A DNA stretch of 64,000 nucleotides, from positions 1-64,000 of the forward strand of contig JAQXGH010000011.1 in assembly GCA_029006195.1 (NCBI GenBank), written 5' to 3'. This document shows, piece by piece, positions 1 through 64,000 of this stretch (position 1 is the stretch's first letter; each line of letters starts with the position of its first letter). The DNA is from Bacillota bacterium. Lineage in GTDB: Bacteria; Bacillota; Clostridia; Peptostreptococcales; Anaerovoracaceae. Position numbers and translations under genes: made by a program. The notes beneath the pieces were generated by a model. It searched no databases and was not told the origin of the DNA. It saw only the letters and a list, made by a program, of their open reading frames with translations.

Positions 1-9
1 GAGAAAATA

Positions 10-124
10 TGCGGTGACTATAGCGAGGAGGTCACACCTGTTCCCATACCGAACACAGAAGTTAAGCTCCTTAGCGCTGATGATACTTGGTGGGCGACCG
101 CCTGGGAAAGCAAGACGTTGCCGC
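10..124 (+). rRNA. rrf: 5S ribosomal RNA
   Basis: The stretch carries the conserved 5S core, including the segments GAGGTCACACCTGTTCCCAT, CCGAACACAGAAGTTAAGCT and the 3' segment ending GACGTTGCCGC. The 5' GCGGT and the 3' (G)CCGC close helix I, giving the usual length of about 115 nt. The window therefore opens at the end of an rRNA operon whose 16S and 23S genes lie to the left. Ends are accurate to a few bases. Confidence 0.95.
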
Positions 125-165
125 TTATTTTATTTTTTGCAGTCTGCCCTATGGCGGCTTTTTTT
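120..165 (+). terminator. possible terminator after 5S rRNA
   Basis: GCCGC at 120-124 can pair with GCGGC at 154-158, followed by seven T. The loop is long (about 29 nt), and the first arm is also the 3' end of 5S helix I, so processing and termination would share bases. Plausible as the end of the rRNA operon, but weak as a hairpin. Confidence 0.4.
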
Positions 166-166
166 A

Positions 167-175
167 TGGTATAAT
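167..175 (+). promoter_or_regulatory. extended -10 promoter of the tmk operon
   Basis: TGGTATAAT is a consensus -10 with the TGn extension. No good -35 is visible 17 nt upstream, as is usual for extended -10 promoters. The first gene starts at 223. Confidence 0.6.
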
Positions 176-222
176 TACTTTGATTATTTATGTAAATTTT
201 TAAGCGTACTAGAGGATATATA

Positions 223-588
223 ATGTCAGTTATTAAATTCATATTTGTATTGTTAATACTTATTCCTGTTGCGCTCTTAATGCTTTATCTTTTGAATTCT
301 CTAATGGATGATATTCCAGATAAGGAAGCTTATCAGGAAGAAAGAAGATCAGGAGGCCGTTCAAAGTCTAAGGGAAGATCTAAGGCTAAGAAGAGAAGTT
401 CGGCTAGTAGACCTGGAAGAGAAGAGTATCAGAGATCAAGCAGTAATAACTATTATAGTCCGACTAAAACTATGGGGACTTTGCATAGATCGAAACCGAT
501 GAGAGAGATGAATCATCCTAGTGAACCGGTTAGCGATATGCGTGAGAAACCTAGTAAGAGACGTAAGAAACGCAGGAGTAAGAGATAA
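223..588 (+). CDS. small membrane-anchored basic protein, function unknown
   Basis: 121 residues. One hydrophobic segment spans about residues 4-26, then a short acidic stretch, then a tail made almost wholly of Arg, Lys, Ser and Pro, ending in a dense RKKRRSKR-like cluster. The composition suggests a single-pass protein with a cytoplasmic tail that could bind nucleic acid or acidic phospholipid; that is inference. AGAGG precedes the ATG. Its TAA abuts the tmk ATG, so it is the first gene of the tmk-holB-ricT-trmN6 operon. I do not recognise a family. Confidence 0.75.
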   Translation: MSVIKFIFVLLILIPVALLMLYLLNSLMDDIPDKEAYQEERRSGGRSKSKGRSKAKKRSSASRPGREEYQRSSSNNYYSPTKTMGTLHRSKPMREMNHPSEPVSDMREKPSKRRKKRRSKR

Positions 589-1212
589 ATGGATAAAGGT
601 ATTTTCATTACATTCGAGGGTGGCGACGGTGCCGGCAAGTCAACACAGATTGGGCTTCTTAATGATGAGCTTATTAGTAGAGGCTACGATGTACTTCTTC
701 TTAGAGAACCTGGTGGTACTGCTATAAGTGAGAAAATCCGTGAAATTATTCTCGATAAGGATAATTCTGAAATGACATATAAGACTGAAGCTTTCTTATA
801 TGCAGCAGCTCGCGCTCAGCTTGTTGAAGAGGTAATTGAACCTGCTATTAATAAGGGATCGATTGTAATTTGTGATAGATTTGTTGATTCCAGCATGGCT
901 TATCAAAGCTATGGCAGGGAGTTAGGTGATATGGTTTGGGATATTAATCGATATGCCATTTCCGGGATTATGCCTGAACTCACTTTTTTCCTTAAGGTTG
1001 ATCCTGAAAAGGGAAGAAAGAGAATCAGCGGCCGTGATCTTGATAGAATGGAACTTGCTTCAGCAGAGTTTCATAATAGGGTATTCGATGGATATCTGGA
1101 ACTTGAGAAGCTGCATCCGGATAGAATTGTAGGAATTAAGGCTGATCAGCCTATTGAAACCATTGCTACGATAATTATTGATAAGGTAATAGATAAATTA
1201 GATAATAGATGA
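589..1212 (+). CDS. tmk: thymidylate kinase
   Basis: Phosphorylates dTMP to dTDP with ATP. The 207-residue length is normal. The P-loop EGGDGAGKST lies at residues 10-19, the DR-containing substrate motif CDRFVDSSMAYQ at about 95-106, and a lid-like region near 135-150. The gene starts directly after the stop of the upstream membrane-protein gene, and its TGA overlaps the holB ATG (ATGA), so the two are translationally coupled. It is one of only three intact genes here that clearly use TGA as stop, which shows UGA terminates translation in this organism. The tmk-holB-ricT-trmN6 order is the common Firmicutes arrangement. Confidence 0.96.
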   Translation: MDKGIFITFEGGDGAGKSTQIGLLNDELISRGYDVLLLREPGGTAISEKIREIILDKDNSEMTYKTEAFLYAAARAQLVEEVIEPAINKGSIVICDRFVDSSMAYQSYGRELGDMVWDINRYAISGIMPELTFFLKVDPEKGRKRISGRDLDRMELASAEFHNRVFDGYLELEKLHPDRIVGIKADQPIETIATIIIDKVIDKLDNR

Positions 1213-2018
1213 TTTTTCCTGAAAACAGTTGTAATCAAAATTTAATAGAAAGACTAGAACATGCTGTTAAGGTCAATAGAATATTTCATGCCTATATTTT
1301 TGAAGGTTCTTCTGAAATAAGATATGATTTTGCAATCAGTTTTATTAAGGGAATATGCTGCAGGAGAGGCGATGGAGATAATTGCGGAGATTGTGCTCTC
1401 TGTGATAAGATCGATCATCATAATTTCGAAGATATTTTATATATCGAGAAGGATGGTAATTCCATCAAGGATAGCGCTATAGTTTCCATGCAGGAAAAAC
1501 TTCTGGTAAAGCCTTATGGGCAGAAGAATATTGTGATCATAGATGACAGCGAGACTATGACGCTAAGGGCACAGAATCGTCTTTTGAAGGTTTTGGAAGA
1601 ACCGCCTGGAGATGCGCTCATTATTCTTCTTACGGGGAATATGGAGAAACTTATTCAAACGGTTTTATCAAGATGTGTTAAGTTCAGGATAAATGAGAAT
1701 GCTGATCTTAGCGGCGACGGCTCGGATGTCGCTGACAGGCTGGTTAAAATGCTTCTTGATAGGAAGCCTTTTTATCAGACTAAGGAAGTTATCTCTGGCA
1801 TTATGACTGACAGGGATAAATGCTATAAGCTGCTTGATGATATGGAAATCGTCTGCAGAAATATGGTTGTTATCAAGCAAAATGGCATACCAATGTATAA
1901 GTTTGATGATATATACGATAATATACATACTATTGAAGAAGCAAGATACAGACTTCAGAAGGGGTATTCCCCAGCGTATACATTAAAGAATATGCTTCTA
2001 AAAATGGGAGAAATATAA
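1209..2018 (+). CDS. holB: DNA polymerase III delta' subunit
   Basis: Clamp-loader subunit that helps place the sliding clamp on DNA. 269 residues, shorter than the roughly 330 usual. The zinc module has cysteines at about 50/51, 59, 62 and 65. The ATP-site region reads EGSSEIRYD, lacking the GxGK(T/S) Walker A, consistent with delta' being a non-hydrolysing AAA+ subunit. LLKVLEEPP and the SRC arginine-finger motif (LSRC) are present. It overlaps tmk by 4 bp and is followed after 16 bp by ricT with a GGAGG site. Confidence 0.92.
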   Translation: MIFPENSCNQNLIERLEHAVKVNRIFHAYIFEGSSEIRYDFAISFIKGICCRRGDGDNCGDCALCDKIDHHNFEDILYIEKDGNSIKDSAIVSMQEKLLVKPYGQKNIVIIDDSETMTLRAQNRLLKVLEEPPGDALIILLTGNMEKLIQTVLSRCVKFRINENADLSGDGSDVADRLVKMLLDRKPFYQTKEVISGIMTDRDKCYKLLDDMEIVCRNMVVIKQNGIPMYKFDDIYDNIHTIEEARYRLQKGYSPAYTLKNMLLKMGEI

Positions 2019-2034
2019 CGGAGGATTATAATAA

Positions 2035-2973
2035 ATGGCAAATGTTGTAGGCGTTAAATTCAAAGAAGCCGGTAAGATGTATTACTTTGATCCGGGCGAC
2101 ATTGAAGTTGTTAAGGGTGACAACGTAATCGTTGAAACTGCCAGAGGATTGGAATTTGGTAAGGTTACTCAGGAACGTACTGTTGTTGAGGAATCAGAAC
2201 TGGTTGCACCTCTTAAGAATATAATAAGACTGGCTACTGATAAGGACGTTAAGAAGCACGAGGAAAATCTGGCAAAGAAGGAAAGAACTCTTAAAATCTG
2301 TCAGGGAAAGATCGACGCTCATAATCTGGAAATGAAGCTGATCGATGTGGAATATACATTTGATAATAGTAAGGTTGTTTTTTACTTTACTGCAGATGGT
2401 AGAGTAGACTTCAGAGAATTGGTTAAGGATTTAGCATCAGTATTCAGAATGAGAATTGAGCTTAGACAGATCGGTGTTAGAGACGAAGCTAAGATGATTG
2501 GTGGAGTTGGTAACTGCGGACGTAGCCTTTGCTGTAACACTTGGCTTACAGATTTTGAACCTGTATCGATTAAGATGGCGAAGGTTCAGAACTTGTCGCT
2601 TAATCCTACTAAGATTTCAGGTATCTGCGGTAGACTTCTGGGCTGTCTTAAGTACGAAAATGATATTTATAATGAGCTTAAGAAGGGAATGCCAAATGTT
2701 GGGGATAGAATTAAGACTCCTGACGGAATGGCTGTTGTTACAGAAGTAAATATCCTGGAAAGCATTGTTAAGGCAAGACTTGTCCTCGAAGAAGCTTCAA
2801 AGGATAACAATAATGAAGAGAAGCTCAGTACTGAATTTTATTCATATGATAAAAATGAAATTAAGAAAATCGGCCGTAAGAATAAGGGCAATAATAACAA
2901 GAAGAAGGTTGATGATCTTAGCGATTTAGATGGCGAGCTGAGAAGAGAGATTGAGCAGCTCATGAGAGATTAA
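2035..2973 (+). CDS. ricT: PSP1-domain protein RicT (YaaT)
   Basis: 312 residues with the PSP1 domain. Cysteines at 161, 166, 167, 198 and 204 (CGRSLCC and CGRLLGC) match the conserved set of this family. In Bacillus, RicT forms the RicAFT complex carrying Fe-S clusters, which assists RNase Y-dependent mRNA maturation and affects sporulation and competence. The C-terminal tail is rich in Lys and Asn. The start follows a GGAGG 12 nt upstream. Its place between holB and trmN6 is the standard Firmicutes context; yabA is not present between ricT and trmN6 here. Confidence 0.93.
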   Translation: MANVVGVKFKEAGKMYYFDPGDIEVVKGDNVIVETARGLEFGKVTQERTVVEESELVAPLKNIIRLATDKDVKKHEENLAKKERTLKICQGKIDAHNLEMKLIDVEYTFDNSKVVFYFTADGRVDFRELVKDLASVFRMRIELRQIGVRDEAKMIGGVGNCGRSLCCNTWLTDFEPVSIKMAKVQNLSLNPTKISGICGRLLGCLKYENDIYNELKKGMPNVGDRIKTPDGMAVVTEVNILESIVKARLVLEEASKDNNNEEKLSTEFYSYDKNEIKKIGRKNKGNNNKKKVDDLSDLDGELRREIEQLMRD

Positions 2974-2997
2974 TTTGAGTTAAGAGGATTTTGTCAA

Positions 2998-3714
2998 ATG
3001 AGGATGGCTGAAGACATAGGCTTTGGTAATATTAAACTTTATCAGGATGATGACGGTTTCAGATATGGAATCGATGCAGTGATTTTAGCTGACTTCGCTA
3101 ATTCAATCAAACCATCAGCTAAGTCGATTGTTGATCTTGGCACAGGTAACGGGGCAATTCCTTTCATACTTAGTCATAAGAATAAAAAGTGTCATATAAC
3201 CGGAATTGACGTTCAGGAGAAGGCGATTGAGCTGGCTAATAAGAGCCGTGAAGATAATGGCCTTGAGGATAGGCTGACTTTTATCAATAAAGACATTCTT
3301 GATATTCAGGATCTTTACGGCAGTGCTGATGTGGTGGTTTCAAATCCGCCATATGTGGCAAAGGGCAGCGGCATAATAAATGATAAATCAGGCAAATTCA
3401 TCGCCAGACAGGAAACTACGGCAGAGTTTAGGGATTTTGCAAAAGCTGCAGCAAGGCTTCTTGGCGACAAAGGAGATTTCTTCATTGTCCATAGACCTTC
3501 CAGACTAACTGATATAATATTAAGCTGTGCGGAGTTCAGACTGGAGCCAAAAACAATAAGGTTTGTCGTTCCGAAAAAGGGTAAAGAGCCAAACATTGTT
3601 CTTATACATTGCAGGCTCGGAGGGGGAAGAGAACTGAAATATCTCCCCGAACTTTGCGTTTATAACGAGGATGGCACATATTCTACGGAAATTGAAACAA
3701 TTTATGAGAGGTAA
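2998..3714 (+). CDS. trmN6: tRNA1(Val) (adenine37-N6)-methyltransferase family protein
   Basis: 238 residues with a Rossmann SAM-dependent methyltransferase fold: motif I VDLGTGNGAIP at about 45-55, the acidic GIDV loop near 69, and the NPPY catalytic motif at 116-119, typical of N6-adenine methyltransferases. It corresponds to Bacillus YabB, which sits in the same tmk-holB-ricT neighbourhood. The ATG at 2998 has AGAGG about 11 nt upstream; the ATG two codons later is an alternative start. The exact tRNA target is assigned by family only. Confidence 0.88.
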   Translation: MRMAEDIGFGNIKLYQDDDGFRYGIDAVILADFANSIKPSAKSIVDLGTGNGAIPFILSHKNKKCHITGIDVQEKAIELANKSREDNGLEDRLTFINKDILDIQDLYGSADVVVSNPPYVAKGSGIINDKSGKFIARQETTAEFRDFAKAAARLLGDKGDFFIVHRPSRLTDIILSCAEFRLEPKTIRFVVPKKGKEPNIVLIHCRLGGGRELKYLPELCVYNEDGTYSTEIETIYER

Positions 3715-3719
3715 AGCTG

Positions 3720-3748
3720 TTGAAAATATTTCCATATTGTGCGATAAT
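3720..3748 (+). promoter_or_regulatory. promoter of the gene at 3772
   Basis: TTGAAA (3720-3725), 17-bp spacer, GATAAT (3743-3748) with a TGc extension. Predicted transcription start is near 3755, giving a short leader with GGAGG before the ATG at 3772. Confidence 0.6.
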
Positions 3749-3771
3749 GAAAAAAGTGTTGGAGGTGCTTT

Positions 3772-4095
3772 ATGGTAACAATGGATTTGAGGACAATACT
3801 CATTGCTATATTGCTGATTGCAGTAATAGTTTTAGTTGTTTATGCAATTATCATGATAAGAAAACTGCTTGCAACGCTTGAGAGGACGAATGATATTCTC
3901 GATGATGTTAAAGTTGTGTCGGATATAGCGGCAACTAGATCAAAGGACATCGATGGGTTGGTTGATAGTGTAACCGATTCTGTAGCAACTGTATCTGATT
4001 CGATAAAGGGGAACGGCAATGCGACTAACGCTGCTGTTAGCGTTGTCAATACGCTGGCATCCTTAGTTGGATTCTTCTCTAGGAAGAAAAAATAA
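3772..4095 (+). CDS. small single-pass membrane protein, DUF948-like
   Basis: 107 residues. One transmembrane helix at about 7-29 is followed by a predicted coiled coil with regularly spaced Val, Ile, Asp and Ser (about 35-85), then a short hydrophobic patch and a Lys-rich end. The layout resembles small DUF948-like envelope proteins but lacks a diagnostic motif. GGAGG precedes the ATG. It has its own promoter and lies between trmN6 and the AbrB gene. Confidence 0.65.
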   Translation: MVTMDLRTILIAILLIAVIVLVVYAIIMIRKLLATLERTNDILDDVKVVSDIAATRSKDIDGLVDSVTDSVATVSDSIKGNGNATNAAVSVVNTLASLVGFFSRKKK

Positions 4096-4121
4096 ACAGA
4101 TTCTAATGACTCTGTTTGTTT
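4094..4121 (+). terminator. weak hairpin before abrB
   Basis: AAACAGA (4094-4100) pairs with TCTGTTT (4111-4117) around a 10-nt loop, followed by a broken T tract. May reduce read-through into the AbrB gene. Confidence 0.35.
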
Positions 4122-4146
4122 GCTAGGGATATGAAAGGAGAGATTC

Positions 4147-4389
4147 ATGAAGGCTACAGGTATCGTAAGAAAAGTTGATGAATTGGGAAGAATAGTTTTA
4201 CCAATTGAACTTAGAAGAACCTTGAATATAGAGATAAAGGATCCTCTTGAAATTTATGTTGACGGCGAGTCAATTATGTTGCGTAAATATGAACCAGCAT
4301 GTATATTCTGTGGAAAGTCAGAAGATGTTATTCAGGTTCGAGGTAAAAACATTTGCGCAGAATGTGTTAAAGAACTTAAGAAATTATAA
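4147..4389 (+). CDS. AbrB/SpoVT-family transition-state regulator
   Basis: 80 residues. The N-terminal swapped-hairpin DNA-binding fold (KATGIVRKVDELGRIVLPIE, residues 2-21) is nearly identical to the AbrB family. The C-terminal half carries CIFC and CAEC, a likely zinc-binding knuckle seen in clostridial AbrB-like proteins but absent from Bacillus AbrB. It probably dimerises and regulates growth-phase genes; targets cannot be read from the window. AAAGGAG precedes the ATG, and a strong terminator follows, so it is probably expressed separately from murA. Confidence 0.92.
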   Translation: MKATGIVRKVDELGRIVLPIELRRTLNIEIKDPLEIYVDGESIMLRKYEPACIFCGKSEDVIQVRGKNICAECVKELKKL

Positions 4390-4409
4390 ATTTTGCATAG
4401 TTTTATGAG

Positions 4410-4436
4410 AAAAGGCTTTTTTATTGCCTTTTTTTT
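4410..4436 (+). terminator. intrinsic terminator after abrB
   Basis: AAAAGGC (4410-4416) pairs with GCCTTTT (4426-4432) and runs into a T tract. Confidence 0.8.
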
Positions 4437-4484
4437 GCGAGATTTGTATTTTTGAAAATAAATACAAGTTATTGGAGGAATAGT

Positions 4485-5756
4485 GTGGCTAGATTTTTAG
4501 TTGAAAAAAGTGGACCGTTAACAGGTGAAGTAACTATTAGCGGATCGAAGAATGCTGTTTTACCTATTATGGCAGCAACTCTTCTCACTGATGAAGAATG
4601 TGAAATACTGGATGTACCAGCTTTAAGAGACGTTGACGTAATGTGCAACCTGTTAGAAAGTTTAGGTGCAACTACAAATAAAGACCTTGATAATCATAGA
4701 GTACTGGTTAAGGCTGAAGGCGAAATTAAGTCTGAAGCTCCGTTTGACCTTGTTAAAATGATGAGAGCATCAATCCTGGTTTTAGGAGCTCTTATCCTTA
4801 GAACAGGTAGAGCTGTAATTCATCTTCCTGGTGGATGTGCTATCGGTGAAAGACCAGTAGAACTTCACCTTAAGGGTCTTAAGGCTCTTGGCGTAGAAGT
4901 TGATTCAGAACAGCTTAAGAAGGGTATTGTTGATGCAAAGGCTACAAAGCTCGTTGGTGATACTATTTATTTAGACTTCCCAAGTGTAGGAGCAACTGAA
5001 GTTATCATTATGGCAGCTTCACTTGCTGAGGGAACAACAATCCTCGAAAATGCTGCACAGGAACCTGAAATCGTTGATTTAGCAAACTTCCTCAGCAAGA
5101 TGGGTGCTAAGATCAAGGGCGCAGGTACAGATACAATTAAGATCGAAGGTGTTAAGAAGCTTAAGGGCGTATCACACCACGTTATTCCTGATAGAATAGA
5201 AGCTGGTACGTTTATGGTAGGAGCAGCTATCACAGGTGGTAAGATTCTTATTAAGAATATGCTTACTAATCACCTTAAGGCTGTAATCGCTAAGCTTAAA
5301 GAATGTGGCGTTGTAATTACTCCAACAGATGAAGGCGTTATCGTTGATGGTAGTGTAAACCCTATCATTTCAACTGATGTTAAGACACTGCCATATCCGG
5401 GATTCCCTACAGATATGCAGTCACCATTTATGGCTCTGCTTACAGTTGCTGATGGTCCCAGCGTTGTTATCGAAACTGTATTTGAGAACAGATTTATGCA
5501 CGTCGCTGAATTCAACAGAATGGGTGCGGGAATAAGAACAGAAGGAAAATGTGCTATTATTCCAGGTGGTAAGAAGCTTCATGGAGCACCAGTTGCAGCT
5601 ACTGACCTTAGAGCAGGCGCTGCTGTTGTACTCACAGGTCTTGTTGCTGACGGTACAACAGAAATCACAGACATTTATCACGTTGACAGAGGATATGAAT
5701 TCTTTGTTGATAAATTAAAAGCTTTAGGAGCTAACATCACTAGAGTAGAAGATTAA
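4485..5756 (+). CDS. murA: UDP-N-acetylglucosamine 1-carboxyvinyltransferase
   Basis: First committed step of peptidoglycan synthesis: transfers enolpyruvate from PEP to UDP-GlcNAc. 423 residues from the GTG at 4485, chosen because TTGGAGGA (4472-4479) sits 6 nt upstream and the product then begins with the family's usual VEKSGPLTGEV. An upstream in-frame TTG at 4452 has no such site. The PEP-binding cysteine is Cys118 in PGGCAIGERP, the fosfomycin target; SGSKNAVLP lies at 19-27. A terminator hairpin follows directly. Confidence 0.96.
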   Translation: MARFLVEKSGPLTGEVTISGSKNAVLPIMAATLLTDEECEILDVPALRDVDVMCNLLESLGATTNKDLDNHRVLVKAEGEIKSEAPFDLVKMMRASILVLGALILRTGRAVIHLPGGCAIGERPVELHLKGLKALGVEVDSEQLKKGIVDAKATKLVGDTIYLDFPSVGATEVIIMAASLAEGTTILENAAQEPEIVDLANFLSKMGAKIKGAGTDTIKIEGVKKLKGVSHHVIPDRIEAGTFMVGAAITGGKILIKNMLTNHLKAVIAKLKECGVVITPTDEGVIVDGSVNPIISTDVKTLPYPGFPTDMQSPFMALLTVADGPSVVIETVFENRFMHVAEFNRMGAGIRTEGKCAIIPGGKKLHGAPVAATDLRAGAAVVLTGLVADGTTEITDIYHVDRGYEFFVDKLKALGANITRVED

Positions 5757-5772
5757 GATAAAAATTAATGGA

Positions 5773-5820
5773 GCTGTCGCCCTAGCGATTATTTTTCGCT
5801 AACGCGACAGCCCCTTTTTT
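5773..5820 (+). terminator. intrinsic terminator after murA
   Basis: GCTGTCGC (5773-5780) pairs with GCGACAGC (5804-5811), with an inner TAGCG/CGCTA stem, followed by CCC and six T. It separates murA from the convergent lipoprotein gene. Confidence 0.85.
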
Positions 5821-5825
5821 GTTGT

Positions 5826-7238
5826 TTAATAGTTCATTGTGTTCTTCTCATAATCAGGGTCAATGAAGTGAGTGATTGTGAAGATAGTGCTTGAGCGATC
5901 TGATTTACTAAATAATACGCTTATCATATTGATATCGTTATACTTAGCGTAGAAGTAATCGTTATCATATGATTTAAGAGCAATTTCACTACTTCCTTCT
6001 TCAGAAGGAATCATTGAACTGAAGAATGGCGCTAAACCGGATTTTTCTGAAGATGCCCAAATTCTACCTTTGCTTTCCTGCTTATACTGTGTACTGCAAA
6101 GTCCAGCTGTTATCTCATACATTTCTGATACATCGTCAAGGTATTCTTCACCTCTAGTTCTGACTTTTAATGAAAGATTGAGTTTACTGTTTTTAGTGGA
6201 AATTGAATCGATATATGATGTCGCATACACAAGTCCTGATTCTTCATCCTGGATACAATTTCCTGTATTGAGTGTGTACATAAGGCTGATAAGGTTGTTT
6301 GAAGATTTCTCTGAAAGCACCTTACCAGGCATTTTTGATTTATCCATTGTATAGACAAATTCTGAATCGAGCTTTTCAAATCGATTTTCCATTGTTTCGT
6401 ATGATTTGTCGAATTTCTTCTTGATGCTCTCTACGTTGTTGCTATCAACTACAATTGTTGCTGTAGCTGTATAAGGTGTGTAACCTTCGTGTGCCTGACA
6501 ACTGAAATCTGCTATTTCGAACAGCTTGCCAGAACTCTTCGTTGTTGCAAGTAATCCGCCGATAGTTTCGATCGGGTTAGGATAATTCTTCTTTTTATCG
6601 AATGAATAAGGATCAGTGTATTCAGGCATTGCCATTGTTATAGTGTAGCATTCTGAATATTTAGGTGATACTTTCTTTGCCTTAGCGGTTATTGTTCCTG
6701 ATGCGCCGTATGCACCCTCTGTGTAAACTGACTGGTTGCTGGCATTAATAAGACCAATTACATTGTCTTTTTTAAGGTGTTTAGCGAGAAGTGACTGTGC
6801 GCCTATTCTTTGACCGTCAGCAATCTCTGTTACTATAAGACTTATATCACCATGCTTAAGCGGCCCTAAAAGGGCGGTCATTCCTGATGACAGTACATAG
6901 AGTGAATTTTCACAGTTGTTTGTGTCAACAGAGCACTGAAGGGCAGTTGATTCTTCTTTTTTACAATCTTCTGTAGCTGGGTTAGTGATTACAATATAGT
7001 GATCTGCATTTTCGTCTACTTCCATATCACAATTAATTGCCCAGGACTCCAGGTATTCAGAAAGAAGGGTGAAGTCTAAAGATTCCTGATTAAAGGTTTC
7101 GGTCACCTCCTTGTATATGTTATCATGAGCTTCTTTGAGTTCCTGATCCCTGTTTATGTCTGCGGAACAACCAGACATAGTAAGCGATATGGTCATTACC
7201 ACAATAATTAGTAGTGGTAAGAGTCTTGTTTTTTTCAT
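5826..7238 (-). CDS. lipoprotein resembling a catalytically inactive M20/PepD peptidase
   Basis: 470 residues. A lipoprotein signal with lipobox TMSGC puts the acylated Cys at residue 24, so the protein sits on the outer face of the membrane. The remainder follows the layout of M20-family aminoacyl-histidine dipeptidases (PepD): a segment like NVIIKKPAT, a GGL..NA-like lid-domain segment, then a region matching the family's VLDKES..K.I.LLY.L..G block. Where the family has the metal ligands GHLDMV the sequence reads QCSVDTNN, the LGADDG segment is missing, and DEE.G is replaced by IADGQ. It is therefore probably a pseudo-peptidase with a binding or scaffold role. Homology is by my own pattern comparison. 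It has AAGGAG upstream and stands alone on the minus strand. Confidence 0.7.
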   Translation of the reverse strand: MKKTRLLPLLIIVVMTISLTMSGCSADINRDQELKEAHDNIYKEVTETFNQESLDFTLLSEYLESWAINCDMEVDENADHYIVITNPATEDCKKEESTALQCSVDTNNCENSLYVLSSGMTALLGPLKHGDISLIVTEIADGQRIGAQSLLAKHLKKDNVIGLINASNQSVYTEGAYGASGTITAKAKKVSPKYSECYTITMAMPEYTDPYSFDKKKNYPNPIETIGGLLATTKSSGKLFEIADFSCQAHEGYTPYTATATIVVDSNNVESIKKKFDKSYETMENRFEKLDSEFVYTMDKSKMPGKVLSEKSSNNLISLMYTLNTGNCIQDEESGLVYATSYIDSISTKNSKLNLSLKVRTRGEEYLDDVSEMYEITAGLCSTQYKQESKGRIWASSEKSGLAPFFSSMIPSEEGSSEIALKSYDNDYFYAKYNDINMISVLFSKSDRSSTIFTITHFIDPDYEKNTMNY

Positions 7239-7287
7239 TTATTTTAATCTCCTTGTTATCAAAGTCTTGCATTAGTCATGCATAACC

Positions 7288-7293
7288 ATTATA
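7288..7293 (-). promoter_or_regulatory. -10 element for the lipoprotein gene
   Basis: On the minus strand this reads TATAAT, about 50 nt upstream of the start codon. No convincing -35 is seen. Confidence 0.4.
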
Positions 7294-7358
7294 CTACAAA
7301 GGGCATTGATTAGTAGCATTTTTGTTGTTATATTTGTGAAAAGCTGGTGAAAAAAGCC

Positions 7359-7387
7359 TTGCTAAGAGCAAATACATGTGCTATAAT
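7359..7387 (+). promoter_or_regulatory. rpmB promoter
   Basis: TTGCTA (7359-7364), 17-bp spacer, TATAAT (7382-7387) with a TGc extension. Predicted transcription start near 7394, leaving a leader of about 107 nt before rpmB. Confidence 0.75.
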
Positions 7388-7400
7388 CTCTAATGTTCGA

Positions 7401-7437
7401 GTGCGAAAGAATCTGATGTGGACAGAGGTGTTCGCAC
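7401..7437 (+). promoter_or_regulatory. hairpin in the rpmB leader
   Basis: GTGCGAA (7401-7407) and TTCGCAC (7431-7437) form a perfect 7-bp inverted repeat around 23 nt, a few bases after the predicted start. Candidate L28 autoregulatory or mRNA-stability element; no family identified. Confidence 0.45.
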
Positions 7438-7500
7438 GATATGAAAATAAGAAATTTTGCGAAAGCATTAAAATACTATATGTATAAGGAGGTGCGGTAA

Positions 7501-7692
7501 ATGTCAAGAAAGTGTGAAGTTTGCGGAAAAGGTCAGGTTTCCGGAAATAATGTATCCCACTCAAACAGACACACAAGAAGAAAGTGGAATGCAAATGTAC
7601 AGACTGTTAGAGTTGAAGATAACGGAACAGTAAGAAAAGCTAAGGTATGCACTAGATGCCTGAGATCAGGTAAGGTTAACCGTGCCATCTAA
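7501..7692 (+). CDS. rpmB: 50S ribosomal protein L28
   Basis: 63 residues, normal for bacterial L28. It starts [11 protein letters not shown] and keeps both CxxC pairs (residues 5/8 and 42/45), so it is the zinc-binding type. The N..SHS...TRR core is present. A strong AAGGAGGTG lies 6 nt before the ATG. It is transcribed from its own promoter with a long leader and closed by a terminator before the Gls24-family gene, the standard rpmB-yloU-recG neighbourhood. Confidence 0.96.
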
Positions 7693-7706
7693 TTTTGTAC
7701 ATAATA

Positions 7707-7735
7707 CACCTGCTATTATTTGGCAGGTGTTTTTT
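7707..7735 (+). terminator. intrinsic terminator after rpmB
   Basis: CACCTGC (7707-7713) pairs with GCAGGTG (7723-7729), followed by six T. The next promoter starts within the tail of this element. Confidence 0.85.
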
Positions 7736-7745
7736 ATTGTATATA

Positions 7746-7754
7746 TGGTATAAT
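7746..7754 (+). promoter_or_regulatory. extended -10 promoter giving a leaderless mRNA
   Basis: TGGTATAAT, with the -10 hexamer at 7749-7754. Transcription should start at about 7761, which is the A of the ATG of the Gls24-family gene. Confidence 0.65.
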
Positions 7755-7760
7755 TGTCAC

Positions 7761-8132
7761 ATGTTAGATATTAATACGAAAATTGGAGATATTCATTTCT
7801 CCGAAAACCTTATTAAAAACTTAATAAAAGACGCAGTTGATAGCGTAGGCCCTAAGGCGCAGCTGAATAACTACAAGGGAAAATACATGTATTCTTCGTC
7901 AGGAAATCTTTCGAATATTGTTATCGAGGAAACTGAAGAGGGTTGGGATATTGTTCTGTTCATTGTAGTTAGTTTTGGTGCTAGTATAAGTACCGTAGCA
8001 AACAATATCATTGATAAAGTTTATAGCAATATGGAAGATATGCTTGATGTTAAACCGCATAGCGTTAAAGTAATGGTAACTGGTGTAGCATCTAGAGATA
8101 TCGCAAGGAGAAAACTTGAATTCATTAGATAG
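7761..8132 (+). CDS. Asp23/Gls24-family (YloU-like) envelope stress protein
   Basis: 123 residues. Family features are the N-terminal block (INTKIGDIHFSENLIKNLI), a central amphipathic beta segment with VIEETEEGWDIVLFIVV, and a C-terminal VKVMVTGV segment. The start at 7761 is chosen because upstream in-frame codons only translate the rpmB terminator and the promoter. There is no ribosome-binding site: the -10 hexamer ends six bases before the ATG, so the mRNA appears leaderless. The end overlaps recG by 17 bp. In most Firmicutes a fakA/yloV gene lies between this gene and recG; here it is missing. Confidence 0.85.
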   Translation: MLDINTKIGDIHFSENLIKNLIKDAVDSVGPKAQLNNYKGKYMYSSSGNLSNIVIEETEEGWDIVLFIVVSFGASISTVANNIIDKVYSNMEDMLDVKPHSVKVMVTGVASRDIARRKLEFIR

Positions 8133-10179
8133 TATTACAGTACTCAAGGGGGTAGGCCCTAAGAAAGCTGATGCGCTAAAAAAACTCGGAATATACACTC
8201 TGGGAGACCTTGTGTATACATTTCCCAGAGGTTATGAAGATAGAAGAAACGTTTGTAACATCGCCGATTTGAGAGAAAACCAGGCGGCTGTTTTTGTGGG
8301 GACAGTAGAGACTGTTGTCAGCAGCGGATATAGAGGCGGTGGGTTTAGACGTCCAACTAAAATGCTGGTTTCAGATGATACAGGCTCAATTGAGCTTGTG
8401 TTTTTTAATTCGGCTTATCTGGCTAAAACCATTAAATCCGGGAATCAATATGTGTTTTATGGTAAGCCTACACTGAATAGAGGTAAACTCCAGATTATTC
8501 ATCCGGATTTTTCTGGAATCAAGTATGCGGACTTTGGAATACTGCCTGTGTACCCACTGGTAAGTGGAATAAGTCAAAAAGACATGAGAAAAATCCATAA
8601 ACAGGTGGAGCCTCTTTATGGATCACTCGATGATATACTAAGCCAGGATACAATAGAAAGAAATAATCTCTGCAGCTTGGAATATGCCATAAGAAATATG
8701 CATGCTCCGGAGGATAAGCAGAAACTTCTGGAGGCTAAATATAGACTCATATTTGACGAATTTATGGTGCTCCAGACAGGGCTAGCTATAGCAAAGAACA
8801 ATTCTTCTGAGTTAAAGAAGGGTATAGCTTTCGATGATGATAATAGCGAAGATGAATATATAAATAGCCTGCCATATAATCTGACTGGCGCTCAGAGAAG
8901 GTGCACGAATCAAATAATGGCTGACCTTGTAAGTGATAAGAGAATGAACAGACTGGTGCAGGGCGATGTTGGTTCGGGTAAGACTGTAATTGCTGAAATT
9001 GCCATGTTTAAGGCCTTTAAGAGTGGATATCAGTCAGTTATGATGGCTCCTACAGAAATACTGGCAAAACAGCATTATGAGGAGCTGACAGCGACTTTGA
9101 GCGGTCATGGTGTAAGCGTAGGATTCCTTTCAGGTTCCATGAAAGCAGCTGAGAGGAGAGAGGTGCTGGCTAAACTGAAAGACGGAAGTATTCAGGTGGT
9201 TACAGGAACACATGCGCTCATACAGCCTGATGTTGAGTATAAAAATCTGGGGCTTGTGATAACGGATGAGCAGCACAGATTTGGAGTAGCTCAGCGAATG
9301 AGGCTAAAGGACAAAGGAGATAATCCTAATGTTCTGGTAATGACAGCAACGCCAATACCTAGAACTTTAGCTGTAATACTTTATGGTGATCTTGATGTGT
9401 CGGTGGTTGATGAACTTCCACCAGGAAGAAAAGCTATCGAGACAAAACTCATTTCGGGCTCGAATCAGTCACAGATAGAAGAAGGCAGAAACAGATGCTA
9501 TAATTTTGTCGAAAAACAGCTGGCTATGGGTCATCAGGCATATGTTGTGGCGCCGCTTATAGATGAATCAGAGGTAATGGACATTAAGTCCGCAATAGAA
9601 ATACAGGAAGAATTATCACAAAGGTTCAAAGGCTACAAAGTTGGTCTTGTACATGGCGCGATGAAACAGGCTGAAAAAGATCAGATTATGGAGCTTTTTC
9701 ATAAGGGTCAAATAAATGTGCTTGTTGCCACTGTTGTAATAGAAGTCGGGATAAATGTTCCCAATGCCACAGTTATGGTGATTGAGAATTCCGAGAGATT
9801 CGGACTGGCTCAGCTTCATCAGCTTAGAGGCCGCGTAGGAAGAGGTAAGGATAAATCCTATTGTTTCCTGATAAACGCAGGAAATTCGGAAGTCTCTGTT
9901 CAGAGAGGTAAAATCATGGAGGCTTCATCCGATGGCTTTTATATAGCTGAAGAAGACCTTAAACTGAGAGGGCCGGGAGAGATCTTTGGCACAAGGCAGC
10001 ATGGAATACCTGATTTAAGGCTTGCGGATCTGGCAAGGCATCTGGATGTGATGGAACTTGTTAAGACCGAGGTGGCGAGAATTCTTGAAGATGATCCGAC
10101 TCTAAAAAAAGAAGAGAACAAACCTCTAAAAATGAGGATAGAATCGTTATTTGGAAAAGATTATACACTTGACTTATAG
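8116..10179 (+). CDS. recG: ATP-dependent DNA helicase RecG
   Basis: 687 residues. Branch-migration helicase that remodels stalled forks and recombination intermediates. An OB-fold wedge domain lies in the first 200 residues, then Walker A GDVGSGKT near residue 283, the DEQH box near 383, TATPIPRT, and motif VI QLRGRVGRG in the second helicase domain. The start is TTG at 8116, supported by AAGGAG (8104-8109) and by the N-terminal sequence entering the family's VLKGVGPKKAD at once. It is translationally coupled to the Gls24-family gene and followed by rsmD. Confidence 0.96.
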   Translation: MNSLDSITVLKGVGPKKADALKKLGIYTLGDLVYTFPRGYEDRRNVCNIADLRENQAAVFVGTVETVVSSGYRGGGFRRPTKMLVSDDTGSIELVFFNSAYLAKTIKSGNQYVFYGKPTLNRGKLQIIHPDFSGIKYADFGILPVYPLVSGISQKDMRKIHKQVEPLYGSLDDILSQDTIERNNLCSLEYAIRNMHAPEDKQKLLEAKYRLIFDEFMVLQTGLAIAKNNSSELKKGIAFDDDNSEDEYINSLPYNLTGAQRRCTNQIMADLVSDKRMNRLVQGDVGSGKTVIAEIAMFKAFKSGYQSVMMAPTEILAKQHYEELTATLSGHGVSVGFLSGSMKAAERREVLAKLKDGSIQVVTGTHALIQPDVEYKNLGLVITDEQHRFGVAQRMRLKDKGDNPNVLVMTATPIPRTLAVILYGDLDVSVVDELPPGRKAIETKLISGSNQSQIEEGRNRCYNFVEKQLAMGHQAYVVAPLIDESEVMDIKSAIEIQEELSQRFKGYKVGLVHGAMKQAEKDQIMELFHKGQINVLVATVVIEVGINVPNATVMVIENSERFGLAQLHQLRGRVGRGKDKSYCFLINAGNSEVSVQRGKIMEASSDGFYIAEEDLKLRGPGEIFGTRQHGIPDLRLADLARHLDVMELVKTEVARILEDDPTLKKEENKPLKMRIESLFGKDYTLDL

Positions 10180-10193
10180 ATGAAGGAGATAAT

Positions 10194-10775
10194 ATGCGTG
10201 TAATAACAGGTAAATACAGGGGCAGAAAACTTAACACACCTGTAGGAAATGACATTAGACCTACTACTGATAAAGCTAAGGAAGCTATGTTCAGTATTCT
10301 TACAAATTACATTTATGGAAGCAGAGTGCTGGATCTTTTCGCAGGTACAGGCGGACTTGGAATCGAGGCGCTTAGCAGAGGTGCAGAATACTGCATGTTT
10401 TGCGATGCCTCAAGAAGTAGTCTTAAGCTGGTAAAGGAAAATCTTGAGCACTGTAAGGTCGAGGAAGATTATGCCTTTGCAGCTGGAGATTATAAGAAGA
10501 CACTGAAGAGCCTGGGAACAAAAATCGAAGAAGGCCTGGCGGAGCAGTTTGACATCGTGCTTATGGATCCTCCTTATAGCAAGGGGCTCTTAGATGATGC
10601 TTTTAAGCTTTTGCAGGAAGGCAATATTCTGGCTGATGATGGCATAATAGTAGCGGAACACAGGAAGGAAGAAGACCTGCCTGAAGAACTTTATGGCTTC
10701 GTAAAAGAAAAGGAAAGACGCTACGGAATCGTTAAGCTTTCTATCTTCAGGAAGCAGGCAGACGAAGAAGAATAG
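10194..10775 (+). CDS. rsmD: 16S rRNA (guanine966-N2)-methyltransferase
   Basis: 193 residues. SAM-dependent methyltransferase acting on the small-subunit rRNA. The family opening MRVITGKYRGRKL, then RPTTDKAKEAMFSIL, motif I VLDLFAGTGGLGIEALSRGA (about 45-64), and the catalytic DPPY near residue 126 are all present. AAGGAGAT precedes the ATG. The recG-rsmD-coaD order is widely conserved in Firmicutes. Confidence 0.95.
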   Translation: MRVITGKYRGRKLNTPVGNDIRPTTDKAKEAMFSILTNYIYGSRVLDLFAGTGGLGIEALSRGAEYCMFCDASRSSLKLVKENLEHCKVEEDYAFAAGDYKKTLKSLGTKIEEGLAEQFDIVLMDPPYSKGLLDDAFKLLQEGNILADDGIIVAEHRKEEDLPEELYGFVKEKERRYGIVKLSIFRKQADEEE

Positions 10776-10821
10776 AATAACAACATATCCGCTCTGGAAA
10801 TGTGTAGACATCAATATATTG

Positions 10822-10850
10822 TTGATATTGACAGGGATACGTGGTAAAAT
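10822..10850 (+). promoter_or_regulatory. coaD promoter
   Basis: TTGATA (10822-10827), 17-bp spacer, TAAAAT (10845-10850) with a TGG extension. Predicted start about 20 nt before the coaD ATG. Confidence 0.6.
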
Positions 10851-10878
10851 ATTTGCGAAAATATAGGGAGGAAAGAGC

Positions 10879-11367
10879 ATGAAAATCAAAGCTCTATACA
10901 CTGGATCGTTTGATCCATTAACAAACGGTCACTTTAACATAATCGAGAGAGCTGCTAAGCTCTATGATGAAGTTACAGTTGGCGTAATTGTTAACCCGTC
11001 AAAGAAATCCATGTTTACTCTCGAGGAGAGGGAAGACATGATTAAAGAAGCACTTAAAGACTTTGATAATGTCAAGGTTGAACATTTTTCGGGACTTCTC
11101 GCTGACTATGTTAATTCAAACAAATTTAATGTAGTTGTCAGAGGACTTCGTGCGACAATGGATTTCGAATATGAAATACAGATGGCGCAGATGAATGCCA
11201 GACTGTTTGATAGTTCGGTAGAAACTGTCTTTCTCATGACAGATCCTGGATACTCTTTCATAAGTTCAAGTATGATGAAGGAAGTTCATTCGCTGGGAGG
11301 TTCAATAGACGGGCTGGTTCCGGAATCAATATTAAAGAGAATGAATGAGAAATTGGCTTGTAAATAG
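10879..11367 (+). CDS. coaD: phosphopantetheine adenylyltransferase
   Basis: Transfers AMP to 4'-phosphopantetheine in coenzyme A synthesis. 162 residues, as usual for the family. The nucleotidyl-transfer motif TGSFDPLTNGH lies at about 8-18, RGLRATMDFEYE near 90 and the ISSSMMKE motif near 131. GGGAGGAAAG precedes the ATG. It is the first gene of a short transcript with the coiled-coil gene 12 bp downstream. Confidence 0.96.
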   Translation: MKIKALYTGSFDPLTNGHFNIIERAAKLYDEVTVGVIVNPSKKSMFTLEEREDMIKEALKDFDNVKVEHFSGLLADYVNSNKFNVVVRGLRATMDFEYEIQMAQMNARLFDSSVETVFLMTDPGYSFISSSMMKEVHSLGGSIDGLVPESILKRMNEKLACK

Positions 11368-11379
11368 AGGAGGAAATAG

Positions 11380-11970
11380 ATGAAGGTTTTAGATCTGCTT
11401 GAAGAAATTGAAGAAATAGTTGATACAGCGGCAGGATTCCCATTAACAGGAAAGATCATGATCGATTCAGAAGAACTGCTTGAAATCGTTAGAGAAATCA
11501 GAGCAGAACTTCCGGATGAAATCCAGCAGGCACAGTGGATCAAGAATGAAAGAGAAAGAATCATTGCTGAAGCTAAGACTCAGTATGAGAAGGTTATCGA
11601 AGATGCACAGAAACAGGCTGATGCTCTCGTAGAAAATAACGATATCACAGTTAAGTCAAAGATTAGAGCTGATGAACTCACTAGAGTTACAGAAAATACT
11701 GCTAAGCAGCTTAAAATCGGTACTTATGAATATCTGGATGAAATCCTATATAGCTTCCAGGGTAAGATGGAACACCTGAGTTCAATCTACTTCGGAGAAA
11801 TGTTCACAAGCATCGAGAAGGCATTTAATGACATCAACTCAGCGCTGGAAGCAAACCGTGAAGAGCTGAAGGATATGGCTTACAGAGCACATATGGACGC
11901 TGATGAAGAAGCTCCAGAAAGACCGCTTCCTGATATGGATTCAATGGAAGAAATGGAAGACGCTGAATAA
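11380..11970 (+). CDS. conserved coiled-coil protein, function unknown
   Basis: 196 residues, no signal or membrane segment. Highly charged and predicted mostly helical: a short N-terminal block (VLDLLEEIEEIVDTA) and a coiled coil of about 60-130 with ATP-synthase-b-like ERERIIAEAK repeats, then an acidic tail rich in Asp, Glu and Met. Homologues in Clostridia are often labelled ATPase or V-type subunit-like, but no catalytic motif is present. AGAGGAGGAA precedes the ATG. The coaD-adjacent location before tmcAL is conserved in Clostridia as far as I recall. Confidence 0.75.
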   Translation: MKVLDLLEEIEEIVDTAAGFPLTGKIMIDSEELLEIVREIRAELPDEIQQAQWIKNERERIIAEAKTQYEKVIEDAQKQADALVENNDITVKSKIRADELTRVTENTAKQLKIGTYEYLDEILYSFQGKMEHLSSIYFGEMFTSIEKAFNDINSALEANREELKDMAYRAHMDADEEAPERPLPDMDSMEEMEDAE

Positions 11971-11994
11971 AACAGAATTAGACCGATTAAATAA

Positions 11995-12020
11995 GCCTGC
12001 ACCTAGTTGCAGGCTTTATT
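11995..12020 (+). terminator. intrinsic terminator
   Basis: GCCTGCA (11995-12001) pairs with TGCAGGC (12008-12014), followed by a short T-rich tail. Confidence 0.7.
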
Positions 12021-12045
12021 GCTATAAAAGGACAAAATTATTCAC

Positions 12046-13245
12046 ATGAAGATCCTGGGTATAACAGCTGAATATAATCCGTTTCATAACGGTCATCTAT
12101 ATCACATGAATAAGGCGCGTGAAGCTATAGGCGCTGACTATACAGTGATTGCCATGAGCGGCAATTTCATGCAGAGAGGCGAACCTGCGCTGATCGATAA
12201 GTGGGCAAGAAGCAGATGTGCAGTGGAGATGGGTGCTGACATAGTGGCAGAAATCCCATTTATCTTTTCGTGCAGCAGAGCAGAGCATTACGCTAAAGGC
12301 GCTGTTGATCTTTTGTCTGCTATGGGAGTAACACATATTGCCTTCGGATGTGAGGCTGAAAATGCTAGTGAGCTTATTAGGCTGGCAGGCCTTCTTGAGG
12401 AAAAGAAGGCAGATATCGAGGAATTGGTGAAGGATGCGATGAAAGATGGAGTTTCTCGCGCAAAGGCTACAGAAGCCGCCGTAAGAATCCTTATGGGCGA
12501 TGATATGGCGGGGCTCATGCTTTCACCAAATAACATTCTGGCAATAGAATACATCAAGAGAATTAATTGGTGGAAAGCTAAGGGCAGAGTGATAGAACTG
12601 CTTCCGATAAAGAGAGAAGGATCTGGTTATTATGACGTTAATGAAGCGGCTGGATATGCAGGTGCTTCAGAAATAAGAAGAATGGTTCGTCATGGTGATC
12701 TGGCGGAGTGTGAAGCTTTTGCACCTAAAAGAAGTCTTGACCTGGTGGGAGATGCAGATGCGTCAGGAAGAGACAAAAAGCTGTTCGAGCTTATACGCTA
12801 TCAGCTTATCAGAGATAGCGAAGAGGAACTTGCTGGCATATACGGAATTGGTGAAGGCATAGAGAACAGGATGAAAAAGGCTAGCGTAAGCGTTAAGGAT
12901 TATGATGAGCTTATTGATTATCTTGTTTCAAAGAGATATTCGGCAGCGGCTATAAGAAGAATGCTGTGCTACGTGCTTATGGGGCTTCGTAAGTGCCAGG
13001 GGCCTGAAGAGAAGACCCCGGAATATATAAGACTTCTGGCAGCAAGTGCCAAGGGAAGGAAGCTTATTAAGCTTGCTAAGAAAGAAGAAATTTTCGATTT
13101 GCCGCTTATTACAAACATCAACAAAACTGAAATTACAGGTGAATTAAAAAGAGATGTTAAAGCGGCAGATGTTTATAATATAATATCTAGTAGGGATCTT
13201 TATGATCACTCGGACCATGTGTTGACGCCTTATATTGAAATATAA
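12046..13245 (+). CDS. tmcAL: tRNA(Met) cytidine acetate ligase (YlbM)
   Basis: 399 residues. Enzyme family that makes N4-acetylcytidine at the wobble position of elongator tRNA(Met) from acetate and ATP. The nucleotidyltransferase motif EYNPFHNGH lies at about 8-16, MSGNFMQRGEPA follows at about 38-49, and LSPNNILAIEY near 160 is the family hallmark. Only a weak AAGGA lies about 12 nt upstream of the ATG. A link to ackA three kilobases downstream (acetate metabolism) is common in Clostridia. Confidence 0.93.
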   Translation: MKILGITAEYNPFHNGHLYHMNKAREAIGADYTVIAMSGNFMQRGEPALIDKWARSRCAVEMGADIVAEIPFIFSCSRAEHYAKGAVDLLSAMGVTHIAFGCEAENASELIRLAGLLEEKKADIEELVKDAMKDGVSRAKATEAAVRILMGDDMAGLMLSPNNILAIEYIKRINWWKAKGRVIELLPIKREGSGYYDVNEAAGYAGASEIRRMVRHGDLAECEAFAPKRSLDLVGDADASGRDKKLFELIRYQLIRDSEEELAGIYGIGEGIENRMKKASVSVKDYDELIDYLVSKRYSAAAIRRMLCYVLMGLRKCQGPEEKTPEYIRLLAASAKGRKLIKLAKKEEIFDLPLITNINKTEITGELKRDVKAADVYNIISSRDLYDHSDHVLTPYIEI

Positions 13246-13267
13246 TAAGGGGAGAGAAAGGTACAGT

Positions 13268-15166
13268 ATGGAAATTCCAAACAATACAGAAAGAATACTG
13301 AAACAGCATTACCTGCTTACAGACGATAATGGGAATTCTATGGAAGCAATCGATGATATTTTTCATAGAGTTGCCGAATGCGTATCTAGAGCTGATGTGA
13401 TCTATGATATCAGATCTGATGTTGATGAAACTGAGAGAAAGTTTTATGAAATGATGGCGAATCTGGATTTTCTTCCAGGTTCTGCTACGCTTATGAATGC
13501 GGGTAAAAATAATGGTCAGCTGGCATCAAGCTTTGTTATACCTGTTGAAGATAGCATCGATTCCATTTTCAGCGCAATTAGGCAATGTGCTCTTATAAAT
13601 AAGAGTGGGGCAGGTATGGGCTTTAGCTTTTCTAAGATACGCCCTGAAGGCAGCAAGGTAGGAACTACCGGCGAAACAGCCAGCGGTCCTTTGGGATTCA
13701 TGAAGGTATTTGATGCGGCTTTAGGTTCTGTGAGAAATAATACTTCTGACAGATTCGGAAGTGCCGGCGTATTAAGAATAGATCATCCGGATATTCTGAA
13801 ATTCATTGAATGTAAGAACGATGATTCTGAATTCAGCAACTTCAATCTCTATGTAGGCATTACAGAGAAGTTTATGATCACTGCTGAAAATGGTATGGAA
13901 TATAATCTTATTGACCCTAATACAGGTGAAGCCGTTTTATCTGTAAATGCCAGAGAGGTCATGGATAAGATTGTAGATGCTATTTGGAATACTGGGCAGC
14001 CGGGCATTATATTCCTGGATAGAATAAATAGCGACAATGTTGTTCCGGGTCAAGGTAATATTGAAGCGATGAATTCATGGGGCGAGCAGCCGCTGCTGCC
14101 TTACGAAAGCTGCGCTATGGGTTCTATAAATCTGACACATATGCTTACTGAAAAAGACGGCAGACATGTTATTGATATAAGCAAGCTTGAAGATACAATA
14201 GTTTTGGCTGTACATTTCCTGGATAACGTTATTGATGTAAACTGTTATCCGCTTGATGCTATCGAAGAGCAGACTAAGCTCACAAGAAAAATCGGGCTTG
14301 GAATCATGGGCTGGGCTGATACACTGCTGAAGATGAGAGTTCCGTACAATTCTGATGAAGCGGTTGCTCTTGGTGAAAGGCTTATGTCAATGATTTCGGA
14401 AATCGGCAAAGATGCATCAGCAGAACTTGCTGAAACAAGGGGAGCGTTCCCTCTGTTCGAAGAAAGTACACTGCCTCAGGATGTTAAACTGAGGAATGCA
14501 GCGATCACAACGATCGCATGTGGAGATCCTATCGCAGAAATAGCTGGATGCTCAGAAGGAATCGAGCCTATAGAATCATATGTTGCCATAATTGCAGGTG
14601 ATGATGGAGAAGATATCATAACAGTATATCCTGCACTGGTTGAAGAGCTTAAGGCTAGAAATCTCTATGGTGAAGCTGTCTTGAGAAAAATCGCAGATAA
14701 CGGATCGCTTAGGGGAATAGATGAAATTCCTGCAGAAATGAAGAGACTCTTTATCTCTGCTAAGGATCTTAGCCCTGATTATCATATTCTCATGCAGGCT
14801 GCTTTCCAGAAAGATACTGATAGTGCTGTTTCAAAGGCTATAAACTTAAGAAAAGACGAAACAAAAGAGAATGTGAGAACGATTCTTAACCTGGCATTTA
14901 GAACAGGATGTAAGGTTATTAGAGTTTGCAAGCCTGAAACAAATAATGCTGGCAGGGACCTGGATTCGGAATACTTCGATATGCCTGAAAATATCGAAAC
15001 GCCTGAAGTGATTGAAGAAGCGCCTTCAACAGAACTCACTACACAGAATGTGGTTTCAAATGTATCGTTAAAGCCTGGAAACGGTGATCTCTACATCAGC
15101 GTAAACTATGATGGAAATGGTGTTTGTAACATATCTACAAGCATTAAAACACACGAAAATGAATAG
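13268..15166 (+). CDS. class II (NrdJ-type) ribonucleotide reductase homologue lacking the radical cysteine
   Basis: 632 residues from the ATG at 13268 (AAGG 7 nt upstream; an in-frame ATG at 13235 overlaps tmcAL). Long stretches match adenosylcobalamin-dependent RNRs: LDFLPGSATLMNAG, KSGAGMGFSFSKIRPEGS, ASGPLGFMKVFDAA, DHPDILKFIECK, PLLPYESC, VHFLDNVIDVN, RKIGLGIMGWAD, MQAAFQKDTD and a C-terminal LYISVNYD domain. Yet the NPCGE motif that carries the thiyl-radical Cys reads NSWGE (Trp271), the first redox Cys is Ser88, GGxRRGA reads NNTSDRFGSA, and APTGTIS is replaced by ACGDPIAE. Only the second redox Cys (Cys282) remains. It cannot reduce nucleotides by the known mechanism, so it is probably a pseudoenzyme. 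The frame is open and codon use normal. Confidence 0.85.
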   Translation: MEIPNNTERILKQHYLLTDDNGNSMEAIDDIFHRVAECVSRADVIYDIRSDVDETERKFYEMMANLDFLPGSATLMNAGKNNGQLASSFVIPVEDSIDSIFSAIRQCALINKSGAGMGFSFSKIRPEGSKVGTTGETASGPLGFMKVFDAALGSVRNNTSDRFGSAGVLRIDHPDILKFIECKNDDSEFSNFNLYVGITEKFMITAENGMEYNLIDPNTGEAVLSVNAREVMDKIVDAIWNTGQPGIIFLDRINSDNVVPGQGNIEAMNSWGEQPLLPYESCAMGSINLTHMLTEKDGRHVIDISKLEDTIVLAVHFLDNVIDVNCYPLDAIEEQTKLTRKIGLGIMGWADTLLKMRVPYNSDEAVALGERLMSMISEIGKDASAELAETRGAFPLFEESTLPQDVKLRNAAITTIACGDPIAEIAGCSEGIEPIESYVAIIAGDDGEDIITVYPALVEELKARNLYGEAVLRKIADNGSLRGIDEIPAEMKRLFISAKDLSPDYHILMQAAFQKDTDSAVSKAINLRKDETKENVRTILNLAFRTGCKVIRVCKPETNNAGRDLDSEYFDMPENIETPEVIEEAPSTELTTQNVVSNVSLKPGNGDLYISVNYDGNGVCNISTSIKTHENE

Positions 15167-15181
15167 AATGTATATGTAACC

Positions 15182-15210
15182 TTGAAAAACATTTTTTGAG
15201 GGTTTATAAT
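15182..15210 (+). promoter_or_regulatory. ackA promoter
   Basis: TTGAAA (15182-15187), 17-bp spacer, TATAAT (15205-15210). Predicted start near 15217, leader about 62 nt. Confidence 0.75.
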
Positions 15211-15278
15211 ATTGTGGTCAAATGATGTGTGATGGTATTTCGACACAAACATTAAAAGCATTACAGGAGGATAATTTA

Positions 15279-16487
15279 ATGAAAGTTTTAGTAATTAACT
15301 GCGGAAGTTCATCACTGAAGTATCAGGTTCTTGATATGACAAATGAAGTTCTGGAATGTAAGGGTCTTGTTGAAAGAATCGGTATGGACGGTTCTGTTAT
15401 TACTCACGAAAAGACAGGCATGGACAAGTTCAAGCTCGTAGTTCCTATGGAAGATCATAAGGCTGCTATCGGACACGTTCTCATGGCTATTCAGGATGAA
15501 AACCATGGCGTAATCAAGAGCATGGATGAAATTGGTGCTGTAGGTCACAGAGTTGTACACGCTGGAGAAAAGTATGACAAGTCAGTTCTTATCACTGATG
15601 AAGTTTATAAGGCACTGGAAGAATGTATTCCACTCGCTCCACTTCACAACCCACCTAACCTTCTCGGTATCGACGCTTGCAAGCAGCTGATGCCAAAAAC
15701 TCCAATGGTAGCAGTATTCGATACAGCTTTCCACCAGACTATGCCTCCTGAATCATATATCTATGCTATTCCTTATGAATATTATGAAAAGCATGGAATC
15801 AGAAGATACGGTTTCCACGGAACATCACATAAGTATGTTGCTGAAAGAGCTGCTGATATCCTCAACGTTAGCCTTGATGATCTGAAGCTGATCACTTGTC
15901 ACCTTGGTAACGGCGCATCAGTATCAGCTATCAAGAGAGGTAAGTGCATCGATACATCAATGGGCTTCACTCCACTTGAAGGTCTCGTAATGGGAACTAG
16001 ATCAGGTGACATTGACCCTGCTATCGTTACTTACATGAGAGAAGTTGAAAACCTTGACCAGGGCAAAGCTAACGAAATCCTGAACAAGAAGTCAGGCGTA
16101 CTTGGTATTTCAGGCATTTCAAGTGACTTCAGAGATCTGGAAGAAGCTGCAGCAGATGGAAACGAAAGAGCTATGCTGGCACTGAAGGTATTCGCTCACA
16201 AGGTAAGATTCTACATCGGTGCTTACATCGCTGAAATGAACGGTTGTGACGCTATCGTATTCACAGCAGGTCTTGGTGAAAACGGTATCGACATGAGAGA
16301 CGTTATCTGTAATGACCTGGGCAACCTGGGCATCAAGATTGATGTTGTTAAGAACAAGGTTAGAGGTAAGGAAACTATCATCTCAAGAGAAGACTCAAAG
16401 ATCAAGGTTATCCTCGTACCAACTAACGAAGAACTCATGATTGCTAGAGATACATACAATATCGTAACTGGCAAGGGTGTTAAGTAA
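15279..16487 (+). CDS. ackA: acetate kinase
   Basis: Interconverts acetyl phosphate and acetate with ATP synthesis, the main substrate-level ATP step of acetogenic fermentation. 402 residues. The start at 15279 follows ACAGGAGG and gives the family opening [16 protein letters not shown]; the in-frame ATG at 15222 lies at the transcription start and is not used. The phosphate motifs [11 protein letters not shown] and [20 protein letters not shown] are intact. Codon use (GGT, CTC, ATC, AAG) is that of a highly expressed gene. No pta gene is adjacent. Confidence 0.97.
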
Positions 16488-16526
16488 GTTATTAATATAA
16501 GTTTTTATATAGTAAGGAGTTTAACA

Positions 16527-16670
16527 ATGAAGAGAATTAAGACTATCGAAACAAGAGACTTAGCTAAGAGCCTGCAGAACGGCGGATGCGGCGAATGCCA
16601 GACTTCATGCCAGTCAGCTTGCAAGACTTCATGCGGAGTTGCTAACCAGAAGTGCGAAAAGTCAGAATAA
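16527..16670 (+). CDS. SCIFF ranthipeptide precursor (six Cys in forty-five)
   Basis: 47 residues, too short for most gene callers. It begins MKRIKTIETRDLAKSLQNGG and carries cysteines at 21, 24, 28, 32, 36 and 43 in the pattern C-GE-C-QTS-C-QSA-C-KTS-C, the hallmark of the SCIFF family. Such peptides receive thioether crosslinks from a dedicated radical SAM/SPASM enzyme; related ranthipeptides have been linked to quorum sensing and solvent metabolism in clostridia. AAGGAG sits 9 nt before the ATG. The maturase follows after a terminator. Its site between ackA and rpmF is unusual, as yceD usually lies there. Confidence 0.95.
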   Translation: MKRIKTIETRDLAKSLQNGGCGECQTSCQSACKTSCGVANQKCEKSE

Positions 16671-16688
16671 GCTAAACTAAGAATGAAG

Positions 16689-16719
16689 CCGCCAGGCAGA
16701 CGTTCTGGCGGTTTTTTTT
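16689..16719 (+). terminator. terminator between SCIFF peptide and maturase
   Basis: CCGCCAG (16689-16695) pairs with CTGGCGG (16705-16711), followed by eight T. Partial read-through would keep peptide mRNA in excess over maturase mRNA. Confidence 0.85.
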
Positions 16720-16746
16720 AGTGCATTTGTAATCAGGGAGTAATTA

Positions 16747-18114
16747 ATGATTCACCAGTATCAATTAAATGGATATAACATAGTTCTGGATATATTTAGT
16801 GGAGCCATCCATATCGTGGATGATTTCGCATATGATGCCATCAAAATTTGCGATGAAGAAGGTAGAGATAATCTCAGGGAAAAGCTCGTATTAAAGTACG
16901 CTGAAAACAATGATATAAGCGAAGAAGATATCGATATGATAATCGAAGATATCGATGAGCTTAAGTCGGCAGGCAAGCTTTTTACCGAGGACATCTTTGA
17001 GGCTAATGCATTTGATCTTAAGGCACGTCATACAGAAGTTAAGGCGCTTTGCCTGCATGTATCACATGCCTGCAATCTTACATGTAGTTACTGCTTCGCT
17101 AGACAGGGTAACTTCTGCGGCGAAGAAGCTCTTATGAGCCTGGATACAGCTAAGGCTGCAATTGACTTCCTCATCGAGAACTCGGGCGACAGATATAATC
17201 TCGAAGTTGACTTTTTCGGTGGCGAACCGCTTCTTAACTGGGAAGTTGTTAAGGGGACTGTTGAATATGCCAGAAGCATCGAGAAGGAGCACAATAAGAA
17301 TTTCAGATTCACGCTTACAACAAACGGCATGAATATTGATGACGAGGTCATCGAGTTTTCAAATAAGGAAATGCACAATGTTGTATTAAGCCTTGATGGC
17401 CGTAAGGAAGTTCATGACAGATTCAGAAAGACTCCGTCTGGCGCTGGAAGCTATGATACTATCGTTCCTAAATTCCAGGAATTTGTAAAGAGGCGGGGTG
17501 ACAAGGTTTACTACATCTGAGGAACATACACAAAGAACAATCTTGATTTATTTAACGACATTATCCATATGGCAGATTTAGGATTTACTGAATTGTCAAT
17601 GGAACCTGTTGTAACTGAACCTGGAGATCCTGCTGGATTAACAGAAGCTGACCTTCCGGCTATCTATGAACAGTATGAAAAGCTGGCTATAGAAATGATA
17701 AAGAGAAAGAAGGAAGGAAATCCTTTCACTTTCTATCACTATATGATCGATCTGACAGGCGGACCGTGTATCTATAAGAGAATTTCCGGATGTGGTGCTG
17801 GTACTGAATATCTGGCAGTTACACCATGGGGCGATCTTTATCCGTGCCACCAGTTCGTAAATGACCCTGAATATAAGATGGGTGATCTTAAGAACGGGGT
17901 TACAGAAATTGATAAGAGAGATAGTTTCAAACTTTGCAACTCATACTCGAGAAAAGAATGCCTGGATTGTTGGGCTAGACTCTACTGCAGCGGTGGATGT
18001 GCTGCTAATTCATATCACGCAACAGGTGATATTACAGGTGTATATGAGTACGGATGTGATCTCTTTAAGAAGAGAATTGAATGTGCTATAATGATGGAAA
18101 TTGCTCAAATGTAG
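16747..18114 (+). pseudogene. SCIFF radical SAM maturase, complete but for one in-frame TGA
   Basis: One frame runs from ATG 16747 to TAG 18114 (456 codons, the normal length), interrupted only by TGA at 17518-17520 (codon 258). The N-terminal RRE-like region and the radical SAM triad Cys109, Cys113, Cys116 (CNLTCSYC) lie before it. After it come the SPASM auxiliary-cluster cysteines (GGPC, SGCGAG, YPCHQF, LCNSYSRKECLDC, YCSGGC, YGC). Flanking sequence reads KVYYI-stop-GTYTKNNLD; the family has YY(V/I)RGT(F/Y)T, so an Arg codon was lost, by one base from CGA or AGA. A GGGAG site precedes the start. Either it is a recent nonsense mutation, a sequencing error, or UGA is read through. A restart at ATG 17569 would make only the SPASM half. 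UGA ends other genes here. Confidence 0.9.
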
Positions 18115-18136
18115 CACAAATTGTTTGAAAATACTA

Positions 18137-18166
18137 TTGACAAAGTTGGTGTGTTAACGGTATAAT
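18137..18166 (+). promoter_or_regulatory. rpmF promoter
   Basis: TTGACA (18137-18142), 18-bp spacer, TATAAT (18161-18166). Predicted start near 18173. Confidence 0.8.
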
Positions 18167-18170
18167 TTCA

Positions 18171-18195
18171 ATGTTGCGATTAGCAGTAGCAACAT
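18171..18195 (+). promoter_or_regulatory. 5'-terminal hairpin of the rpmF mRNA
   Basis: ATGTTGC (18171-18177) and GCAACAT (18189-18195) form a perfect 7-bp stem around 11 nt at the predicted 5' end. It may stabilise the mRNA or serve L32 autoregulation. Confidence 0.4.
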
Positions 18196-18234
18196 GTTGA
18201 CTATGATTAATGTATCCCAAGGAGGTGTAAATAT

Positions 18235-18417
18235 ATGGCAGTACCTAAAAGAAAAACTTCAAAGGCTAAGACTCACCAGAGAAAAGCAGCTAACATGAAG
18301 ATGAAGGCACCTGGCGTTTCAATTTTCCCACAGTGTCACGAGCCGAAGCTCCCACACAGAGTTTGCCCTAACTGCAACTACTATGACGGCAAAGACGTTA
18401 TGGCAACTGAGGCGTAA
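18235..18417 (+). CDS. rpmF: 50S ribosomal protein L32
   Basis: 60 residues beginning [18 protein letters not shown], the standard bacterial L32. The zinc-ribbon half reads [23 protein letters not shown]: three of the four usual cysteines remain, and the first (CPxC) is Phe (codon TTC, one base from TGC). AAGGAGGTG precedes the ATG. Normally yceD lies upstream in the same transcript and plsX downstream; neither is here. Confidence 0.96.
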
Positions 18418-18470
18418 ATTAGCGCATGAAATTATCGGCGTCGGATGATGCCAGTTTAAGATGTAGACAA

Positions 18471-18503
18471 GGCCTGGCCCCGATTTATGGTGGCAGGCTT
18501 TTT
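18471..18503 (+). terminator. terminator after rpmF
   Basis: GCCTG (18472-18476) pairs with CAGGC (18494-18498), followed by five T and a T-rich tail. The loop is long, so strength is uncertain. Confidence 0.6.
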
Positions 18504-18526
18504 CTGTTTGTATAAAAGGAGAGAGC

Positions 18527-19906
18527 ATGGCTGATAAGAATCGTTGGGAAGAGTATAACGAGTCAGAGCTTAATGAGCTCGATGCGTTATGCGGCGAATA
18601 TAAGACTTTTTTGAATAATGGCAAGACTGAGCGCGAGTGCATTAAAATTATTAAATCAATGGCTTTAGAAGCTGGATTTAAGGAGCTTAAGGGCTTTGCA
18701 GATCTGAAGAAGGGTGATAAGTTCTTCATAGAGAAGATGGGAAAGACTATTGCACTGTTTGTGATGGGAAAGAAGCCGGTTGAAGAGGGTATCAATATTG
18801 TTGGTGCTCACGTGGATTCACCTAGACTCGACCTCAAGCAGAACCCTATCTATGAAACTGATGGCCTTTGCTATGCTGATACACACTACTATGGCGGTAT
18901 CAAGAAATATCAGTGGCTCGAAACTCCTCTCGCACTTCATGGCGTAGTAGTGAAGAAAGATGGAACTTCAGTCGATATTTGTATCGGTGAAGATGCTGAT
19001 GATCCGGTAGTTGTAATCAGCGACCTGCTCGTTCATCTCTCACAGAAGCAGATGAGTGGTAAGGCGAATGAAATTATCGAAGGTGAAAAGCTTGATATAA
19101 TTTTAGGAAATAGACCGGCTGTGTCAGATGATGAAGATGGTAAAGAACAGCTTAAGAAGAATGTACTGAATATCCTGGCAGAGAAGTACGATTTCGAAGA
19201 AGACGACCTTATGTCAGCTGAAATCGAAGCGGTACCTGCTGGTAAGGCTAGAGATTGCGGTATCGATAGAAGCATGATCATGTCATATGGACAGGATGAC
19301 AGAGTTTGTGCTTTCGCTTCACTTAAGGGTATTCTTGAAATAGATGAACCTGAAAGAACAGCTTGCTGCCTCTTTGTTGATAAGGAAGAAATCGGCAGTG
19401 TTGGAGCTACAGGAATGCATTCACATTTCTTTGAAAATGTTGTTGCAGAAATCGTAGCACTTTCTGCAGGCGAATCAGAATTAAAAGTACGCAGAGCTTT
19501 AGAAAATTCAAGTATGTTATCTGCTGACGTTACAGCAGCATATGATCCTATGTTTGCCTTCGCATTCGACAAGAAGAGCGCAGCTCAGTTTACTGGCGGC
19601 CTGGCGCTTTGCAAGTACACAGGTTCAAGAGGTAAGAGCGGATCAAATGATGCTAATGCTGAATTTATTGCTAAGCTCAGAAATATTTTTGATGACAATA
19701 ATGCTAAATTCCAGTTTGCTGAACTGGGCAGAGTTGACGTCGGTGGCGGCGGTACAATCGCTTATATCATGGCAAACTATGGAATGGAAGTAATAGACGC
19801 AGGCGTTCCGCTTCTCGGAATGCATGCTCCATATGAAATATCAAGTAAGGTTGATGTTTATGAATCATATAAGGGTTATAAGGCCTTTATGAACGAAATG
19901 ATTTAA
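18527..19906 (+). CDS. M18-family aspartyl/leucyl aminopeptidase
   Basis: 459 residues. Cytoplasmic dinuclear zinc aminopeptidase of the M18 family. The metal-site motif AHVDSPRLDLK lies at about 89-99, THYYGGIKKYQW near 120-131, DKEEIGSVG near 284-292 with the catalytic Glu pair, and LGMHAPYE near the C-terminus supplies the last His ligand. AAAGGAGAG precedes the ATG. It releases N-terminal residues from peptides, in keeping with the amino-acid fermenting profile suggested by the permeases at the window end. Confidence 0.93.
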   Translation: MADKNRWEEYNESELNELDALCGEYKTFLNNGKTERECIKIIKSMALEAGFKELKGFADLKKGDKFFIEKMGKTIALFVMGKKPVEEGINIVGAHVDSPRLDLKQNPIYETDGLCYADTHYYGGIKKYQWLETPLALHGVVVKKDGTSVDICIGEDADDPVVVISDLLVHLSQKQMSGKANEIIEGEKLDIILGNRPAVSDDEDGKEQLKKNVLNILAEKYDFEEDDLMSAEIEAVPAGKARDCGIDRSMIMSYGQDDRVCAFASLKGILEIDEPERTACCLFVDKEEIGSVGATGMHSHFFENVVAEIVALSAGESELKVRRALENSSMLSADVTAAYDPMFAFAFDKKSAAQFTGGLALCKYTGSRGKSGSNDANAEFIAKLRNIFDDNNAKFQFAELGRVDVGGGGTIAYIMANYGMEVIDAGVPLLGMHAPYEISSKVDVYESYKGYKAFMNEMI

Positions 19907-19928
19907 TGAACAGAGAAAGGAGAATCCA

Positions 19929-20894
19929 ATGACAAAAATTGATATATTCTCAGGTTTTCTGGGAGCTGGTAAGACAACTTTGATTAGAAAGCTGCTGGCA
20001 GATGGTTATGATAAGGAAAAAATCGTTCTTATCGAGAATGAATTCGGCGAAATCGGTATCGACCGCGGATTCCTTTCGGATGCTGGCGTAGAAATTACAG
20101 AAATGAATTCAGGATGTATCTGTTGCACTCTGGTTGGCGACTTCGCAGAAGCCATGAAGAAGGTAATCGCAGAATATGCACCTGACAGAATTATTATCGA
20201 ACCATCAGGCGTTGGTAAGCTTAGTGATGTTGCAAAGGCTGCAGCCGGCGTAGAAGGTGTACAGATCGATTCAATGGTAGCTGTTGTTGATCCTAGAAAG
20301 TGCAGAATGTACATGGAAAACTTCGGCGAATTCTACAGTGACCAGATCGAATCTGCAGGTACTATCGTAGTAAGCCACGGCGACAATGTTGATGATGATA
20401 CTTTAGCAGAAGCTTTTGATATCATCAAGGAACACAACGCTGATGCGCCAGTTGTTGCTACTGCATGGGATGCACTTTCAGGAAGCCAGATCATGGCTGA
20501 ATTCAAGCCTGGCAAGGAATATGCTCCTAAGCACGATCACGGTACAGACTGCACATGCGGTTGCCATGATCACGATCACGATCACGACCATGATCACCAT
20601 CACCACGGTCACGATCATCACCATGCTGATGAAATCTTTGACAGCGTAGGCATTGAAACAATTCGCAAGTTCACTGAAGAAGATATCGCAGGAATTCTCG
20701 AAGGTTTTGAAGCTAAGCCAAATATCTTAAGAGCTAAGGGAATGGTTCAGTCAAAGAATGGCGGTTGGATCTTCTTTGATTATGTTCCAGGAACAAAGGA
20801 TATCAGAGAAGGCAGCGCTCAGACAGTAGGTAAGGCTTGCGTAATCGGAACAGGTCTTGATGAAGCTGAAATCAAGGGTGTTTTCTCACTGTAG
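19929..20894 (+). CDS. CobW/COG0523-family GTPase with His-rich metal-binding stretch
   Basis: 321 residues. Metallochaperone-type G3E GTPase. Walker A GFLGAGKTT at about 9-17, the switch segment ENEFGEIGIDRG near 37-48, the metal motif CICC at about 64-67, and EPSGVGK. Between about 195 and 222 lies a CTCGC motif followed by a run of alternating His and Asp, a probable zinc, nickel or cobalt store. A CobW C-terminal domain follows. AAAGGAG precedes the ATG. The partner gene begins 12 bp downstream. The target metal is not evident; no Zur box or permease is adjacent. Confidence 0.9.
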   Translation: MTKIDIFSGFLGAGKTTLIRKLLADGYDKEKIVLIENEFGEIGIDRGFLSDAGVEITEMNSGCICCTLVGDFAEAMKKVIAEYAPDRIIIEPSGVGKLSDVAKAAAGVEGVQIDSMVAVVDPRKCRMYMENFGEFYSDQIESAGTIVVSHGDNVDDDTLAEAFDIIKEHNADAPVVATAWDALSGSQIMAEFKPGKEYAPKHDHGTDCTCGCHDHDHDHDHDHHHHGHDHHHADEIFDSVGIETIRKFTEEDIAGILEGFEAKPNILRAKGMVQSKNGGWIFFDYVPGTKDIREGSAQTVGKACVIGTGLDEAEIKGVFSL

Positions 20895-20906
20895 TGGAGG
20901 TTTAAG

Positions 20907-21869
20907 ATGCTCGAATCAAAATGGACAAAGCAGGTTCCTGTATATCTTTTTACAGGATTCCTGGAGTCAGGTAAGACATCATTTATTATAGATTCACTGT
21001 CAGAGCAGGATTTCGCAGCAAACGACAGAAATCTGGTTATCGTAACAGAGAAGGGAATGACACCTATCTCAAAGGATAAGTTCCCTGGTAAGAGTGTAGA
21101 GGTTGAATTTGTCACAGACAAAAACAATTTTTGCCCGGATTACCTTAAAATTCTTAACGAAAAGTATAGACCTGAAAAGATCTTGATCGAATGCAATGGC
21201 ATGTGGATGCTTGATGATATCTATAACAATATCCCTGAAAACTGGGTAATCGTTCAGGAATTCACATTCGCTGAAGCGGCTACATTCATGATGTATAACA
21301 ACAACATGAGAAATCTGGTATTTGATAAACTCAAATATGCAGATGTGGTTGCCTTTAATAGATTCAACCCTTCATCAATGGATGTTATGGATTACCATAA
21401 GATTGTAAGAGTTGCCAACAGAAGTTCGCAGATCGTATATGAAACTGCTGATGGCCAGATCAAAGTGGATGATATAGAAGATCCTCTTCCATTTGATGAT
21501 ACTAAGGACTTTATTGAACTTGACGATAGAGACTATGCATACTGGTATAGAGATTTTGCTGAAAATCATTCCAAGTATGTGGGTAAGAAGATGAAGTTCA
21601 AGTGCATGATCACAACACAGGGTGAAAGCCCATATGCTGATTACGGCGCTGGAAGACATGTTATGACATGTTGCGTTGATGACATTGAATTCATGGGACT
21701 TCTTTGTCAGAGCAAGTGTGATGATAAACCGAAGCATGGAATGTGGGCAATGATCACAGGAACTATCGTTCAGGGTCCGGTTCTTCTTGATGGAAGCTAT
21801 CCTATAATGGAAGTTGAATCACTGAAGCCTGCTGAGCCACCTGAAGAACAGGTTGCTAATTACTATTAA
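20907..21869 (+). CDS. CobW-like GTPase fused to a YcgQ/DUF1980-like C-terminal domain
   Basis: 320 residues. The N-terminal half is a G3E GTPase with P-loop GFLESGKTS at about 14-22, but the CxCC metal motif is replaced by ECNGMW. After about residue 205 the sequence changes to a small beta-rich domain (KYVGKKMKFKCMI, HVMTCCVDDIEFMGLLC, MWAMITGTI) that resembles the C-terminal domain of the YcgQ/TIGR03943 permease-associated proteins. It probably forms a heteromeric metal-handling pair with the upstream GTPase. A GGAGG precedes the ATG and a bidirectional terminator follows. Confidence 0.82.
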   Translation: MLESKWTKQVPVYLFTGFLESGKTSFIIDSLSEQDFAANDRNLVIVTEKGMTPISKDKFPGKSVEVEFVTDKNNFCPDYLKILNEKYRPEKILIECNGMWMLDDIYNNIPENWVIVQEFTFAEAATFMMYNNNMRNLVFDKLKYADVVAFNRFNPSSMDVMDYHKIVRVANRSSQIVYETADGQIKVDDIEDPLPFDDTKDFIELDDRDYAYWYRDFAENHSKYVGKKMKFKCMITTQGESPYADYGAGRHVMTCCVDDIEFMGLLCQSKCDDKPKHGMWAMITGTIVQGPVLLDGSYPIMEVESLKPAEPPEEQVANYY

Positions 21870-21887
21870 AATCAATAAGTAAATTAA

Positions 21888-21922
21888 AAAGAGTATCGCG
21901 ATTGCAATACTCTTTATTTTTT
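21888..21922. terminator. bidirectional terminator between CobW pair and asd
   Basis: AAAGAGTAT (21888-21896) pairs with ATACTCTTT (21907-21915). A T-rich tail follows on the plus strand and another on the minus strand, serving both convergent transcripts. Confidence 0.85.
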
Positions 21923-21937
21923 AGTTTTCTCTAGAAA

Positions 21938-22945
21938 CTAGTCTGGAAGCTGTGTAAGAAGCTTTTCTGCGATCTGTACAGCGTTTGTAGCAGCGCCCTT
22001 ACGGATGTTATCTGCAACTACCCAGATGTTAAGACCGTTGTCGATTGAGAAATCACGACGGATTCTACCGATGTAAACTTCATCAGTACCAGCAGCGTTC
22101 AGTGCCAGTGGATATACATTGTTAGCAGGATCGTCCTGAACAATGATTCCAGGTGAGTTCTTGAAGAGTTCTACGATGTCTTCAAGTTCAAATGGCTTTT
22201 CTGTTTCGATGTTGATTGATTCGCTGTGTGAATCAAATACTGGAACACGTACAGTTGTTGCTGTTACCTTGATGTTGTCGTCGCCAAGGATCTTGTGTGT
22301 TTCGTTGATCATCTTCATTTCTTCCTTAGTGTATCCATTGTCTGTGAATACATCGATGTGTGGAAGACAATTTCCTGCGATAGGATGAGCATATGCCTGG
22401 AGTTCTGCGCCATTTCCTTCCAGACCGTTCTTCAGGTCGTTGATACCCTTAACGCCTGAACCTGATACTGCCTGATAAGTTGAGTAGATTACTCTCTTAA
22501 GACCGTACTTGTCCTGGATTGGCTTCAGAGCTACCATAGCCTGAATTGTTGAGCAGTTAGGGTTAGCGATGATACCCTTATTCCAAGAGATGTCCTGAGG
22601 GTTTACTTCAGGTACAACGAGAGGAACGTTTTCGTCCATTCTCCACTGGCTGCTGTTATCTACTACAGTAACGCCATGTGCTGCAGCGATAGGAGCGAAC
22701 TTTTCACTAGTGCCGCCACCTGCTGAGAACAGTGCGATATCAATTGGCTTGTCAAATGAATGCTCGGTCAGTTCTTCCACTACTACGTCCTTGCCTCTGA
22801 AGTTGATTACCTTACCAGCTGATTTCTTTGATGCCATGAAATAAATGTTTTCATAAGGAAAATCTCTTTCTTCGAGGACTTTCAGGAATGTTGATCCTAC
22901 AACACCTGTCGCGCCTACTACTGCGATATTTGGTTTTCTGTTCAT
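21938..22945 (-). CDS. asd: aspartate-semialdehyde dehydrogenase
   Basis: Reduces aspartyl-4-phosphate for lysine, threonine, methionine and diaminopimelate synthesis. 335 residues from the ATG ending at 22945, which gives MNRKPNIAVVGATGVVGS with the NADP-binding GATGVVG motif at the N-terminus. Catalytic Cys lies in NPNCSTIQ (about residue 129), and SGSGVKG and the HIDVF region follow. GGAGG lies 12 nt upstream and AGAG closer. An in-frame ATG at 22978 would add 11 residues. It works in one pathway with dapF at 46989. Confidence 0.95.
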   Translation of the reverse strand: MNRKPNIAVVGATGVVGSTFLKVLEERDFPYENIYFMASKKSAGKVINFRGKDVVVEELTEHSFDKPIDIALFSAGGGTSEKFAPIAAAHGVTVVDNSSQWRMDENVPLVVPEVNPQDISWNKGIIANPNCSTIQAMVALKPIQDKYGLKRVIYSTYQAVSGSGVKGINDLKNGLEGNGAELQAYAHPIAGNCLPHIDVFTDNGYTKEEMKMINETHKILGDDNIKVTATTVRVPVFDSHSESINIETEKPFELEDIVELFKNSPGIIVQDDPANNVYPLALNAAGTDEVYIGRIRRDFSIDNGLNIWVVADNIRKGAATNAVQIAEKLLTQLPD

Positions 22946-22987
22946 TTTCTCTACTGACCTCCGATAAATTAATTTCATACTTGCTAT

Positions 22988-23016
22988 AGTATAGCACCAC
23001 AATTGTGTGGATACAA
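22988..23016 (-). promoter_or_regulatory. asd promoter
   Basis: On the minus strand: TTGTAT (23016-23011), 17-bp spacer, TATACT (22993-22988) with TGc extension. Confidence 0.6.
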
Positions 23017-23125
23017 GAAACAATTATTTAAATACAACAAAAAAACAAGCGAAATTTATGTTTAATCAACACATCATCGACACAAAGCCTTCAGGATAAA
23101 ACCACTACAGAAAATACGTGCTTTG

Positions 23126-23134
23126 TGGTATAAT
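23126..23134 (+). promoter_or_regulatory. extended -10 promoter of ftsK
   Basis: TGGTATAAT, with the hexamer at 23129-23134. It gives a leader of about 60 nt. The rest of 22946-23202 is AT-rich and holds no gene. Confidence 0.6.
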
Positions 23135-23202
23135 TTATTCTGTATGAGAATGTAAATTATTCGGTTAATTTCGAAAAAATTTTAGATAAAAGAGATAATA
23201 AA

Positions 23203-25719
23203 ATGGCGAAAACAACAACAAAGAAAAACACAAAAACCAAGGCGGATACTAAGCCTAAGAGTAATAACAATAATAGGAATTCTAAAGGCACTAAGAAACC
23301 GGGTCCTAAATCAACTATTCAGCAGAATGTTGAGAAGGCAGAAGCTAAGAGAGAGCATAGAGCTACAATTAGAGATGAGATTCTGGGAATGGTACTAATT
23401 GCTTTCGGTATTTTCCTTGCAGTAGCTATTCAGACTGATGCTGCAGGTGTTCTGGGTGAATACATAGGTAAGTTCCTTAAGGGATCATTCGGCATTGTTG
23501 CATATATCACACCATACTATTTCATAATATATGGTTTCCTGTTATTCCTTAGGAAGACTATTCATTCAGATGGCAAGTCAGTGTTTTATATTATTATCAT
23601 TTATCTGATGTTTGCGCTCATTAATGCGGGCCGATATGTTGGAACTATTGCTGACGGCGGTGCTTATGGCAATATTTTTGACAGATTCGAAGAAGGCCTG
23701 AGACTTGAAGGTGGCGGTGTTTTCGGAACATATGTAGGTGGATTCATTTCAACATGGATAGGTATTCCAGGATTATATATCATGTCATTTGTAATCCTGT
23801 TTATCACAATACTTCTTCTCATAAACACTCCTATTTCCAGATTCTTTGAAGGCTTCAAGCAGAGAAGAATAAGAAGAGAAATAGAACTTGATGAAATGGA
23901 GAAGGAAGAAGCTCGTCTTGTGGATAGAGATGCACTGCAGGCTATGCAGTACAGAAAGCAGCTTGAGAAAGAGAAGATGGCTAAGCAGGCTCGTGCTGAC
24001 ATGCAGTATGGTGATGATGTGATCACAGTGAATTCTGCTGAAAGTCAGAAGAGACTTATGGCCCTTATGAGCAGCGAAAACCCTGATGGAATTGATAAGA
24101 AGGGTAAGGAAGAACCTGTAGTTAAAATGACAAATTCAGAAGCTGCAAACAGCAGACTCGCAGCTGAAGACTTTAATGAAAATGGAATAAATGAGAATTA
24201 TCAGTTCCCATCAATAGAGTTCCTTAATAGAGGACACGGCAATTCTACTATGGAGAGTGAAATGTCCTTAAGACAAAAGGCAATGAAGCTTGAAGACACA
24301 TTAAAGAGCTTCAATATCGATGCCAATGTCACTAACGTAACACAGGGACCTGCCGTAACAAGATACGAAGTTCATCCCAACAGTGGCGTTAAAGTTAAGG
24401 GAATCAAGAGCCTGGCTGACGACATCGCTCTTAACATGGAAGCAAAGAGCATCAGAATTGAAGCCCCTATTCCTGGTAAGCCAGCTGTTGGAATAGAAAT
24501 TGAAAACGATAGAATAAATATGGTAACAGTCAGAGAAATCATCGAGTCTGCAGCCTTTGTAAATGCCAAGTCCAAGCTGACATTCGCAGTAGGTAAAGAC
24601 ATTGCGGGCAAGGCGATTGTGGCTGACCTTAAATCAATGCCGCATCTTCTGATCGCTGGTTCAACCGGTTCAGGTAAGTCGGTATGTATCAACAGTATCA
24701 TCACAAGTATTCTTTATAAGGCAAGACCTGATGAAGTTAAGATGGTGCTGATCGACCCTAAGGTAGTAGAACTTAGCAATTATAACGGAATTCCGCATCT
24801 GCTCATTCCTGTTGTTACTGATCCGGCAAAGGCTGCAGCCGCTCTCAACTGGGCTGTTGCCGAAATGGACGACAGATATAAGAAGTTTGCAGAAGAAGGA
24901 GCTAGAGAGCTGGCAAGCTACAATCAGATAATCGAGAAAAAGAACGCCAAGGCGCTCAAGGCTGCTGGAAGAAATAAGGATGGAAGTGGCGAAGGAACTC
25001 AGCCGGTTACACTTGAGCCAAAGATGCCGCAGGTCGTTATCATAATAGACGAGCTTGCTGACCTTATGATGGCTGCACCTTCACAGGTTGAAGAATCCAT
25101 CTGCAGACTGGCACAGAAGGCTAGAGCAGCAGGCATGCACCTTATCGTAGCAACTCAGAGACCATCTGTAGACGTAATCACAGGTGTTATCAAGGCTAAC
25201 ATTCCTTCAAGAATTGCTTTCGCTGTATCCTCACAGGTAGACTCAAGAACTATCCTTGATATGGGCGGTGCAGAAAAGCTGGTTGGTAAGGGCGATATGC
25301 TCTTTAACCCTCTGGGTAACGGTAAACCAACAAGAGTTCAGGGTACTTTCATTTCAGATGATGAAGTTCATAACGTTATCGAATTTGTTAAGTCGCAGGG
25401 AACTGCGGATGAAGCTGCAGCAAATGATGTTATGGACAGAATCTCTCGTGTTAATACCCCTGATGCTGAAAAGGGTAATAGAGATTTCGAAGATGAACTT
25501 CTTCCTGATGCTATTGAGCTTGTTGTTGATACGGGACAGGCTTCAGTATCAATGCTTCAGAGAAGATTTAGAATTGGATACAATAGAGCGGCCAGACTCA
25601 TTGACATGATGGAGGATAGACAGATAATCGGACCATCAGAAGGAAGTAAACCAAGACAGGTGCTTATAACAGAAGAAGATTTGGCTATTATGAATGAATC
25701 ACTGGAGGACATGAAATAA
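23203..25719 (+). CDS. ftsK: DNA translocase FtsK/SpoIIIE
   Basis: 838 residues. Septum-anchored motor that pumps chromosome DNA through the division or sporulation septum. A Lys/Asn-rich leader (1-55) is followed by about four transmembrane helices (roughly 60-205), a charged linker, then the motor: GSTGSGKS Walker A near residue 487, DELADLMM Walker B near 610, TQRPSVDVITG near 650. The C-terminal winged-helix gamma domain (SMLQRRFRIGYNRAARL, near 785) reads DNA polarity sequences. AGAGATAAT precedes the ATG. Followed by rimO three bases later. Confidence 0.95.
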   Translation: MAKTTTKKNTKTKADTKPKSNNNNRNSKGTKKPGPKSTIQQNVEKAEAKREHRATIRDEILGMVLIAFGIFLAVAIQTDAAGVLGEYIGKFLKGSFGIVAYITPYYFIIYGFLLFLRKTIHSDGKSVFYIIIIYLMFALINAGRYVGTIADGGAYGNIFDRFEEGLRLEGGGVFGTYVGGFISTWIGIPGLYIMSFVILFITILLLINTPISRFFEGFKQRRIRREIELDEMEKEEARLVDRDALQAMQYRKQLEKEKMAKQARADMQYGDDVITVNSAESQKRLMALMSSENPDGIDKKGKEEPVVKMTNSEAANSRLAAEDFNENGINENYQFPSIEFLNRGHGNSTMESEMSLRQKAMKLEDTLKSFNIDANVTNVTQGPAVTRYEVHPNSGVKVKGIKSLADDIALNMEAKSIRIEAPIPGKPAVGIEIENDRINMVTVREIIESAAFVNAKSKLTFAVGKDIAGKAIVADLKSMPHLLIAGSTGSGKSVCINSIITSILYKARPDEVKMVLIDPKVVELSNYNGIPHLLIPVVTDPAKAAAALNWAVAEMDDRYKKFAEEGARELASYNQIIEKKNAKALKAAGRNKDGSGEGTQPVTLEPKMPQVVIIIDELADLMMAAPSQVEESICRLAQKARAAGMHLIVATQRPSVDVITGVIKANIPSRIAFAVSSQVDSRTILDMGGAEKLVGKGDMLFNPLGNGKPTRVQGTFISDDEVHNVIEFVKSQGTADEAAANDVMDRISRVNTPDAEKGNRDFEDELLPDAIELVVDTGQASVSMLQRRFRIGYNRAARLIDMMEDRQIIGPSEGSKPRQVLITEEDLAIMNESLEDMK

Positions 25720-25721
25720 TA

Positions 25722-27086
25722 ATGACTAAATTATTTATACAGACTCTCGGATGCCCTAAGAATTTTAATGATTCAGAAGGCGCTGCGGGAATTCTGGAAG
25801 CCGCAGGAATGGAAATCACAGAAGACATTATGCAGGCAGATGCGATAATGGTTAATACATGTGGCTTCATAAATGATGCAAAGAAAGAGTCTATTGACAC
25901 TATTTTTGACATGATAAGATTTGCTGACGAGTGTCAGGAAGCTAGAGGAACAAGACCTTTGATCATAGTAAGCGGCTGTCTAAGTCAACGCTATGGAGAA
26001 GATCTCAAGGATGAACTCAGCGAAGTAGATGTGTATCTGGGAGTAAATGAATACGAAAGACTCCCTGAAATCATAAAGACGCATATGGATAAAAGCCAGA
26101 GCGGGGGGTCTTTGCAAAAGATTTACTGCAGCTGGAATGGGGAGACTTTCCAGGAATTCAGCGCCAGAAAGATAAAAGAAGGTACATATACAACAACTCT
26201 GAGAATTGCAGAAGGCTGTAACAATAGATGTGCTTACTGCGTTATTCCGCAGATCCGCGGAGGATATAGAAGCCGTCCGATGGAGAATATTATTAGCGAA
26301 GCGCAGACGCTGGCTGCATCAGGCGTTAAGGAAGTAATCCTTATCGCTCAGGACGTTACTGAGTACGGCAGAGACCTATATGGTGAAATCAAGCTGCCGG
26401 AGCTTCTGAGAAAGCTTTGCAGAGTGGATGGCCTTAAGTGGATCAGGCTCATGTATTGTTATGAAGATAAAATTTCTGATGAACTCATCGAAGTTATGGC
26501 ATCGGAAGATAAAATCTGCAACTACATCGACATCCCTATTCAGCATGTATCAGACAACGTTCTTAAGGGAATGAAGAGAAGATCAACAAATGAAAGCATA
26601 AGGGATACGCTTACTCGCCTGAGAAAAGCTATTCCTGACATTCACATCAGAACAACCTTCATCACAGGTTTTCCTGGTGAATCCGAAGAAGATTTCGAGC
26701 AGCTTGAAGAATTCGTTCAGGAATACCCGTTTGAGCGTCTTGGCGTGTTCGCATATTCGAGAGAAGAGGGAACTGTTGCCGGCGATATGGAATGTCAGAT
26801 TGATGATGATGTAAAGGCTGCAAGAGCCGATTCGATAATGCTTAGACAGATCGAGATTTCAAGAGAAGTTTGCCAGTCAAAGGTAGGCAGCGTTATGGAT
26901 GTGCTTGTTGAGGAAATGGATGAAGACGGATCATACATAGGAAGAACTCAGTATGATGCTCCTGAAATCGATGGAACAGTTATTTTCAAGGTGACAGAAA
27001 ATGCACCTAAGCTTAATCCTGGAGATATGGTTAAAGTAATAATCGAAGATGCATTCGATTACGACCTTACAGGAACAATGGTATAG
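25722..27086 (+). CDS. rimO: ribosomal protein S12 methylthiotransferase
   Basis: 454 residues. Radical SAM enzyme adding a methylthio group to an Asp of ribosomal protein S12. N-terminal UPF0004 domain with cysteines in LGCPKNF, NTCGF and SGCLSQR binding one cluster; radical SAM triad CNNRCAYC near residue 167; C-terminal TRAM domain near 390-450. DLYGE, RLMYCY and IPIQH match RimO rather than MiaB. The ftsK-rimO-pgsA-cinA-recA order is common in Clostridia, and the genes are probably co-transcribed. Confidence 0.95.
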   Translation: MTKLFIQTLGCPKNFNDSEGAAGILEAAGMEITEDIMQADAIMVNTCGFINDAKKESIDTIFDMIRFADECQEARGTRPLIIVSGCLSQRYGEDLKDELSEVDVYLGVNEYERLPEIIKTHMDKSQSGGSLQKIYCSWNGETFQEFSARKIKEGTYTTTLRIAEGCNNRCAYCVIPQIRGGYRSRPMENIISEAQTLAASGVKEVILIAQDVTEYGRDLYGEIKLPELLRKLCRVDGLKWIRLMYCYEDKISDELIEVMASEDKICNYIDIPIQHVSDNVLKGMKRRSTNESIRDTLTRLRKAIPDIHIRTTFITGFPGESEEDFEQLEEFVQEYPFERLGVFAYSREEGTVAGDMECQIDDDVKAARADSIMLRQIEISREVCQSKVGSVMDVLVEEMDEDGSYIGRTQYDAPEIDGTVIFKVTENAPKLNPGDMVKVIIEDAFDYDLTGTMV

Positions 27087-27111
27087 TTTTTTGAAAAGAG
27101 AGGCATGAATT

Positions 27112-27693
27112 ATGAGTAATACAAATCAGAAACAGATAAAGAACAAGAATCTTCCTAACCAGCTTACAATGGGAAGAATTTTCGCTATTCCGGTATTTAT
27201 TGTAGTTCTCCTGCTGGGACATAACATTGCAGCTACCATTATCTTTATCCTGGCGGCTTTAACTGATATGCTGGATGGTAAAATCGCCAGAAAGTATAAT
27301 CTGGTAACAAACTTCGGTAAGCTTATGGACCCTCTGGCTGATAAGCTCCTGACAATGGCTGCGTTCATATGTTTTGTTGAACTGGGCTGGGTACCAGGTT
27401 GGATGGTTATCGTAATTCTTGGTAGAGAATTTATTATAACAGGCATCAGACAGGTTGCTGCGGCTGAAGGCATCGTTATCGCTGCAGGATGGTCAGGAAA
27501 AATCAAGACTGTATGCCAGATGGTAGCGATCCCGCTTATTATGCTCAAAAACTGGCCGTTCTCAATGCTGCCGTTCACATGCCCTATGGACACTATTATG
27601 CTGTGGGCTGCACTTATTATGACAATCTGGTCAGGTATGGAATATATCATTAAGAACAGACAGGTTCTTTCAATGAAGAACAAGGCTGAATAA
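27112..27693 (+). CDS. pgsA: CDP-diacylglycerol-glycerol-3-phosphate 3-phosphatidyltransferase
   Basis: 193 residues. Makes phosphatidylglycerol phosphate at the cytoplasmic membrane. The CDP-alcohol phosphotransferase signature is complete: DGKIAR, then eight residues, G, three, D, three, D (about residues 57-82). About five hydrophobic segments are present. AAAGAGAGG precedes the ATG. Sits between rimO and cinA as in many Firmicutes. Confidence 0.94.
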   Translation: MSNTNQKQIKNKNLPNQLTMGRIFAIPVFIVVLLLGHNIAATIIFILAALTDMLDGKIARKYNLVTNFGKLMDPLADKLLTMAAFICFVELGWVPGWMVIVILGREFIITGIRQVAAAEGIVIAAGWSGKIKTVCQMVAIPLIMLKNWPFSMLPFTCPMDTIMLWAALIMTIWSGMEYIIKNRQVLSMKNKAE

Positions 27694-27705
27694 GGAGAAG
27701 GAAAA

Positions 27706-28947
27706 ATGAAGGCTGCTATTTTAAGTGTAGGAACTGAGCTTCTGTTTGGACAGGTTGTAAATACCAATGCGGCATATCTGTCAAAAGAGCTCAATTCAAT
27801 GGGAATAGATGTAATGTATCACTACACTGTTGGTGATAATCCTGCTAGACTTGCCGATATGATACACATGTCTTTCAAAGACTGCGATCTGGTAATTACA
27901 ACAGGAGGTCTGGGACCAACACAGGATGACATGACAAAGGAAATCGCTTGTCAGGTTTTAGGTGATAAGCTCGTTGAGGATAAGAAAGTTTTAGAAGAGC
28001 TTGAAGAGCGTCTTAAGGCTTTTGGTAAAGATTTAGTTGTTACTTTCAATAACTATAAGCAGGCGATGGTACCTAGCAGAGGAGTAATTTTTCATAATGA
28101 AAATGGATCTGCTCCAGGATTTGCTCTCGGAGATCCGGAGGAAAAGAAGTTTATTATCTGCCTCCCTGGACCGCCTAGAGAAATGACAGCCATGTTTAAG
28201 ACATCTGCTGCTTCTTGGCTTGAAAAGCTCGTGGACAGCGCTATGGTCTATAAAGAGATAAGAATGTTCGGTATAGGCGAAAGCGAGCTTGAAACAAGAC
28301 TTCTGCCGCTTATAGATGGCCAAACTGACCCTACACTTGCTACTTACGTCAAGAATGGGGAATGCTCTGTAAGAATAGCTTCAAAGAGAGCGACAAAAGA
28401 AGAAGCTAGTGCGGCAGTTGCTGAAATGATCGAAAAGGTCAATGGATATATAGGAGATTTCGTATATAGCCTGGATAACGAAGAACTGGTTCAGGTAGTA
28501 GGAAGAAAGCTTTTGGAAAAGAACATTACTATCTCATGTGCGGAGTCATGCACTGGAGGAATGTTCGCGGCAGCTCTTACCGATGTTCCTGGAATATCAG
28601 CAGTGTTTGATAGAGGCATTGTTACATACAGTAATAAGGCTAAGATGGAAGAACTGGGAGTTAAAGAAGAAACCCTTGCTGCTCACGGTGCTGTAAGCGA
28701 AGAGACTGCAATGGAAATGGCGGAAGGAATCAGGCGTGTTAGTGGAAGTGATATAGGTATTTCAGTAACAGGTATCGCAGGCCCTGGCGGCGGAACTCCT
28801 GAAAAGCCTGTAGGCCTGGTTTATATAGGCTTTGTATATGGTGATAAGAAAATCTGCAAGAAGATAGACAGAAGAATCACTGATAGAAGTGCTAATAGGA
28901 GACATTCACTCCTTACTATGCTGAATATTATTAATAAAGAAATTTAA
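27706..28947 (+). CDS. cinA: competence/damage-inducible protein CinA
   Basis: 413 residues in two domains: an N-terminal MoaB/MogA-like COG1058 domain (SVGTELLFGQVVNTNAAYL, then TTGGLGPTQDD near 65-75) and a C-terminal PncC-like nicotinamide-nucleotide amidase domain (AESCTGGMFAAALTDVPG near 280, GIAGPGGGTPEKPVG near 355). It may recycle pyridine-nucleotide by-products after DNA damage. AAGGAGAAGG precedes the ATG. It lies directly upstream of recA, as in streptococci and many clostridia, but recA also has its own SOS promoter. Confidence 0.95.
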   Translation: MKAAILSVGTELLFGQVVNTNAAYLSKELNSMGIDVMYHYTVGDNPARLADMIHMSFKDCDLVITTGGLGPTQDDMTKEIACQVLGDKLVEDKKVLEELEERLKAFGKDLVVTFNNYKQAMVPSRGVIFHNENGSAPGFALGDPEEKKFIICLPGPPREMTAMFKTSAASWLEKLVDSAMVYKEIRMFGIGESELETRLLPLIDGQTDPTLATYVKNGECSVRIASKRATKEEASAAVAEMIEKVNGYIGDFVYSLDNEELVQVVGRKLLEKNITISCAESCTGGMFAAALTDVPGISAVFDRGIVTYSNKAKMEELGVKEETLAAHGAVSEETAMEMAEGIRRVSGSDIGISVTGIAGPGGGTPEKPVGLVYIGFVYGDKKICKKIDRRITDRSANRRHSLLTMLNIINKEI

Positions 28948-28971
28948 TTAGACACGTATATGTCAACTATA

Positions 28972-28999
28972 TTGACAATTTTTTCCAGTTATATATAAT
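28972..28999 (+). promoter_or_regulatory. upstream recA promoter
   Basis: TTGACA (28972-28977), 16-bp spacer, TATAAT (28994-28999). Confidence 0.65.
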
Positions 29000-29024
29000 C
29001 TGTCTGACAGGAAAAAGAAAGTGA

Positions 29025-29036
29025 GAACAAACGTTT
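29025..29036 (+). promoter_or_regulatory. LexA box 1 of recA
   Basis: GAACaaacGTTT fits the Firmicutes SOS consensus GAAC-N4-GTTC with one mismatch. It lies between the two promoters. Confidence 0.65.
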
Positions 29037-29046
29037 GCTAAATGTA

Positions 29047-29075
29047 TTGACACTTTGAAATATAAGGGGTATATT
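29047..29075 (+). promoter_or_regulatory. proximal recA promoter
   Basis: TTGACA (29047-29052), 17-bp spacer, TATATT (29070-29075). Confidence 0.75.
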
Positions 29076-29082
29076 TAGACAA

Positions 29083-29094
29083 GAACAGATGTTC
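29083..29094 (+). promoter_or_regulatory. LexA box 2 of recA
   Basis: GAACagatGTTC matches the half-sites exactly and covers the predicted transcription start of the proximal promoter. Confidence 0.85.
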
Positions 29095-29115
29095 ACGTGT
29101 TTATGGAGGTAACTA

Positions 29116-30234
29116 ATGGCGGTAAAGAATGATGGAAGAGGACCTCAGTTCTCAAGCAATGAAGAAAGAGAGAAGGCATTAGCCAATGCTATGGCGCAGA
29201 TTCAGAAGCAGTTCGGTAAGGGAGCTGTAATGAAGCTTGGCGATGACAGCGCAATGCTTAATATAGAAGCTATTTCAACTGGATCAATGAGCCTTGACCT
29301 GGCGACAGGTATTGGCGGTGTTCCTAGAGGCAGAATCGTAGAAATATACGGACCTGAATCATCAGGTAAGACTACATTGACTCTGCATGTTATTGCGGAA
29401 GCTCAGAAGCAGGGTGGTAAGGCAGCGTTCATCGATGCAGAACATGCACTGGATCCTGAATATGCTAGAAACCTGGGAGTAGATGTTGACGAACTTCTGG
29501 TATCACAGCCTGATTATGGTGAACAGGCTCTCGAAATCGCAGAAATGCTGGTAAGAAGTGGGGCTATCGATATTATCGTTGTCGACTCAGTTGCAGCACT
29601 GGTTCCTAAGCATGAAATCGACGGCGCGATGGGTGAAGCAACTGTAGGCATGCAGGCCAGACTCATGTCACAGGCACTTCGTAAGCTGGCTGGTATTATC
29701 AACAAGACTAATACAACAATTATCTTCATTAATCAGCTGAGAGAAAAGATTGGTGTTATGTTCGGCAACCCTGAAACAACAACAGGTGGACGTGCACTCA
29801 AGTTCTTCTCCTCAATGAGAATCGATGTTAGAAGAGTAGAGAGCATCAAGTCAGGCGATCAGGTTCTTGGTAACAGAACAAGAGCTAAGATCGTTAAGAA
29901 CAAGGTGGCTCCTCCGTTCAAGCAGGCAGAATTTGATATCATGTATGGTAAGGGCATTTCTAAGGAAGGCGACGTTCTGGATTGCGCAGTTGATGCTAAT
30001 ATCATTAACAAGGCTGGTTCATGGTACAGCTACGACGGTAACAGAATCGGACAGGGCAGAGAAAACGTTAAGGAATTTCTCGAAAACAACCCCGAAATCA
30101 GAGAAACAATCGAGAAGCAGCTTATCGACAAACTCAAGGCTGAAAGGGCAGCTAAGAACAACAAGGATGACGACCAGAGCATTATGGCAGCAGACGGCAT
30201 GATCATTGATGAAGATGGTGTAATCATCGAATAA
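29116..30234 (+). CDS. recA: recombinase A
   Basis: 372 residues. Strand-exchange protein and co-protease for LexA self-cleavage. Walker [11 protein letters not shown] near residue 77, the [13 protein letters not shown] opening, MAW-type SQALRKLAG, loop L2 [25 protein letters not shown] split here for length, and an acidic C-terminus (DDDQS, DEDG). TGGAGG precedes the ATG. Control is clear from the sequence: two LexA boxes and two promoters lie between it and cinA. Confidence 0.97.
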
Positions 30235-30247
30235 TTTGATACTAAGT

Positions 30248-30279
30248 AGAGTGGTTAAATTAAGAAGAGTGGCTAAATT
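30248..30279 (+). repeat. imperfect 14-bp direct repeat
   Basis: AGAGTGGTTAAATT (30248-30261) recurs as AGAGTGGCTAAATT (30266-30279), one mismatch, period 18, directly next to the IS end. May be a trace of the insertion event. Confidence 0.5.
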
Positions 30280-30393
30280 TGAACTGACCCCCAAAAGTTA
30301 GACCAAAATATAACTTGAGGAGGTCAGTTTTAGTATGGCAAAATATAGTTATGAGTTTAAACATAAGATTATTTTGAAGCGACATATTTGGTA
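30280..30393 (+). mobile_element. truncated IS3-family (IS150-group) left end
   Basis: The segment opens with TGAACTGACCCCCAAAAGTT, a typical IS3/IS150-group terminal inverted repeat, followed by GAGGAGGT and the first codons of a transposase orfA (ATG 30335, MAKYSYEFKHKI). The frame ends after 19 residues at TAA 30392-30394, and sequence unrelated to transposases follows. The rest of the element, including orfB and the right end, is gone. Confidence 0.85.
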
Positions 30394-30564
30394 ATGAGTA
30401 TTGTTGCAAGTGCTCTGTTAACGGCAGCAATATGTGCGCTTGTGGGAATTGCGGCAACATCGACAGCGGGACTTGCTATTGGAGTAGTAGCAGGATGGAT
30501 AGTGACTTTTGCCTCAGAGCAGTTTGATGTTAAGAGTATGTATAGAAAGGCTATGAGGATCTAA
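30394..30564 (+). pseudogene. C-terminal fragment of a hydrophobic, glycine-rich (pore-forming toxin-like) protein
   Basis: 56 codons from an ATG that overlaps the stop of the transposase fragment, without a ribosome-binding site. The product is a hydrophobic Ala/Gly-rich hairpin (ALLTAAICALVGIAATSTAG, then IGVVAGWIVTFASEQF) followed by a short basic amphipathic tail. Such tails occur at the ends of membrane-depolarising polymorphic toxins and pore-forming bacteriocins. The 5' part appears to have been deleted when the IS element decayed. A multi-pass membrane protein starts 2 bp later, as an immunity gene would. The family assignment is inference from composition and context. Confidence 0.45.
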
Positions 30565-30566
30565 AA

Positions 30567-31199
30567 ATGAATAATAACTATCGAGCGTTTATTTCGGGAT
30601 TTCAATGTACTGGTTATCAAACAAGTTTGAGCGTGGGGCTATGTATAGCGAGCATAGTATTTACAGCGCTGGCGTCTTTAGGCGGAATTAATCCAGTATA
30701 TATTTTGATATCATGTGCAACAGCAATGTCGATAATAGTATTAATAGTTATATTAATAAAAAAGGATTTAAGTATAATATTTCTGTATTATTGCGCGATA
30801 GGAGTAGTGACAGTTCTTCCACTAGAGAATGTAATGATAAATTCGATATATAAGGAATCTCTAAAATCTTTTGTGATGATATGTATCATAGTGGCTTTAA
30901 CATTTATTATCTCTGGTGCCGTTTGCTTGATGATAATAAAGCACAGGTTGAAAAATAACTACTATATAGAAGACCAAAGCGGCCCTGCAGAACCAATATC
31001 TATTTTTTGTGTAGGTGCATTTGGTTTACTATTAGGCAAAATTCTTGGAAAAGGAGCGGGTGATAGTATGATTACTATTATATTTCTTAGTATGTGTCTT
31101 GCTTGCATTCTAGGATATGGCATGGCCTTGAATTTGTTGAAATATTATTATGTTGTTAAATACGACTTGTATAGTGCAATAAAATTTAGGGATGATTGA
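30567..31199 (+). CDS. multi-pass membrane protein, possible immunity protein
   Basis: 210 residues with about six hydrophobic helices (roughly 20-41, 43-62, 67-85, 95-120, 143-160, 165-190) and short loops; no catalytic motif. GAGG lies 8 nt before the ATG, inside the end of the preceding fragment, so the two were one operon. Codon use is AT-richer, with ATA and rare codons, than in neighbouring housekeeping genes, suggesting acquisition. Its stop is TGA, rare here. The tight pairing with a toxin-like C-terminus suggests immunity to a membrane-active toxin; that is inference. Confidence 0.6.
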   Translation: MNNNYRAFISGFQCTGYQTSLSVGLCIASIVFTALASLGGINPVYILISCATAMSIIVLIVILIKKDLSIIFLYYCAIGVVTVLPLENVMINSIYKESLKSFVMICIIVALTFIISGAVCLMIIKHRLKNNYYIEDQSGPAEPISIFCVGAFGLLLGKILGKGAGDSMITIIFLSMCLACILGYGMALNLLKYYYVVKYDLYSAIKFRDD

Positions 31200-31238
31200 T
31201 AAAATGAAAAATTGGATCAGATATATTTTTTGTTTACG

Positions 31239-31247
31239 TGGTATAAT
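31239..31247 (+). promoter_or_regulatory. extended -10 promoter of the SPFH gene
   Basis: TGGTATAAT with the hexamer at 31242-31247. It starts the three-gene membrane-stress operon. Confidence 0.6.
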
Positions 31248-31318
31248 AACTATGATTAATGTATTATGCTATAAGTGGCGATATCTTATTATTTTTTGAA
31301 AGAAAATGAGGTAATTAA

Positions 31319-32647
31319 ATGGGACTTATTAAAGCAGCAGTAGGCGCAGCAGGCGGAGTTCTTGCTGATCAGTGGAAAGAATATTTTTATTGCGACGCTA
31401 TAGATAAAGACGTATTAGTAGTTAAAGGTAAGAAGAAGCAGTCTAAGCGTTCTTCAAACAAGCACGGCGAAGACAATGTTATCTCAAACGGATCTGCTAT
31501 TCAGGTATCTGATGGACAGTGTATGATGATTGTTGAGAACGGTGTTATTTTAGAAATGAGTGCTGAACCAGGAGTGTTCACATACAATAACGAAATATCA
31601 CCTTCAATTTTCGCAGGAAATCTGAAAGATGGACTTAAGGGCGCAGCACTTGATGCATTCGAAAGATTTAAGTTTGGTGGAGCAGCTGGCAAGGATCAGA
31701 GAGTTTACTATTTCAACATCAAGGAAATTCTCGGAAACAAGTACGGCACAGCAACTCCTATTCCTTATCACATCATTGACAAAAATATCGGCCTTGATAT
31801 GGAGACATCACTTAAATGTAATGGCGAATATTCATATAAGATTGTAAACCCTATGTTATTCTACACAAATGTATGCGGTAATGTATCAGGAGAATATACT
31901 AGGGATAATATTGACAGCATGATGAAGTCAGAACTTCTCACTGCTTTAGGTCAGGCGTTCGCTATACTTGGTGCAGGCGGAGTCAGATATTCAGAAATTC
32001 CTCTTCACAACATGGAAGTTGCTGATAATCTCAATGAAGTAATGTCAAAGAAGTGGGCTGAGCTTAGAGGTATTCAGGTTGTATCATTTGGTATCAATGC
32101 TGTTTCAATTCCAGAAGAAGATCAGGAAAGACTCAAGGAAATGCAGAGATCTGCATCACTGGATTCAATTCAGAAGCAGGCTCAGTTCATGACTACTGCA
32201 GTTGGAGATTCTATGAGAAAAGCAGCAGCAAACGAAGCTGGAGCAGCTATGGGCTTCATGGGAATGGGCATGGCAAACATGGCTGGTGGCGCTTCATTTC
32301 AGGGTCTGGCTCAGATGAACGAACAGGCTCTCGCGCAGCAGCAGATGCAGCAGCAGGCAGCGGCAGCAACGCCAGCAAATCCAAATGCATGGACATGCAA
32401 GTGCGGAGCAGTTGCAACAGGCAAGTTCTGTCCGGAATGCGGATCACCTAAGCCTGTAGATGGATGGACTTGTGCATGTGGAGCTGTAAATAAAGGCAAG
32501 TTCTGCTCAGAATGCGGTGCTCCTAAGCCAGCAGGTGCTAAACTCTATAAGTGTGACAAGTGCGGATGGGAACCTGAAGATCCAGCAAACCCACCTAAAT
32601 TCTGTCCGGAATGTGGAGATGCTTTTGACGATAACGACGTTAAATAA
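31319..32647 (+). CDS. SPFH-domain protein with three zinc ribbons (YdjI-like)
   Basis: 442 residues. The N-terminal two thirds form an SPFH/band-7 domain of the YdjI (virion-core-like) type: DQWKEYFYCD, VIENG-like beta blocks, then GIQVVSFGINAVSIPEEDQ near 255-272. A helical Ala/Gln-rich linker follows (about 315-350). The C-terminus holds three CxC/CxxC...CPxC zinc ribbons, each with a W(T)C start. In Bacillus subtilis the homologue YdjI cooperates with YdjG and YdjH to recruit the phage-shock protein PspA to membranes; here the same three types follow one another, but no pspA is adjacent. Confidence 0.9.
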   Translation: MGLIKAAVGAAGGVLADQWKEYFYCDAIDKDVLVVKGKKKQSKRSSNKHGEDNVISNGSAIQVSDGQCMMIVENGVILEMSAEPGVFTYNNEISPSIFAGNLKDGLKGAALDAFERFKFGGAAGKDQRVYYFNIKEILGNKYGTATPIPYHIIDKNIGLDMETSLKCNGEYSYKIVNPMLFYTNVCGNVSGEYTRDNIDSMMKSELLTALGQAFAILGAGGVRYSEIPLHNMEVADNLNEVMSKKWAELRGIQVVSFGINAVSIPEEDQERLKEMQRSASLDSIQKQAQFMTTAVGDSMRKAAANEAGAAMGFMGMGMANMAGGASFQGLAQMNEQALAQQQMQQQAAAATPANPNAWTCKCGAVATGKFCPECGSPKPVDGWTCACGAVNKGKFCSECGAPKPAGAKLYKCDKCGWEPEDPANPPKFCPECGDAFDDNDVK

Positions 32648-32690
32648 ATAAAACTGAATTTTGATCTTTTGATAATTCAGGAGGGAAACA

Positions 32691-33839
32691 ATGGCAACAA
32701 ACAATTATAAGTGCCCCGCTTGTCACGGGGTGCTTGAATTTGATATAAAAACGCAGAAGCTTAAATGCCCATACTGTGGAAGCGAATATGAAATATCTGA
32801 TTTTGAAGATGATGTAACTCCTGCAGAGGCTGCTGAGAAAGAAGCGGCAGAGGCTGAAGAAGAGAAACCTAAACAGGAGGCTGAAAAGAGCGAAGGAGAC
32901 AATTCTCTCGGCATCGATACAAATGCCGGCGGCCAGTGGGCTGAGGGAGAAGCTGACCATCTGCATGTATACACATGCAATTCATGCGGCGGTGAAATAG
33001 TAGGAGATGACAATCTGGCAGCTGCTAGATGCCCTTATTGCGATAGCGTTCTCGTGAGAAAGGAAGCGATTGCGGGTTCGCTCAGACCTGACTATGTTAT
33101 TCCTTTCAAGCTTGAGAAGCAGCAGGCGAAGGAAGCCTTTGCGAAACATCTCCTCGGTAAGAAGCTTGTTAGCAAGGAATTTGTTAACGAGAATAAAATC
33201 GATGAGATAAAGGGTGTTTACGTGCCGTTCTGGCTCTTTGACGTAGATGCTGATGCTGATCTGAATTTTGAATGCTCTAATACTGCAAGTCACAGATCAG
33301 GCGACTATATCATCACTTCGACAGATATCTACGATTTTGCTACTGGAGGAAGTGTTGGGTTCAACAATATCCCTGTAGACGGATCAAGTAAAATGGCAGA
33401 TGATATGATGGAATCGCTGGAGCCGTTTGATTTTAGCGAGGCTGTACCTTTCCAGACTGCATATCTAGCAGGCTATATGGCTGACAAATACGATGTGGAC
33501 ATCGATGCCAGCATGCCGAATGTAAACAGACGTATTGTAGGCAGTGTAACTGCAGAATTCAGAAAGGAAGTTCCTTCATACGGTTCGGTAAATATCAAGA
33601 ATGATTCGGTAAAGATAAGGGACAGTAAAGCCAAGTATGCTCTTTATCCTATATGGGTGCTGTCAATCAGATGGCAGAATAAGGTATACACATACATGAT
33701 GAACGGACAGACTGGTAAGTTTGTCGGCGATGCTCTTCCTGAAGATAAGCGTAAGGCTAAAATGATGAGATGGATTCCTACAGGTATACTGGCGGGTGCA
33801 GGTCTTGTTTTAGGTCTTATAGCTGGGCTGGTGCTTTAA
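32691..33839 (+). CDS. TFIIB-type zinc-ribbon membrane protein (YdjG-like)
   Basis: 382 residues. Two zinc ribbons: CPAC...CPYC at about 7-29 and CNSC...CPYC at about 95-118, separated by an acidic Glu/Ala-rich linker. A beta-rich middle domain (YVPFWLFDVD, YPIWVLSIRWQNK) is followed by a C-terminal transmembrane segment at about 360-382. This is the YdjG layout. AGGAGGG precedes the ATG. Expected to work at the inner membrane face with the flanking SPFH and TPM proteins. Confidence 0.88.
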   Translation: MATNNYKCPACHGVLEFDIKTQKLKCPYCGSEYEISDFEDDVTPAEAAEKEAAEAEEEKPKQEAEKSEGDNSLGIDTNAGGQWAEGEADHLHVYTCNSCGGEIVGDDNLAAARCPYCDSVLVRKEAIAGSLRPDYVIPFKLEKQQAKEAFAKHLLGKKLVSKEFVNENKIDEIKGVYVPFWLFDVDADADLNFECSNTASHRSGDYIITSTDIYDFATGGSVGFNNIPVDGSSKMADDMMESLEPFDFSEAVPFQTAYLAGYMADKYDVDIDASMPNVNRRIVGSVTAEFRKEVPSYGSVNIKNDSVKIRDSKAKYALYPIWVLSIRWQNKVYTYMMNGQTGKFVGDALPEDKRKAKMMRWIPTGILAGAGLVLGLIAGLVL

Positions 33840-33849
33840 GGGGGGTGAC

Positions 33850-35118
33850 ATGATGAAGAAGAATCTTTTAGCATTTACAGTATCGCTTCTCATGGTGCTC
33901 ATGACCGCAGTTCCGGCATTTGCGGATAGCGCCCAGTATGTTTACGACCAGGCTGGAAACATCAAACAGGAATCAGAAGATAATCTTAATGACCTGGGAG
34001 ATAAAATTTATAAAGAAACAGGCATTGCTGTAGTATATGTTGACTATGAGGGTGATAAGGAAAGCTCGGATTATATCGATAAAATATCAGAATCGTATTC
34101 CGGAAGCTGCATTATCATGATCCACAACCTTAAAACAAATAAGGTTCTCACAAGACCGTATGGCAAGGCTAAGAAGGCATTTGATGATAGCAGATGCGAT
34201 AAGCTCTTTGACATATATAACGAGGCCTCAACTTATGCAGGCGGCTGTGAAGACTATATGAAGCAGGCTGAGAAATTCCTGATAACGTCAGGCTATGCTA
34301 AGGATAATCAGTCTCAGGAGCAGGCGACTGAAGAGACAGAGACTACTGCTACTGAAATAACAGAAGCCGAAGAAACTACTGAAGCTACACTGCCTCAGGA
34401 AATTCCTAGTCAGAGAATAGCTGATAGACTGGTTGATAAGGCAGACCTGCTGACTGATGCTCAGGAAGCTCAGGTACTTGAAGAACTCAATGAACTTAGC
34501 CAGGAAAAGCAGAAGGATGTTGTGATCTACTTCGCAGATCATTTCAATGAAGCTACAGTAGCAGATGCTGCTGATGATTACTATGATTACAATGGCTTTG
34601 GTTATGGACCTGAGAGAGAAGGTATCCTCATGTACGTATGTATGGATACAAGAGATATCTATTTCTCAACATGTGGACCTGAAACCATCGGACAGTTCAC
34701 TGATAGCAACATACAATCAATGGTAGGAACTGTTGGTTCATACCTTACAAATGAAGATTACATTGGCGCGTGCGAAAAGTATATGGATGAAGTTGATTAC
34801 TACACTGTTCATCACTTCAATACTGTGCTTTCGGGCATTATATTCATTATACTGTCGATCGTAGGGGCGGTTACAGGCTCAACAAGAGTTGCTAGAGAAA
34901 GACGAAAGCTTGTATCTGTTAGATATCAGTACAATGCAGATGACTATCTTAAGGCTGGCAGCTATCAATGTGCTTATGCCAATGAAACTTTCATTAGAAC
35001 AGATGTATCGAGAATTTATGATCCGCTTCCGGATGATGATGACAGATCTTCTGGCGGCTCATCAACGCATGTAAGTTCATCTGGAACTACACATGGCGGC
35101 GGCGGTGGAAAATTCTAG
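33850..35118 (+). CDS. TPM-domain membrane protein (YdjH-like)
   Basis: 422 residues. A Sec signal peptide ends PAFA-D near residue 25. Two TPM-like modules follow: VYDQAGNIKQESEDNLNDLG (about 31-50) and VDKADLLTDAQEAQVLEELN (about 196-215), joined by a Thr/Glu-rich linker. A transmembrane helix lies at about 323-343, followed by a basic cytoplasmic tail that ends in a Ser, Gly and His-rich segment (GGGGGKF). The GGGGGTGA site fits either of two adjacent ATGs. Third gene of the YdjI/G/H-type operon; probably senses or anchors at the membrane surface. Confidence 0.88.
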   Translation: MMKKNLLAFTVSLLMVLMTAVPAFADSAQYVYDQAGNIKQESEDNLNDLGDKIYKETGIAVVYVDYEGDKESSDYIDKISESYSGSCIIMIHNLKTNKVLTRPYGKAKKAFDDSRCDKLFDIYNEASTYAGGCEDYMKQAEKFLITSGYAKDNQSQEQATEETETTATEITEAEETTEATLPQEIPSQRIADRLVDKADLLTDAQEAQVLEELNELSQEKQKDVVIYFADHFNEATVADAADDYYDYNGFGYGPEREGILMYVCMDTRDIYFSTCGPETIGQFTDSNIQSMVGTVGSYLTNEDYIGACEKYMDEVDYYTVHHFNTVLSGIIFIILSIVGAVTGSTRVARERRKLVSVRYQYNADDYLKAGSYQCAYANETFIRTDVSRIYDPLPDDDDRSSGGSSTHVSSSGTTHGGGGGKF

Positions 35119-35178
35119 TGCAAAGACTGTACGCCTTAAAAAATCAATGATTTTGTGTGAAAAATATCCAGAAATTCC

Positions 35179-35207
35179 TTTACAAATATGGTCTGATATA
35201 GTATCAT
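35179..35207 (+). promoter_or_regulatory. rplU promoter
   Basis: TTTACA (35179-35184), 17-bp spacer, TATCAT (35202-35207). Predicted start near 35214. Confidence 0.65.
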
Positions 35208-35213
35208 ATTCGA

Positions 35214-35282
35214 GTATGAGCCGCTCGAAAAGGGTTGTTTAAAACACATAATGGTATGTGTTGCCCCGGTAGGCGAGACTGG
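35214..35282 (+). promoter_or_regulatory. L21 leader RNA
   Basis: A multibranch fold is visible: CTCG (35224-35227) with CGAG (35274-35277), GGG (35232-35234) with CCC (35264-35267), and a 7-bp stem ACACATA/TATGTGT (35244-35261) with a 4-nt loop. Position and shape fit the Firmicutes L21 leader, which is thought to regulate rplU by binding L21. Confidence 0.7.
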
Positions 35283-35301
35283 TATGAGGAGGAAATTATT
35301 A

Positions 35302-35787
35302 ATGTACGCAATTATTGAAACAGGCGGAAAGCAGTACAGAGTACAGAATGGTGACCAGATTAGAGTAGAAAAGCTGAACGTTGAAGCTGGTCAGACAGTT
35401 GTATTCGACAAGGTTCTTGTTGCAGGTGAAGGCGCAGACATCAAGGTTGGTGCTCCTTACATCGATGGTCTTACAGTAGAAGCTAAGGCTGTTGAAAGCG
35501 GCAAGGGTCAGAAGGTAATCATCTTCAAGTATAAGGCTAAGAAGGACTACAGAAAGAAGCAGGGTCACAGACAGCCATATACATTAGTTGAAATCACAGC
35601 AATCGGCGACGAAAAGGCTCCAGTAAAGGCTGAAGAACCAGCTGCAGAAGCTGCTGCTAAGCCAGCTAAGTCATTAAAGTCAATGAAGAAGGCTGAACTC
35701 ATCGAATTCGCTAAGGAAAACGGCATTGAAATCGATGAAAAGGCAACTAACGCTGTAATGATCGAAACTATCGAAGCTGCTCTGTAA
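35302..35787 (+). CDS. rplU: 50S ribosomal protein L21 with C-terminal SAP/Rho_N-like extension
   Basis: 161 residues from the ATG at 35302 (AGGAGG upstream; an in-frame ATG at 35251 lies in the leader). Residues 1-103 are ordinary L21: [14 protein letters not shown], then [10 protein letters not shown]. About 58 extra residues follow: an Ala/Glu/Pro/Lys linker (104-126) and a helical unit, [15 protein letters not shown]...NAVMIETI, that looks like the SAP or Rho N-terminal nucleic-acid-binding fold. The gene is followed by rpmA; the usual prp (ysxB) gene between them is missing. Confidence 0.95.
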
Positions 35788-35855
35788 GCAGAAGTTGAAG
35801 ATAGTATTAATTGGAAATTAAAGTTTTTATTTGAAATACAAGGAGGTTCTGATCC

Positions 35856-36116
35856 ATGGCAAGTAAGAAAGGTGTAGGTAGCTCGAAGAACGGTCGTGAT
35901 TCCGAGTCCAAGCGTTTAGGCGTTAAGACTGGTAATGGTCAGTTTGTAAGCGCAGGCAGCATTCTCGTTAGACAGAGAGGAACAAAGTTCCACCCTGGTA
36001 ACAATGTTGGCAAAGGTGGAGATGATACATTATTTGCAAAGATCGAAGGAACTGTAAAGTTCGAAAGATACGACAAGACAAGAAAGCAAGTAAGCGTATA
36101 TCCAAGAGAAGCTTAA
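35856..36116 (+). CDS. rpmA: 50S ribosomal protein L27
   Basis: 86 residues. It starts [20 protein letters not shown], the mature form of L27 whose N-terminal tail reaches the peptidyl-transferase centre. Most Firmicutes encode a nine-residue leader (ending in LQFFA) cleaved by the Prp protease; here an in-frame TGA lies two codons upstream of the ATG, so no leader can exist, and no prp gene is present. AAGGAGG lies 11 nt before the ATG. A terminator follows before obgE. Confidence 0.96.
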
Positions 36117-36128
36117 GAGTGTTTTTTC

Positions 36129-36161
36129 GAGCCCCTAATTATTTAGGGGCTCATACTTTTT
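36129..36161 (+). terminator. hairpin terminator after rpmA
   Basis: GAGCCCCTAA (36129-36138) pairs perfectly with TTAGGGGCTC (36143-36152). The T tract begins three bases later, so some read-through to obgE is likely. Confidence 0.7.
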
Positions 36162-36177
36162 GTAAAAGGAAATTATT

Positions 36178-37512
36178 ATGTTTGTAGATAGAGCGACAAT
36201 TACAATTAAATCAGGTAAGGGCGGCGATGGCGCAGTTACTTTCAGACGTGAGCCATTTGTTCCTGAAGGCGGACCTGACGGTGGTGACGGTGGTAAAGGC
36301 GGCGATGTAATCTTCATGGCCGACGAAAACCTCAGAACCCTCATGGACTTCAGATACAAGCGTAAGTATGAAGCAGAGAGCGGCCAGAACGGAATGAAGA
36401 AGAAACGTTATGGCAAGAACGGTGAAGACCTTATCATCAGAGTTCCAGTTGGAACTATGGTAATAGATCATGAATCCGATAAGGTAATGATGGACCTTAC
36501 AGAGCATGGTCAGTCTTTTGTTGCTGCTAAAGGCGGCAAGGGAGGCAAGGGTAATGCTAAGTATGCGACACCGACAAGACAGGCTCCTAACTTCGCAGAG
36601 GCAGGCGGTTTCGCTAAGGAACGTAAAGTAATCCTGGAAATGAAGCTCATTGCTGACGTAGGACTCGTTGGATTCCCTAACGTAGGCAAGTCATCACTTC
36701 TTTCAGTTGCTACAAGTGCCAGACCTAAAGTTGCGAATTATCACTTCACTACAATTAACCCTAATCTGGGTGTTGTTCAGATTTATGAGAACAGCTTTGT
36801 TATGGCTGATATCGCAGGAATCATCGAAGGTGCTCATCAGGGCGCAGGTCTCGGTCACTATTTCCTCAAGCACATCGAACGTACTAAGGTGCTTATCCAC
36901 GTAGTAGACGTTTCGGGATGTGAAGGTCGTGATCCTAAGGAAGACTTTGATAAGATCAATGCTGAACTCGGTATGTACAGCGAAAGACTGATGAATAAGC
37001 CTCAGATCGTAGTAGCTAATAAGATCGACGTTTTAGGCTGCGGTCCTGATCCTGAAGATCTGGAAATCTGTGATGAATATCTGCAGTTCAAGGCTTACGT
37101 AGAAGAAAAGGGATACAAGGTATTCCCAATGTCAGCACCTGCTGGTCAAGGCGTTGCTGAAGTTATGGCAGAGGCTTACAGACTGCTTGAAGAAATCAAG
37201 GCAAATGGCGAAGATGAAGGTCTTGGCTATGAAATGTTTGACTTCGAAGCTGATGAATACGATCCTGATTACAGGAACGTTTACGGCGACTTCGATGGTA
37301 AGAATTATATTATCTACGGAAGTCAGCTGGAGAAGATATTCAATTCAACTAACTTCAATGACTACGGTTCAAGAAGATATCTCTTTAAGTACATTGAAGA
37401 TAGTGGGGTTTATGATAAACTCAAGGAAATGGGTCTTGAAGATGGAGATACCATCAAACTCTTTGACACAGAATTCGAATATTATGATGAGGAGTTTGAC
37501 TATTTCTATTAA
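36178..37512 (+). CDS. obgE: GTPase Obg/CgtA
   Basis: 444 residues. Ribosome-assembly and stress GTPase. The glycine-rich Obg fold covers 1-158 (GGDGAVTFRREPFVPEGGPD region, KGGKGGKGNAKY). The G domain has GFPNVGKSS near 165 and a NKID motif near 280. The C-terminal OCT domain (about 360-440) is present, as typical for Firmicutes. AAAAGGAAA precedes the ATG. It follows rplU-rpmA as in nearly all bacteria. Confidence 0.96.
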   Translation: MFVDRATITIKSGKGGDGAVTFRREPFVPEGGPDGGDGGKGGDVIFMADENLRTLMDFRYKRKYEAESGQNGMKKKRYGKNGEDLIIRVPVGTMVIDHESDKVMMDLTEHGQSFVAAKGGKGGKGNAKYATPTRQAPNFAEAGGFAKERKVILEMKLIADVGLVGFPNVGKSSLLSVATSARPKVANYHFTTINPNLGVVQIYENSFVMADIAGIIEGAHQGAGLGHYFLKHIERTKVLIHVVDVSGCEGRDPKEDFDKINAELGMYSERLMNKPQIVVANKIDVLGCGPDPEDLEICDEYLQFKAYVEEKGYKVFPMSAPAGQGVAEVMAEAYRLLEEIKANGEDEGLGYEMFDFEADEYDPDYRNVYGDFDGKNYIIYGSQLEKIFNSTNFNDYGSRRYLFKYIEDSGVYDKLKEMGLEDGDTIKLFDTEFEYYDEEFDYFY

Positions 37513-37531
37513 TTGATAAGGGGTGATTAGC

Positions 37532-38215
37532 ATGAAACATCCTGATAGAAATCAATGCTATGAATACCTGAAAGAAAAAAACACACCGCAGCACGTTGTA
37601 GGACACTGCAAATCCGTAGCTGCGGTTGCGTATATTTTAGGCAGAGCATTAAATGAAGCGGGTGGAACAAAAGCTGTTCCTTTCGGAGAGATTAAGTTCA
37701 AAAAAACAAAATTCACACAGAGCGGACGTGAGCATTACATGCAGGATCCGTCTTGTAAGGCCGTTGGCACTGCATATAGAGATTTTGACCTGGAGCTGGT
37801 ACTGGCTTCGGGGCTTTTGCATGACATCGCTAGAAAAGAAGAAAGACACTGGGACGTTGGCGCTGATTTTTGTAAGAACTTAAACCTTCCTGAGGAAGAA
37901 AATATTATAAGAATACATATGCAGTACGAGTTTACCAATGATGAGCAGAATTTGACTGAAGCTGATCTTGTGTGCCTTGGTGACAGACTGTCTATCGAAG
38001 ACAGATATGTTGGACTTGATAAGCGTATGGATTACATCATTGATAAGGCGATAAGACACGGACATCCCGAAGCTGCTCCGGTTATCATGAGAAAGAAGGA
38101 AGTAACAAGACAGCTGCTTAATGGGATCGAGAAGAGAATCGGCTGCAGCATTGATGAACTTATGAACGATATCGATTACGAAAACATTGAAGGAACGTGC
38201 AATGATAATAGATAA
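37532..38215 (+). CDS. HD-domain hydrolase-like protein
   Basis: 227 residues from the ATG at 37532 (AAGGGG about 9 nt upstream). HD phosphohydrolase fold: first His in VVGHCKSVAAVAY (about 23-35), the HD pair in GLLHDIARKEERHW (about 97-110). An insertion at about 45-85 separates them. Substrate unknown; nucleotide or phosphate-ester hydrolysis is the family role. It lies where yqeK or nadD genes often follow obgE, but it is not YqeK by sequence. It overlaps the next gene by 14 bp. Confidence 0.8.
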   Translation: MKHPDRNQCYEYLKEKNTPQHVVGHCKSVAAVAYILGRALNEAGGTKAVPFGEIKFKKTKFTQSGREHYMQDPSCKAVGTAYRDFDLELVLASGLLHDIARKEERHWDVGADFCKNLNLPEEENIIRIHMQYEFTNDEQNLTEADLVCLGDRLSIEDRYVGLDKRMDYIIDKAIRHGHPEAAPVIMRKKEVTRQLLNGIEKRIGCSIDELMNDIDYENIEGTCNDNR

Positions 38216-40133
38216 AGAGCTTGATAAAATCCTGAGAAAAGTTGAAAAGCCAGCCAGATATACTGGCGGTGAAGTTAATATGGTTAGGAAGAATCCAGAA
38301 GACGTATCTGTCAGAATGGGATTCGCTTTTCCTGATACATATGAAATAGGAATGTCATATATGGGTCTGCAGATCCTCTATAACATACTGAATCAGAATG
38401 ATTCCATTTATTGTGAGCGTATTTTTGCGCCTGCGATGGATATGGAGGACCTTATGAGGGCTGCGAGCAGAAAGTTATACACTCTGGAAACTTTCACACC
38501 TATAGATGAGATGGACATAGTCGGCTTCACGCTTCAGTACGAAATGGCATATACAAATATTCTCAATATGCTGGATCTGGGCGGAATTCCTATCACAGCT
38601 AAGGAAAGAATTAAGGCCATGAAAGAAAATCCAGAAAGGATTCTTCCGGTAGTAGTTGCTGGCGGGCCATGTGCATATAATCCGGAACCGCTGGCTGACT
38701 TCATTGATGTTTTCATGATTGGTGACGGTGAAGAGCTTTTGGAACAGCTCTGTCTCGTTTATGCTGATGCAAAGGCTGCAGGCGGCACAGGTGTAGAAAT
38801 CAGAGAAAGATTCCTTAACGCTATCTGCGCTTATGATGGAATCTATATTCCTGAATTCTATGAAGTTGAATACGAAAAACCTAACGGAGTAATCAAAGAG
38901 TACAGGGCAGTGAATCCTAACGCTCCAAAGAGAGTAACAAGAGCGGTAGTTCCTGACCTTGAAACAGCTGTTTACCCGGTTAACAATATAGTTCCATTCA
39001 TTGATACTGTTCATGACAGATCAGTTGTAGAGACATTCAGAGGCTGTACAAGAGGCTGCAGATTCTGTCAGGCTGGAATGATCTACAGACCTGTTCGTGA
39101 AAGATCACAGGAAACGATCAAGAATCTGGCAATGGAACAGATCAAAAATACAGGTCATGATGAACTCTCACTTCTGTCGCTTTCGACAAGTGACTACTCA
39201 AGATTTGAATCAATGGCTACAGAACTTATGGGGCTTTGTAAGGCACAGAACGTTGCTCTCTCACTACCATCATTAAGACTGGATTCATTCTCATTCAAAG
39301 TTCTTGATGAAATTCAGGGTTATAGAAAGTCTGGACTGACATTCGCACCTGAAGCTGGTTCACAGAGACTCAGAGACGTAATAAACAAGAACATAACTGC
39401 AGAGAACATTTACAGTGCTGTAGAGCAGGCTCTTGAGCTTGGCTGGGAGCACATCAAATTCTATTTCATGATCGGTCTTCCTACAGAAACATATGAAGAC
39501 CTGGACGGCATCGCTGAGATCGCACAGAATGTAATAGATCTTAACTATAAAATCAATGGAAGAAAGGGCGGCAGATTCAGAGTAACTGTCAGCGTATCAA
39601 ACTTCGTTCCTAAGGCTCACACTCCTTTCCAGTGGGAAGCTCAGGATACACACGATATGCTTGTTGAAAAGCATAACTATCTTTCATCAAAACTACACAT
39701 TAAGGGTGTAACGTTCAATTACCACGAAACGGTAACAAGTAACCTTGAAGCGGTATTCGCCAGAGGGGACAGACGTACATGCACACTCATTGAACAGGCT
39801 TGGAAGCGTGGATGCAAGTTTGATGCATGGACAGAGCATTTCAAATCTGAAATCTGGGATGAGGCATTCGAAAGCTGTGCAGAAAAATACGGATTTGACA
39901 GCGGTAAGGATATGGAAGCGTTCTTCAATTATAGAAAGCGTGAGCTGGATGAATTCCTGCCGTGGAACATAATAAATCCATTTGTAAGCGACGAATTCTT
40001 AAAGAGAGAAAAGGACAAGGCTTATGCCGAAGAAACTACACCTGACTGCAGACTTAAGTGCACTGGCTGCGGTGTAAACAAGTACACAGAGTGCTTTAAG
40101 AATTGTGATAAGTCTAATGCGATTTTTGGATAG
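38202..40133 (+). CDS. TIGR03960-type B12-binding-like radical SAM protein
   Basis: 643 residues from the ATG at 38202 (AAGGA 7 nt upstream). N-terminal B12-binding-like domain, radical SAM cluster motif CTRGCRFC near residue 285, and a long C-terminal domain with a CRLKCTGCG cysteine cluster near the end. Members lie next to TIGR03936 genes and the rplU-rpmA-obg region in many Clostridia; in actinobacteria the two are fused. A role in tRNA or ribosome modification is suspected, but the reaction is unknown to me. Confidence 0.9.
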   Translation: MIIDKELDKILRKVEKPARYTGGEVNMVRKNPEDVSVRMGFAFPDTYEIGMSYMGLQILYNILNQNDSIYCERIFAPAMDMEDLMRAASRKLYTLETFTPIDEMDIVGFTLQYEMAYTNILNMLDLGGIPITAKERIKAMKENPERILPVVVAGGPCAYNPEPLADFIDVFMIGDGEELLEQLCLVYADAKAAGGTGVEIRERFLNAICAYDGIYIPEFYEVEYEKPNGVIKEYRAVNPNAPKRVTRAVVPDLETAVYPVNNIVPFIDTVHDRSVVETFRGCTRGCRFCQAGMIYRPVRERSQETIKNLAMEQIKNTGHDELSLLSLSTSDYSRFESMATELMGLCKAQNVALSLPSLRLDSFSFKVLDEIQGYRKSGLTFAPEAGSQRLRDVINKNITAENIYSAVEQALELGWEHIKFYFMIGLPTETYEDLDGIAEIAQNVIDLNYKINGRKGGRFRVTVSVSNFVPKAHTPFQWEAQDTHDMLVEKHNYLSSKLHIKGVTFNYHETVTSNLEAVFARGDRRTCTLIEQAWKRGCKFDAWTEHFKSEIWDEAFESCAEKYGFDSGKDMEAFFNYRKRELDEFLPWNIINPFVSDEFLKREKDKAYAEETTPDCRLKCTGCGVNKYTECFKNCDKSNAIFG

Positions 40134-40142
40134 GAAGATTAA

Positions 40143-40874
40143 ATGAAATACGTAATTGAATTTAGTAAGACTGGTACGATTTGTTATACATCGCACCTTG
40201 ACATAATGAAAGTTTTTCAGAGAAGCTTTAAGAGAGCGGGAATAGAACTGGCATATTCACAGGGGTTCAATCCTCATCCTAAGATGGGTTTTGCACAGCC
40301 TCTGTCACTGGGATATGAAGCTCTGGAGGAGTTCATTGAATTTGAGACTGATATCGCATACGATGCCAGAAATGTATCCGATCAGGTTATTCTCGATGAA
40401 ATGAGAAAACTTATGCCTGAAGGACTTGATCTCAAATCAATAAAGAGAAACGAAGATATGAAGAAGACACTGGCTGCAGATACAGATGCTGCTGAATATA
40501 CAGCTATTATCCCTATGGATACAGGATCCCTCGGAATGACTCAGGTTCAGCTCTGGGAGAAGTATATGGGCCAGGATGAAATAATTACACTTAAGAAACA
40601 GAAACAAAAGAAAAAAGGCAGAGGCAGAGGTCCGAAGACAGAGATCGTTATGGTTGAAACTAACATCAAACCTAAGATCCGTGAACTCATATTCACAGTA
40701 AGACCGGATGAACTGAAACTGGATATGCTCCTCGATTCGGGAAGTGTATCAAACCTCAGTCCTGAACTTGTAATTACTACTGTCATCGAGTGCCTGGGCC
40801 AGGATGTCGATAGAAGTGAAGTTGCAGTAACAAGAAACAGAATTATATTTAATAATTACGATACAGGACATTAA
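40143..40874 (+). CDS. TIGR03936/DUF2344-family protein
   Basis: 243 residues. Family blocks are present: FSKTGTICYTSHLDIMKVFQ (8-27), RRAGI-like GIELAYSQGFNPHPKMGF, and SLGYEALEEF. A strongly basic stretch near 150-160 (KKQKQKKKGRGRG) could contact RNA. It starts 9 bp after the TIGR03960 gene, its constant partner, and the two probably form one enzyme system. No terminator follows before the SOS promoter at 40941. Confidence 0.9.
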   Translation: MKYVIEFSKTGTICYTSHLDIMKVFQRSFKRAGIELAYSQGFNPHPKMGFAQPLSLGYEALEEFIEFETDIAYDARNVSDQVILDEMRKLMPEGLDLKSIKRNEDMKKTLAADTDAAEYTAIIPMDTGSLGMTQVQLWEKYMGQDEIITLKKQKQKKKGRGRGPKTEIVMVETNIKPKIRELIFTVRPDELKLDMLLDSGSVSNLSPELVITTVIECLGQDVDRSEVAVTRNRIIFNNYDTGH

Positions 40875-40940
40875 ACCGTATATTTATAATAATGCATATG
40901 AGCCTTGTGCTCCGTAAGAAGAGCCGATTTATCTGTTTTC

Positions 40941-40969
40941 TTGACAAGACGAACATATGTTCGTATAAT
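40941..40969 (+). promoter_or_regulatory. SOS promoter of the Y-family polymerase operon
   Basis: TTGACA (40941-40946), exactly 17 bp, TATAAT (40964-40969): a full-consensus promoter. The LexA box occupies the spacer. Confidence 0.9.
40950..40963 (+). promoter_or_regulatory. perfect LexA box
   Basis: CGAACATATGTTCG is a perfect palindrome and matches the Firmicutes SOS box. It fills the space between -35 and -10, so LexA binding would block polymerase directly. Confidence 0.9.
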
Positions 40970-41002
40970 AATCTTGCTAAAGCGAGTGTCAGGAGGTAGC
41001 GG

Positions 41003-41266
41003 ATGAAATTACTGAATATGCCAGTGGATGCCATGGTAGTTTTCAGAACTGAAGGACGGCATCCCAGACCTTATAAATTCAAGGTTAAAGAGAATGGTGA
41101 ACTTATAACCATATTTGTTGATCAGGTGCTGAGCTCACAGAAGAACAAGGTGTGCGGGGCGGAGCATATACTTTATCAGTGCCAGAGCACGATCAATGGA
41201 GTAGACAAACGTTTTGAACTTAAATATTATTGTTCGAAATGTGAATGGCAACTGTATAAAATGTGA
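41003..41266 (+). CDS. small SOS-operon protein, function unknown
   Basis: 87 residues. AGGAGG precedes the ATG. The product is beta-rich with charged residues (RTEGRHPRPYKFKVKENGEL) and a C-terminal CSKC motif plus one further Cys pair candidate (Cys51, Cys60), possibly a zinc knuckle. No signal or membrane helix. It is the first gene after the LexA-controlled promoter and its TGA ends one base before the polymerase ATG, so it should be DNA-damage induced with it. Similar small genes accompany dinB in other Clostridia, as far as I recall. Confidence 0.75.
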   Translation: MKLLNMPVDAMVVFRTEGRHPRPYKFKVKENGELITIFVDQVLSSQKNKVCGAEHILYQCQSTINGVDKRFELKYYCSKCEWQLYKM

Positions 41267-41267
41267 T

Positions 41268-42572
41268 ATGATTGATAAGAGAAGAACTTACATATGCATA
41301 GATCTTAAATCTTTTTATGCTTCTGTTGAATGCGTGGAACGAGGGCTCGACCCAATGACTACCAATCTGGTAGTTGCTGATTCGGAGAGGTCTGATAAGA
41401 CCATATGCCTGGCCGTATCACCATCCATGAAGACGCTGGGGGTGAAGAACAGGTGTAGGGTTTTCGAAATCCCTAAGAATATCGACTATATAATGGCGAC
41501 TCCCAGAATGCAGAAGTACATAGATTATTCGGCAGAAATTTATGGGATCTATCTTAAATATTTTTCTAAGGAAGATATCCATGTCTATTCAATCGATGAA
41601 TCATTCATAGATATAACAGGATATCTCAGTACTTATAAATGCACGCCTAAGGAGCTAGCCATAAGAGTCATGGAGGACGTCAGAGAGAGTATAGGTGTCA
41701 GAGCGACCTGCGGTATAGGCAGCAATCTTTATCTGACTAAAATAGCCCTGGATATTACAGCTAAGCATTCACCAGATTTCATAGGACAGCTTGATGAGGA
41801 GAGCTATAGATCCACACTTTGGAATTATAAACCTCTGACTGATTTCTGGCGCATCGGGCCGGGAATAGCCAGGAGGCTTGAGAAGATAGGTATATATACT
41901 ATGGGGCAGCTGGCAAATGCTGATGAGGATCTGCTGTATGACCTATTCGGGGTGGACGCAGAACTGCTCATGGATCATGCATGGGGCAGGGAGCCGGTAA
42001 CTATGCGTGACATCAAGGAATATAAGCCTAAGACAAACTGCATAAGCAGTGGACAGGTGCTCATGAGAGATTATACCTTCGATGAGTGCAGAACAATAAT
42101 AAAAGAAATGACAGATGCGGTCTGTCTCGAAATGACCCAGAAGAACCTGGTAACTGATTCAATCACACTTTACGTAGGATATGGCAGCTACTGGAAGGGC
42201 TTAAGGGATGGAGGAACAGTTCACTTCGAGGGTGGATGCTGTGAGGAGTCTAAGGTAATACCTGAGGTGTTGGGGCTTTATGACAGATGCATATGTCCAG
42301 ATTACATGATAAGACGTGTCAGTCTGACGTGTAATAATGTGACAAGTGATGATGGAGCCAGACAGCTCAGCATATTTGATTTGACTGAGACTGTTAAGGA
42401 AAAACAAAAACACGATTCCGAGAGGGATAGGGCCCTCCAGGAAGCCGTGCTTAGTATAAAGGAGAAGTATGGCAAGAATGCCATGCTTAAAGGAGTAAAC
42501 TTTAGAGAAGAAGCAACTGGCAGACAGAGAAACTTACAGATAGGAGGCCACAAAAGTGGTGAAGAACAGTAA
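41268..42572 (+). CDS. Y-family (UmuC/DinB-type) DNA polymerase
   Basis: 434 residues from the ATG at 41268. Translesion polymerase. Catalytic motifs are CIDLKSFYASVE (first Asp, about 10-21) and VYSIDESFIDIT (Asp-Glu pair, about 105-116). Palm, fingers, thumb with HhH (FWRIGPGIARRLEKIGI) and little-finger domain are all present. The family branch resembles UvrX/YqjW rather than E. coli DinB. No ribosome-binding site of its own; coupled to the upstream gene. Overlaps the following YolD-XRE gene by 17 bp. Confidence 0.93.
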   Translation: MIDKRRTYICIDLKSFYASVECVERGLDPMTTNLVVADSERSDKTICLAVSPSMKTLGVKNRCRVFEIPKNIDYIMATPRMQKYIDYSAEIYGIYLKYFSKEDIHVYSIDESFIDITGYLSTYKCTPKELAIRVMEDVRESIGVRATCGIGSNLYLTKIALDITAKHSPDFIGQLDEESYRSTLWNYKPLTDFWRIGPGIARRLEKIGIYTMGQLANADEDLLYDLFGVDAELLMDHAWGREPVTMRDIKEYKPKTNCISSGQVLMRDYTFDECRTIIKEMTDAVCLEMTQKNLVTDSITLYVGYGSYWKGLRDGGTVHFEGGCCEESKVIPEVLGLYDRCICPDYMIRRVSLTCNNVTSDDGARQLSIFDLTETVKEKQKHDSERDRALQEAVLSIKEKYGKNAMLKGVNFREEATGRQRNLQIGGHKSGEEQ

Positions 42573-42894
42573 TTCCAGTAAAGTTAGACCTAGGATGTCG
42601 GTATCTCAGAGGGCTAAGCAATTTATGCCGTTCGCCGCAGTTACAGGACTTGAAGCTGCGCTTAGGGATAAAGAACGGCAAATTGAGAGGGAGGTTGATG
42701 ATATGACAATAGGGGCAAACATTAGGGCAATAAGAAAGGACAAGCACGTAAATAAGAATATGCTTTCTTTCAGAACCAAGATTCCTGAGATTGAACTCAG
42801 ACAGATCGAGCACGATAAGATAACGCCTACAGACGCGCAGATAAGAGCAATCGCTGCAGCGCTTGGCGTTAACGTATCAGATATTACAGGTTAG
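42556..42894 (+). CDS. YolD-like domain fused to an XRE helix-turn-helix
   Basis: 112 residues from GTG at 42556, with TAGGAGG (42541-42547) 8 nt upstream. Residues 11-47 (RPRMSVSQRAKQFMPF, LEAALRDKER) match the YolD-like domain that accompanies Y-family polymerases in Firmicutes. From about residue 52 a complete XRE/Cro HTH follows: IGANIRAIRKDKHVN, then IEHDKITPTDAQIRAIAAAL. YolD proteins normally stand alone, so the fusion may link polymerase control to DNA binding or autoregulation. Last gene of the SOS operon; a terminator follows. Confidence 0.85.
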   Translation: MVKNSNSSKVRPRMSVSQRAKQFMPFAAVTGLEAALRDKERQIEREVDDMTIGANIRAIRKDKHVNKNMLSFRTKIPEIELRQIEHDKITPTDAQIRAIAAALGVNVSDITG

Positions 42895-42901
42895 TCGAGA
42901 G

Positions 42902-42932
42902 AAAAAGAGCCGCTATCAAACGGCTCTTTTTT
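42902..42932 (+). terminator. terminator of the SOS operon
   Basis: AAAAGAGCCG (42903-42912) pairs with CGGCTCTTTT (42921-42930), with a T tail. Confidence 0.85.
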
Positions 42933-42950
42933 GATGGGTTTATTATTTTT

Positions 42951-44534
42951 TTATTTACCGCTAGCGCCATAGTTGGAGAGGACTCTGGCGCTAGGATCGT
43001 TAACATCGCAACCTTCCCATTCCTTGTTTGGCATCCAGAAGTCAGGAATCATCTTAGCCTGTCCTGGATAATATTTCTCGAATATGTCACGGTAGAGAAG
43101 ACTTTCTTTAGTAAATGGCTTAGCGTAATCATATTTAGCACATCCGGCTTCAAATTCTGCATCAGTGTAACACTGCTGCGCATATTCCTTAAGGTCATCA
43201 ACCATACTATGTCCAACAGCATCGCTGAATGCTGCTTTCTCTCTCCAGAGAATTTCATCTGGGAGAATATGGTCATCTTCGAAGGCCTTACGGAGAAGGT
43301 ACTTGCCCTTGCCGTAAGTGTTCATCTTCTTAACCGGATCGATTGACATGACATATGATGCGAAATCGAGATCGCCAAATGGAACTCTGGCTTCAAGACT
43401 GTTGACAGCAAGGCATCTGTCAGCACGGAGAACATCGTAATAATGGAGTTCTCTAAGTCTCTTCTGTGCTTCAGCCTGGAAGGCCTTAGCATCAGGTGCG
43501 AAGTCTGTATACTTGTATCCGAAAAGTTCATCGGAAATTTCTCCAGTAAGGAGAACTTTAATGTCTGTTGTTTCGTGAATAGCTTTACAGATCAGGTACA
43601 TACCCATACTAGCTCTGATAGTAGTTATATCGTAAGTGCCCAGAGCTGCAATAACTTCCTCAAGAGATTCAATGACCTGATCTCTTGTCATTAAGATTTC
43701 AGTATGATCTGAGTGGATATATTCGGCTACGTTACGTGCGTATTTAAGGTCAATGGCATCCTTATCCATACCTATGGCAAATGTGCGAAGAGGCTTATCT
43801 GTAAGCGAAGCTGCGATAGCGCATACAAGGCTTGAATCAAGGCCGCCTGAGAGGAGAAATCCTAATGGTGCATCGGCATCCATTCTCTTCTCAACACCCT
43901 TAATAAGTCTATCGTGGATGTTAGTGAATATAGTATCCAGATCATCGTGATGATATCTTGAAGTTCTACCTATATCATAGTAACTTACGAATTTGCCGTC
44001 GCAGTAGTAAGTTCCTGGAGGGAATGGGAGAATTTCCTTTACCCAGCCGACCAGGTTCTTAGGTTCGCTGGCAAAAGCTATATGTCCGCTTTCGGAATAT
44101 CCGTAATAAAGCGGTCTGATGCCGATAGGATCTCTGGCAGCAATAAGTCTACCTGTATTTTCATCGTAAATAACGCACGCAAATTCAGCGTCGATATGTG
44201 CGAACATTTCAAGGTCATATTGGTCAAAGAGTGGGAGCATGATTTCCACATCGCAGTCGCTCTCGAATGTATAGCCGCGAGCGATGAGTTCTTCTTTAGT
44301 TTTCCTGAATCCGTAGAGTTCACCGTTACAGATGACCCAGCGGCCATCACGATTAAATGGCTGCATACCGTCAGGAGTAAGACCCATAATGGCAAGTCTC
44401 TCGAATCCTAAGTAACCAAAATCAGTTTTAACGAGTATCTGCTGATCGGGGCCTCTGGATTCGGTTCTTCTAAGATATGTTTCGATTTGGCTTTCGGGCA
44501 TATCGAGTCCCGCGTAAAATAATATTGAGCACAT
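42951..44534 (-). CDS. asnB: asparagine synthetase (glutamine-hydrolysing)
   Basis: 527 residues. N-terminal glutaminase domain with the nucleophile Cys2 (MCSILFYAG) and RGPDQQ, CNGELYG; C-terminal synthetase with the PP-loop SGGLDSSLV near 225-233 and GEISDELFGYKY near 335. Makes asparagine from aspartate and glutamine. AAGGGGA precedes the ATG. Divergent from glnA, so glutamine-making and glutamine-using genes share a 270-bp control region. Confidence 0.93.
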   Translation of the reverse strand: MCSILFYAGLDMPESQIETYLRRTESRGPDQQILVKTDFGYLGFERLAIMGLTPDGMQPFNRDGRWVICNGELYGFRKTKEELIARGYTFESDCDVEIMLPLFDQYDLEMFAHIDAEFACVIYDENTGRLIAARDPIGIRPLYYGYSESGHIAFASEPKNLVGWVKEILPFPPGTYYCDGKFVSYYDIGRTSRYHHDDLDTIFTNIHDRLIKGVEKRMDADAPLGFLLSGGLDSSLVCAIAASLTDKPLRTFAIGMDKDAIDLKYARNVAEYIHSDHTEILMTRDQVIESLEEVIAALGTYDITTIRASMGMYLICKAIHETTDIKVLLTGEISDELFGYKYTDFAPDAKAFQAEAQKRLRELHYYDVLRADRCLAVNSLEARVPFGDLDFASYVMSIDPVKKMNTYGKGKYLLRKAFEDDHILPDEILWREKAAFSDAVGHSMVDDLKEYAQQCYTDAEFEAGCAKYDYAKPFTKESLLYRDIFEKYYPGQAKMIPDFWMPNKEWEGCDVNDPSARVLSNYGASGK

Positions 44535-44587
44535 AATTCTAATCCCCTTTACGTAAATATTTAGTTTTGTTTTACCCCATGTGGTAG

Positions 44588-44616
44588 ATTCTAAATCAAT
44601 AGTAAAATATCGTCAA
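44588..44616 (-). promoter_or_regulatory. asnB promoter
   Basis: Minus strand: TTGACG (44616-44611), 17-bp spacer, TAGAAT (44593-44588). Confidence 0.65.
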
Positions 44617-44676
44617 GAAAATTTGTGTGAAAATTCAGAAATAACTAATAATTAGTAAAAATCGGTACCCAAAATG

Positions 44677-44704
44677 TTGACTTTATGGAAAAAAGTAGTA
44701 GACT
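44677..44704 (+). promoter_or_regulatory. glnA promoter
   Basis: TTGACT (44677-44682), 16-bp spacer, TAGACT (44699-44704). Moderate match; start near 44711. Confidence 0.45.
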
Positions 44705-44718
44705 AAATACATGGTTTT

Positions 44719-44757
44719 AGAAGGCATTTGGTTTCCAGCCGAAGTGCCTTCTTTTTT
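44719..44757 (+). terminator. terminator/attenuator in the glnA leader
   Basis: AGAAGGCA (44719-44726) pairs with TGCCTTCT (44745-44752), extended inward by TTTGG/CCGAA with one bulge, then six T. It starts less than 10 nt after the predicted transcription start and ends 50 nt before glnA, so expression must involve read-through or antitermination. Confidence 0.7.
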
Positions 44758-44807
44758 ATTTTTAAATGTATTGGATATTGTATTGGATGATGAAAGGGGT
44801 AAAAATC

Positions 44808-46898
44808 ATGAACATTCCAGAGCTGTACGGCAGCAAAGTTTTTAACGATAGGGTAATGAGGGATAAACTTCCTAAGGATGTATATAAGGCACTTAGGAAG
44901 ACTATTGAGAGAAATTCACATCTGGATAAGGAAATTGCTAACACAGTGGCTGTAGCAATGAAAGAGTGGGCTATAGAACAGGGGGCAACTCACTTTACTC
45001 ATTGGTTCCAGCCAATGACTGGACATACTGCAGAAAAACATGACAGCTTCATTTCACCTATAGATAATGGTGAAGTTATCATGGAATTCTCAGGTAAGGA
45101 ACTTATCAAGGGCGAACCAGATGCTTCAAGTTTTCCTTCAGGAGGTCTTAGAGCTACTTTTGAAGCTAGAGGATATACTGCATGGGATCCTACCTCACCG
45201 GCATTCATTAAGGATGGTACATTATGTATACCAACTGCTTTCTGTGCATATAGCGGAGAAGCTCTCGACAAGAAGACACCACTCCTTAGATCAATGGAAG
45301 CGCTGAATATTCAGGCTACGAAGCTTTTGCATAAGCTGGGAATGGAAGATGTTAAGAGAGTTTCATCAACAGTAGGAACAGAACAGGAATACTTCCTGAT
45401 TGACAAGGAACTCTATAAGCAGAGGAAGGATTTGATATTCACAGGAAGAACTCTTATAGGAGCACTTCCTCCTAAGGGGCAGGAAATGGATGACCATTAC
45501 TTCGGTTCATTAAAGCCAAAGGTTTCAGAGTACATGCATGAACTTGATGAAACACTTTGGGAACTGGGAGTGCCTGCTAAGACAAAGCACAATGAAGTTG
45601 CTCCCGCACAGCATGAACTGGCTCCTGTATTTGAAAATGCCAATGTAGCTGTAGACCACAACCAGCTTACAATGGAAATTATGAAGAAAATCGCAGATAA
45701 ACACGGCCTTGTTTGCCTGCTTCATGAAAAGCCATTCGCAGGAATGAACGGTTCAGGTAAGCACAATAACTGGTCAATAATAACAGATACTGGTGTTAAT
45801 CTTCTGGACCCAGGTAAGCACCCTGGAGAAAATCAGGTGTTCCTGTTATTTCTTATCGCAGTTATCAGTGCTGTGGACAGATATGCTGATCTTCTCAGAA
45901 TCACTGTTGCAAGTGCAGGCAATGACCATAGACTGGGCGGAAATGAAGCTCCACCAGCTATCATCTCAATGTTTGTTGGCGATGATCTGGAAAAGCTTCT
46001 TTCAGAAATTAAGAACGATGAAGAATCAACAGATATCAAGAGAGCAAAGATGAATATGGGCGCAACTGTTATTCCTGATTTCACAAAGGATAACACTGAT
46101 AGAAACAGAACATCACCATTTGCTTTCACAGGAAATAAATTCGAATTCAGAAGTCTGGGTTCATCACATTCCGCTTCAGGTCCAAACATCATTCTGAACA
46201 CAGCTGTTGCACAGGTAATCTCAGAATACTACGAAATCTTAAAGGATGTTCCTGAAGCAGAATTTGACAGTGCTGTTCGCGGACTCCTTAAGAGTGAACT
46301 TGAAAAGCACGAAAGAGTTATCTTTAACGGAAACGGATACACTGATGAATGGGTAGCTGAAGCTGAAAGAAGAGGTCTTTATAACCTTAAGAACGTTCCT
46401 GAAGCAATTCCTCACTACGTTGATGAAAAGAACATTGAACTTTTCACAACTCATGGAATTTTCACAAAGGACGAACTCTTCTCAAGATGCGAAATTCACC
46501 TTGAAAACTATTCAAACATTATAAAAATCGAAGCTAAGACAATGATCAGCATGGTCCAGAAGGAACTGCTTCCAGCAGCATTCAGATATATGAAGAGCAT
46601 TACTGAAGAAATGTTAAATCGTAAGCAGATCGCAGGAATAGCTTCTGTAGCAGAAAAAGAAATCTTAGATACTCTGACTCTTAAGACTGATGAAGCTTAT
46701 ACACTGTTAGGACTCCTTAAGAAGGATATTGAAACGGCTATGGCTATCGAAAATCCTGGCCAGGCTGCAACTGCATACTGTAATGTTGTAAAGGCTGCAA
46801 TGGAAAACTTAAGAGAAGTGGCTGATCAGATTGAGGAACTCATCCCTGAAGATATGATGCCTTATCCAAATTACGAGAAGTTAATGTTTTCTGTCTAG
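44808..46898 (+). CDS. glnN: type III glutamine synthetase
   Basis: 696 residues from the ATG at 44808 (AAAGGGG 8 nt upstream; an in-frame ATG at 44766 lies in the leader). GSIII family, a dodecamer much longer than GSI. Landmarks: [10 protein letters not shown] near 65, [10 protein letters not shown] near 195, [13 protein letters not shown] near 260, [10 protein letters not shown] near 315, [15 protein letters not shown] near 370, and FRSLGSS near 445. Fixes ammonia into glutamine. Leader attenuation suggests nitrogen control, but no ANTAR-type hexaloop pair was found. Confidence 0.94.
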
Positions 46899-46988
46899 CT
46901 TAAAAGGAAGGGTACGGGATACAGCTTATGTAAGGCTTGTTTTAATAATGACTACCCACATGAGTGGAAATAATGAAGGGAAGGCGCG

Positions 46989-47828
46989 ATGAAATTTACA
47001 AAAATGCATGGATGTGGAAACGACTATATATACATAAACTGCTTCGAGGAATCAGTTACTGATATCGAGAAGCTGGCGCCTATGTTATCTGACAGACATT
47101 ATGGTATCGGTGGTGACGGTGTGATACTGATCGAACCGTCAGAGATAGCTGATGCCAGAATGAGAATGTACAATCTGGATGGTTCCGAAGGCGAGATGTG
47201 CGGCAATGGAATACGCTGTCTGGCTAAATACATAAGCGATCATGGAATCATTCCGGATGATAGAAAATCAGCGGTTATACAGACAAAGACTAGACTGATA
47301 ATTGTTGACCTGCATAGAGAAAACGGGCTTGTGGATTCTGTAACTGTTGATATGGGAAAGGCAGTACTTGCTTCTGAACTTCCAGAAGATATCGAAGTGG
47401 CTGGTCTTGATCTTAAATTCATAGGAATGGATATAGGAAATCCACATGCAGTGTATTTTCTTGATGATAATTACAAATTGGATGAAATGTGTGACGGGGA
47501 GCTTGAAAACATACCTCTCGAAAGCATTGGCGAAAGGTTTGAAAAACACAAACGTTTCCCAGAGTTTGTGAATTCTGAATTCATTAAAGTGATAAACAGA
47601 GGTGAAATACAGCTTCGCGTATGGGAGAGAGGCAGTGGTGAAACACTGGCGTGCGGAACCGGTTCTTCAGCGGCGGTAGCGGCAGGAAATCTGGCTGGTA
47701 AACTGGATTCTGAAGTTCTAGTTCATTTGAAGGGTGGAAACCTTAGAATAAAATATAACGCTAAGAACGGTCACTGCACAATGACAGGACCTGCAGTAGA
47801 AGTGTTTAGTGGTGAAATTGATATATAA
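46989..47828 (+). CDS. dapF: diaminopimelate epimerase
   Basis: 279 residues. Interconverts LL- and meso-diaminopimelate for lysine and peptidoglycan. The two catalytic cysteines lie in MCGNGIRC (near 74) and ACGTGSSAA (near 219). HGCGNDYIYINC at the N-terminus is typical. AAGGGAAGG precedes the ATG. Upstream, 46899-46988 holds only a small CCAC/GTGG hairpin. Followed by carA 20 bp downstream. Confidence 0.95.
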   Translation: MKFTKMHGCGNDYIYINCFEESVTDIEKLAPMLSDRHYGIGGDGVILIEPSEIADARMRMYNLDGSEGEMCGNGIRCLAKYISDHGIIPDDRKSAVIQTKTRLIIVDLHRENGLVDSVTVDMGKAVLASELPEDIEVAGLDLKFIGMDIGNPHAVYFLDDNYKLDEMCDGELENIPLESIGERFEKHKRFPEFVNSEFIKVINRGEIQLRVWERGSGETLACGTGSSAAVAAGNLAGKLDSEVLVHLKGGNLRIKYNAKNGHCTMTGPAVEVFSGEIDI

Positions 47829-47848
47829 ATGTGGCGTGGGGAGATGAA

Positions 47849-48944
47849 ATGGAAATGGAAACCAGAAAGATAATTCTTGAAGACGGTACCGAATATCTAG
47901 GAAAGGGATTTGGCAGCGCCAAAGATAAAAAACTTGAACTTGTGTTTAACACCTCGGTAGTAGGATATCAGGAAATCATAACTGACCCTTCATATACAGA
48001 TCAGGCAGTAGTGATGACATATCCTATAATAGGTAATTATGGAATAAATGAGGATGATATGGAAACGGGAAAGCCGTCCATAGGTGCTCTTATCGCTAGA
48101 GAATATGCTGATAAGCCATCAAATTTCAGAACTTCTAAAACTTTATCGGAGTTTATGGAAGAAAATGATATTGCAGGTGTATATGGCGTTGATACAAGAG
48201 AGCTTACAAGACGCATAAGAGGAAACGGAAGCTGCAAGGTACTCATTACAAATGAGAATGTAACAAGTGAAGAGGGTAAGAAAATTCTTGCTGATTGGGA
48301 TTACGAAAAAGATCAGGTAAAGAGAGTAAGTACTGATAAGGCATGGGCTTCTGATCCTGAAAACGTAGATGAAAATACGCTTCACGTTGTAGCTATAGAT
48401 TGCGGTATTAAGCTTAATATAGTCAGAATGCTTAATGAGGTGGGATGCCGCGTAACAGTCCTTCCTTGGGATACAGATTTCGAAACCGTGAAGAAATATG
48501 AGCCGGATGGAGTATTTTTCTCAAACGGTCCAGGTAATCCTGAGGATGCAGTACCAACAATAGAGCTTATGAGAAATCTGCATGGCGTTTATCCTATTTT
48601 CGGAATATGTCTGGGTCATCAGATCATGGCTCTGTCATACGGAGCAAAAACATATAAGCTGAAATTTGGACATAGAGGAGGTAACCATCCTGTCAAAAAT
48701 CTGCTTACAGATAAAATTGAAATCACATCACAGAATCATTCATATGCAGTAGATGAGAAAAGTCTTGAGGGAACAGGTCTTGAGATAACGCATATAAACC
48801 TTCTGGATAGAACGGTTGAAGGTATGCAGTGCGTTTCTGACAGAGCCTTCAGCATCCAGTATCATCCAGAAAGCTGCCCGGGACCACAGGACAGCAGATA
48901 CCTGTTCGAAAAATTCGTTAATGTGATGAAAGGAGGAGCACTTA

Positions 48945-48952
<8 letters not shown>
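47849..48952 (+). CDS. carA: carbamoyl-phosphate synthase small subunit
   Basis: 367 residues from ATG 47849 (GGGGAG 6 nt upstream; a GTG at 47831 is an alternative). Class I glutamine amidotransferase: SNGPGNPED, catalytic Cys in GICLGHQIM near 258, and His-Glu in YHPESCPGP near 340. The N-terminal CPSase domain has LEDGTEYLGKGFG. Supplies ammonia to CarB for carbamoyl phosphate in pyrimidine and arginine synthesis. Its end overlaps carB by 8 bp. Confidence 0.96.
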
Positions 48953-53739
<4,787 letters not shown>

Positions 53740-53740
<1 letters not shown>

Positions 53741-53775
53741 AAAAATTGCCTTAGCTAATGCTACGGCAATTTTTT
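53740..53775. terminator. bidirectional terminator between pyrG and the PHP gene
   Basis: AAAATTGCC (53742-53750) pairs with GGCAATTTT (53765-53773), flanked by A and T runs, so it works in both directions. Confidence 0.8.
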
Positions 53776-54577
53776 AATACTTATCTAAATAATCTGAGTC
53801 AAGATTATACTCCTTAAACAGGTTCTTGTGTGCTAGTTTACGTGCCGGCATACTGAGTTTAGCAATTCCTCGGTTATAGATAGTGTATCCTATCTGACTT
53901 ATCCAGTGGTCTTTAGCCTTACCCTTAAGAGTTTCTTCTCTCTCTACACCGCCTGCAGTTATTGTAACTTCATTGTGAATGGCAGCGATGAGGTCGTTGT
54001 TACAGTGGATATCAGCAGCTATATCTGTATAGGCCATACCTATGTACTGACTGTCATGTGCATCGGTTCCGGCGAAGCCTGGAAGATTATATTTATCTGC
54101 AAGCTCCATAGCAAGCTCATTGGAAAGTGGTTTCTCGCAAGTATTAAATACTTCAACAAAGTCCATATAAGAAAGAAGCTTCTCGGACATAAGCTTAAAT
54201 CCCATGGTTGATGAGGATGGGATGCCGAATGGATGAGCCGGGCCAAGTATTCCGCCGAAGAAATGAACAAGGTGAGCCAGTTTCTTACAACGCATGCCCC
54301 TTATCTGAAGAAGGGAAGGGTACATGCCATCGGGCAAAATTACCAGGACATGACCTGCATCCTTAGTGTCGTATTCTATTCCTTTAAGTACGGTTATATT
54401 ATTGTATTCCGGGCGATTGCTTATTTCGTCCCAGGCCTTGCAGCCTTTGTAACTATTATGGTCTGTTATCATGAAGCCGTCATATCCCAGCATCATGTAT
54501 TTGGTTGCATATTCTGTGATAGGGATCTTAGAGTCAAAAGACCCTTCTTTGGTATGACAGTGAAGATCAAATCTCAT
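53774..54577 (-). CDS. PHP-domain metal-dependent phosphoesterase
   Basis: 267 residues from the ATG ending at 54577 (AAGGAGGG 7 nt upstream). It opens MRFDLHCHTKEGSFDS, the first PHP motif HxHxxxS-like; ITDHNSY near 52 and GTDAHDS near 197 supply further ligands. Members hydrolyse phosphoesters or nucleoside 3',5'-bisphosphates; the substrate here is unknown. Monocistronic, convergent with pyrG. Confidence 0.85.
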   Translation of the reverse strand: MRFDLHCHTKEGSFDSKIPITEYATKYMMLGYDGFMITDHNSYKGCKAWDEISNRPEYNNITVLKGIEYDTKDAGHVLVILPDGMYPSLLQIRGMRCKKLAHLVHFFGGILGPAHPFGIPSSSTMGFKLMSEKLLSYMDFVEVFNTCEKPLSNELAMELADKYNLPGFAGTDAHDSQYIGMAYTDIAADIHCNNDLIAAIHNEVTITAGGVEREETLKGKAKDHWISQIGYTIYNRGIAKLSMPARKLAHKNLFKEYNLDSDYLDKY

Positions 54578-54688
54578 GATCGATCCCTCCTTTCTTTTAA
54601 TACTGTAATTATAGCAGATTTCTTGGAAAAAAATGTATGCATTTAAATGGAAAATATTGTAAAATGTTTCCATAAAGGAGGGGTACAA

Positions 54689-55297
54689 ATGAATAGGATA
54701 AGAGAATTGATAATGAGAAACGATAAGTTTAAGAAAGCTCTGGCTATCGGAGTGCTTGTTATTGTGGCGTTTGCAGTTTTTGCATTCCAGCAGGAAAGCC
54801 GCGGAGCGGAGCTAGCCTACGAGGAGGGGGGAGAAGTTATAGCGAGTGAAAGTGTAAGTGAAGAAAACGCCGGCGAAATATATGTTGATATAGGCGGGGC
54901 TGTGAACAATCCTATGTTAGCCAGACTTCCAGCTGGAAGCAGGGTGGAGAATGCTATCGAAGCGGCTGGTGGCATTACGGATAATGCTGATATGACTAGT
55001 ATTAACAGAGCTGAATTCGTAGAGGACGGGCAGAAGATTTTTATTCCCGAACTTATGACAGACGATGAAGGAAATGTAGTAAGCACTTCAGCAGAGGAAT
55101 TCAGCGGTAAAGTCAACATTAATTCCGCAGATTCATCGCAGCTAGAGACTCTAACAGGAGTAGGCCCGTCAACTGCACAGAAAATCATCGATTATAGAAA
55201 TCAAAACGGCAGATTTTCTAAAATCGAGGATCTAAAGAATGTTAGTGGGATAGGAGATAAAACTTTCGAGAAGCTAAAGGATGACATAACTATTTAA
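54689..55297 (+). CDS. comEA: ComEA-like DNA-binding competence protein
   Basis: 202 residues from ATG 54689 (AAAGGAGGGG upstream). An N-terminal membrane anchor (about 18-36), a SLBB-like beta-grasp domain (IYVDIGGAVNNP, about 64-130), and a C-terminal double helix-hairpin-helix (VNINSADSSQLETLTGVGPS and SGIGDKTFEKL). ComEA binds incoming DNA outside the membrane during natural transformation. comEB/comEC are not adjacent. Confidence 0.88.
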   Translation: MNRIRELIMRNDKFKKALAIGVLVIVAFAVFAFQQESRGAELAYEEGGEVIASESVSEENAGEIYVDIGGAVNNPMLARLPAGSRVENAIEAAGGITDNADMTSINRAEFVEDGQKIFIPELMTDDEGNVVSTSAEEFSGKVNINSADSSQLETLTGVGPSTAQKIIDYRNQNGRFSKIEDLKNVSGIGDKTFEKLKDDITI

Positions 55298-55309
55298 TCG
55301 GACTATAAT
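55281..55309 (+). promoter_or_regulatory. promoter for a leaderless MBL-fold gene
   Basis: ATGACA (55281-55286), 17-bp spacer, TATAAT (55304-55309), inside and just after the end of comEA. The predicted start is 55316, one base before the ATG at 55317. Confidence 0.6.
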
Positions 55310-55316
55310 AGCTTTT

Positions 55317-56141
55317 ATGATAGAAAAAGTAAGAGGAAACACATATATAACTGATATACATGGTACGTGCACAGGTATTTACATGCTTGGTGGCAGCAGA
55401 ATAGTAATGATCGATTCCGGCAGATATCCGTCTGATGAATTTATGCAGTGGCTGAATAGGGAAAGATTAAGCGTTGCTGCTATAATTCACACGCATCTCC
55501 ACATTGACCACATAGCCAATACTGTGGAAATCGTATCGAAGTACGGATGCGAAGCTTTTGCATCTGATAATAGTACTGAGCGAGGTGAATACTGGGAAGA
55601 ACTGGTTGGATGCGATATCACAGGGGTCGAAGATGATGGGAGTGTCGTGATCGATGGACATAAATTTGATACTTTATACACTCCTGGACACTGCGATGGT
55701 CATATGGTAGTCATCACTCCAGATAAAGTGGCTTTTATTGGCGATGCCATAATGACTGAAGATCTTCTTAAGGATGCTAAACTTCCTTATATGAAGGATA
55801 CGGATATTTCCATAAAGAGCATGAAAAGGCTTAAGTCCATTGATGATTGCATATTTGCTGCATCGCATTACGGGATTATTGAAGGACAGGAAATTCATGA
55901 TGCTATCGAGGCTAACATCGATAAGCACGAAGAACTTTATAGGCAGATCAAGAAAATCGTAGTAAAACCTCACACAGAGGATGCACTTACTGATAAGTTC
56001 CTGAAGAATATAGGAATTTGGAGCGAAGAAGTGAGAAATTACGAATGGATACAGTCCACTGCCAGACGTAGAATAAGGGAGCTTGTCAATTCTAGAGCAC
56101 TCGGTAAAATTAAAGGAACAGAAATAATAATCAAATTATAA
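55317..56141 (+). CDS. metallo-beta-lactamase-fold hydrolase
   Basis: 274 residues. Zinc hydrolase fold: the ligand motif HTHLHIDH near 61-68, GHCDGHM near 124-130, FIGDAI near 143-148 and a last His in SHYG near 182. The C-terminal third is helical and likely DNA- or RNA-binding-like. Substrate unknown; glyoxalase II-like or similar thioesterases are possible. It has no ribosome-binding site, and a -10 element ends eight bases before the ATG. Confidence 0.82.
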   Translation: MIEKVRGNTYITDIHGTCTGIYMLGGSRIVMIDSGRYPSDEFMQWLNRERLSVAAIIHTHLHIDHIANTVEIVSKYGCEAFASDNSTERGEYWEELVGCDITGVEDDGSVVIDGHKFDTLYTPGHCDGHMVVITPDKVAFIGDAIMTEDLLKDAKLPYMKDTDISIKSMKRLKSIDDCIFAASHYGIIEGQEIHDAIEANIDKHEELYRQIKKIVVKPHTEDALTDKFLKNIGIWSEEVRNYEWIQSTARRRIRELVNSRALGKIKGTEIIIKL

Positions 56142-56147
56142 AAAACA

Positions 56148-56176
56148 TTGAAAAATAGCGATAGTTGATATATACT
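56148..56176 (+). promoter_or_regulatory. rpsT promoter
   Basis: TTGAAA (56148-56153), 17-bp spacer, TATACT (56171-56176). Start near 56183. Confidence 0.75.
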
Positions 56177-56192
56177 ATCTACTGCGAATTTG

Positions 56193-56215
56193 TGTCGCTC
56201 AATAAGGATGCGACA
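56193..56215 (+). promoter_or_regulatory. hairpin in the rpsT leader
   Basis: TGTCGC (56193-56198) pairs with GCGACA (56210-56215) around 11 nt. Candidate S20 feedback element. Confidence 0.4.
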
Positions 56216-56247
56216 AGCTAAGAAATTATGAAAGTGGGGTAAATTTA

Positions 56248-56514
56248 ATGGCTAATATTAAATCCGCAAAGAAAAGAATCCGTGTTATCGACAAGAAGAC
56301 TGCTAGAAACAGAAGAATTAAGAGTCATCTTAAGGCAGTACTGAAGGCTTATGATGCAGCTATCGAAGCTGGCGATATGGCAGCAGCTAAGGAAAAGCTG
56401 GCTCTGGCTGAAAAGAAGCTCATGCAGGCAGCTGCTAAGGGAACTCTTCATAAGAAGACTGCTTCAAGAAAGGTTTCAAGATTAACAAAGAGATTCAACA
56501 AGGCTAACGCTTAA
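56248..56514 (+). CDS. rpsT: 30S ribosomal protein S20
   Basis: 88 residues, starting MANIKSAKKRIRV and ending with HKKTASRKVSRLTKRF, the standard S20 helical bundle that binds 16S rRNA. GTGGGG precedes the ATG. Own promoter and leader hairpin; a structured 3' UTR begins at the stop codon. Confidence 0.96.
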   Translation: MANIKSAKKRIRVIDKKTARNRRIKSHLKAVLKAYDAAIEAGDMAAAKEKLALAEKKLMQAAAKGTLHKKTASRKVSRLTKRFNKANA

Positions 56515-56576
56515 TTCTCACCCGTCCCCACCGGCGCATAAGTTAAATGCGCGATGTGAACTACACATCATGAGAA
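56515..56576 (+). ncRNA. three-way-junction RNA in the rpsT 3' UTR
   Basis: P1 TTCTCA/TGAGAA (56515-56520 with 56571-56576) encloses a C-rich single strand (CCCGTCCCCACCG, 56521-56533), P2 GCGCAT/ATGCGC (56534-56552, 7-nt loop) and P3 GATGTG/CACATC (56553-56569, 5-nt loop), with no bases between P2 and P3. A terminator follows. No known riboswitch consensus fits. It could be a small RNA or a regulatory element. Confidence 0.45.
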
Positions 56577-56579
56577 AAT

Positions 56580-56614
56580 AACCACTCCGGATTGTCTCAG
56601 CGGAGTGGTTTTCT
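56580..56614 (+). terminator. terminator of rpsT
   Basis: AACCACTCCG (56580-56589) pairs perfectly with CGGAGTGGTT (56601-56610), followed by a T-rich tail. Confidence 0.85.
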
Positions 56615-56625
56615 ATTGCAGTTTT

Positions 56626-56656
56626 TTGTGATATACTTACCATGTATATTTATAAT
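56626..56656 (+). promoter_or_regulatory. possible deoD promoter
   Basis: TTGTGA (56626-56631), 19-bp spacer, TATAAT (56651-56656). The spacing is long, so only the -10 is secure. Confidence 0.45.
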
Positions 56657-56673
56657 TTGATAGGAGAATAACT

Positions 56674-57393
56674 ATGAGTACACATATTAATGCAGCAAAC
56701 AGAGGAGATATCGCAGAAACAGTATTATTACCGGGAGATCCTCTTAGAGCTAAATTCATAGCTGAAACATATCTTGATAACCCTGTATGTTATACAGATA
56801 TTAGAAATATGCTGGGTTACACAGGCACATATAAAGGCGTTCCCGTATCAGTTCAGGGTACAGGAATGGGTATGCCGTCAATGGGTATTTATTCATGGGA
56901 ACTCATGACTGAATATGGAGTAAAGAATCTGATCAGAATCGGAACAGCAGGTTCATTCCATGAAGATATCAAGATCGGTGACATCGTTGTAGGTGTTGCA
57001 GCATCAACTGATTCAAACTATATTCACGCGTTTGACGTCCCTGGAAACTATGCTCCATGTGCTAGTTATGAACTCCTGTCAACACTTAGAGATGCATCTG
57101 AAACAACAGGACATACTTTCAAAGCTGGGAACATTGTTTCATGCGATGTTTTCTATGAACTTAAGGAAGACTGGTGGAAGCGCTGGAAGTCAATGGGTGT
57201 TATGGCTGTTGAGATGGAGGCGGCAGCACTTTATATGAATGCGGCATATAACCATGTAAATGCACTGGCTATGATGACTATCAGTGACCATTTTGTTACA
57301 GGTGAAAAGGCTACTACAGAAGAAAGACAGGAAAAGTTCACTGAAATGATGGAACTTGCACTGGATATTGCAGTTAAGATGCACAATAAGTAA
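56674..57393 (+). CDS. deoD: purine-nucleoside phosphorylase, DeoD type
   Basis: 239 residues. Splits purine nucleosides with phosphate for salvage. The DeoD-type landmarks are STHINAANRGDIAETVLLPG, RAKFIAETYL, RIGTAGSFH near 90, and MEMEAAALY near 181 with Asp in TISDH near 206. AGGAG precedes the ATG. Followed by the DtxR-family gene 17 bp downstream. Confidence 0.95.
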   Translation: MSTHINAANRGDIAETVLLPGDPLRAKFIAETYLDNPVCYTDIRNMLGYTGTYKGVPVSVQGTGMGMPSMGIYSWELMTEYGVKNLIRIGTAGSFHEDIKIGDIVVGVAASTDSNYIHAFDVPGNYAPCASYELLSTLRDASETTGHTFKAGNIVSCDVFYELKEDWWKRWKSMGVMAVEMEAAALYMNAAYNHVNALAMMTISDHFVTGEKATTEERQEKFTEMMELALDIAVKMHNK

Positions 57394-57410
57394 GGGTATA
57401 GGACATAATA

Positions 57411-57785
57411 ATGAAGATTTTGGAATCAGCCGAAAATTATCTTGAAACTATCCTGATTATTAAAAACGATAAGGGATCGGTTCGTTCGATTGATATAGTT
57501 AATTATCTGGGATTTTCTAAACCTAGCGTTAGTGTTGCAATGAAGCAGCTTGAAACTAACGGATATATATCCAGAAATTCAGAAGGCTTTATTTCGCTTA
57601 CTGAAGCTGGACTTGAAATTGCAGAGATGATTTATGAAAGACATGGAGTACTTTCTGAAGTTTTCATTGCGCTTGGTGTTAGTGAAGAAACAGCACGCGA
57701 GGATGCGTGTAGAATCGAACATTATCTCAGTGAAGAAACTTTTGAGTGTATAAAAAAGCATATTAAAGAAAGAAGCAGTAAATAA
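57411..57785 (+). CDS. DtxR/MntR-family metal-dependent regulator
   Basis: 124 residues. N-terminal winged helix ([31 protein letters not shown]) and C-terminal dimer region with ligand-like residues ERHGVL and CRIEHYLS. It lacks the SH3-like third domain, as does MntR (142 aa). Should sense Mn or Fe and repress transport genes; no target site seen here. No strong ribosome-binding site. Between deoD and lepA. Confidence 0.88.
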
Positions 57786-57792
57786 TAAAAAA

Positions 57793-59601
57793 ATGGATTA
57801 TAAGAAATATATTAGAAATTTTAGCATAATAGCACATATTGACCACGGTAAGTCAACATTAGCGGACAGAATCATTGAAAAGACAGGACTTGTTAGTGAG
57901 CGCGATATGCGCGAACAGTTTCTGGATAACATGGATCTGGAAAGAGAGAGAGGCATTACTATCAAACTCCAGACGACCAGACTTGTGTTTAAGTCAAAGG
58001 ATGGAAATGAATACGTATTTAACCTTATCGATACACCGGGACATGTAGACTTTACATATGAAGTGTCAAGATCACTGGCTGCCTGCGAAGGTACTATTCT
58101 TGTTGTTGACGCTACGCAGGGTGTTGAGGCGCAGACTTTAGCCAATGTTTATCTGGCTATGGACGAAGATCTTGAGATCATGCCTGTTCTTAATAAGATT
58201 GACCTGCCAAGTGCCAGACCTGAAGAAATCAAACAGGAAATTGAAGATGTAATCGGCGTTGAAGCTGAGGATGCTCCTTTAGTATCTGCTAAGGAAGGGA
58301 TAGGAATTGAAGAGCTTCTCGAAAAGATCGTTGAAGTTATTCCACCACCAGAAGGTGATGAAAACGGCAAACTCAAGGCACTGATTTTTGACTCATACTA
58401 TGATAATTATAAGGGCGTTGTTATCTATGCTCGTGTATTTGATGGAGAAGTTAAGGCTGGTGACATGATCAAACTCATGAACACTGGCAAGAAATATGAA
58501 GTAACAGAAGTTGGTACATATTCACCTGGCCCTGTTTCACGTAAGTCATTAAGAGCTGGTGAAGTAGGATATATCTGTGCGAGCATTAAGCGTGTTGCTG
58601 ATGCACGTGTTGGTGATACAGTTACTTTAGCTAATGATCCTACAGAAGAGGCTCTGCCAGGATATAAGAAAGTTCAGCCAATGGTATACTGTGGTATTTA
58701 TCCGGCTGAAGGCGAAAAGTACGAAAACGTTAAAGATGCTCTGGAAAAACTCCAGGTAAATGACGCTGCATTCCAGTTCGAGCCTGAAACATCAACTGCT
58801 CTCGGATTTGGTTTTAGATGCGGTTTCTTGGGGCTTTTGCATATGGAAATCATCGTTGAACGTTTGGAACGTGAATTTGACCTTGGTGTAATCACAACTT
58901 CACCGAGTGTAATTTATAAGGTTGTAAAGACTGATGGCAGTATCGAGATGGTTCAGAATCCGTCAAACCTGCCGGATCCATCAGAAATCGACCATATTGA
59001 AGAACCTATGGTAAAGGCTGACATTATGGTTCCTAAGGAATATGTTGGAAACATAATGGAAATTTGCCAGGACAGACGTGGCACAATGCAGCATATGGAA
59101 TATATAACTGAAAACAGAGTTAATCTCCATTATGACATGCCTCTGAATGAAGTAATTTATGACTTCTTTGATGCTCTTAAATCCAAGACAAGAGGATATG
59201 GATCATTGGATTATGAGTTTACAAGATATGAACCTTCTAAGGTAGTTAAGCTTGATATACTGCTTAACAAGGATATGGTGGATGCGTTCAGTATGATCGT
59301 ACATGAATCAAAGGCATACACTAGAGGCAGATTCGTGTGCAGCAAACTGAAGGAAGTTATTCCTATGCATCAGTTTGAGGTTCCTATCCAGGCTTCCATT
59401 GGCCAGAAAATTATAGCTAGAGAGACGGTCAGAGCATACAGAAAAGATGTTATAGCCAAGTGCTATGGTGGTGATATTTCTAGAAAGAAGAAACTTCTTG
59501 AAAAACAAAAGGAAGGAAAAAAGAGAATGCGCCAGTTCGGTACTGTAGAAGTGCCACAGGAAGCATTCACTGCGGTTCTCAAGTATGACGATAACAAGTA
59601 A
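57793..59601 (+). CDS. lepA: elongation factor 4 (LepA)
   Basis: 602 residues. Ribosome-bound GTPase affecting back-translocation and initiation. G1 AHIDHGKST near 14-22, DTPGHVDF near 78, NKID near 132, then EF-G-like domains and the LepA-specific C-terminal domain (KMDAFS-like [29 protein letters not shown] near 558-577). Only a run of A precedes the ATG, no clear ribosome-binding site. Overlaps hemW by 17 bp. Confidence 0.95.
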
Positions 59602-60736
59602 TCTCGGGTTATATCTTCATGTACCATTTTGCGTGAGGAAGTGCAGATACTGCGATTTTTTATCATTTGAATGTTCTAAAGAAAAAATCATGACAGAATA
59701 TGCCAATGCGCTTATTAGAGAAATCAATCTTTGGGGCGGCAGATGGCCATATAGAGTTGTGGATTCAATTTATATTGGAGGGGGAACACCTTCGCTTATT
59801 CCGGCTAAGGATATGAACCGAATAATGAGGGCTCTTTACGATAATTTCGCCATTGATGAAAATGCCGAAATTACAATTGAAGTTAACCCGGCCACAGTAT
59901 CAGATGAGAAATTTAGAACATATAGGGAGTCGGGTATTAACAGAATAAGTATAGGCGTACAGTCTTTTGATAATTCTGTTCTTAGACTTCTTGGCAGAAT
60001 ACATGATAAAAATGATGCACTTACTGCTGTTAGAATGGCTAAAAAAGCTGGATTTGAGAATATCAGTGTTGATTTGATGTTTGCGATCCCTGGTCAGACT
60101 ATGAAAATGTGGAAGGATACTGTAAGACAGTGCATTTTCTTAAGACCGCAGCACATTTCTTTATACAGCCTGACAGTAGAAGAGGGCACTAAGTTCTATC
60201 AGATGATATATGAAGATAAGATTCTTCAGGAAACATCAGATGAAAAAGATCGTGAAATGTATCACGAAGCTATCTGGATGTTAAATAATGCCGGATATAA
60301 TAGGTACGAGATATCAAATGTAGCTATACCAGGGTATGAAAGCAAGCATAACCTTAAGTACTGGTCCTATAAGGAATATCTTGGCATTGGTCCTGGAGCA
60401 AGCTCGTTCATAGACGGAAAGAGATTTAAAAACTTCGATAAAATGAAGATGTACCTCGAAAGTATCAAGCATAACGAAGTGCCTGTAGGTGAAGCGAATG
60501 TTGAAGATTACACACTTAGAGACGAAATGGGTGTGTATGCTTTCACTGGTCTTAGGAAGTCAGAAGGTTTTAATATCGATGATTTTGAAAAGACTTTCGA
60601 ATATGATTTCTTTGATGTGTATGATCCGGCAATGATTGAGAAATATAGAGGATTACTTGTTTTTGAAAATGGAAATCTCAGATTAACCGATGAAGGAATG
60701 GATGTTTCTAATCAGGTTATGGCAGAATTTGTGTAA
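59585..60736 (+). CDS. hemW: radical SAM protein HemW
   Basis: 383 residues. Coproporphyrinogen-oxidase-like radical SAM protein now viewed as a haem chaperone. The triad CVRKCRYC lies at about 16-23, GGGTPS near 60, and the C-terminal HemW domain has RYEISN and HNLKYW. Starts inside the end of lepA without its own ribosome-binding site; lepA-hemW is the usual Firmicutes pair. Confidence 0.94.
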
Positions 60737-60764
60737 TTAATTGCAAAACTGAAGGAAATTTCGT

Positions 60765-60795
60765 AAAAAAGTGGAAATTAATTTCCGCTTTTTTC
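60765..60795 (+). terminator. terminator after hemW
   Basis: AAAAAAGTGGAAAT (60765-60778) pairs with ATTTCCGCTTTTTT (60781-60794), a near-perfect stem with a tiny loop and T run. Confidence 0.75.
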
Positions 60796-60811
60796 TTTAT
60801 CTTAAAGAATG

Positions 60812-60827
60812 TTCAGAAAATACTGAA
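60812..60827 (+). promoter_or_regulatory. possible activator site upstream of the sigma-54 promoter
   Basis: TTCAG-AAAATA-CTGAA is a perfect inverted repeat about 47 bp upstream of the -24 element, where an enhancer-binding protein could sit. Confidence 0.35.
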
Positions 60828-60873
60828 GCGGAAATGCGTTGAAAATAGACAATTTTGATATTTTTTTGTCAAT

Positions 60874-60889
60874 TGGCACGGTATGTGCA
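60874..60889 (+). promoter_or_regulatory. sigma-54 type promoter of the APC permease
   Basis: TGGCACG-GTAT-GTGCA: -24 GG at 60875-60876 and -12 GC at 60887-60888, matching the sigma-54 consensus TGGCACGN4TTGCA at all but one position, with correct spacing. Predicted start near 60900, 48 nt before the ATG. Confidence 0.75.
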
Positions 60890-60947
60890 TTTATAAAGGA
60901 TGTATAAGCTATCATATTTCATTATAACTTTTATGGAGGTGTTATCT

Positions 60948-62387
60948 ATGGAAGGTAGACAGGAGTTAGAGAAAAGTCTTAATATGAAAGACGTCCTCGC
61001 ACTCGCATTCGGTACTATGATCGGCTGGGGCTGGATTATGCTGGCTGGTTCATGGGTTGCAAACGGCGGTATCGGCGGAGCTGTTATCGCATTCTTACTC
61101 GGTGGAGTAATGGCTATATTCGTAGGTCTGACTTATGCAGAACTTACACCAATGCTTCCACTGTCAGGCGGCGAACTCGTATTCTCATACAGAGCTATGG
61201 GTTACAACGCTTCATGGTTCACAGGTTGGTTCATCACACTGGCTTACCTGGGCGTAGCATGTTGGGAAGGTCCAGCACTTTCAAACGCTATTAACTTCTT
61301 ATTCGGCGGCAAGCTGCCACAGCTCGGAGTACTTTATGAATTCCAGGGCTCACAGGTAACTGGCATCTTCCTTCTGATCGGTGTTGTCGGCGCTATCGTA
61401 ATGACAATCGTTAACTACATGGGCGCTAAGTCAGCTGCAATCTTCCAGACATTTGCAACTGTACTGATGGCAATCGGTGGTATCGCATTCTTCTGCGTAG
61501 CTGTAGGTACAGGTGTTCCTGCAGGCGAAATGATCGGAATGTTCACTGGCACTAAGGGTCTCGTAACTGTAATCCTGGCTGTACCAGCAATGTTCGTAGG
61601 TTTCGACGTAATCCCACAGGCTGCTGAAGAAATGGCAATTCCTCTCGGAAAGATCGGTAAGGTTATGATCATCTCAATCTGCATGGCTGCTGCATGGTAC
61701 ATCCTTATGATCATCGGCGTAGCAATGTCAGTAAGTGGCGATCAGGTTATCGCATTCAACGAAGACCCAGATGCAGTTCCAGTTGCTAACTGCTTCGCAG
61801 CAGTACTCGGAAGCCCAGTTTGGGGTAAGGTAATGATCCTGGCTGCTATGTGCGGTATCCTTTCATCATGGAATGGATTCGTTGTAGGTTCATCAAGAGT
61901 TCTGTTCTCAATGGGTAGAGCTAAGATGCTGCCACCAATATTCGGTAAGGTTCACGAAAAGTATGGTTCACCAACAGTTGCAGTACTGCTCGTTGGCATT
62001 CTGACTATGCTTTCACCACTGCTCGGTAAGAGTGCTCTGGTATGGTTCGTAGACGCTGCTGCATTCGGTACAGTAGTTGCTTACTTCATGGTATCACTGT
62101 CATTCACAATCCTGAGAAAGAAAGAACCAGAACTCGAAAGACCATTCAGAACTCCTGCTGGCGGACTCGTTGGCGTAGTTGCTGTACTGGTTGCTCTGTT
62201 CTTCTTATGGCTGTATCTGCCACTCGGTTCACCAGCTCCACTCACAGGTGTTGAATGGGGTCTCGTAGGCGGTTGGACTATTCTTGGTATCATCCTGTTC
62301 ATCGCTAACAAGGCATCAGCTAACGGTAAGGCTACTAAGGAAGAAGTAGAATACCTGATGTTCGGTGACGAATATAAGAGATTCTAA
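60948..62387 (+). CDS. APC-family amino acid permease
   Basis: 479 residues from the ATG at 60948 (TGGAGGTG upstream; an in-frame ATG at 60900 is at the transcription start). About twelve transmembrane helices. The APC signature FGTMIGWGWI in helix 1 and the helix 6 segment PAMFVGFDVIPQAAEEM are present. Codon use is strongly biased (GTA, CTC, ATC, GGC), as in ackA, implying high expression. Controlled by a sigma-54 promoter. Substrate unknown, presumably an amino acid or amine used as fuel. Confidence 0.93.
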   Translation: MEGRQELEKSLNMKDVLALAFGTMIGWGWIMLAGSWVANGGIGGAVIAFLLGGVMAIFVGLTYAELTPMLPLSGGELVFSYRAMGYNASWFTGWFITLAYLGVACWEGPALSNAINFLFGGKLPQLGVLYEFQGSQVTGIFLLIGVVGAIVMTIVNYMGAKSAAIFQTFATVLMAIGGIAFFCVAVGTGVPAGEMIGMFTGTKGLVTVILAVPAMFVGFDVIPQAAEEMAIPLGKIGKVMIISICMAAAWYILMIIGVAMSVSGDQVIAFNEDPDAVPVANCFAAVLGSPVWGKVMILAAMCGILSSWNGFVVGSSRVLFSMGRAKMLPPIFGKVHEKYGSPTVAVLLVGILTMLSPLLGKSALVWFVDAAAFGTVVAYFMVSLSFTILRKKEPELERPFRTPAGGLVGVVAVLVALFFLWLYLPLGSPAPLTGVEWGLVGGWTILGIILFIANKASANGKATKEEVEYLMFGDEYKRF

Positions 62388-62428
62388 TTAGACTTTATTA
62401 TTGGAAAAGTCAATTAAGGAAGCTATAA

Positions 62429-62470
62429 TTAAGGAGTAATGTTTAACATTACTCCTTAATTTTTTTTATT
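62429..62470 (+). terminator. terminator between the two permease genes
   Basis: TTAAGGAGTAATG (62429-62441) pairs with CATTACTCCTTAA (62447-62459), followed by eight T. Confidence 0.85.
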
Positions 62471-62493
62471 TAAAGAAAGGGACCTTATAATTA

Positions 62494-63936
62494 ATGGAAG
62501 ACAACAGAAGCGCAATAACCAGGGCCCTCGGGCGTACAGATGTAATCTCGATTGGATTCGGTACGATAGTTGGATGGAGCTGGATAATACTCGGTGTATC
62601 TTGGGTCAATAATGCGGGAATGCTTGGTGCTATAATTGCATTTCTGGTTGGTGGCTTGGTCTCCTTATCTGTCGGATTTCTGATAAGTGAACTTACTTCT
62701 GCTTTGCCACTAACAGGTGGCGGATTTATTTTTTCTTATAGAGCTTTCGGATCAAAATTCGCGTTCGCAACGGGATGGTTTTTCATGCTGGCATATTTCG
62801 GTGTAGCAGCATGGGAAGGAATCGCTTTGGCTTCGGCAATAGATTATGTGTTTGCAATTCCCAAATATGTTCCGCTTTGGGAGATTGCAGGATATGAAGT
62901 ACATCTTAGCTGGGCCCTGGTAGGTAGTTTGGGAGCGTTTATAACAATGGCTCACAATCTGTTTGGAAGAAGGCTGTCAATGCTGTTTCAGGTAATGGCA
63001 TCGGCTGCTGTATTTGTCGTTGTTTTGATTCTTTTTTTTGGCGGAATTTCATTTGGAAGTTTAGAAAATATCGGTCCAATGGTTACCGATGTTAAAGGAT
63101 TTTTCTTCGTTCTGATGCTTGTTCCAGCAATGCTTATCGGTTTTGACGTAATACCTCAGTCTGCAGAGGAAATGAATATTGAACCTAAAGATATAGGTCA
63201 TATGATAGTGGTAAGCGTTGTTTTATCGATTGCATGGTACTGCGTCCTTATTATAGGTGTGGCCATAGGAGCTCCTGTTGAAATTAGAGAATCTGGAATA
63301 TTACCTGTAGCTGACGTTGCAAATCATGTGTTTGAGAGCAAAACTTTCGGTGTAATCGTTGTTCTTGGCGGCATTTTAGGAATAATGACAACTTGGAACG
63401 GGTTCTTTATGGGTGTAACAAGGCTGATAATGTCGATGGCTAATGCCGGTATGCTCCCTAGAATATTCGCTGTTAAGTCAAAACGAAACGAAACTCCTTT
63501 CGCGGCTACTATACTTGTAGGCATCGTATGTATGGCAGTTCCGTTCCTTGGAAGAAATGCTCTTTACTGGCTGGTGGATACCAGCTCGCTCTGTGCAATG
63601 ATAGCGTATCTGATGATATCGGTTACATATATTAAACTAAAAAATAACGAACCTGATTTGCAAAGGCCATATACTGTGAGCAAGGGTAAGGCTTTGGCGA
63701 TTGTAACCTTTGTGTTGATACTGATATACATATTGCTCTTTGTAATTAATTCATATATAAGTTTAGGAAAATATGGCGGCCTTATTGTTGTGATATCCTG
63801 GGCGATAATCGGTTGTGTAATGTATATATCGACAAGAACAATACGAAGTCAACTTGGTGAAAGTGCAATCGAATATAGAATCTTTGGTAAAAAATATTCC
63901 AGAGTCAAAGGTACTGGCGGGAAGGAGGTAATATAA
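62494..63936 (+). CDS. APC-family amino acid permease, paralogue of the upstream permease
   Basis: 480 residues with about twelve transmembrane helices, colinear with the upstream permease (FGTIVGWSWI, LPLTGG, PAMLIGFDVIPQSAEEMN, TTWNGFFMG, RPYTVSKG). Codon use is much less biased, so it should be expressed at a lower level. AAAGAAAGGG precedes the ATG; no promoter is evident after the terminator upstream, so read-through may drive it. Its TAA lies directly before the last gene. Confidence 0.92.
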   Translation: MEDNRSAITRALGRTDVISIGFGTIVGWSWIILGVSWVNNAGMLGAIIAFLVGGLVSLSVGFLISELTSALPLTGGGFIFSYRAFGSKFAFATGWFFMLAYFGVAAWEGIALASAIDYVFAIPKYVPLWEIAGYEVHLSWALVGSLGAFITMAHNLFGRRLSMLFQVMASAAVFVVVLILFFGGISFGSLENIGPMVTDVKGFFFVLMLVPAMLIGFDVIPQSAEEMNIEPKDIGHMIVVSVVLSIAWYCVLIIGVAIGAPVEIRESGILPVADVANHVFESKTFGVIVVLGGILGIMTTWNGFFMGVTRLIMSMANAGMLPRIFAVKSKRNETPFAATILVGIVCMAVPFLGRNALYWLVDTSSLCAMIAYLMISVTYIKLKNNEPDLQRPYTVSKGKALAIVTFVLILIYILLFVINSYISLGKYGGLIVVISWAIIGCVMYISTRTIRSQLGESAIEYRIFGKKYSRVKGTGGKEVI

Positions 63937-64000
63937 ATGAATATAATGAAGTGTTTGAAACATATCTTATTGCCTCTAGTGGCAGTACTTTTCCTGCTTT
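63937..64000 (+). CDS. start of a secreted or lipoprotein gene, cut by the window end
   Basis: Only 21 codons are visible. GAAGGAGG (63921-63928) precedes the ATG by about 8 nt. The product starts MNIMKCLKHILLPLVAVLFL, a signal-peptide-like hydrophobic start, suggesting an exported protein. It abuts permease 2 and may be a binding protein or enzyme of the same system. Confidence 0.6.
   Translation, partial: MNIMKCLKHILLPLVAVLFLL

Follow-up and report, generated by a model that had tools for sequence, protein, structure and literature searches.

The open reading frame (ORF) at 13268..15166 on the + strand of the window (the whole stretch of 64,000 nucleotides that was analysed, from a Bacillota draft genome) encodes a protein of the class II ribonucleotide reductase (RNR) family, NrdJ, which has very likely, to judge from the residues that it lacks, lost its RNR activity. 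Its retention for a role outside catalysis is the reading that we favour, with slow decay as its serious, and main, rival; we lean slightly towards the explanation that an ordinary AdoCbl-dependent class II RNR has turned pseudoenzyme, relieved by the class III enzyme NrdD, with its fold still under selection. RNR genes are usually taken as either working or lost, and a bacterial RNR whose frame is preserved but whose catalytic face is gone, together with an intact orthologue in synteny in a sister species and a likely cause in the form of another RNR class, would be a natural experiment in the conversion of a radical enzyme into a pseudoenzyme. If this is true, a pseudo-RNR has been caught while the intact orthologue still sits at the same locus in a sister species.

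The ORF and its family assignment

The ORF runs open from its ATG start to its stop over 632 codons with no internal stops, as had been claimed when an intact frame was first proposed for it. Pfam models matched its product for the PF02867 barrel (346 bits, cut-off 23.9) and PF00317 (56 bits), the RNR barrel and the all-alpha domain of class II RNRs both being present, and the protein passed the TIGR02504 (NrdJ_Z) model with 516 bits against a cut-off of 400. It fell short of the PRK08665 equivalog model NF006417 (716.7 bits against a cut-off of 961), which an intact sister gene clears with 1200 bits. A phmmer search of solved structures matched Thermotoga NrdJ (1xjk/1xje) at E 6e-88. Judged by these scores the protein is a member of the class II RNR (NrdJ) sequence family, by a match not due to chance, and it does not belong with the class IIIh NrdD-type enzymes, its best sequence and structural matches being class II NrdJ. 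Annotation by the Pfam and TIGR02504 barrel models, both of which are above cut-off, would label the ORF a working B12-dependent RNR.

An AlphaFold2 model of the protein (pTM 0.80, pLDDT 78.7) was of low confidence at residues 78-83, in loop 2 (157-162) and over the greater part of 558-632, and its top Foldseek match was Thermotoga NrdJ 1xje (TM 0.82), the nearest solved structure. As the input alignment consisted of the ORF protein and seven canonical NrdJs, and thus biases the model towards the NrdJ fold, the prediction is compatible with that fold, not proof of it.

Sequencing error or a frameshift was rejected as the cause of what follows, since the replacements are scattered along a frame that is uninterrupted. 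An assembly artefact or chimera, which the state of the draft genome (85% complete, 55 contigs) might bring to mind, is highly improbable: the contig is at least 64 kb long and shares synteny with the intact orthologue L024, the dispersed replacements lie in an open frame, and the GC3 of the ORF (0.34) is near that of four neighbouring genes (0.37-0.40).

Loss of the catalytic apparatus

The features of the ORF, all on the + strand, are as follows.

13268..15166, + strand: candidate nrdJ-derived pseudo-RNR ORF, 632 amino acids (ORF list, Pfam, NCBIfam, phmmer, alignment)
13529..13531, + strand: Ser88, at the C134 position of Thermotoga NrdJ; Cys in 29/29 aligned relatives
13721..13765, + strand: residues 152-166, once specificity loop 2 with the stretch leading into it; 9/10 invariant residues changed
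14078..14080, + strand: Trp271 (TGG), aligned with the radical cysteine C322; NSWGE replaces NPCGE
14111..14113, + strand: Cys282, at the C333 position, kept (alignment)
14519..14536, + strand: residues 418-423, once the phosphate-binding loop; CGDPIA, where most relatives have PTGT[IL]S
14912..15166, + strand: residues 549-632, divergent tail, mostly of low confidence; TSCPD-like start, redox-cysteine tail deleted

The original prediction had set Ser88, Trp271 and Cys282 opposite C134, C322 and C333, and the phmmer alignment to Thermotoga NrdJ gives exactly this placement. In an alignment of 30 sequences these three columns are Cys in all 29 other NrdJ proteins, and N269, G272 and E273, invariant in the same 29, are kept in the ORF protein. 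The losses predicted for GGxRRGA and APTGTIS are equally real: where most relatives have QGGxRRGAN in loop 2, the ORF protein has NNTSDRFGS (RRGAN to DRFGS), and APTGT(I/L)S has become ACGDPIA. A further loss had been overlooked, as the C-terminal redox tail is deleted; the protein ends within the TSCPD-like segment, 110, 114 and 115 residues short of its relatives N24, N25 and L070 respectively, and the missing tail bears redox cysteines in L024, L025 and L070. A remnant of this tail was looked for downstream of the ORF and none was found. If anything, then, the original observation was not only correct but understated.

The thiyl-radical cysteine that an NrdJ enzyme carries in its finger loop (NPCGE) is thus Trp271, its reductant cysteine pair is Ser88 and Cys282, and specificity loop 2, the phosphate loop and the C-terminal redox cysteines are all lost from the protein. 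The sequence argues strongly that RNR chemistry is lost, two of the three catalytic cysteines having gone together with these other parts. As to the nucleotide or cobalamin sensing first suggested as a possible role, D95 and R125, which we take to be effector-site positions (E. coli numbering), are invariant among the aligned relatives and retained here, though the loss of loop 2 would argue against a normal effector read-out.

The class IIIh enzyme tmNrdD, as described in PMC4493059, likewise lacks the radical cysteine at its fingertip (where it has Ile) and is active, which warns that a missing fingertip cysteine alone is no proof of inactivity. On this precedent the ORF protein could be a still-active RNR in which the radical is carried by another residue, such as Trp271, or by a cysteine at a new position, and we regard this as very unlikely. 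tmNrdD differs in being class III and in representing a whole active subclass, whereas the ORF protein appears to have lost the rest of the chemistry too: the reductant cysteine (now S88), loop 2, the phosphate loop and the redox tail. Recruitment of the barrel to a new enzymatic reaction with no need of a thiyl radical would fit the retention of N269 and E273 of the active-site motif, of C282 and of the predicted fold; one sequence defines no new conserved motif, and the phosphate loop is lost, and we consider this explanation improbable.

Relatives of the ORF protein

The original prediction had named, as a check, whether NSWGE is shared by close relatives; it is absent from every relative read. 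All three cysteines are kept in 40/40 relatives read by alignment (the 29 of the main alignment and 11 family members, L103-L113), and they are also present in L007, L012, L016 and L090, which were read by pattern; L007, L012 and L016 stand outside the alignment as they were missed by the motif search, the L007 motif being NPCAE and the first cysteine of L012 lying in a different frame from the other two. L114, L026, L088 and L089 were readable in part only. Searches with the ORF protein showed no clade of NSWGE proteins; they covered 49 genomes of the genus, 349 of the family and 297 of the order, in sets that overlap, and the catalytic positions were read at the loci of the best matches among those listed, above about 30% identity. 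On this survey the apparently dead form of NrdJ is a one-genome case, and no relative found conserves it.

Intein-like inserts were seen exactly before the NrdJ radical cysteine (NP|C...HN|CGEQ) in L012 (from Fervidicella metallireducens), L016 (the L021 gene), L089 and L090, and inserts in L026 and L114 start similarly. Imprecise loss of an intein at this point was considered as a source of Trp271 and set aside, as it is an idea for that residue alone and leaves the other losses unexplained.

The locus and the origin of the gene

The ORF lies between two genes, which we presume from their sequences to be tmcAL and ackA (acetate kinase).

12046..13245, + strand: tmcAL-like gene, 22 bp upstream of the ORF; same neighbour in the intact orthologue L024
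15182..15210, + strand: promoter-like site TTGAAA-17-TATAAT (11/12), between the ORF and ackA
15279..16487, + strand: ackA-like acetate kinase gene, downstream of the ORF; same neighbour in L024

An nrdJ-like gene was present in 4 of 49 genus genomes, the other three carriers being canonical. Among the 18 genomes with completeness of 90% or more and contamination of 5% or less, one has such a gene. The G061 gene (L024) is intact, 54% identical, and stands in the order tmcAL-nrdJ-ackA as in the window. That of G063 (L025) is also intact and 54% identical and occupies a different locus, next to genes that we take to be of secretion or pilus type, and this genome has a second, partial match (L026); that of G002 (L014) is 48% identical and intact up to the contig end. 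The surroundings of ackA were surveyed at 30 genus loci, the window's own included: tmcAL lies upstream in 27 of the 29 others, the gap to ackA being 505 bp at one of these and 53-145 bp at the remaining 26, and none of the 29 showed a remnant of nrdJ near ackA (E 0.01). An ackA match was also present in 17 more genomes of the genus; in the three of them that were viewed, tmcAL adjoins ackA without nrdJ (G063 and G002) or has nrdJ between it and ackA (G061). The shared tmcAL-nrdJ-ackA order shows the window ORF, as far as synteny and sequence can tell, to be an orthologue of an intact nrdJ that was altered in place, in a genus in which nrdJ is not seen in most assemblies.

This distribution also bears on the rival explanation that the gene is simply decaying, NrdJ having become redundant beside NrdD after being active for most of its branch, with constraint lost recently; we judge this rather unlikely. 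In its favour, absence is the rule in the genus, with nrdJ not found in 45 of the 49 assemblies, including 17 of the 18 most complete, and tmcAL standing upstream of ackA without nrdJ in 27 of the 29 other loci. A decaying frame might still be open as the decay is young, or by weak selection for translation through the operon. The promoter-like site before ackA slightly weakens this argument from polarity, and is itself at most suggestive, as six such sites (at least 9/12) were observed in the region against 7.8 expected in shuffles.

Scans of the window, L024, L025 and L014 at the gathering score of Rfam gave no cobalamin riboswitch or other RNA control element, their sole match being a 5S rRNA in the window.

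Other RNR genes in the genome

The presence of another intact nrd gene, proposed as a further check, was established: the genome carries one nrdD, followed by nrdG, which scored 936 bits against a cut-off of 657 for NF006732 and has the glycyl-radical motif RTCGYIG. No second PF02867 gene and no class I beta subunit were found in the 85% complete assembly. The idea of a paralogue beside an intact NrdJ was rejected, as PF02867 matches this ORF alone (15% of the genome may be missing), and loss of B12 as the reason for the loss of NrdJ is unsupported, as three B12-binding-domain matches remain in the genome.

The nrdD of the window genome is about 77% identical to the copy in three genus members and about 29% identical to the nrdD of five others; among the nine sequences compared there are two nrdD types in the genus, about 29% identical. 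Match lengths suggest that the second type is the commoner in the genus and that the type of the window genome, which lies at another locus, is the rarer. G023 has the commoner type upstream of recG, where the window has none. Neither type was found in the assembly of G061 (91% complete), which carries the intact nrdJ; the NRDD model gave one short 30-bit match there, and G061 may therefore rely on NrdJ for its dNTPs.

We infer from this that a NrdJ-reliant ancestor may have gained the other type of NrdD, after which NrdJ would have been released from catalysis. Synthesis of dNTPs would now be carried out by NrdD and NrdG, and the redundant NrdJ would have had its catalytic face eroded with the rest of its fold still selected, leaving as its product a folded, non-catalytic protein. 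Such a protein might most likely act by binding via its retained dimer/effector face (D95, R125), conceivably in the form of a dimer that binds dNTPs, or by partnering the DNA-precursor machinery. More specifically, we tentatively put forward as a possibility, held with less confidence than the change to a pseudoenzyme itself, that a bacterial pseudo-RNR has been kept as a regulator or scaffold after takeover by class III, for example by binding dNTPs as a dimer and acting on NrdD, on replication or on the use of cobalamin.

Rate and distribution of the changes

A tree grouped the ORF protein with L070, N24 and N25 (support 0.972), the path from their common node being 1.04 substitutions per site for the ORF protein against 0.32-0.39 for the three sisters, roughly threefold. 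Its identity to both N24 and N25 is 53.5%, while that between N24 and N25 is 81.3%, a contrast that is seen neither in ackA (83.8% between the window genome and G061, 88.5% between G061 and G063) nor in tmcAL (45.0% and 50.0% respectively). Among 10 genus genomes, tmcAL identity is 41-65% and that of the neighbouring ackA 83-98%. Acceleration of the flanks as a cause was rejected, as neither tmcAL (fast in all 10) nor ackA (slow) singles out the window genome. The long branch and the C-terminal tail already deleted are both as a decaying gene would have them.

Of the columns invariant in the 29 other sequences, 40/141 are changed in the ORF protein, compared to 0-12 of 141-153 when 11 of the 29 relatives were each left out in turn. 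The lost columns are clustered (44 runs where 58.3 would be expected, P 0.0024; 18 adjacent pairs of lost columns where 11.1 would be, P 0.004). Relative to the family rate, change was 4.0 at residues 151-175 (loop 2), 3.6 at 426-450 (just past the phosphate loop), 4.65 at 551-575 and 2.6 at 76-100 (around S88), against 0.75-1.06 in the five 25-residue windows of 276-400 and 1.1-2.0 in most others. Within catalytic segments, which were chosen post hoc from the alignment, 30/59 invariant residues are lost compared to 10/82 elsewhere, suggesting that the losses cluster largely within the catalytic segments. Over residues 1-559 there are no indels relative to N24, N25 and L070 (four one-residue differences relative to N14), and this, together with clustered losses and a region 276-400 that holds the family rate, counts against decay.

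Evidence on selection

Starting from three intact sister genes, neutral evolution was simulated under each of two base compositions, with 200 runs per setting and with substitutions but no indels. When 28% of invariant codons had been replaced, the mean number of stops was 9.0-12.3 and no run was stop-free in any of the six settings. The stop-free ORF, where neutral loss of all 40 invariant residues would be expected to leave some 9-12 stops, speaks against the decay reading. At 10% neutral loss, the expectation falls to 3.1-4.2 stops and 1-5.5% of the simulated genes were stop-free, and a short neutral phase is therefore possible, as decay would have it. The lost residues were not significantly more conservative than the simulated ones: their mean BLOSUM score was -0.475 and that of the simulated ones lay at -0.64 to -0.79, a difference of no more than about 1.3 sd.

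A codon model gave omega 0.12 on the ORF branch and 0.037 on the others, with omega=1 rejected (2dlnL 24.1), and two other taxon sets gave 0.11 and 0.05 with the same rejection (2dlnL 27.6 and 25.4); a higher omega on the ORF branch than elsewhere was weakly supported (2dlnL 4.5, 2.1 and 3.8). As dS is saturated and some branch lengths lie at their bound, omega is poorly estimated by these fits, and the usable result is therefore that omega is below 1 on average. Using the ackA branch as a clock (t 1.65-2.1), omega could be near 0.45 by our estimate. Codon fits for tmcAL were discarded, as parameter bounds were reached in 2/3 models.

The original prediction that selection keeps the protein therefore stands in part: the ORF carries no stop, and no indel in residues 1-559, where 9-12 stops would be expected, and omega=1 is rejected, but the claim is unproven, with dS saturated and a short, late neutral phase possible. 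It also counts against the pseudoenzyme reading that it rests on a single genome, with no relative found in which the apparently dead form is conserved.

Comparison with known systems

The closest known proteins are NrdJ of the PRK08665/NF006417 type (L024, L025 and L070), to which the ORF protein is 53-54% identical with the same predicted fold, L024 being orthologous and at the same locus. Compared to canonical NrdJ it keeps N269, E273 and C282 and is without C134, C322, RRGAN, APTGTxS and the redox tail, scoring 717 against the equivalog cut-off of 961.

PMC4520616 describes a split NrdJ in Pseudomonas, where NrdJa is catalytic and its tail is supplied by NrdJb; NrdJa alone shows no more than low activity with DTT, and nrdJb mutants are not rescued in vivo. 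Like the ORF protein, NrdJa has a catalytic barrel without a redox tail on the same chain; unlike it, NrdJa has kept catalysis. As a precedent for RNR large-subunit homologues that work without catalysis, PMC5469499 describes the R1 homologues of beta-herpesviruses (HCMV UL45 and MCMV M45) as inactive, with most catalytic residues absent, and as having non-RNR roles. These are viral, lineage-wide and homologous to cellular R1, and we claim neither recent common descent nor a common target with the ORF protein. No dead NrdJ from bacteria was found in the titles and abstract openings of the open-licence papers searched.

Other genes of the window

Three further places in the window drew attention. 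At 16747-18114 (+) lies a radical SAM/SPASM gene, presumably SCIFF-maturase-like, with a single in-frame stop at 17518-17520 and a frame that is open on either side, the pieces matching PF04055 and PF13186 separately. Two adjoining genes at 19929-21869 (+) have similarity to CobW-family GTPases, weak in the second, which has a TIGR03943-like tail, all matches being under curated cut-offs. The gene at 5826-7238 (-) encodes a lipoprotein-like protein homologous to beta-Ala-His dipeptidase; it scores 70 bits for TIGR01893, where the cut-off is 344, and matches no Pfam model. By eye the usual metal-binding motif seems to be missing from it, and it is perhaps a second non-catalytic enzyme homologue.
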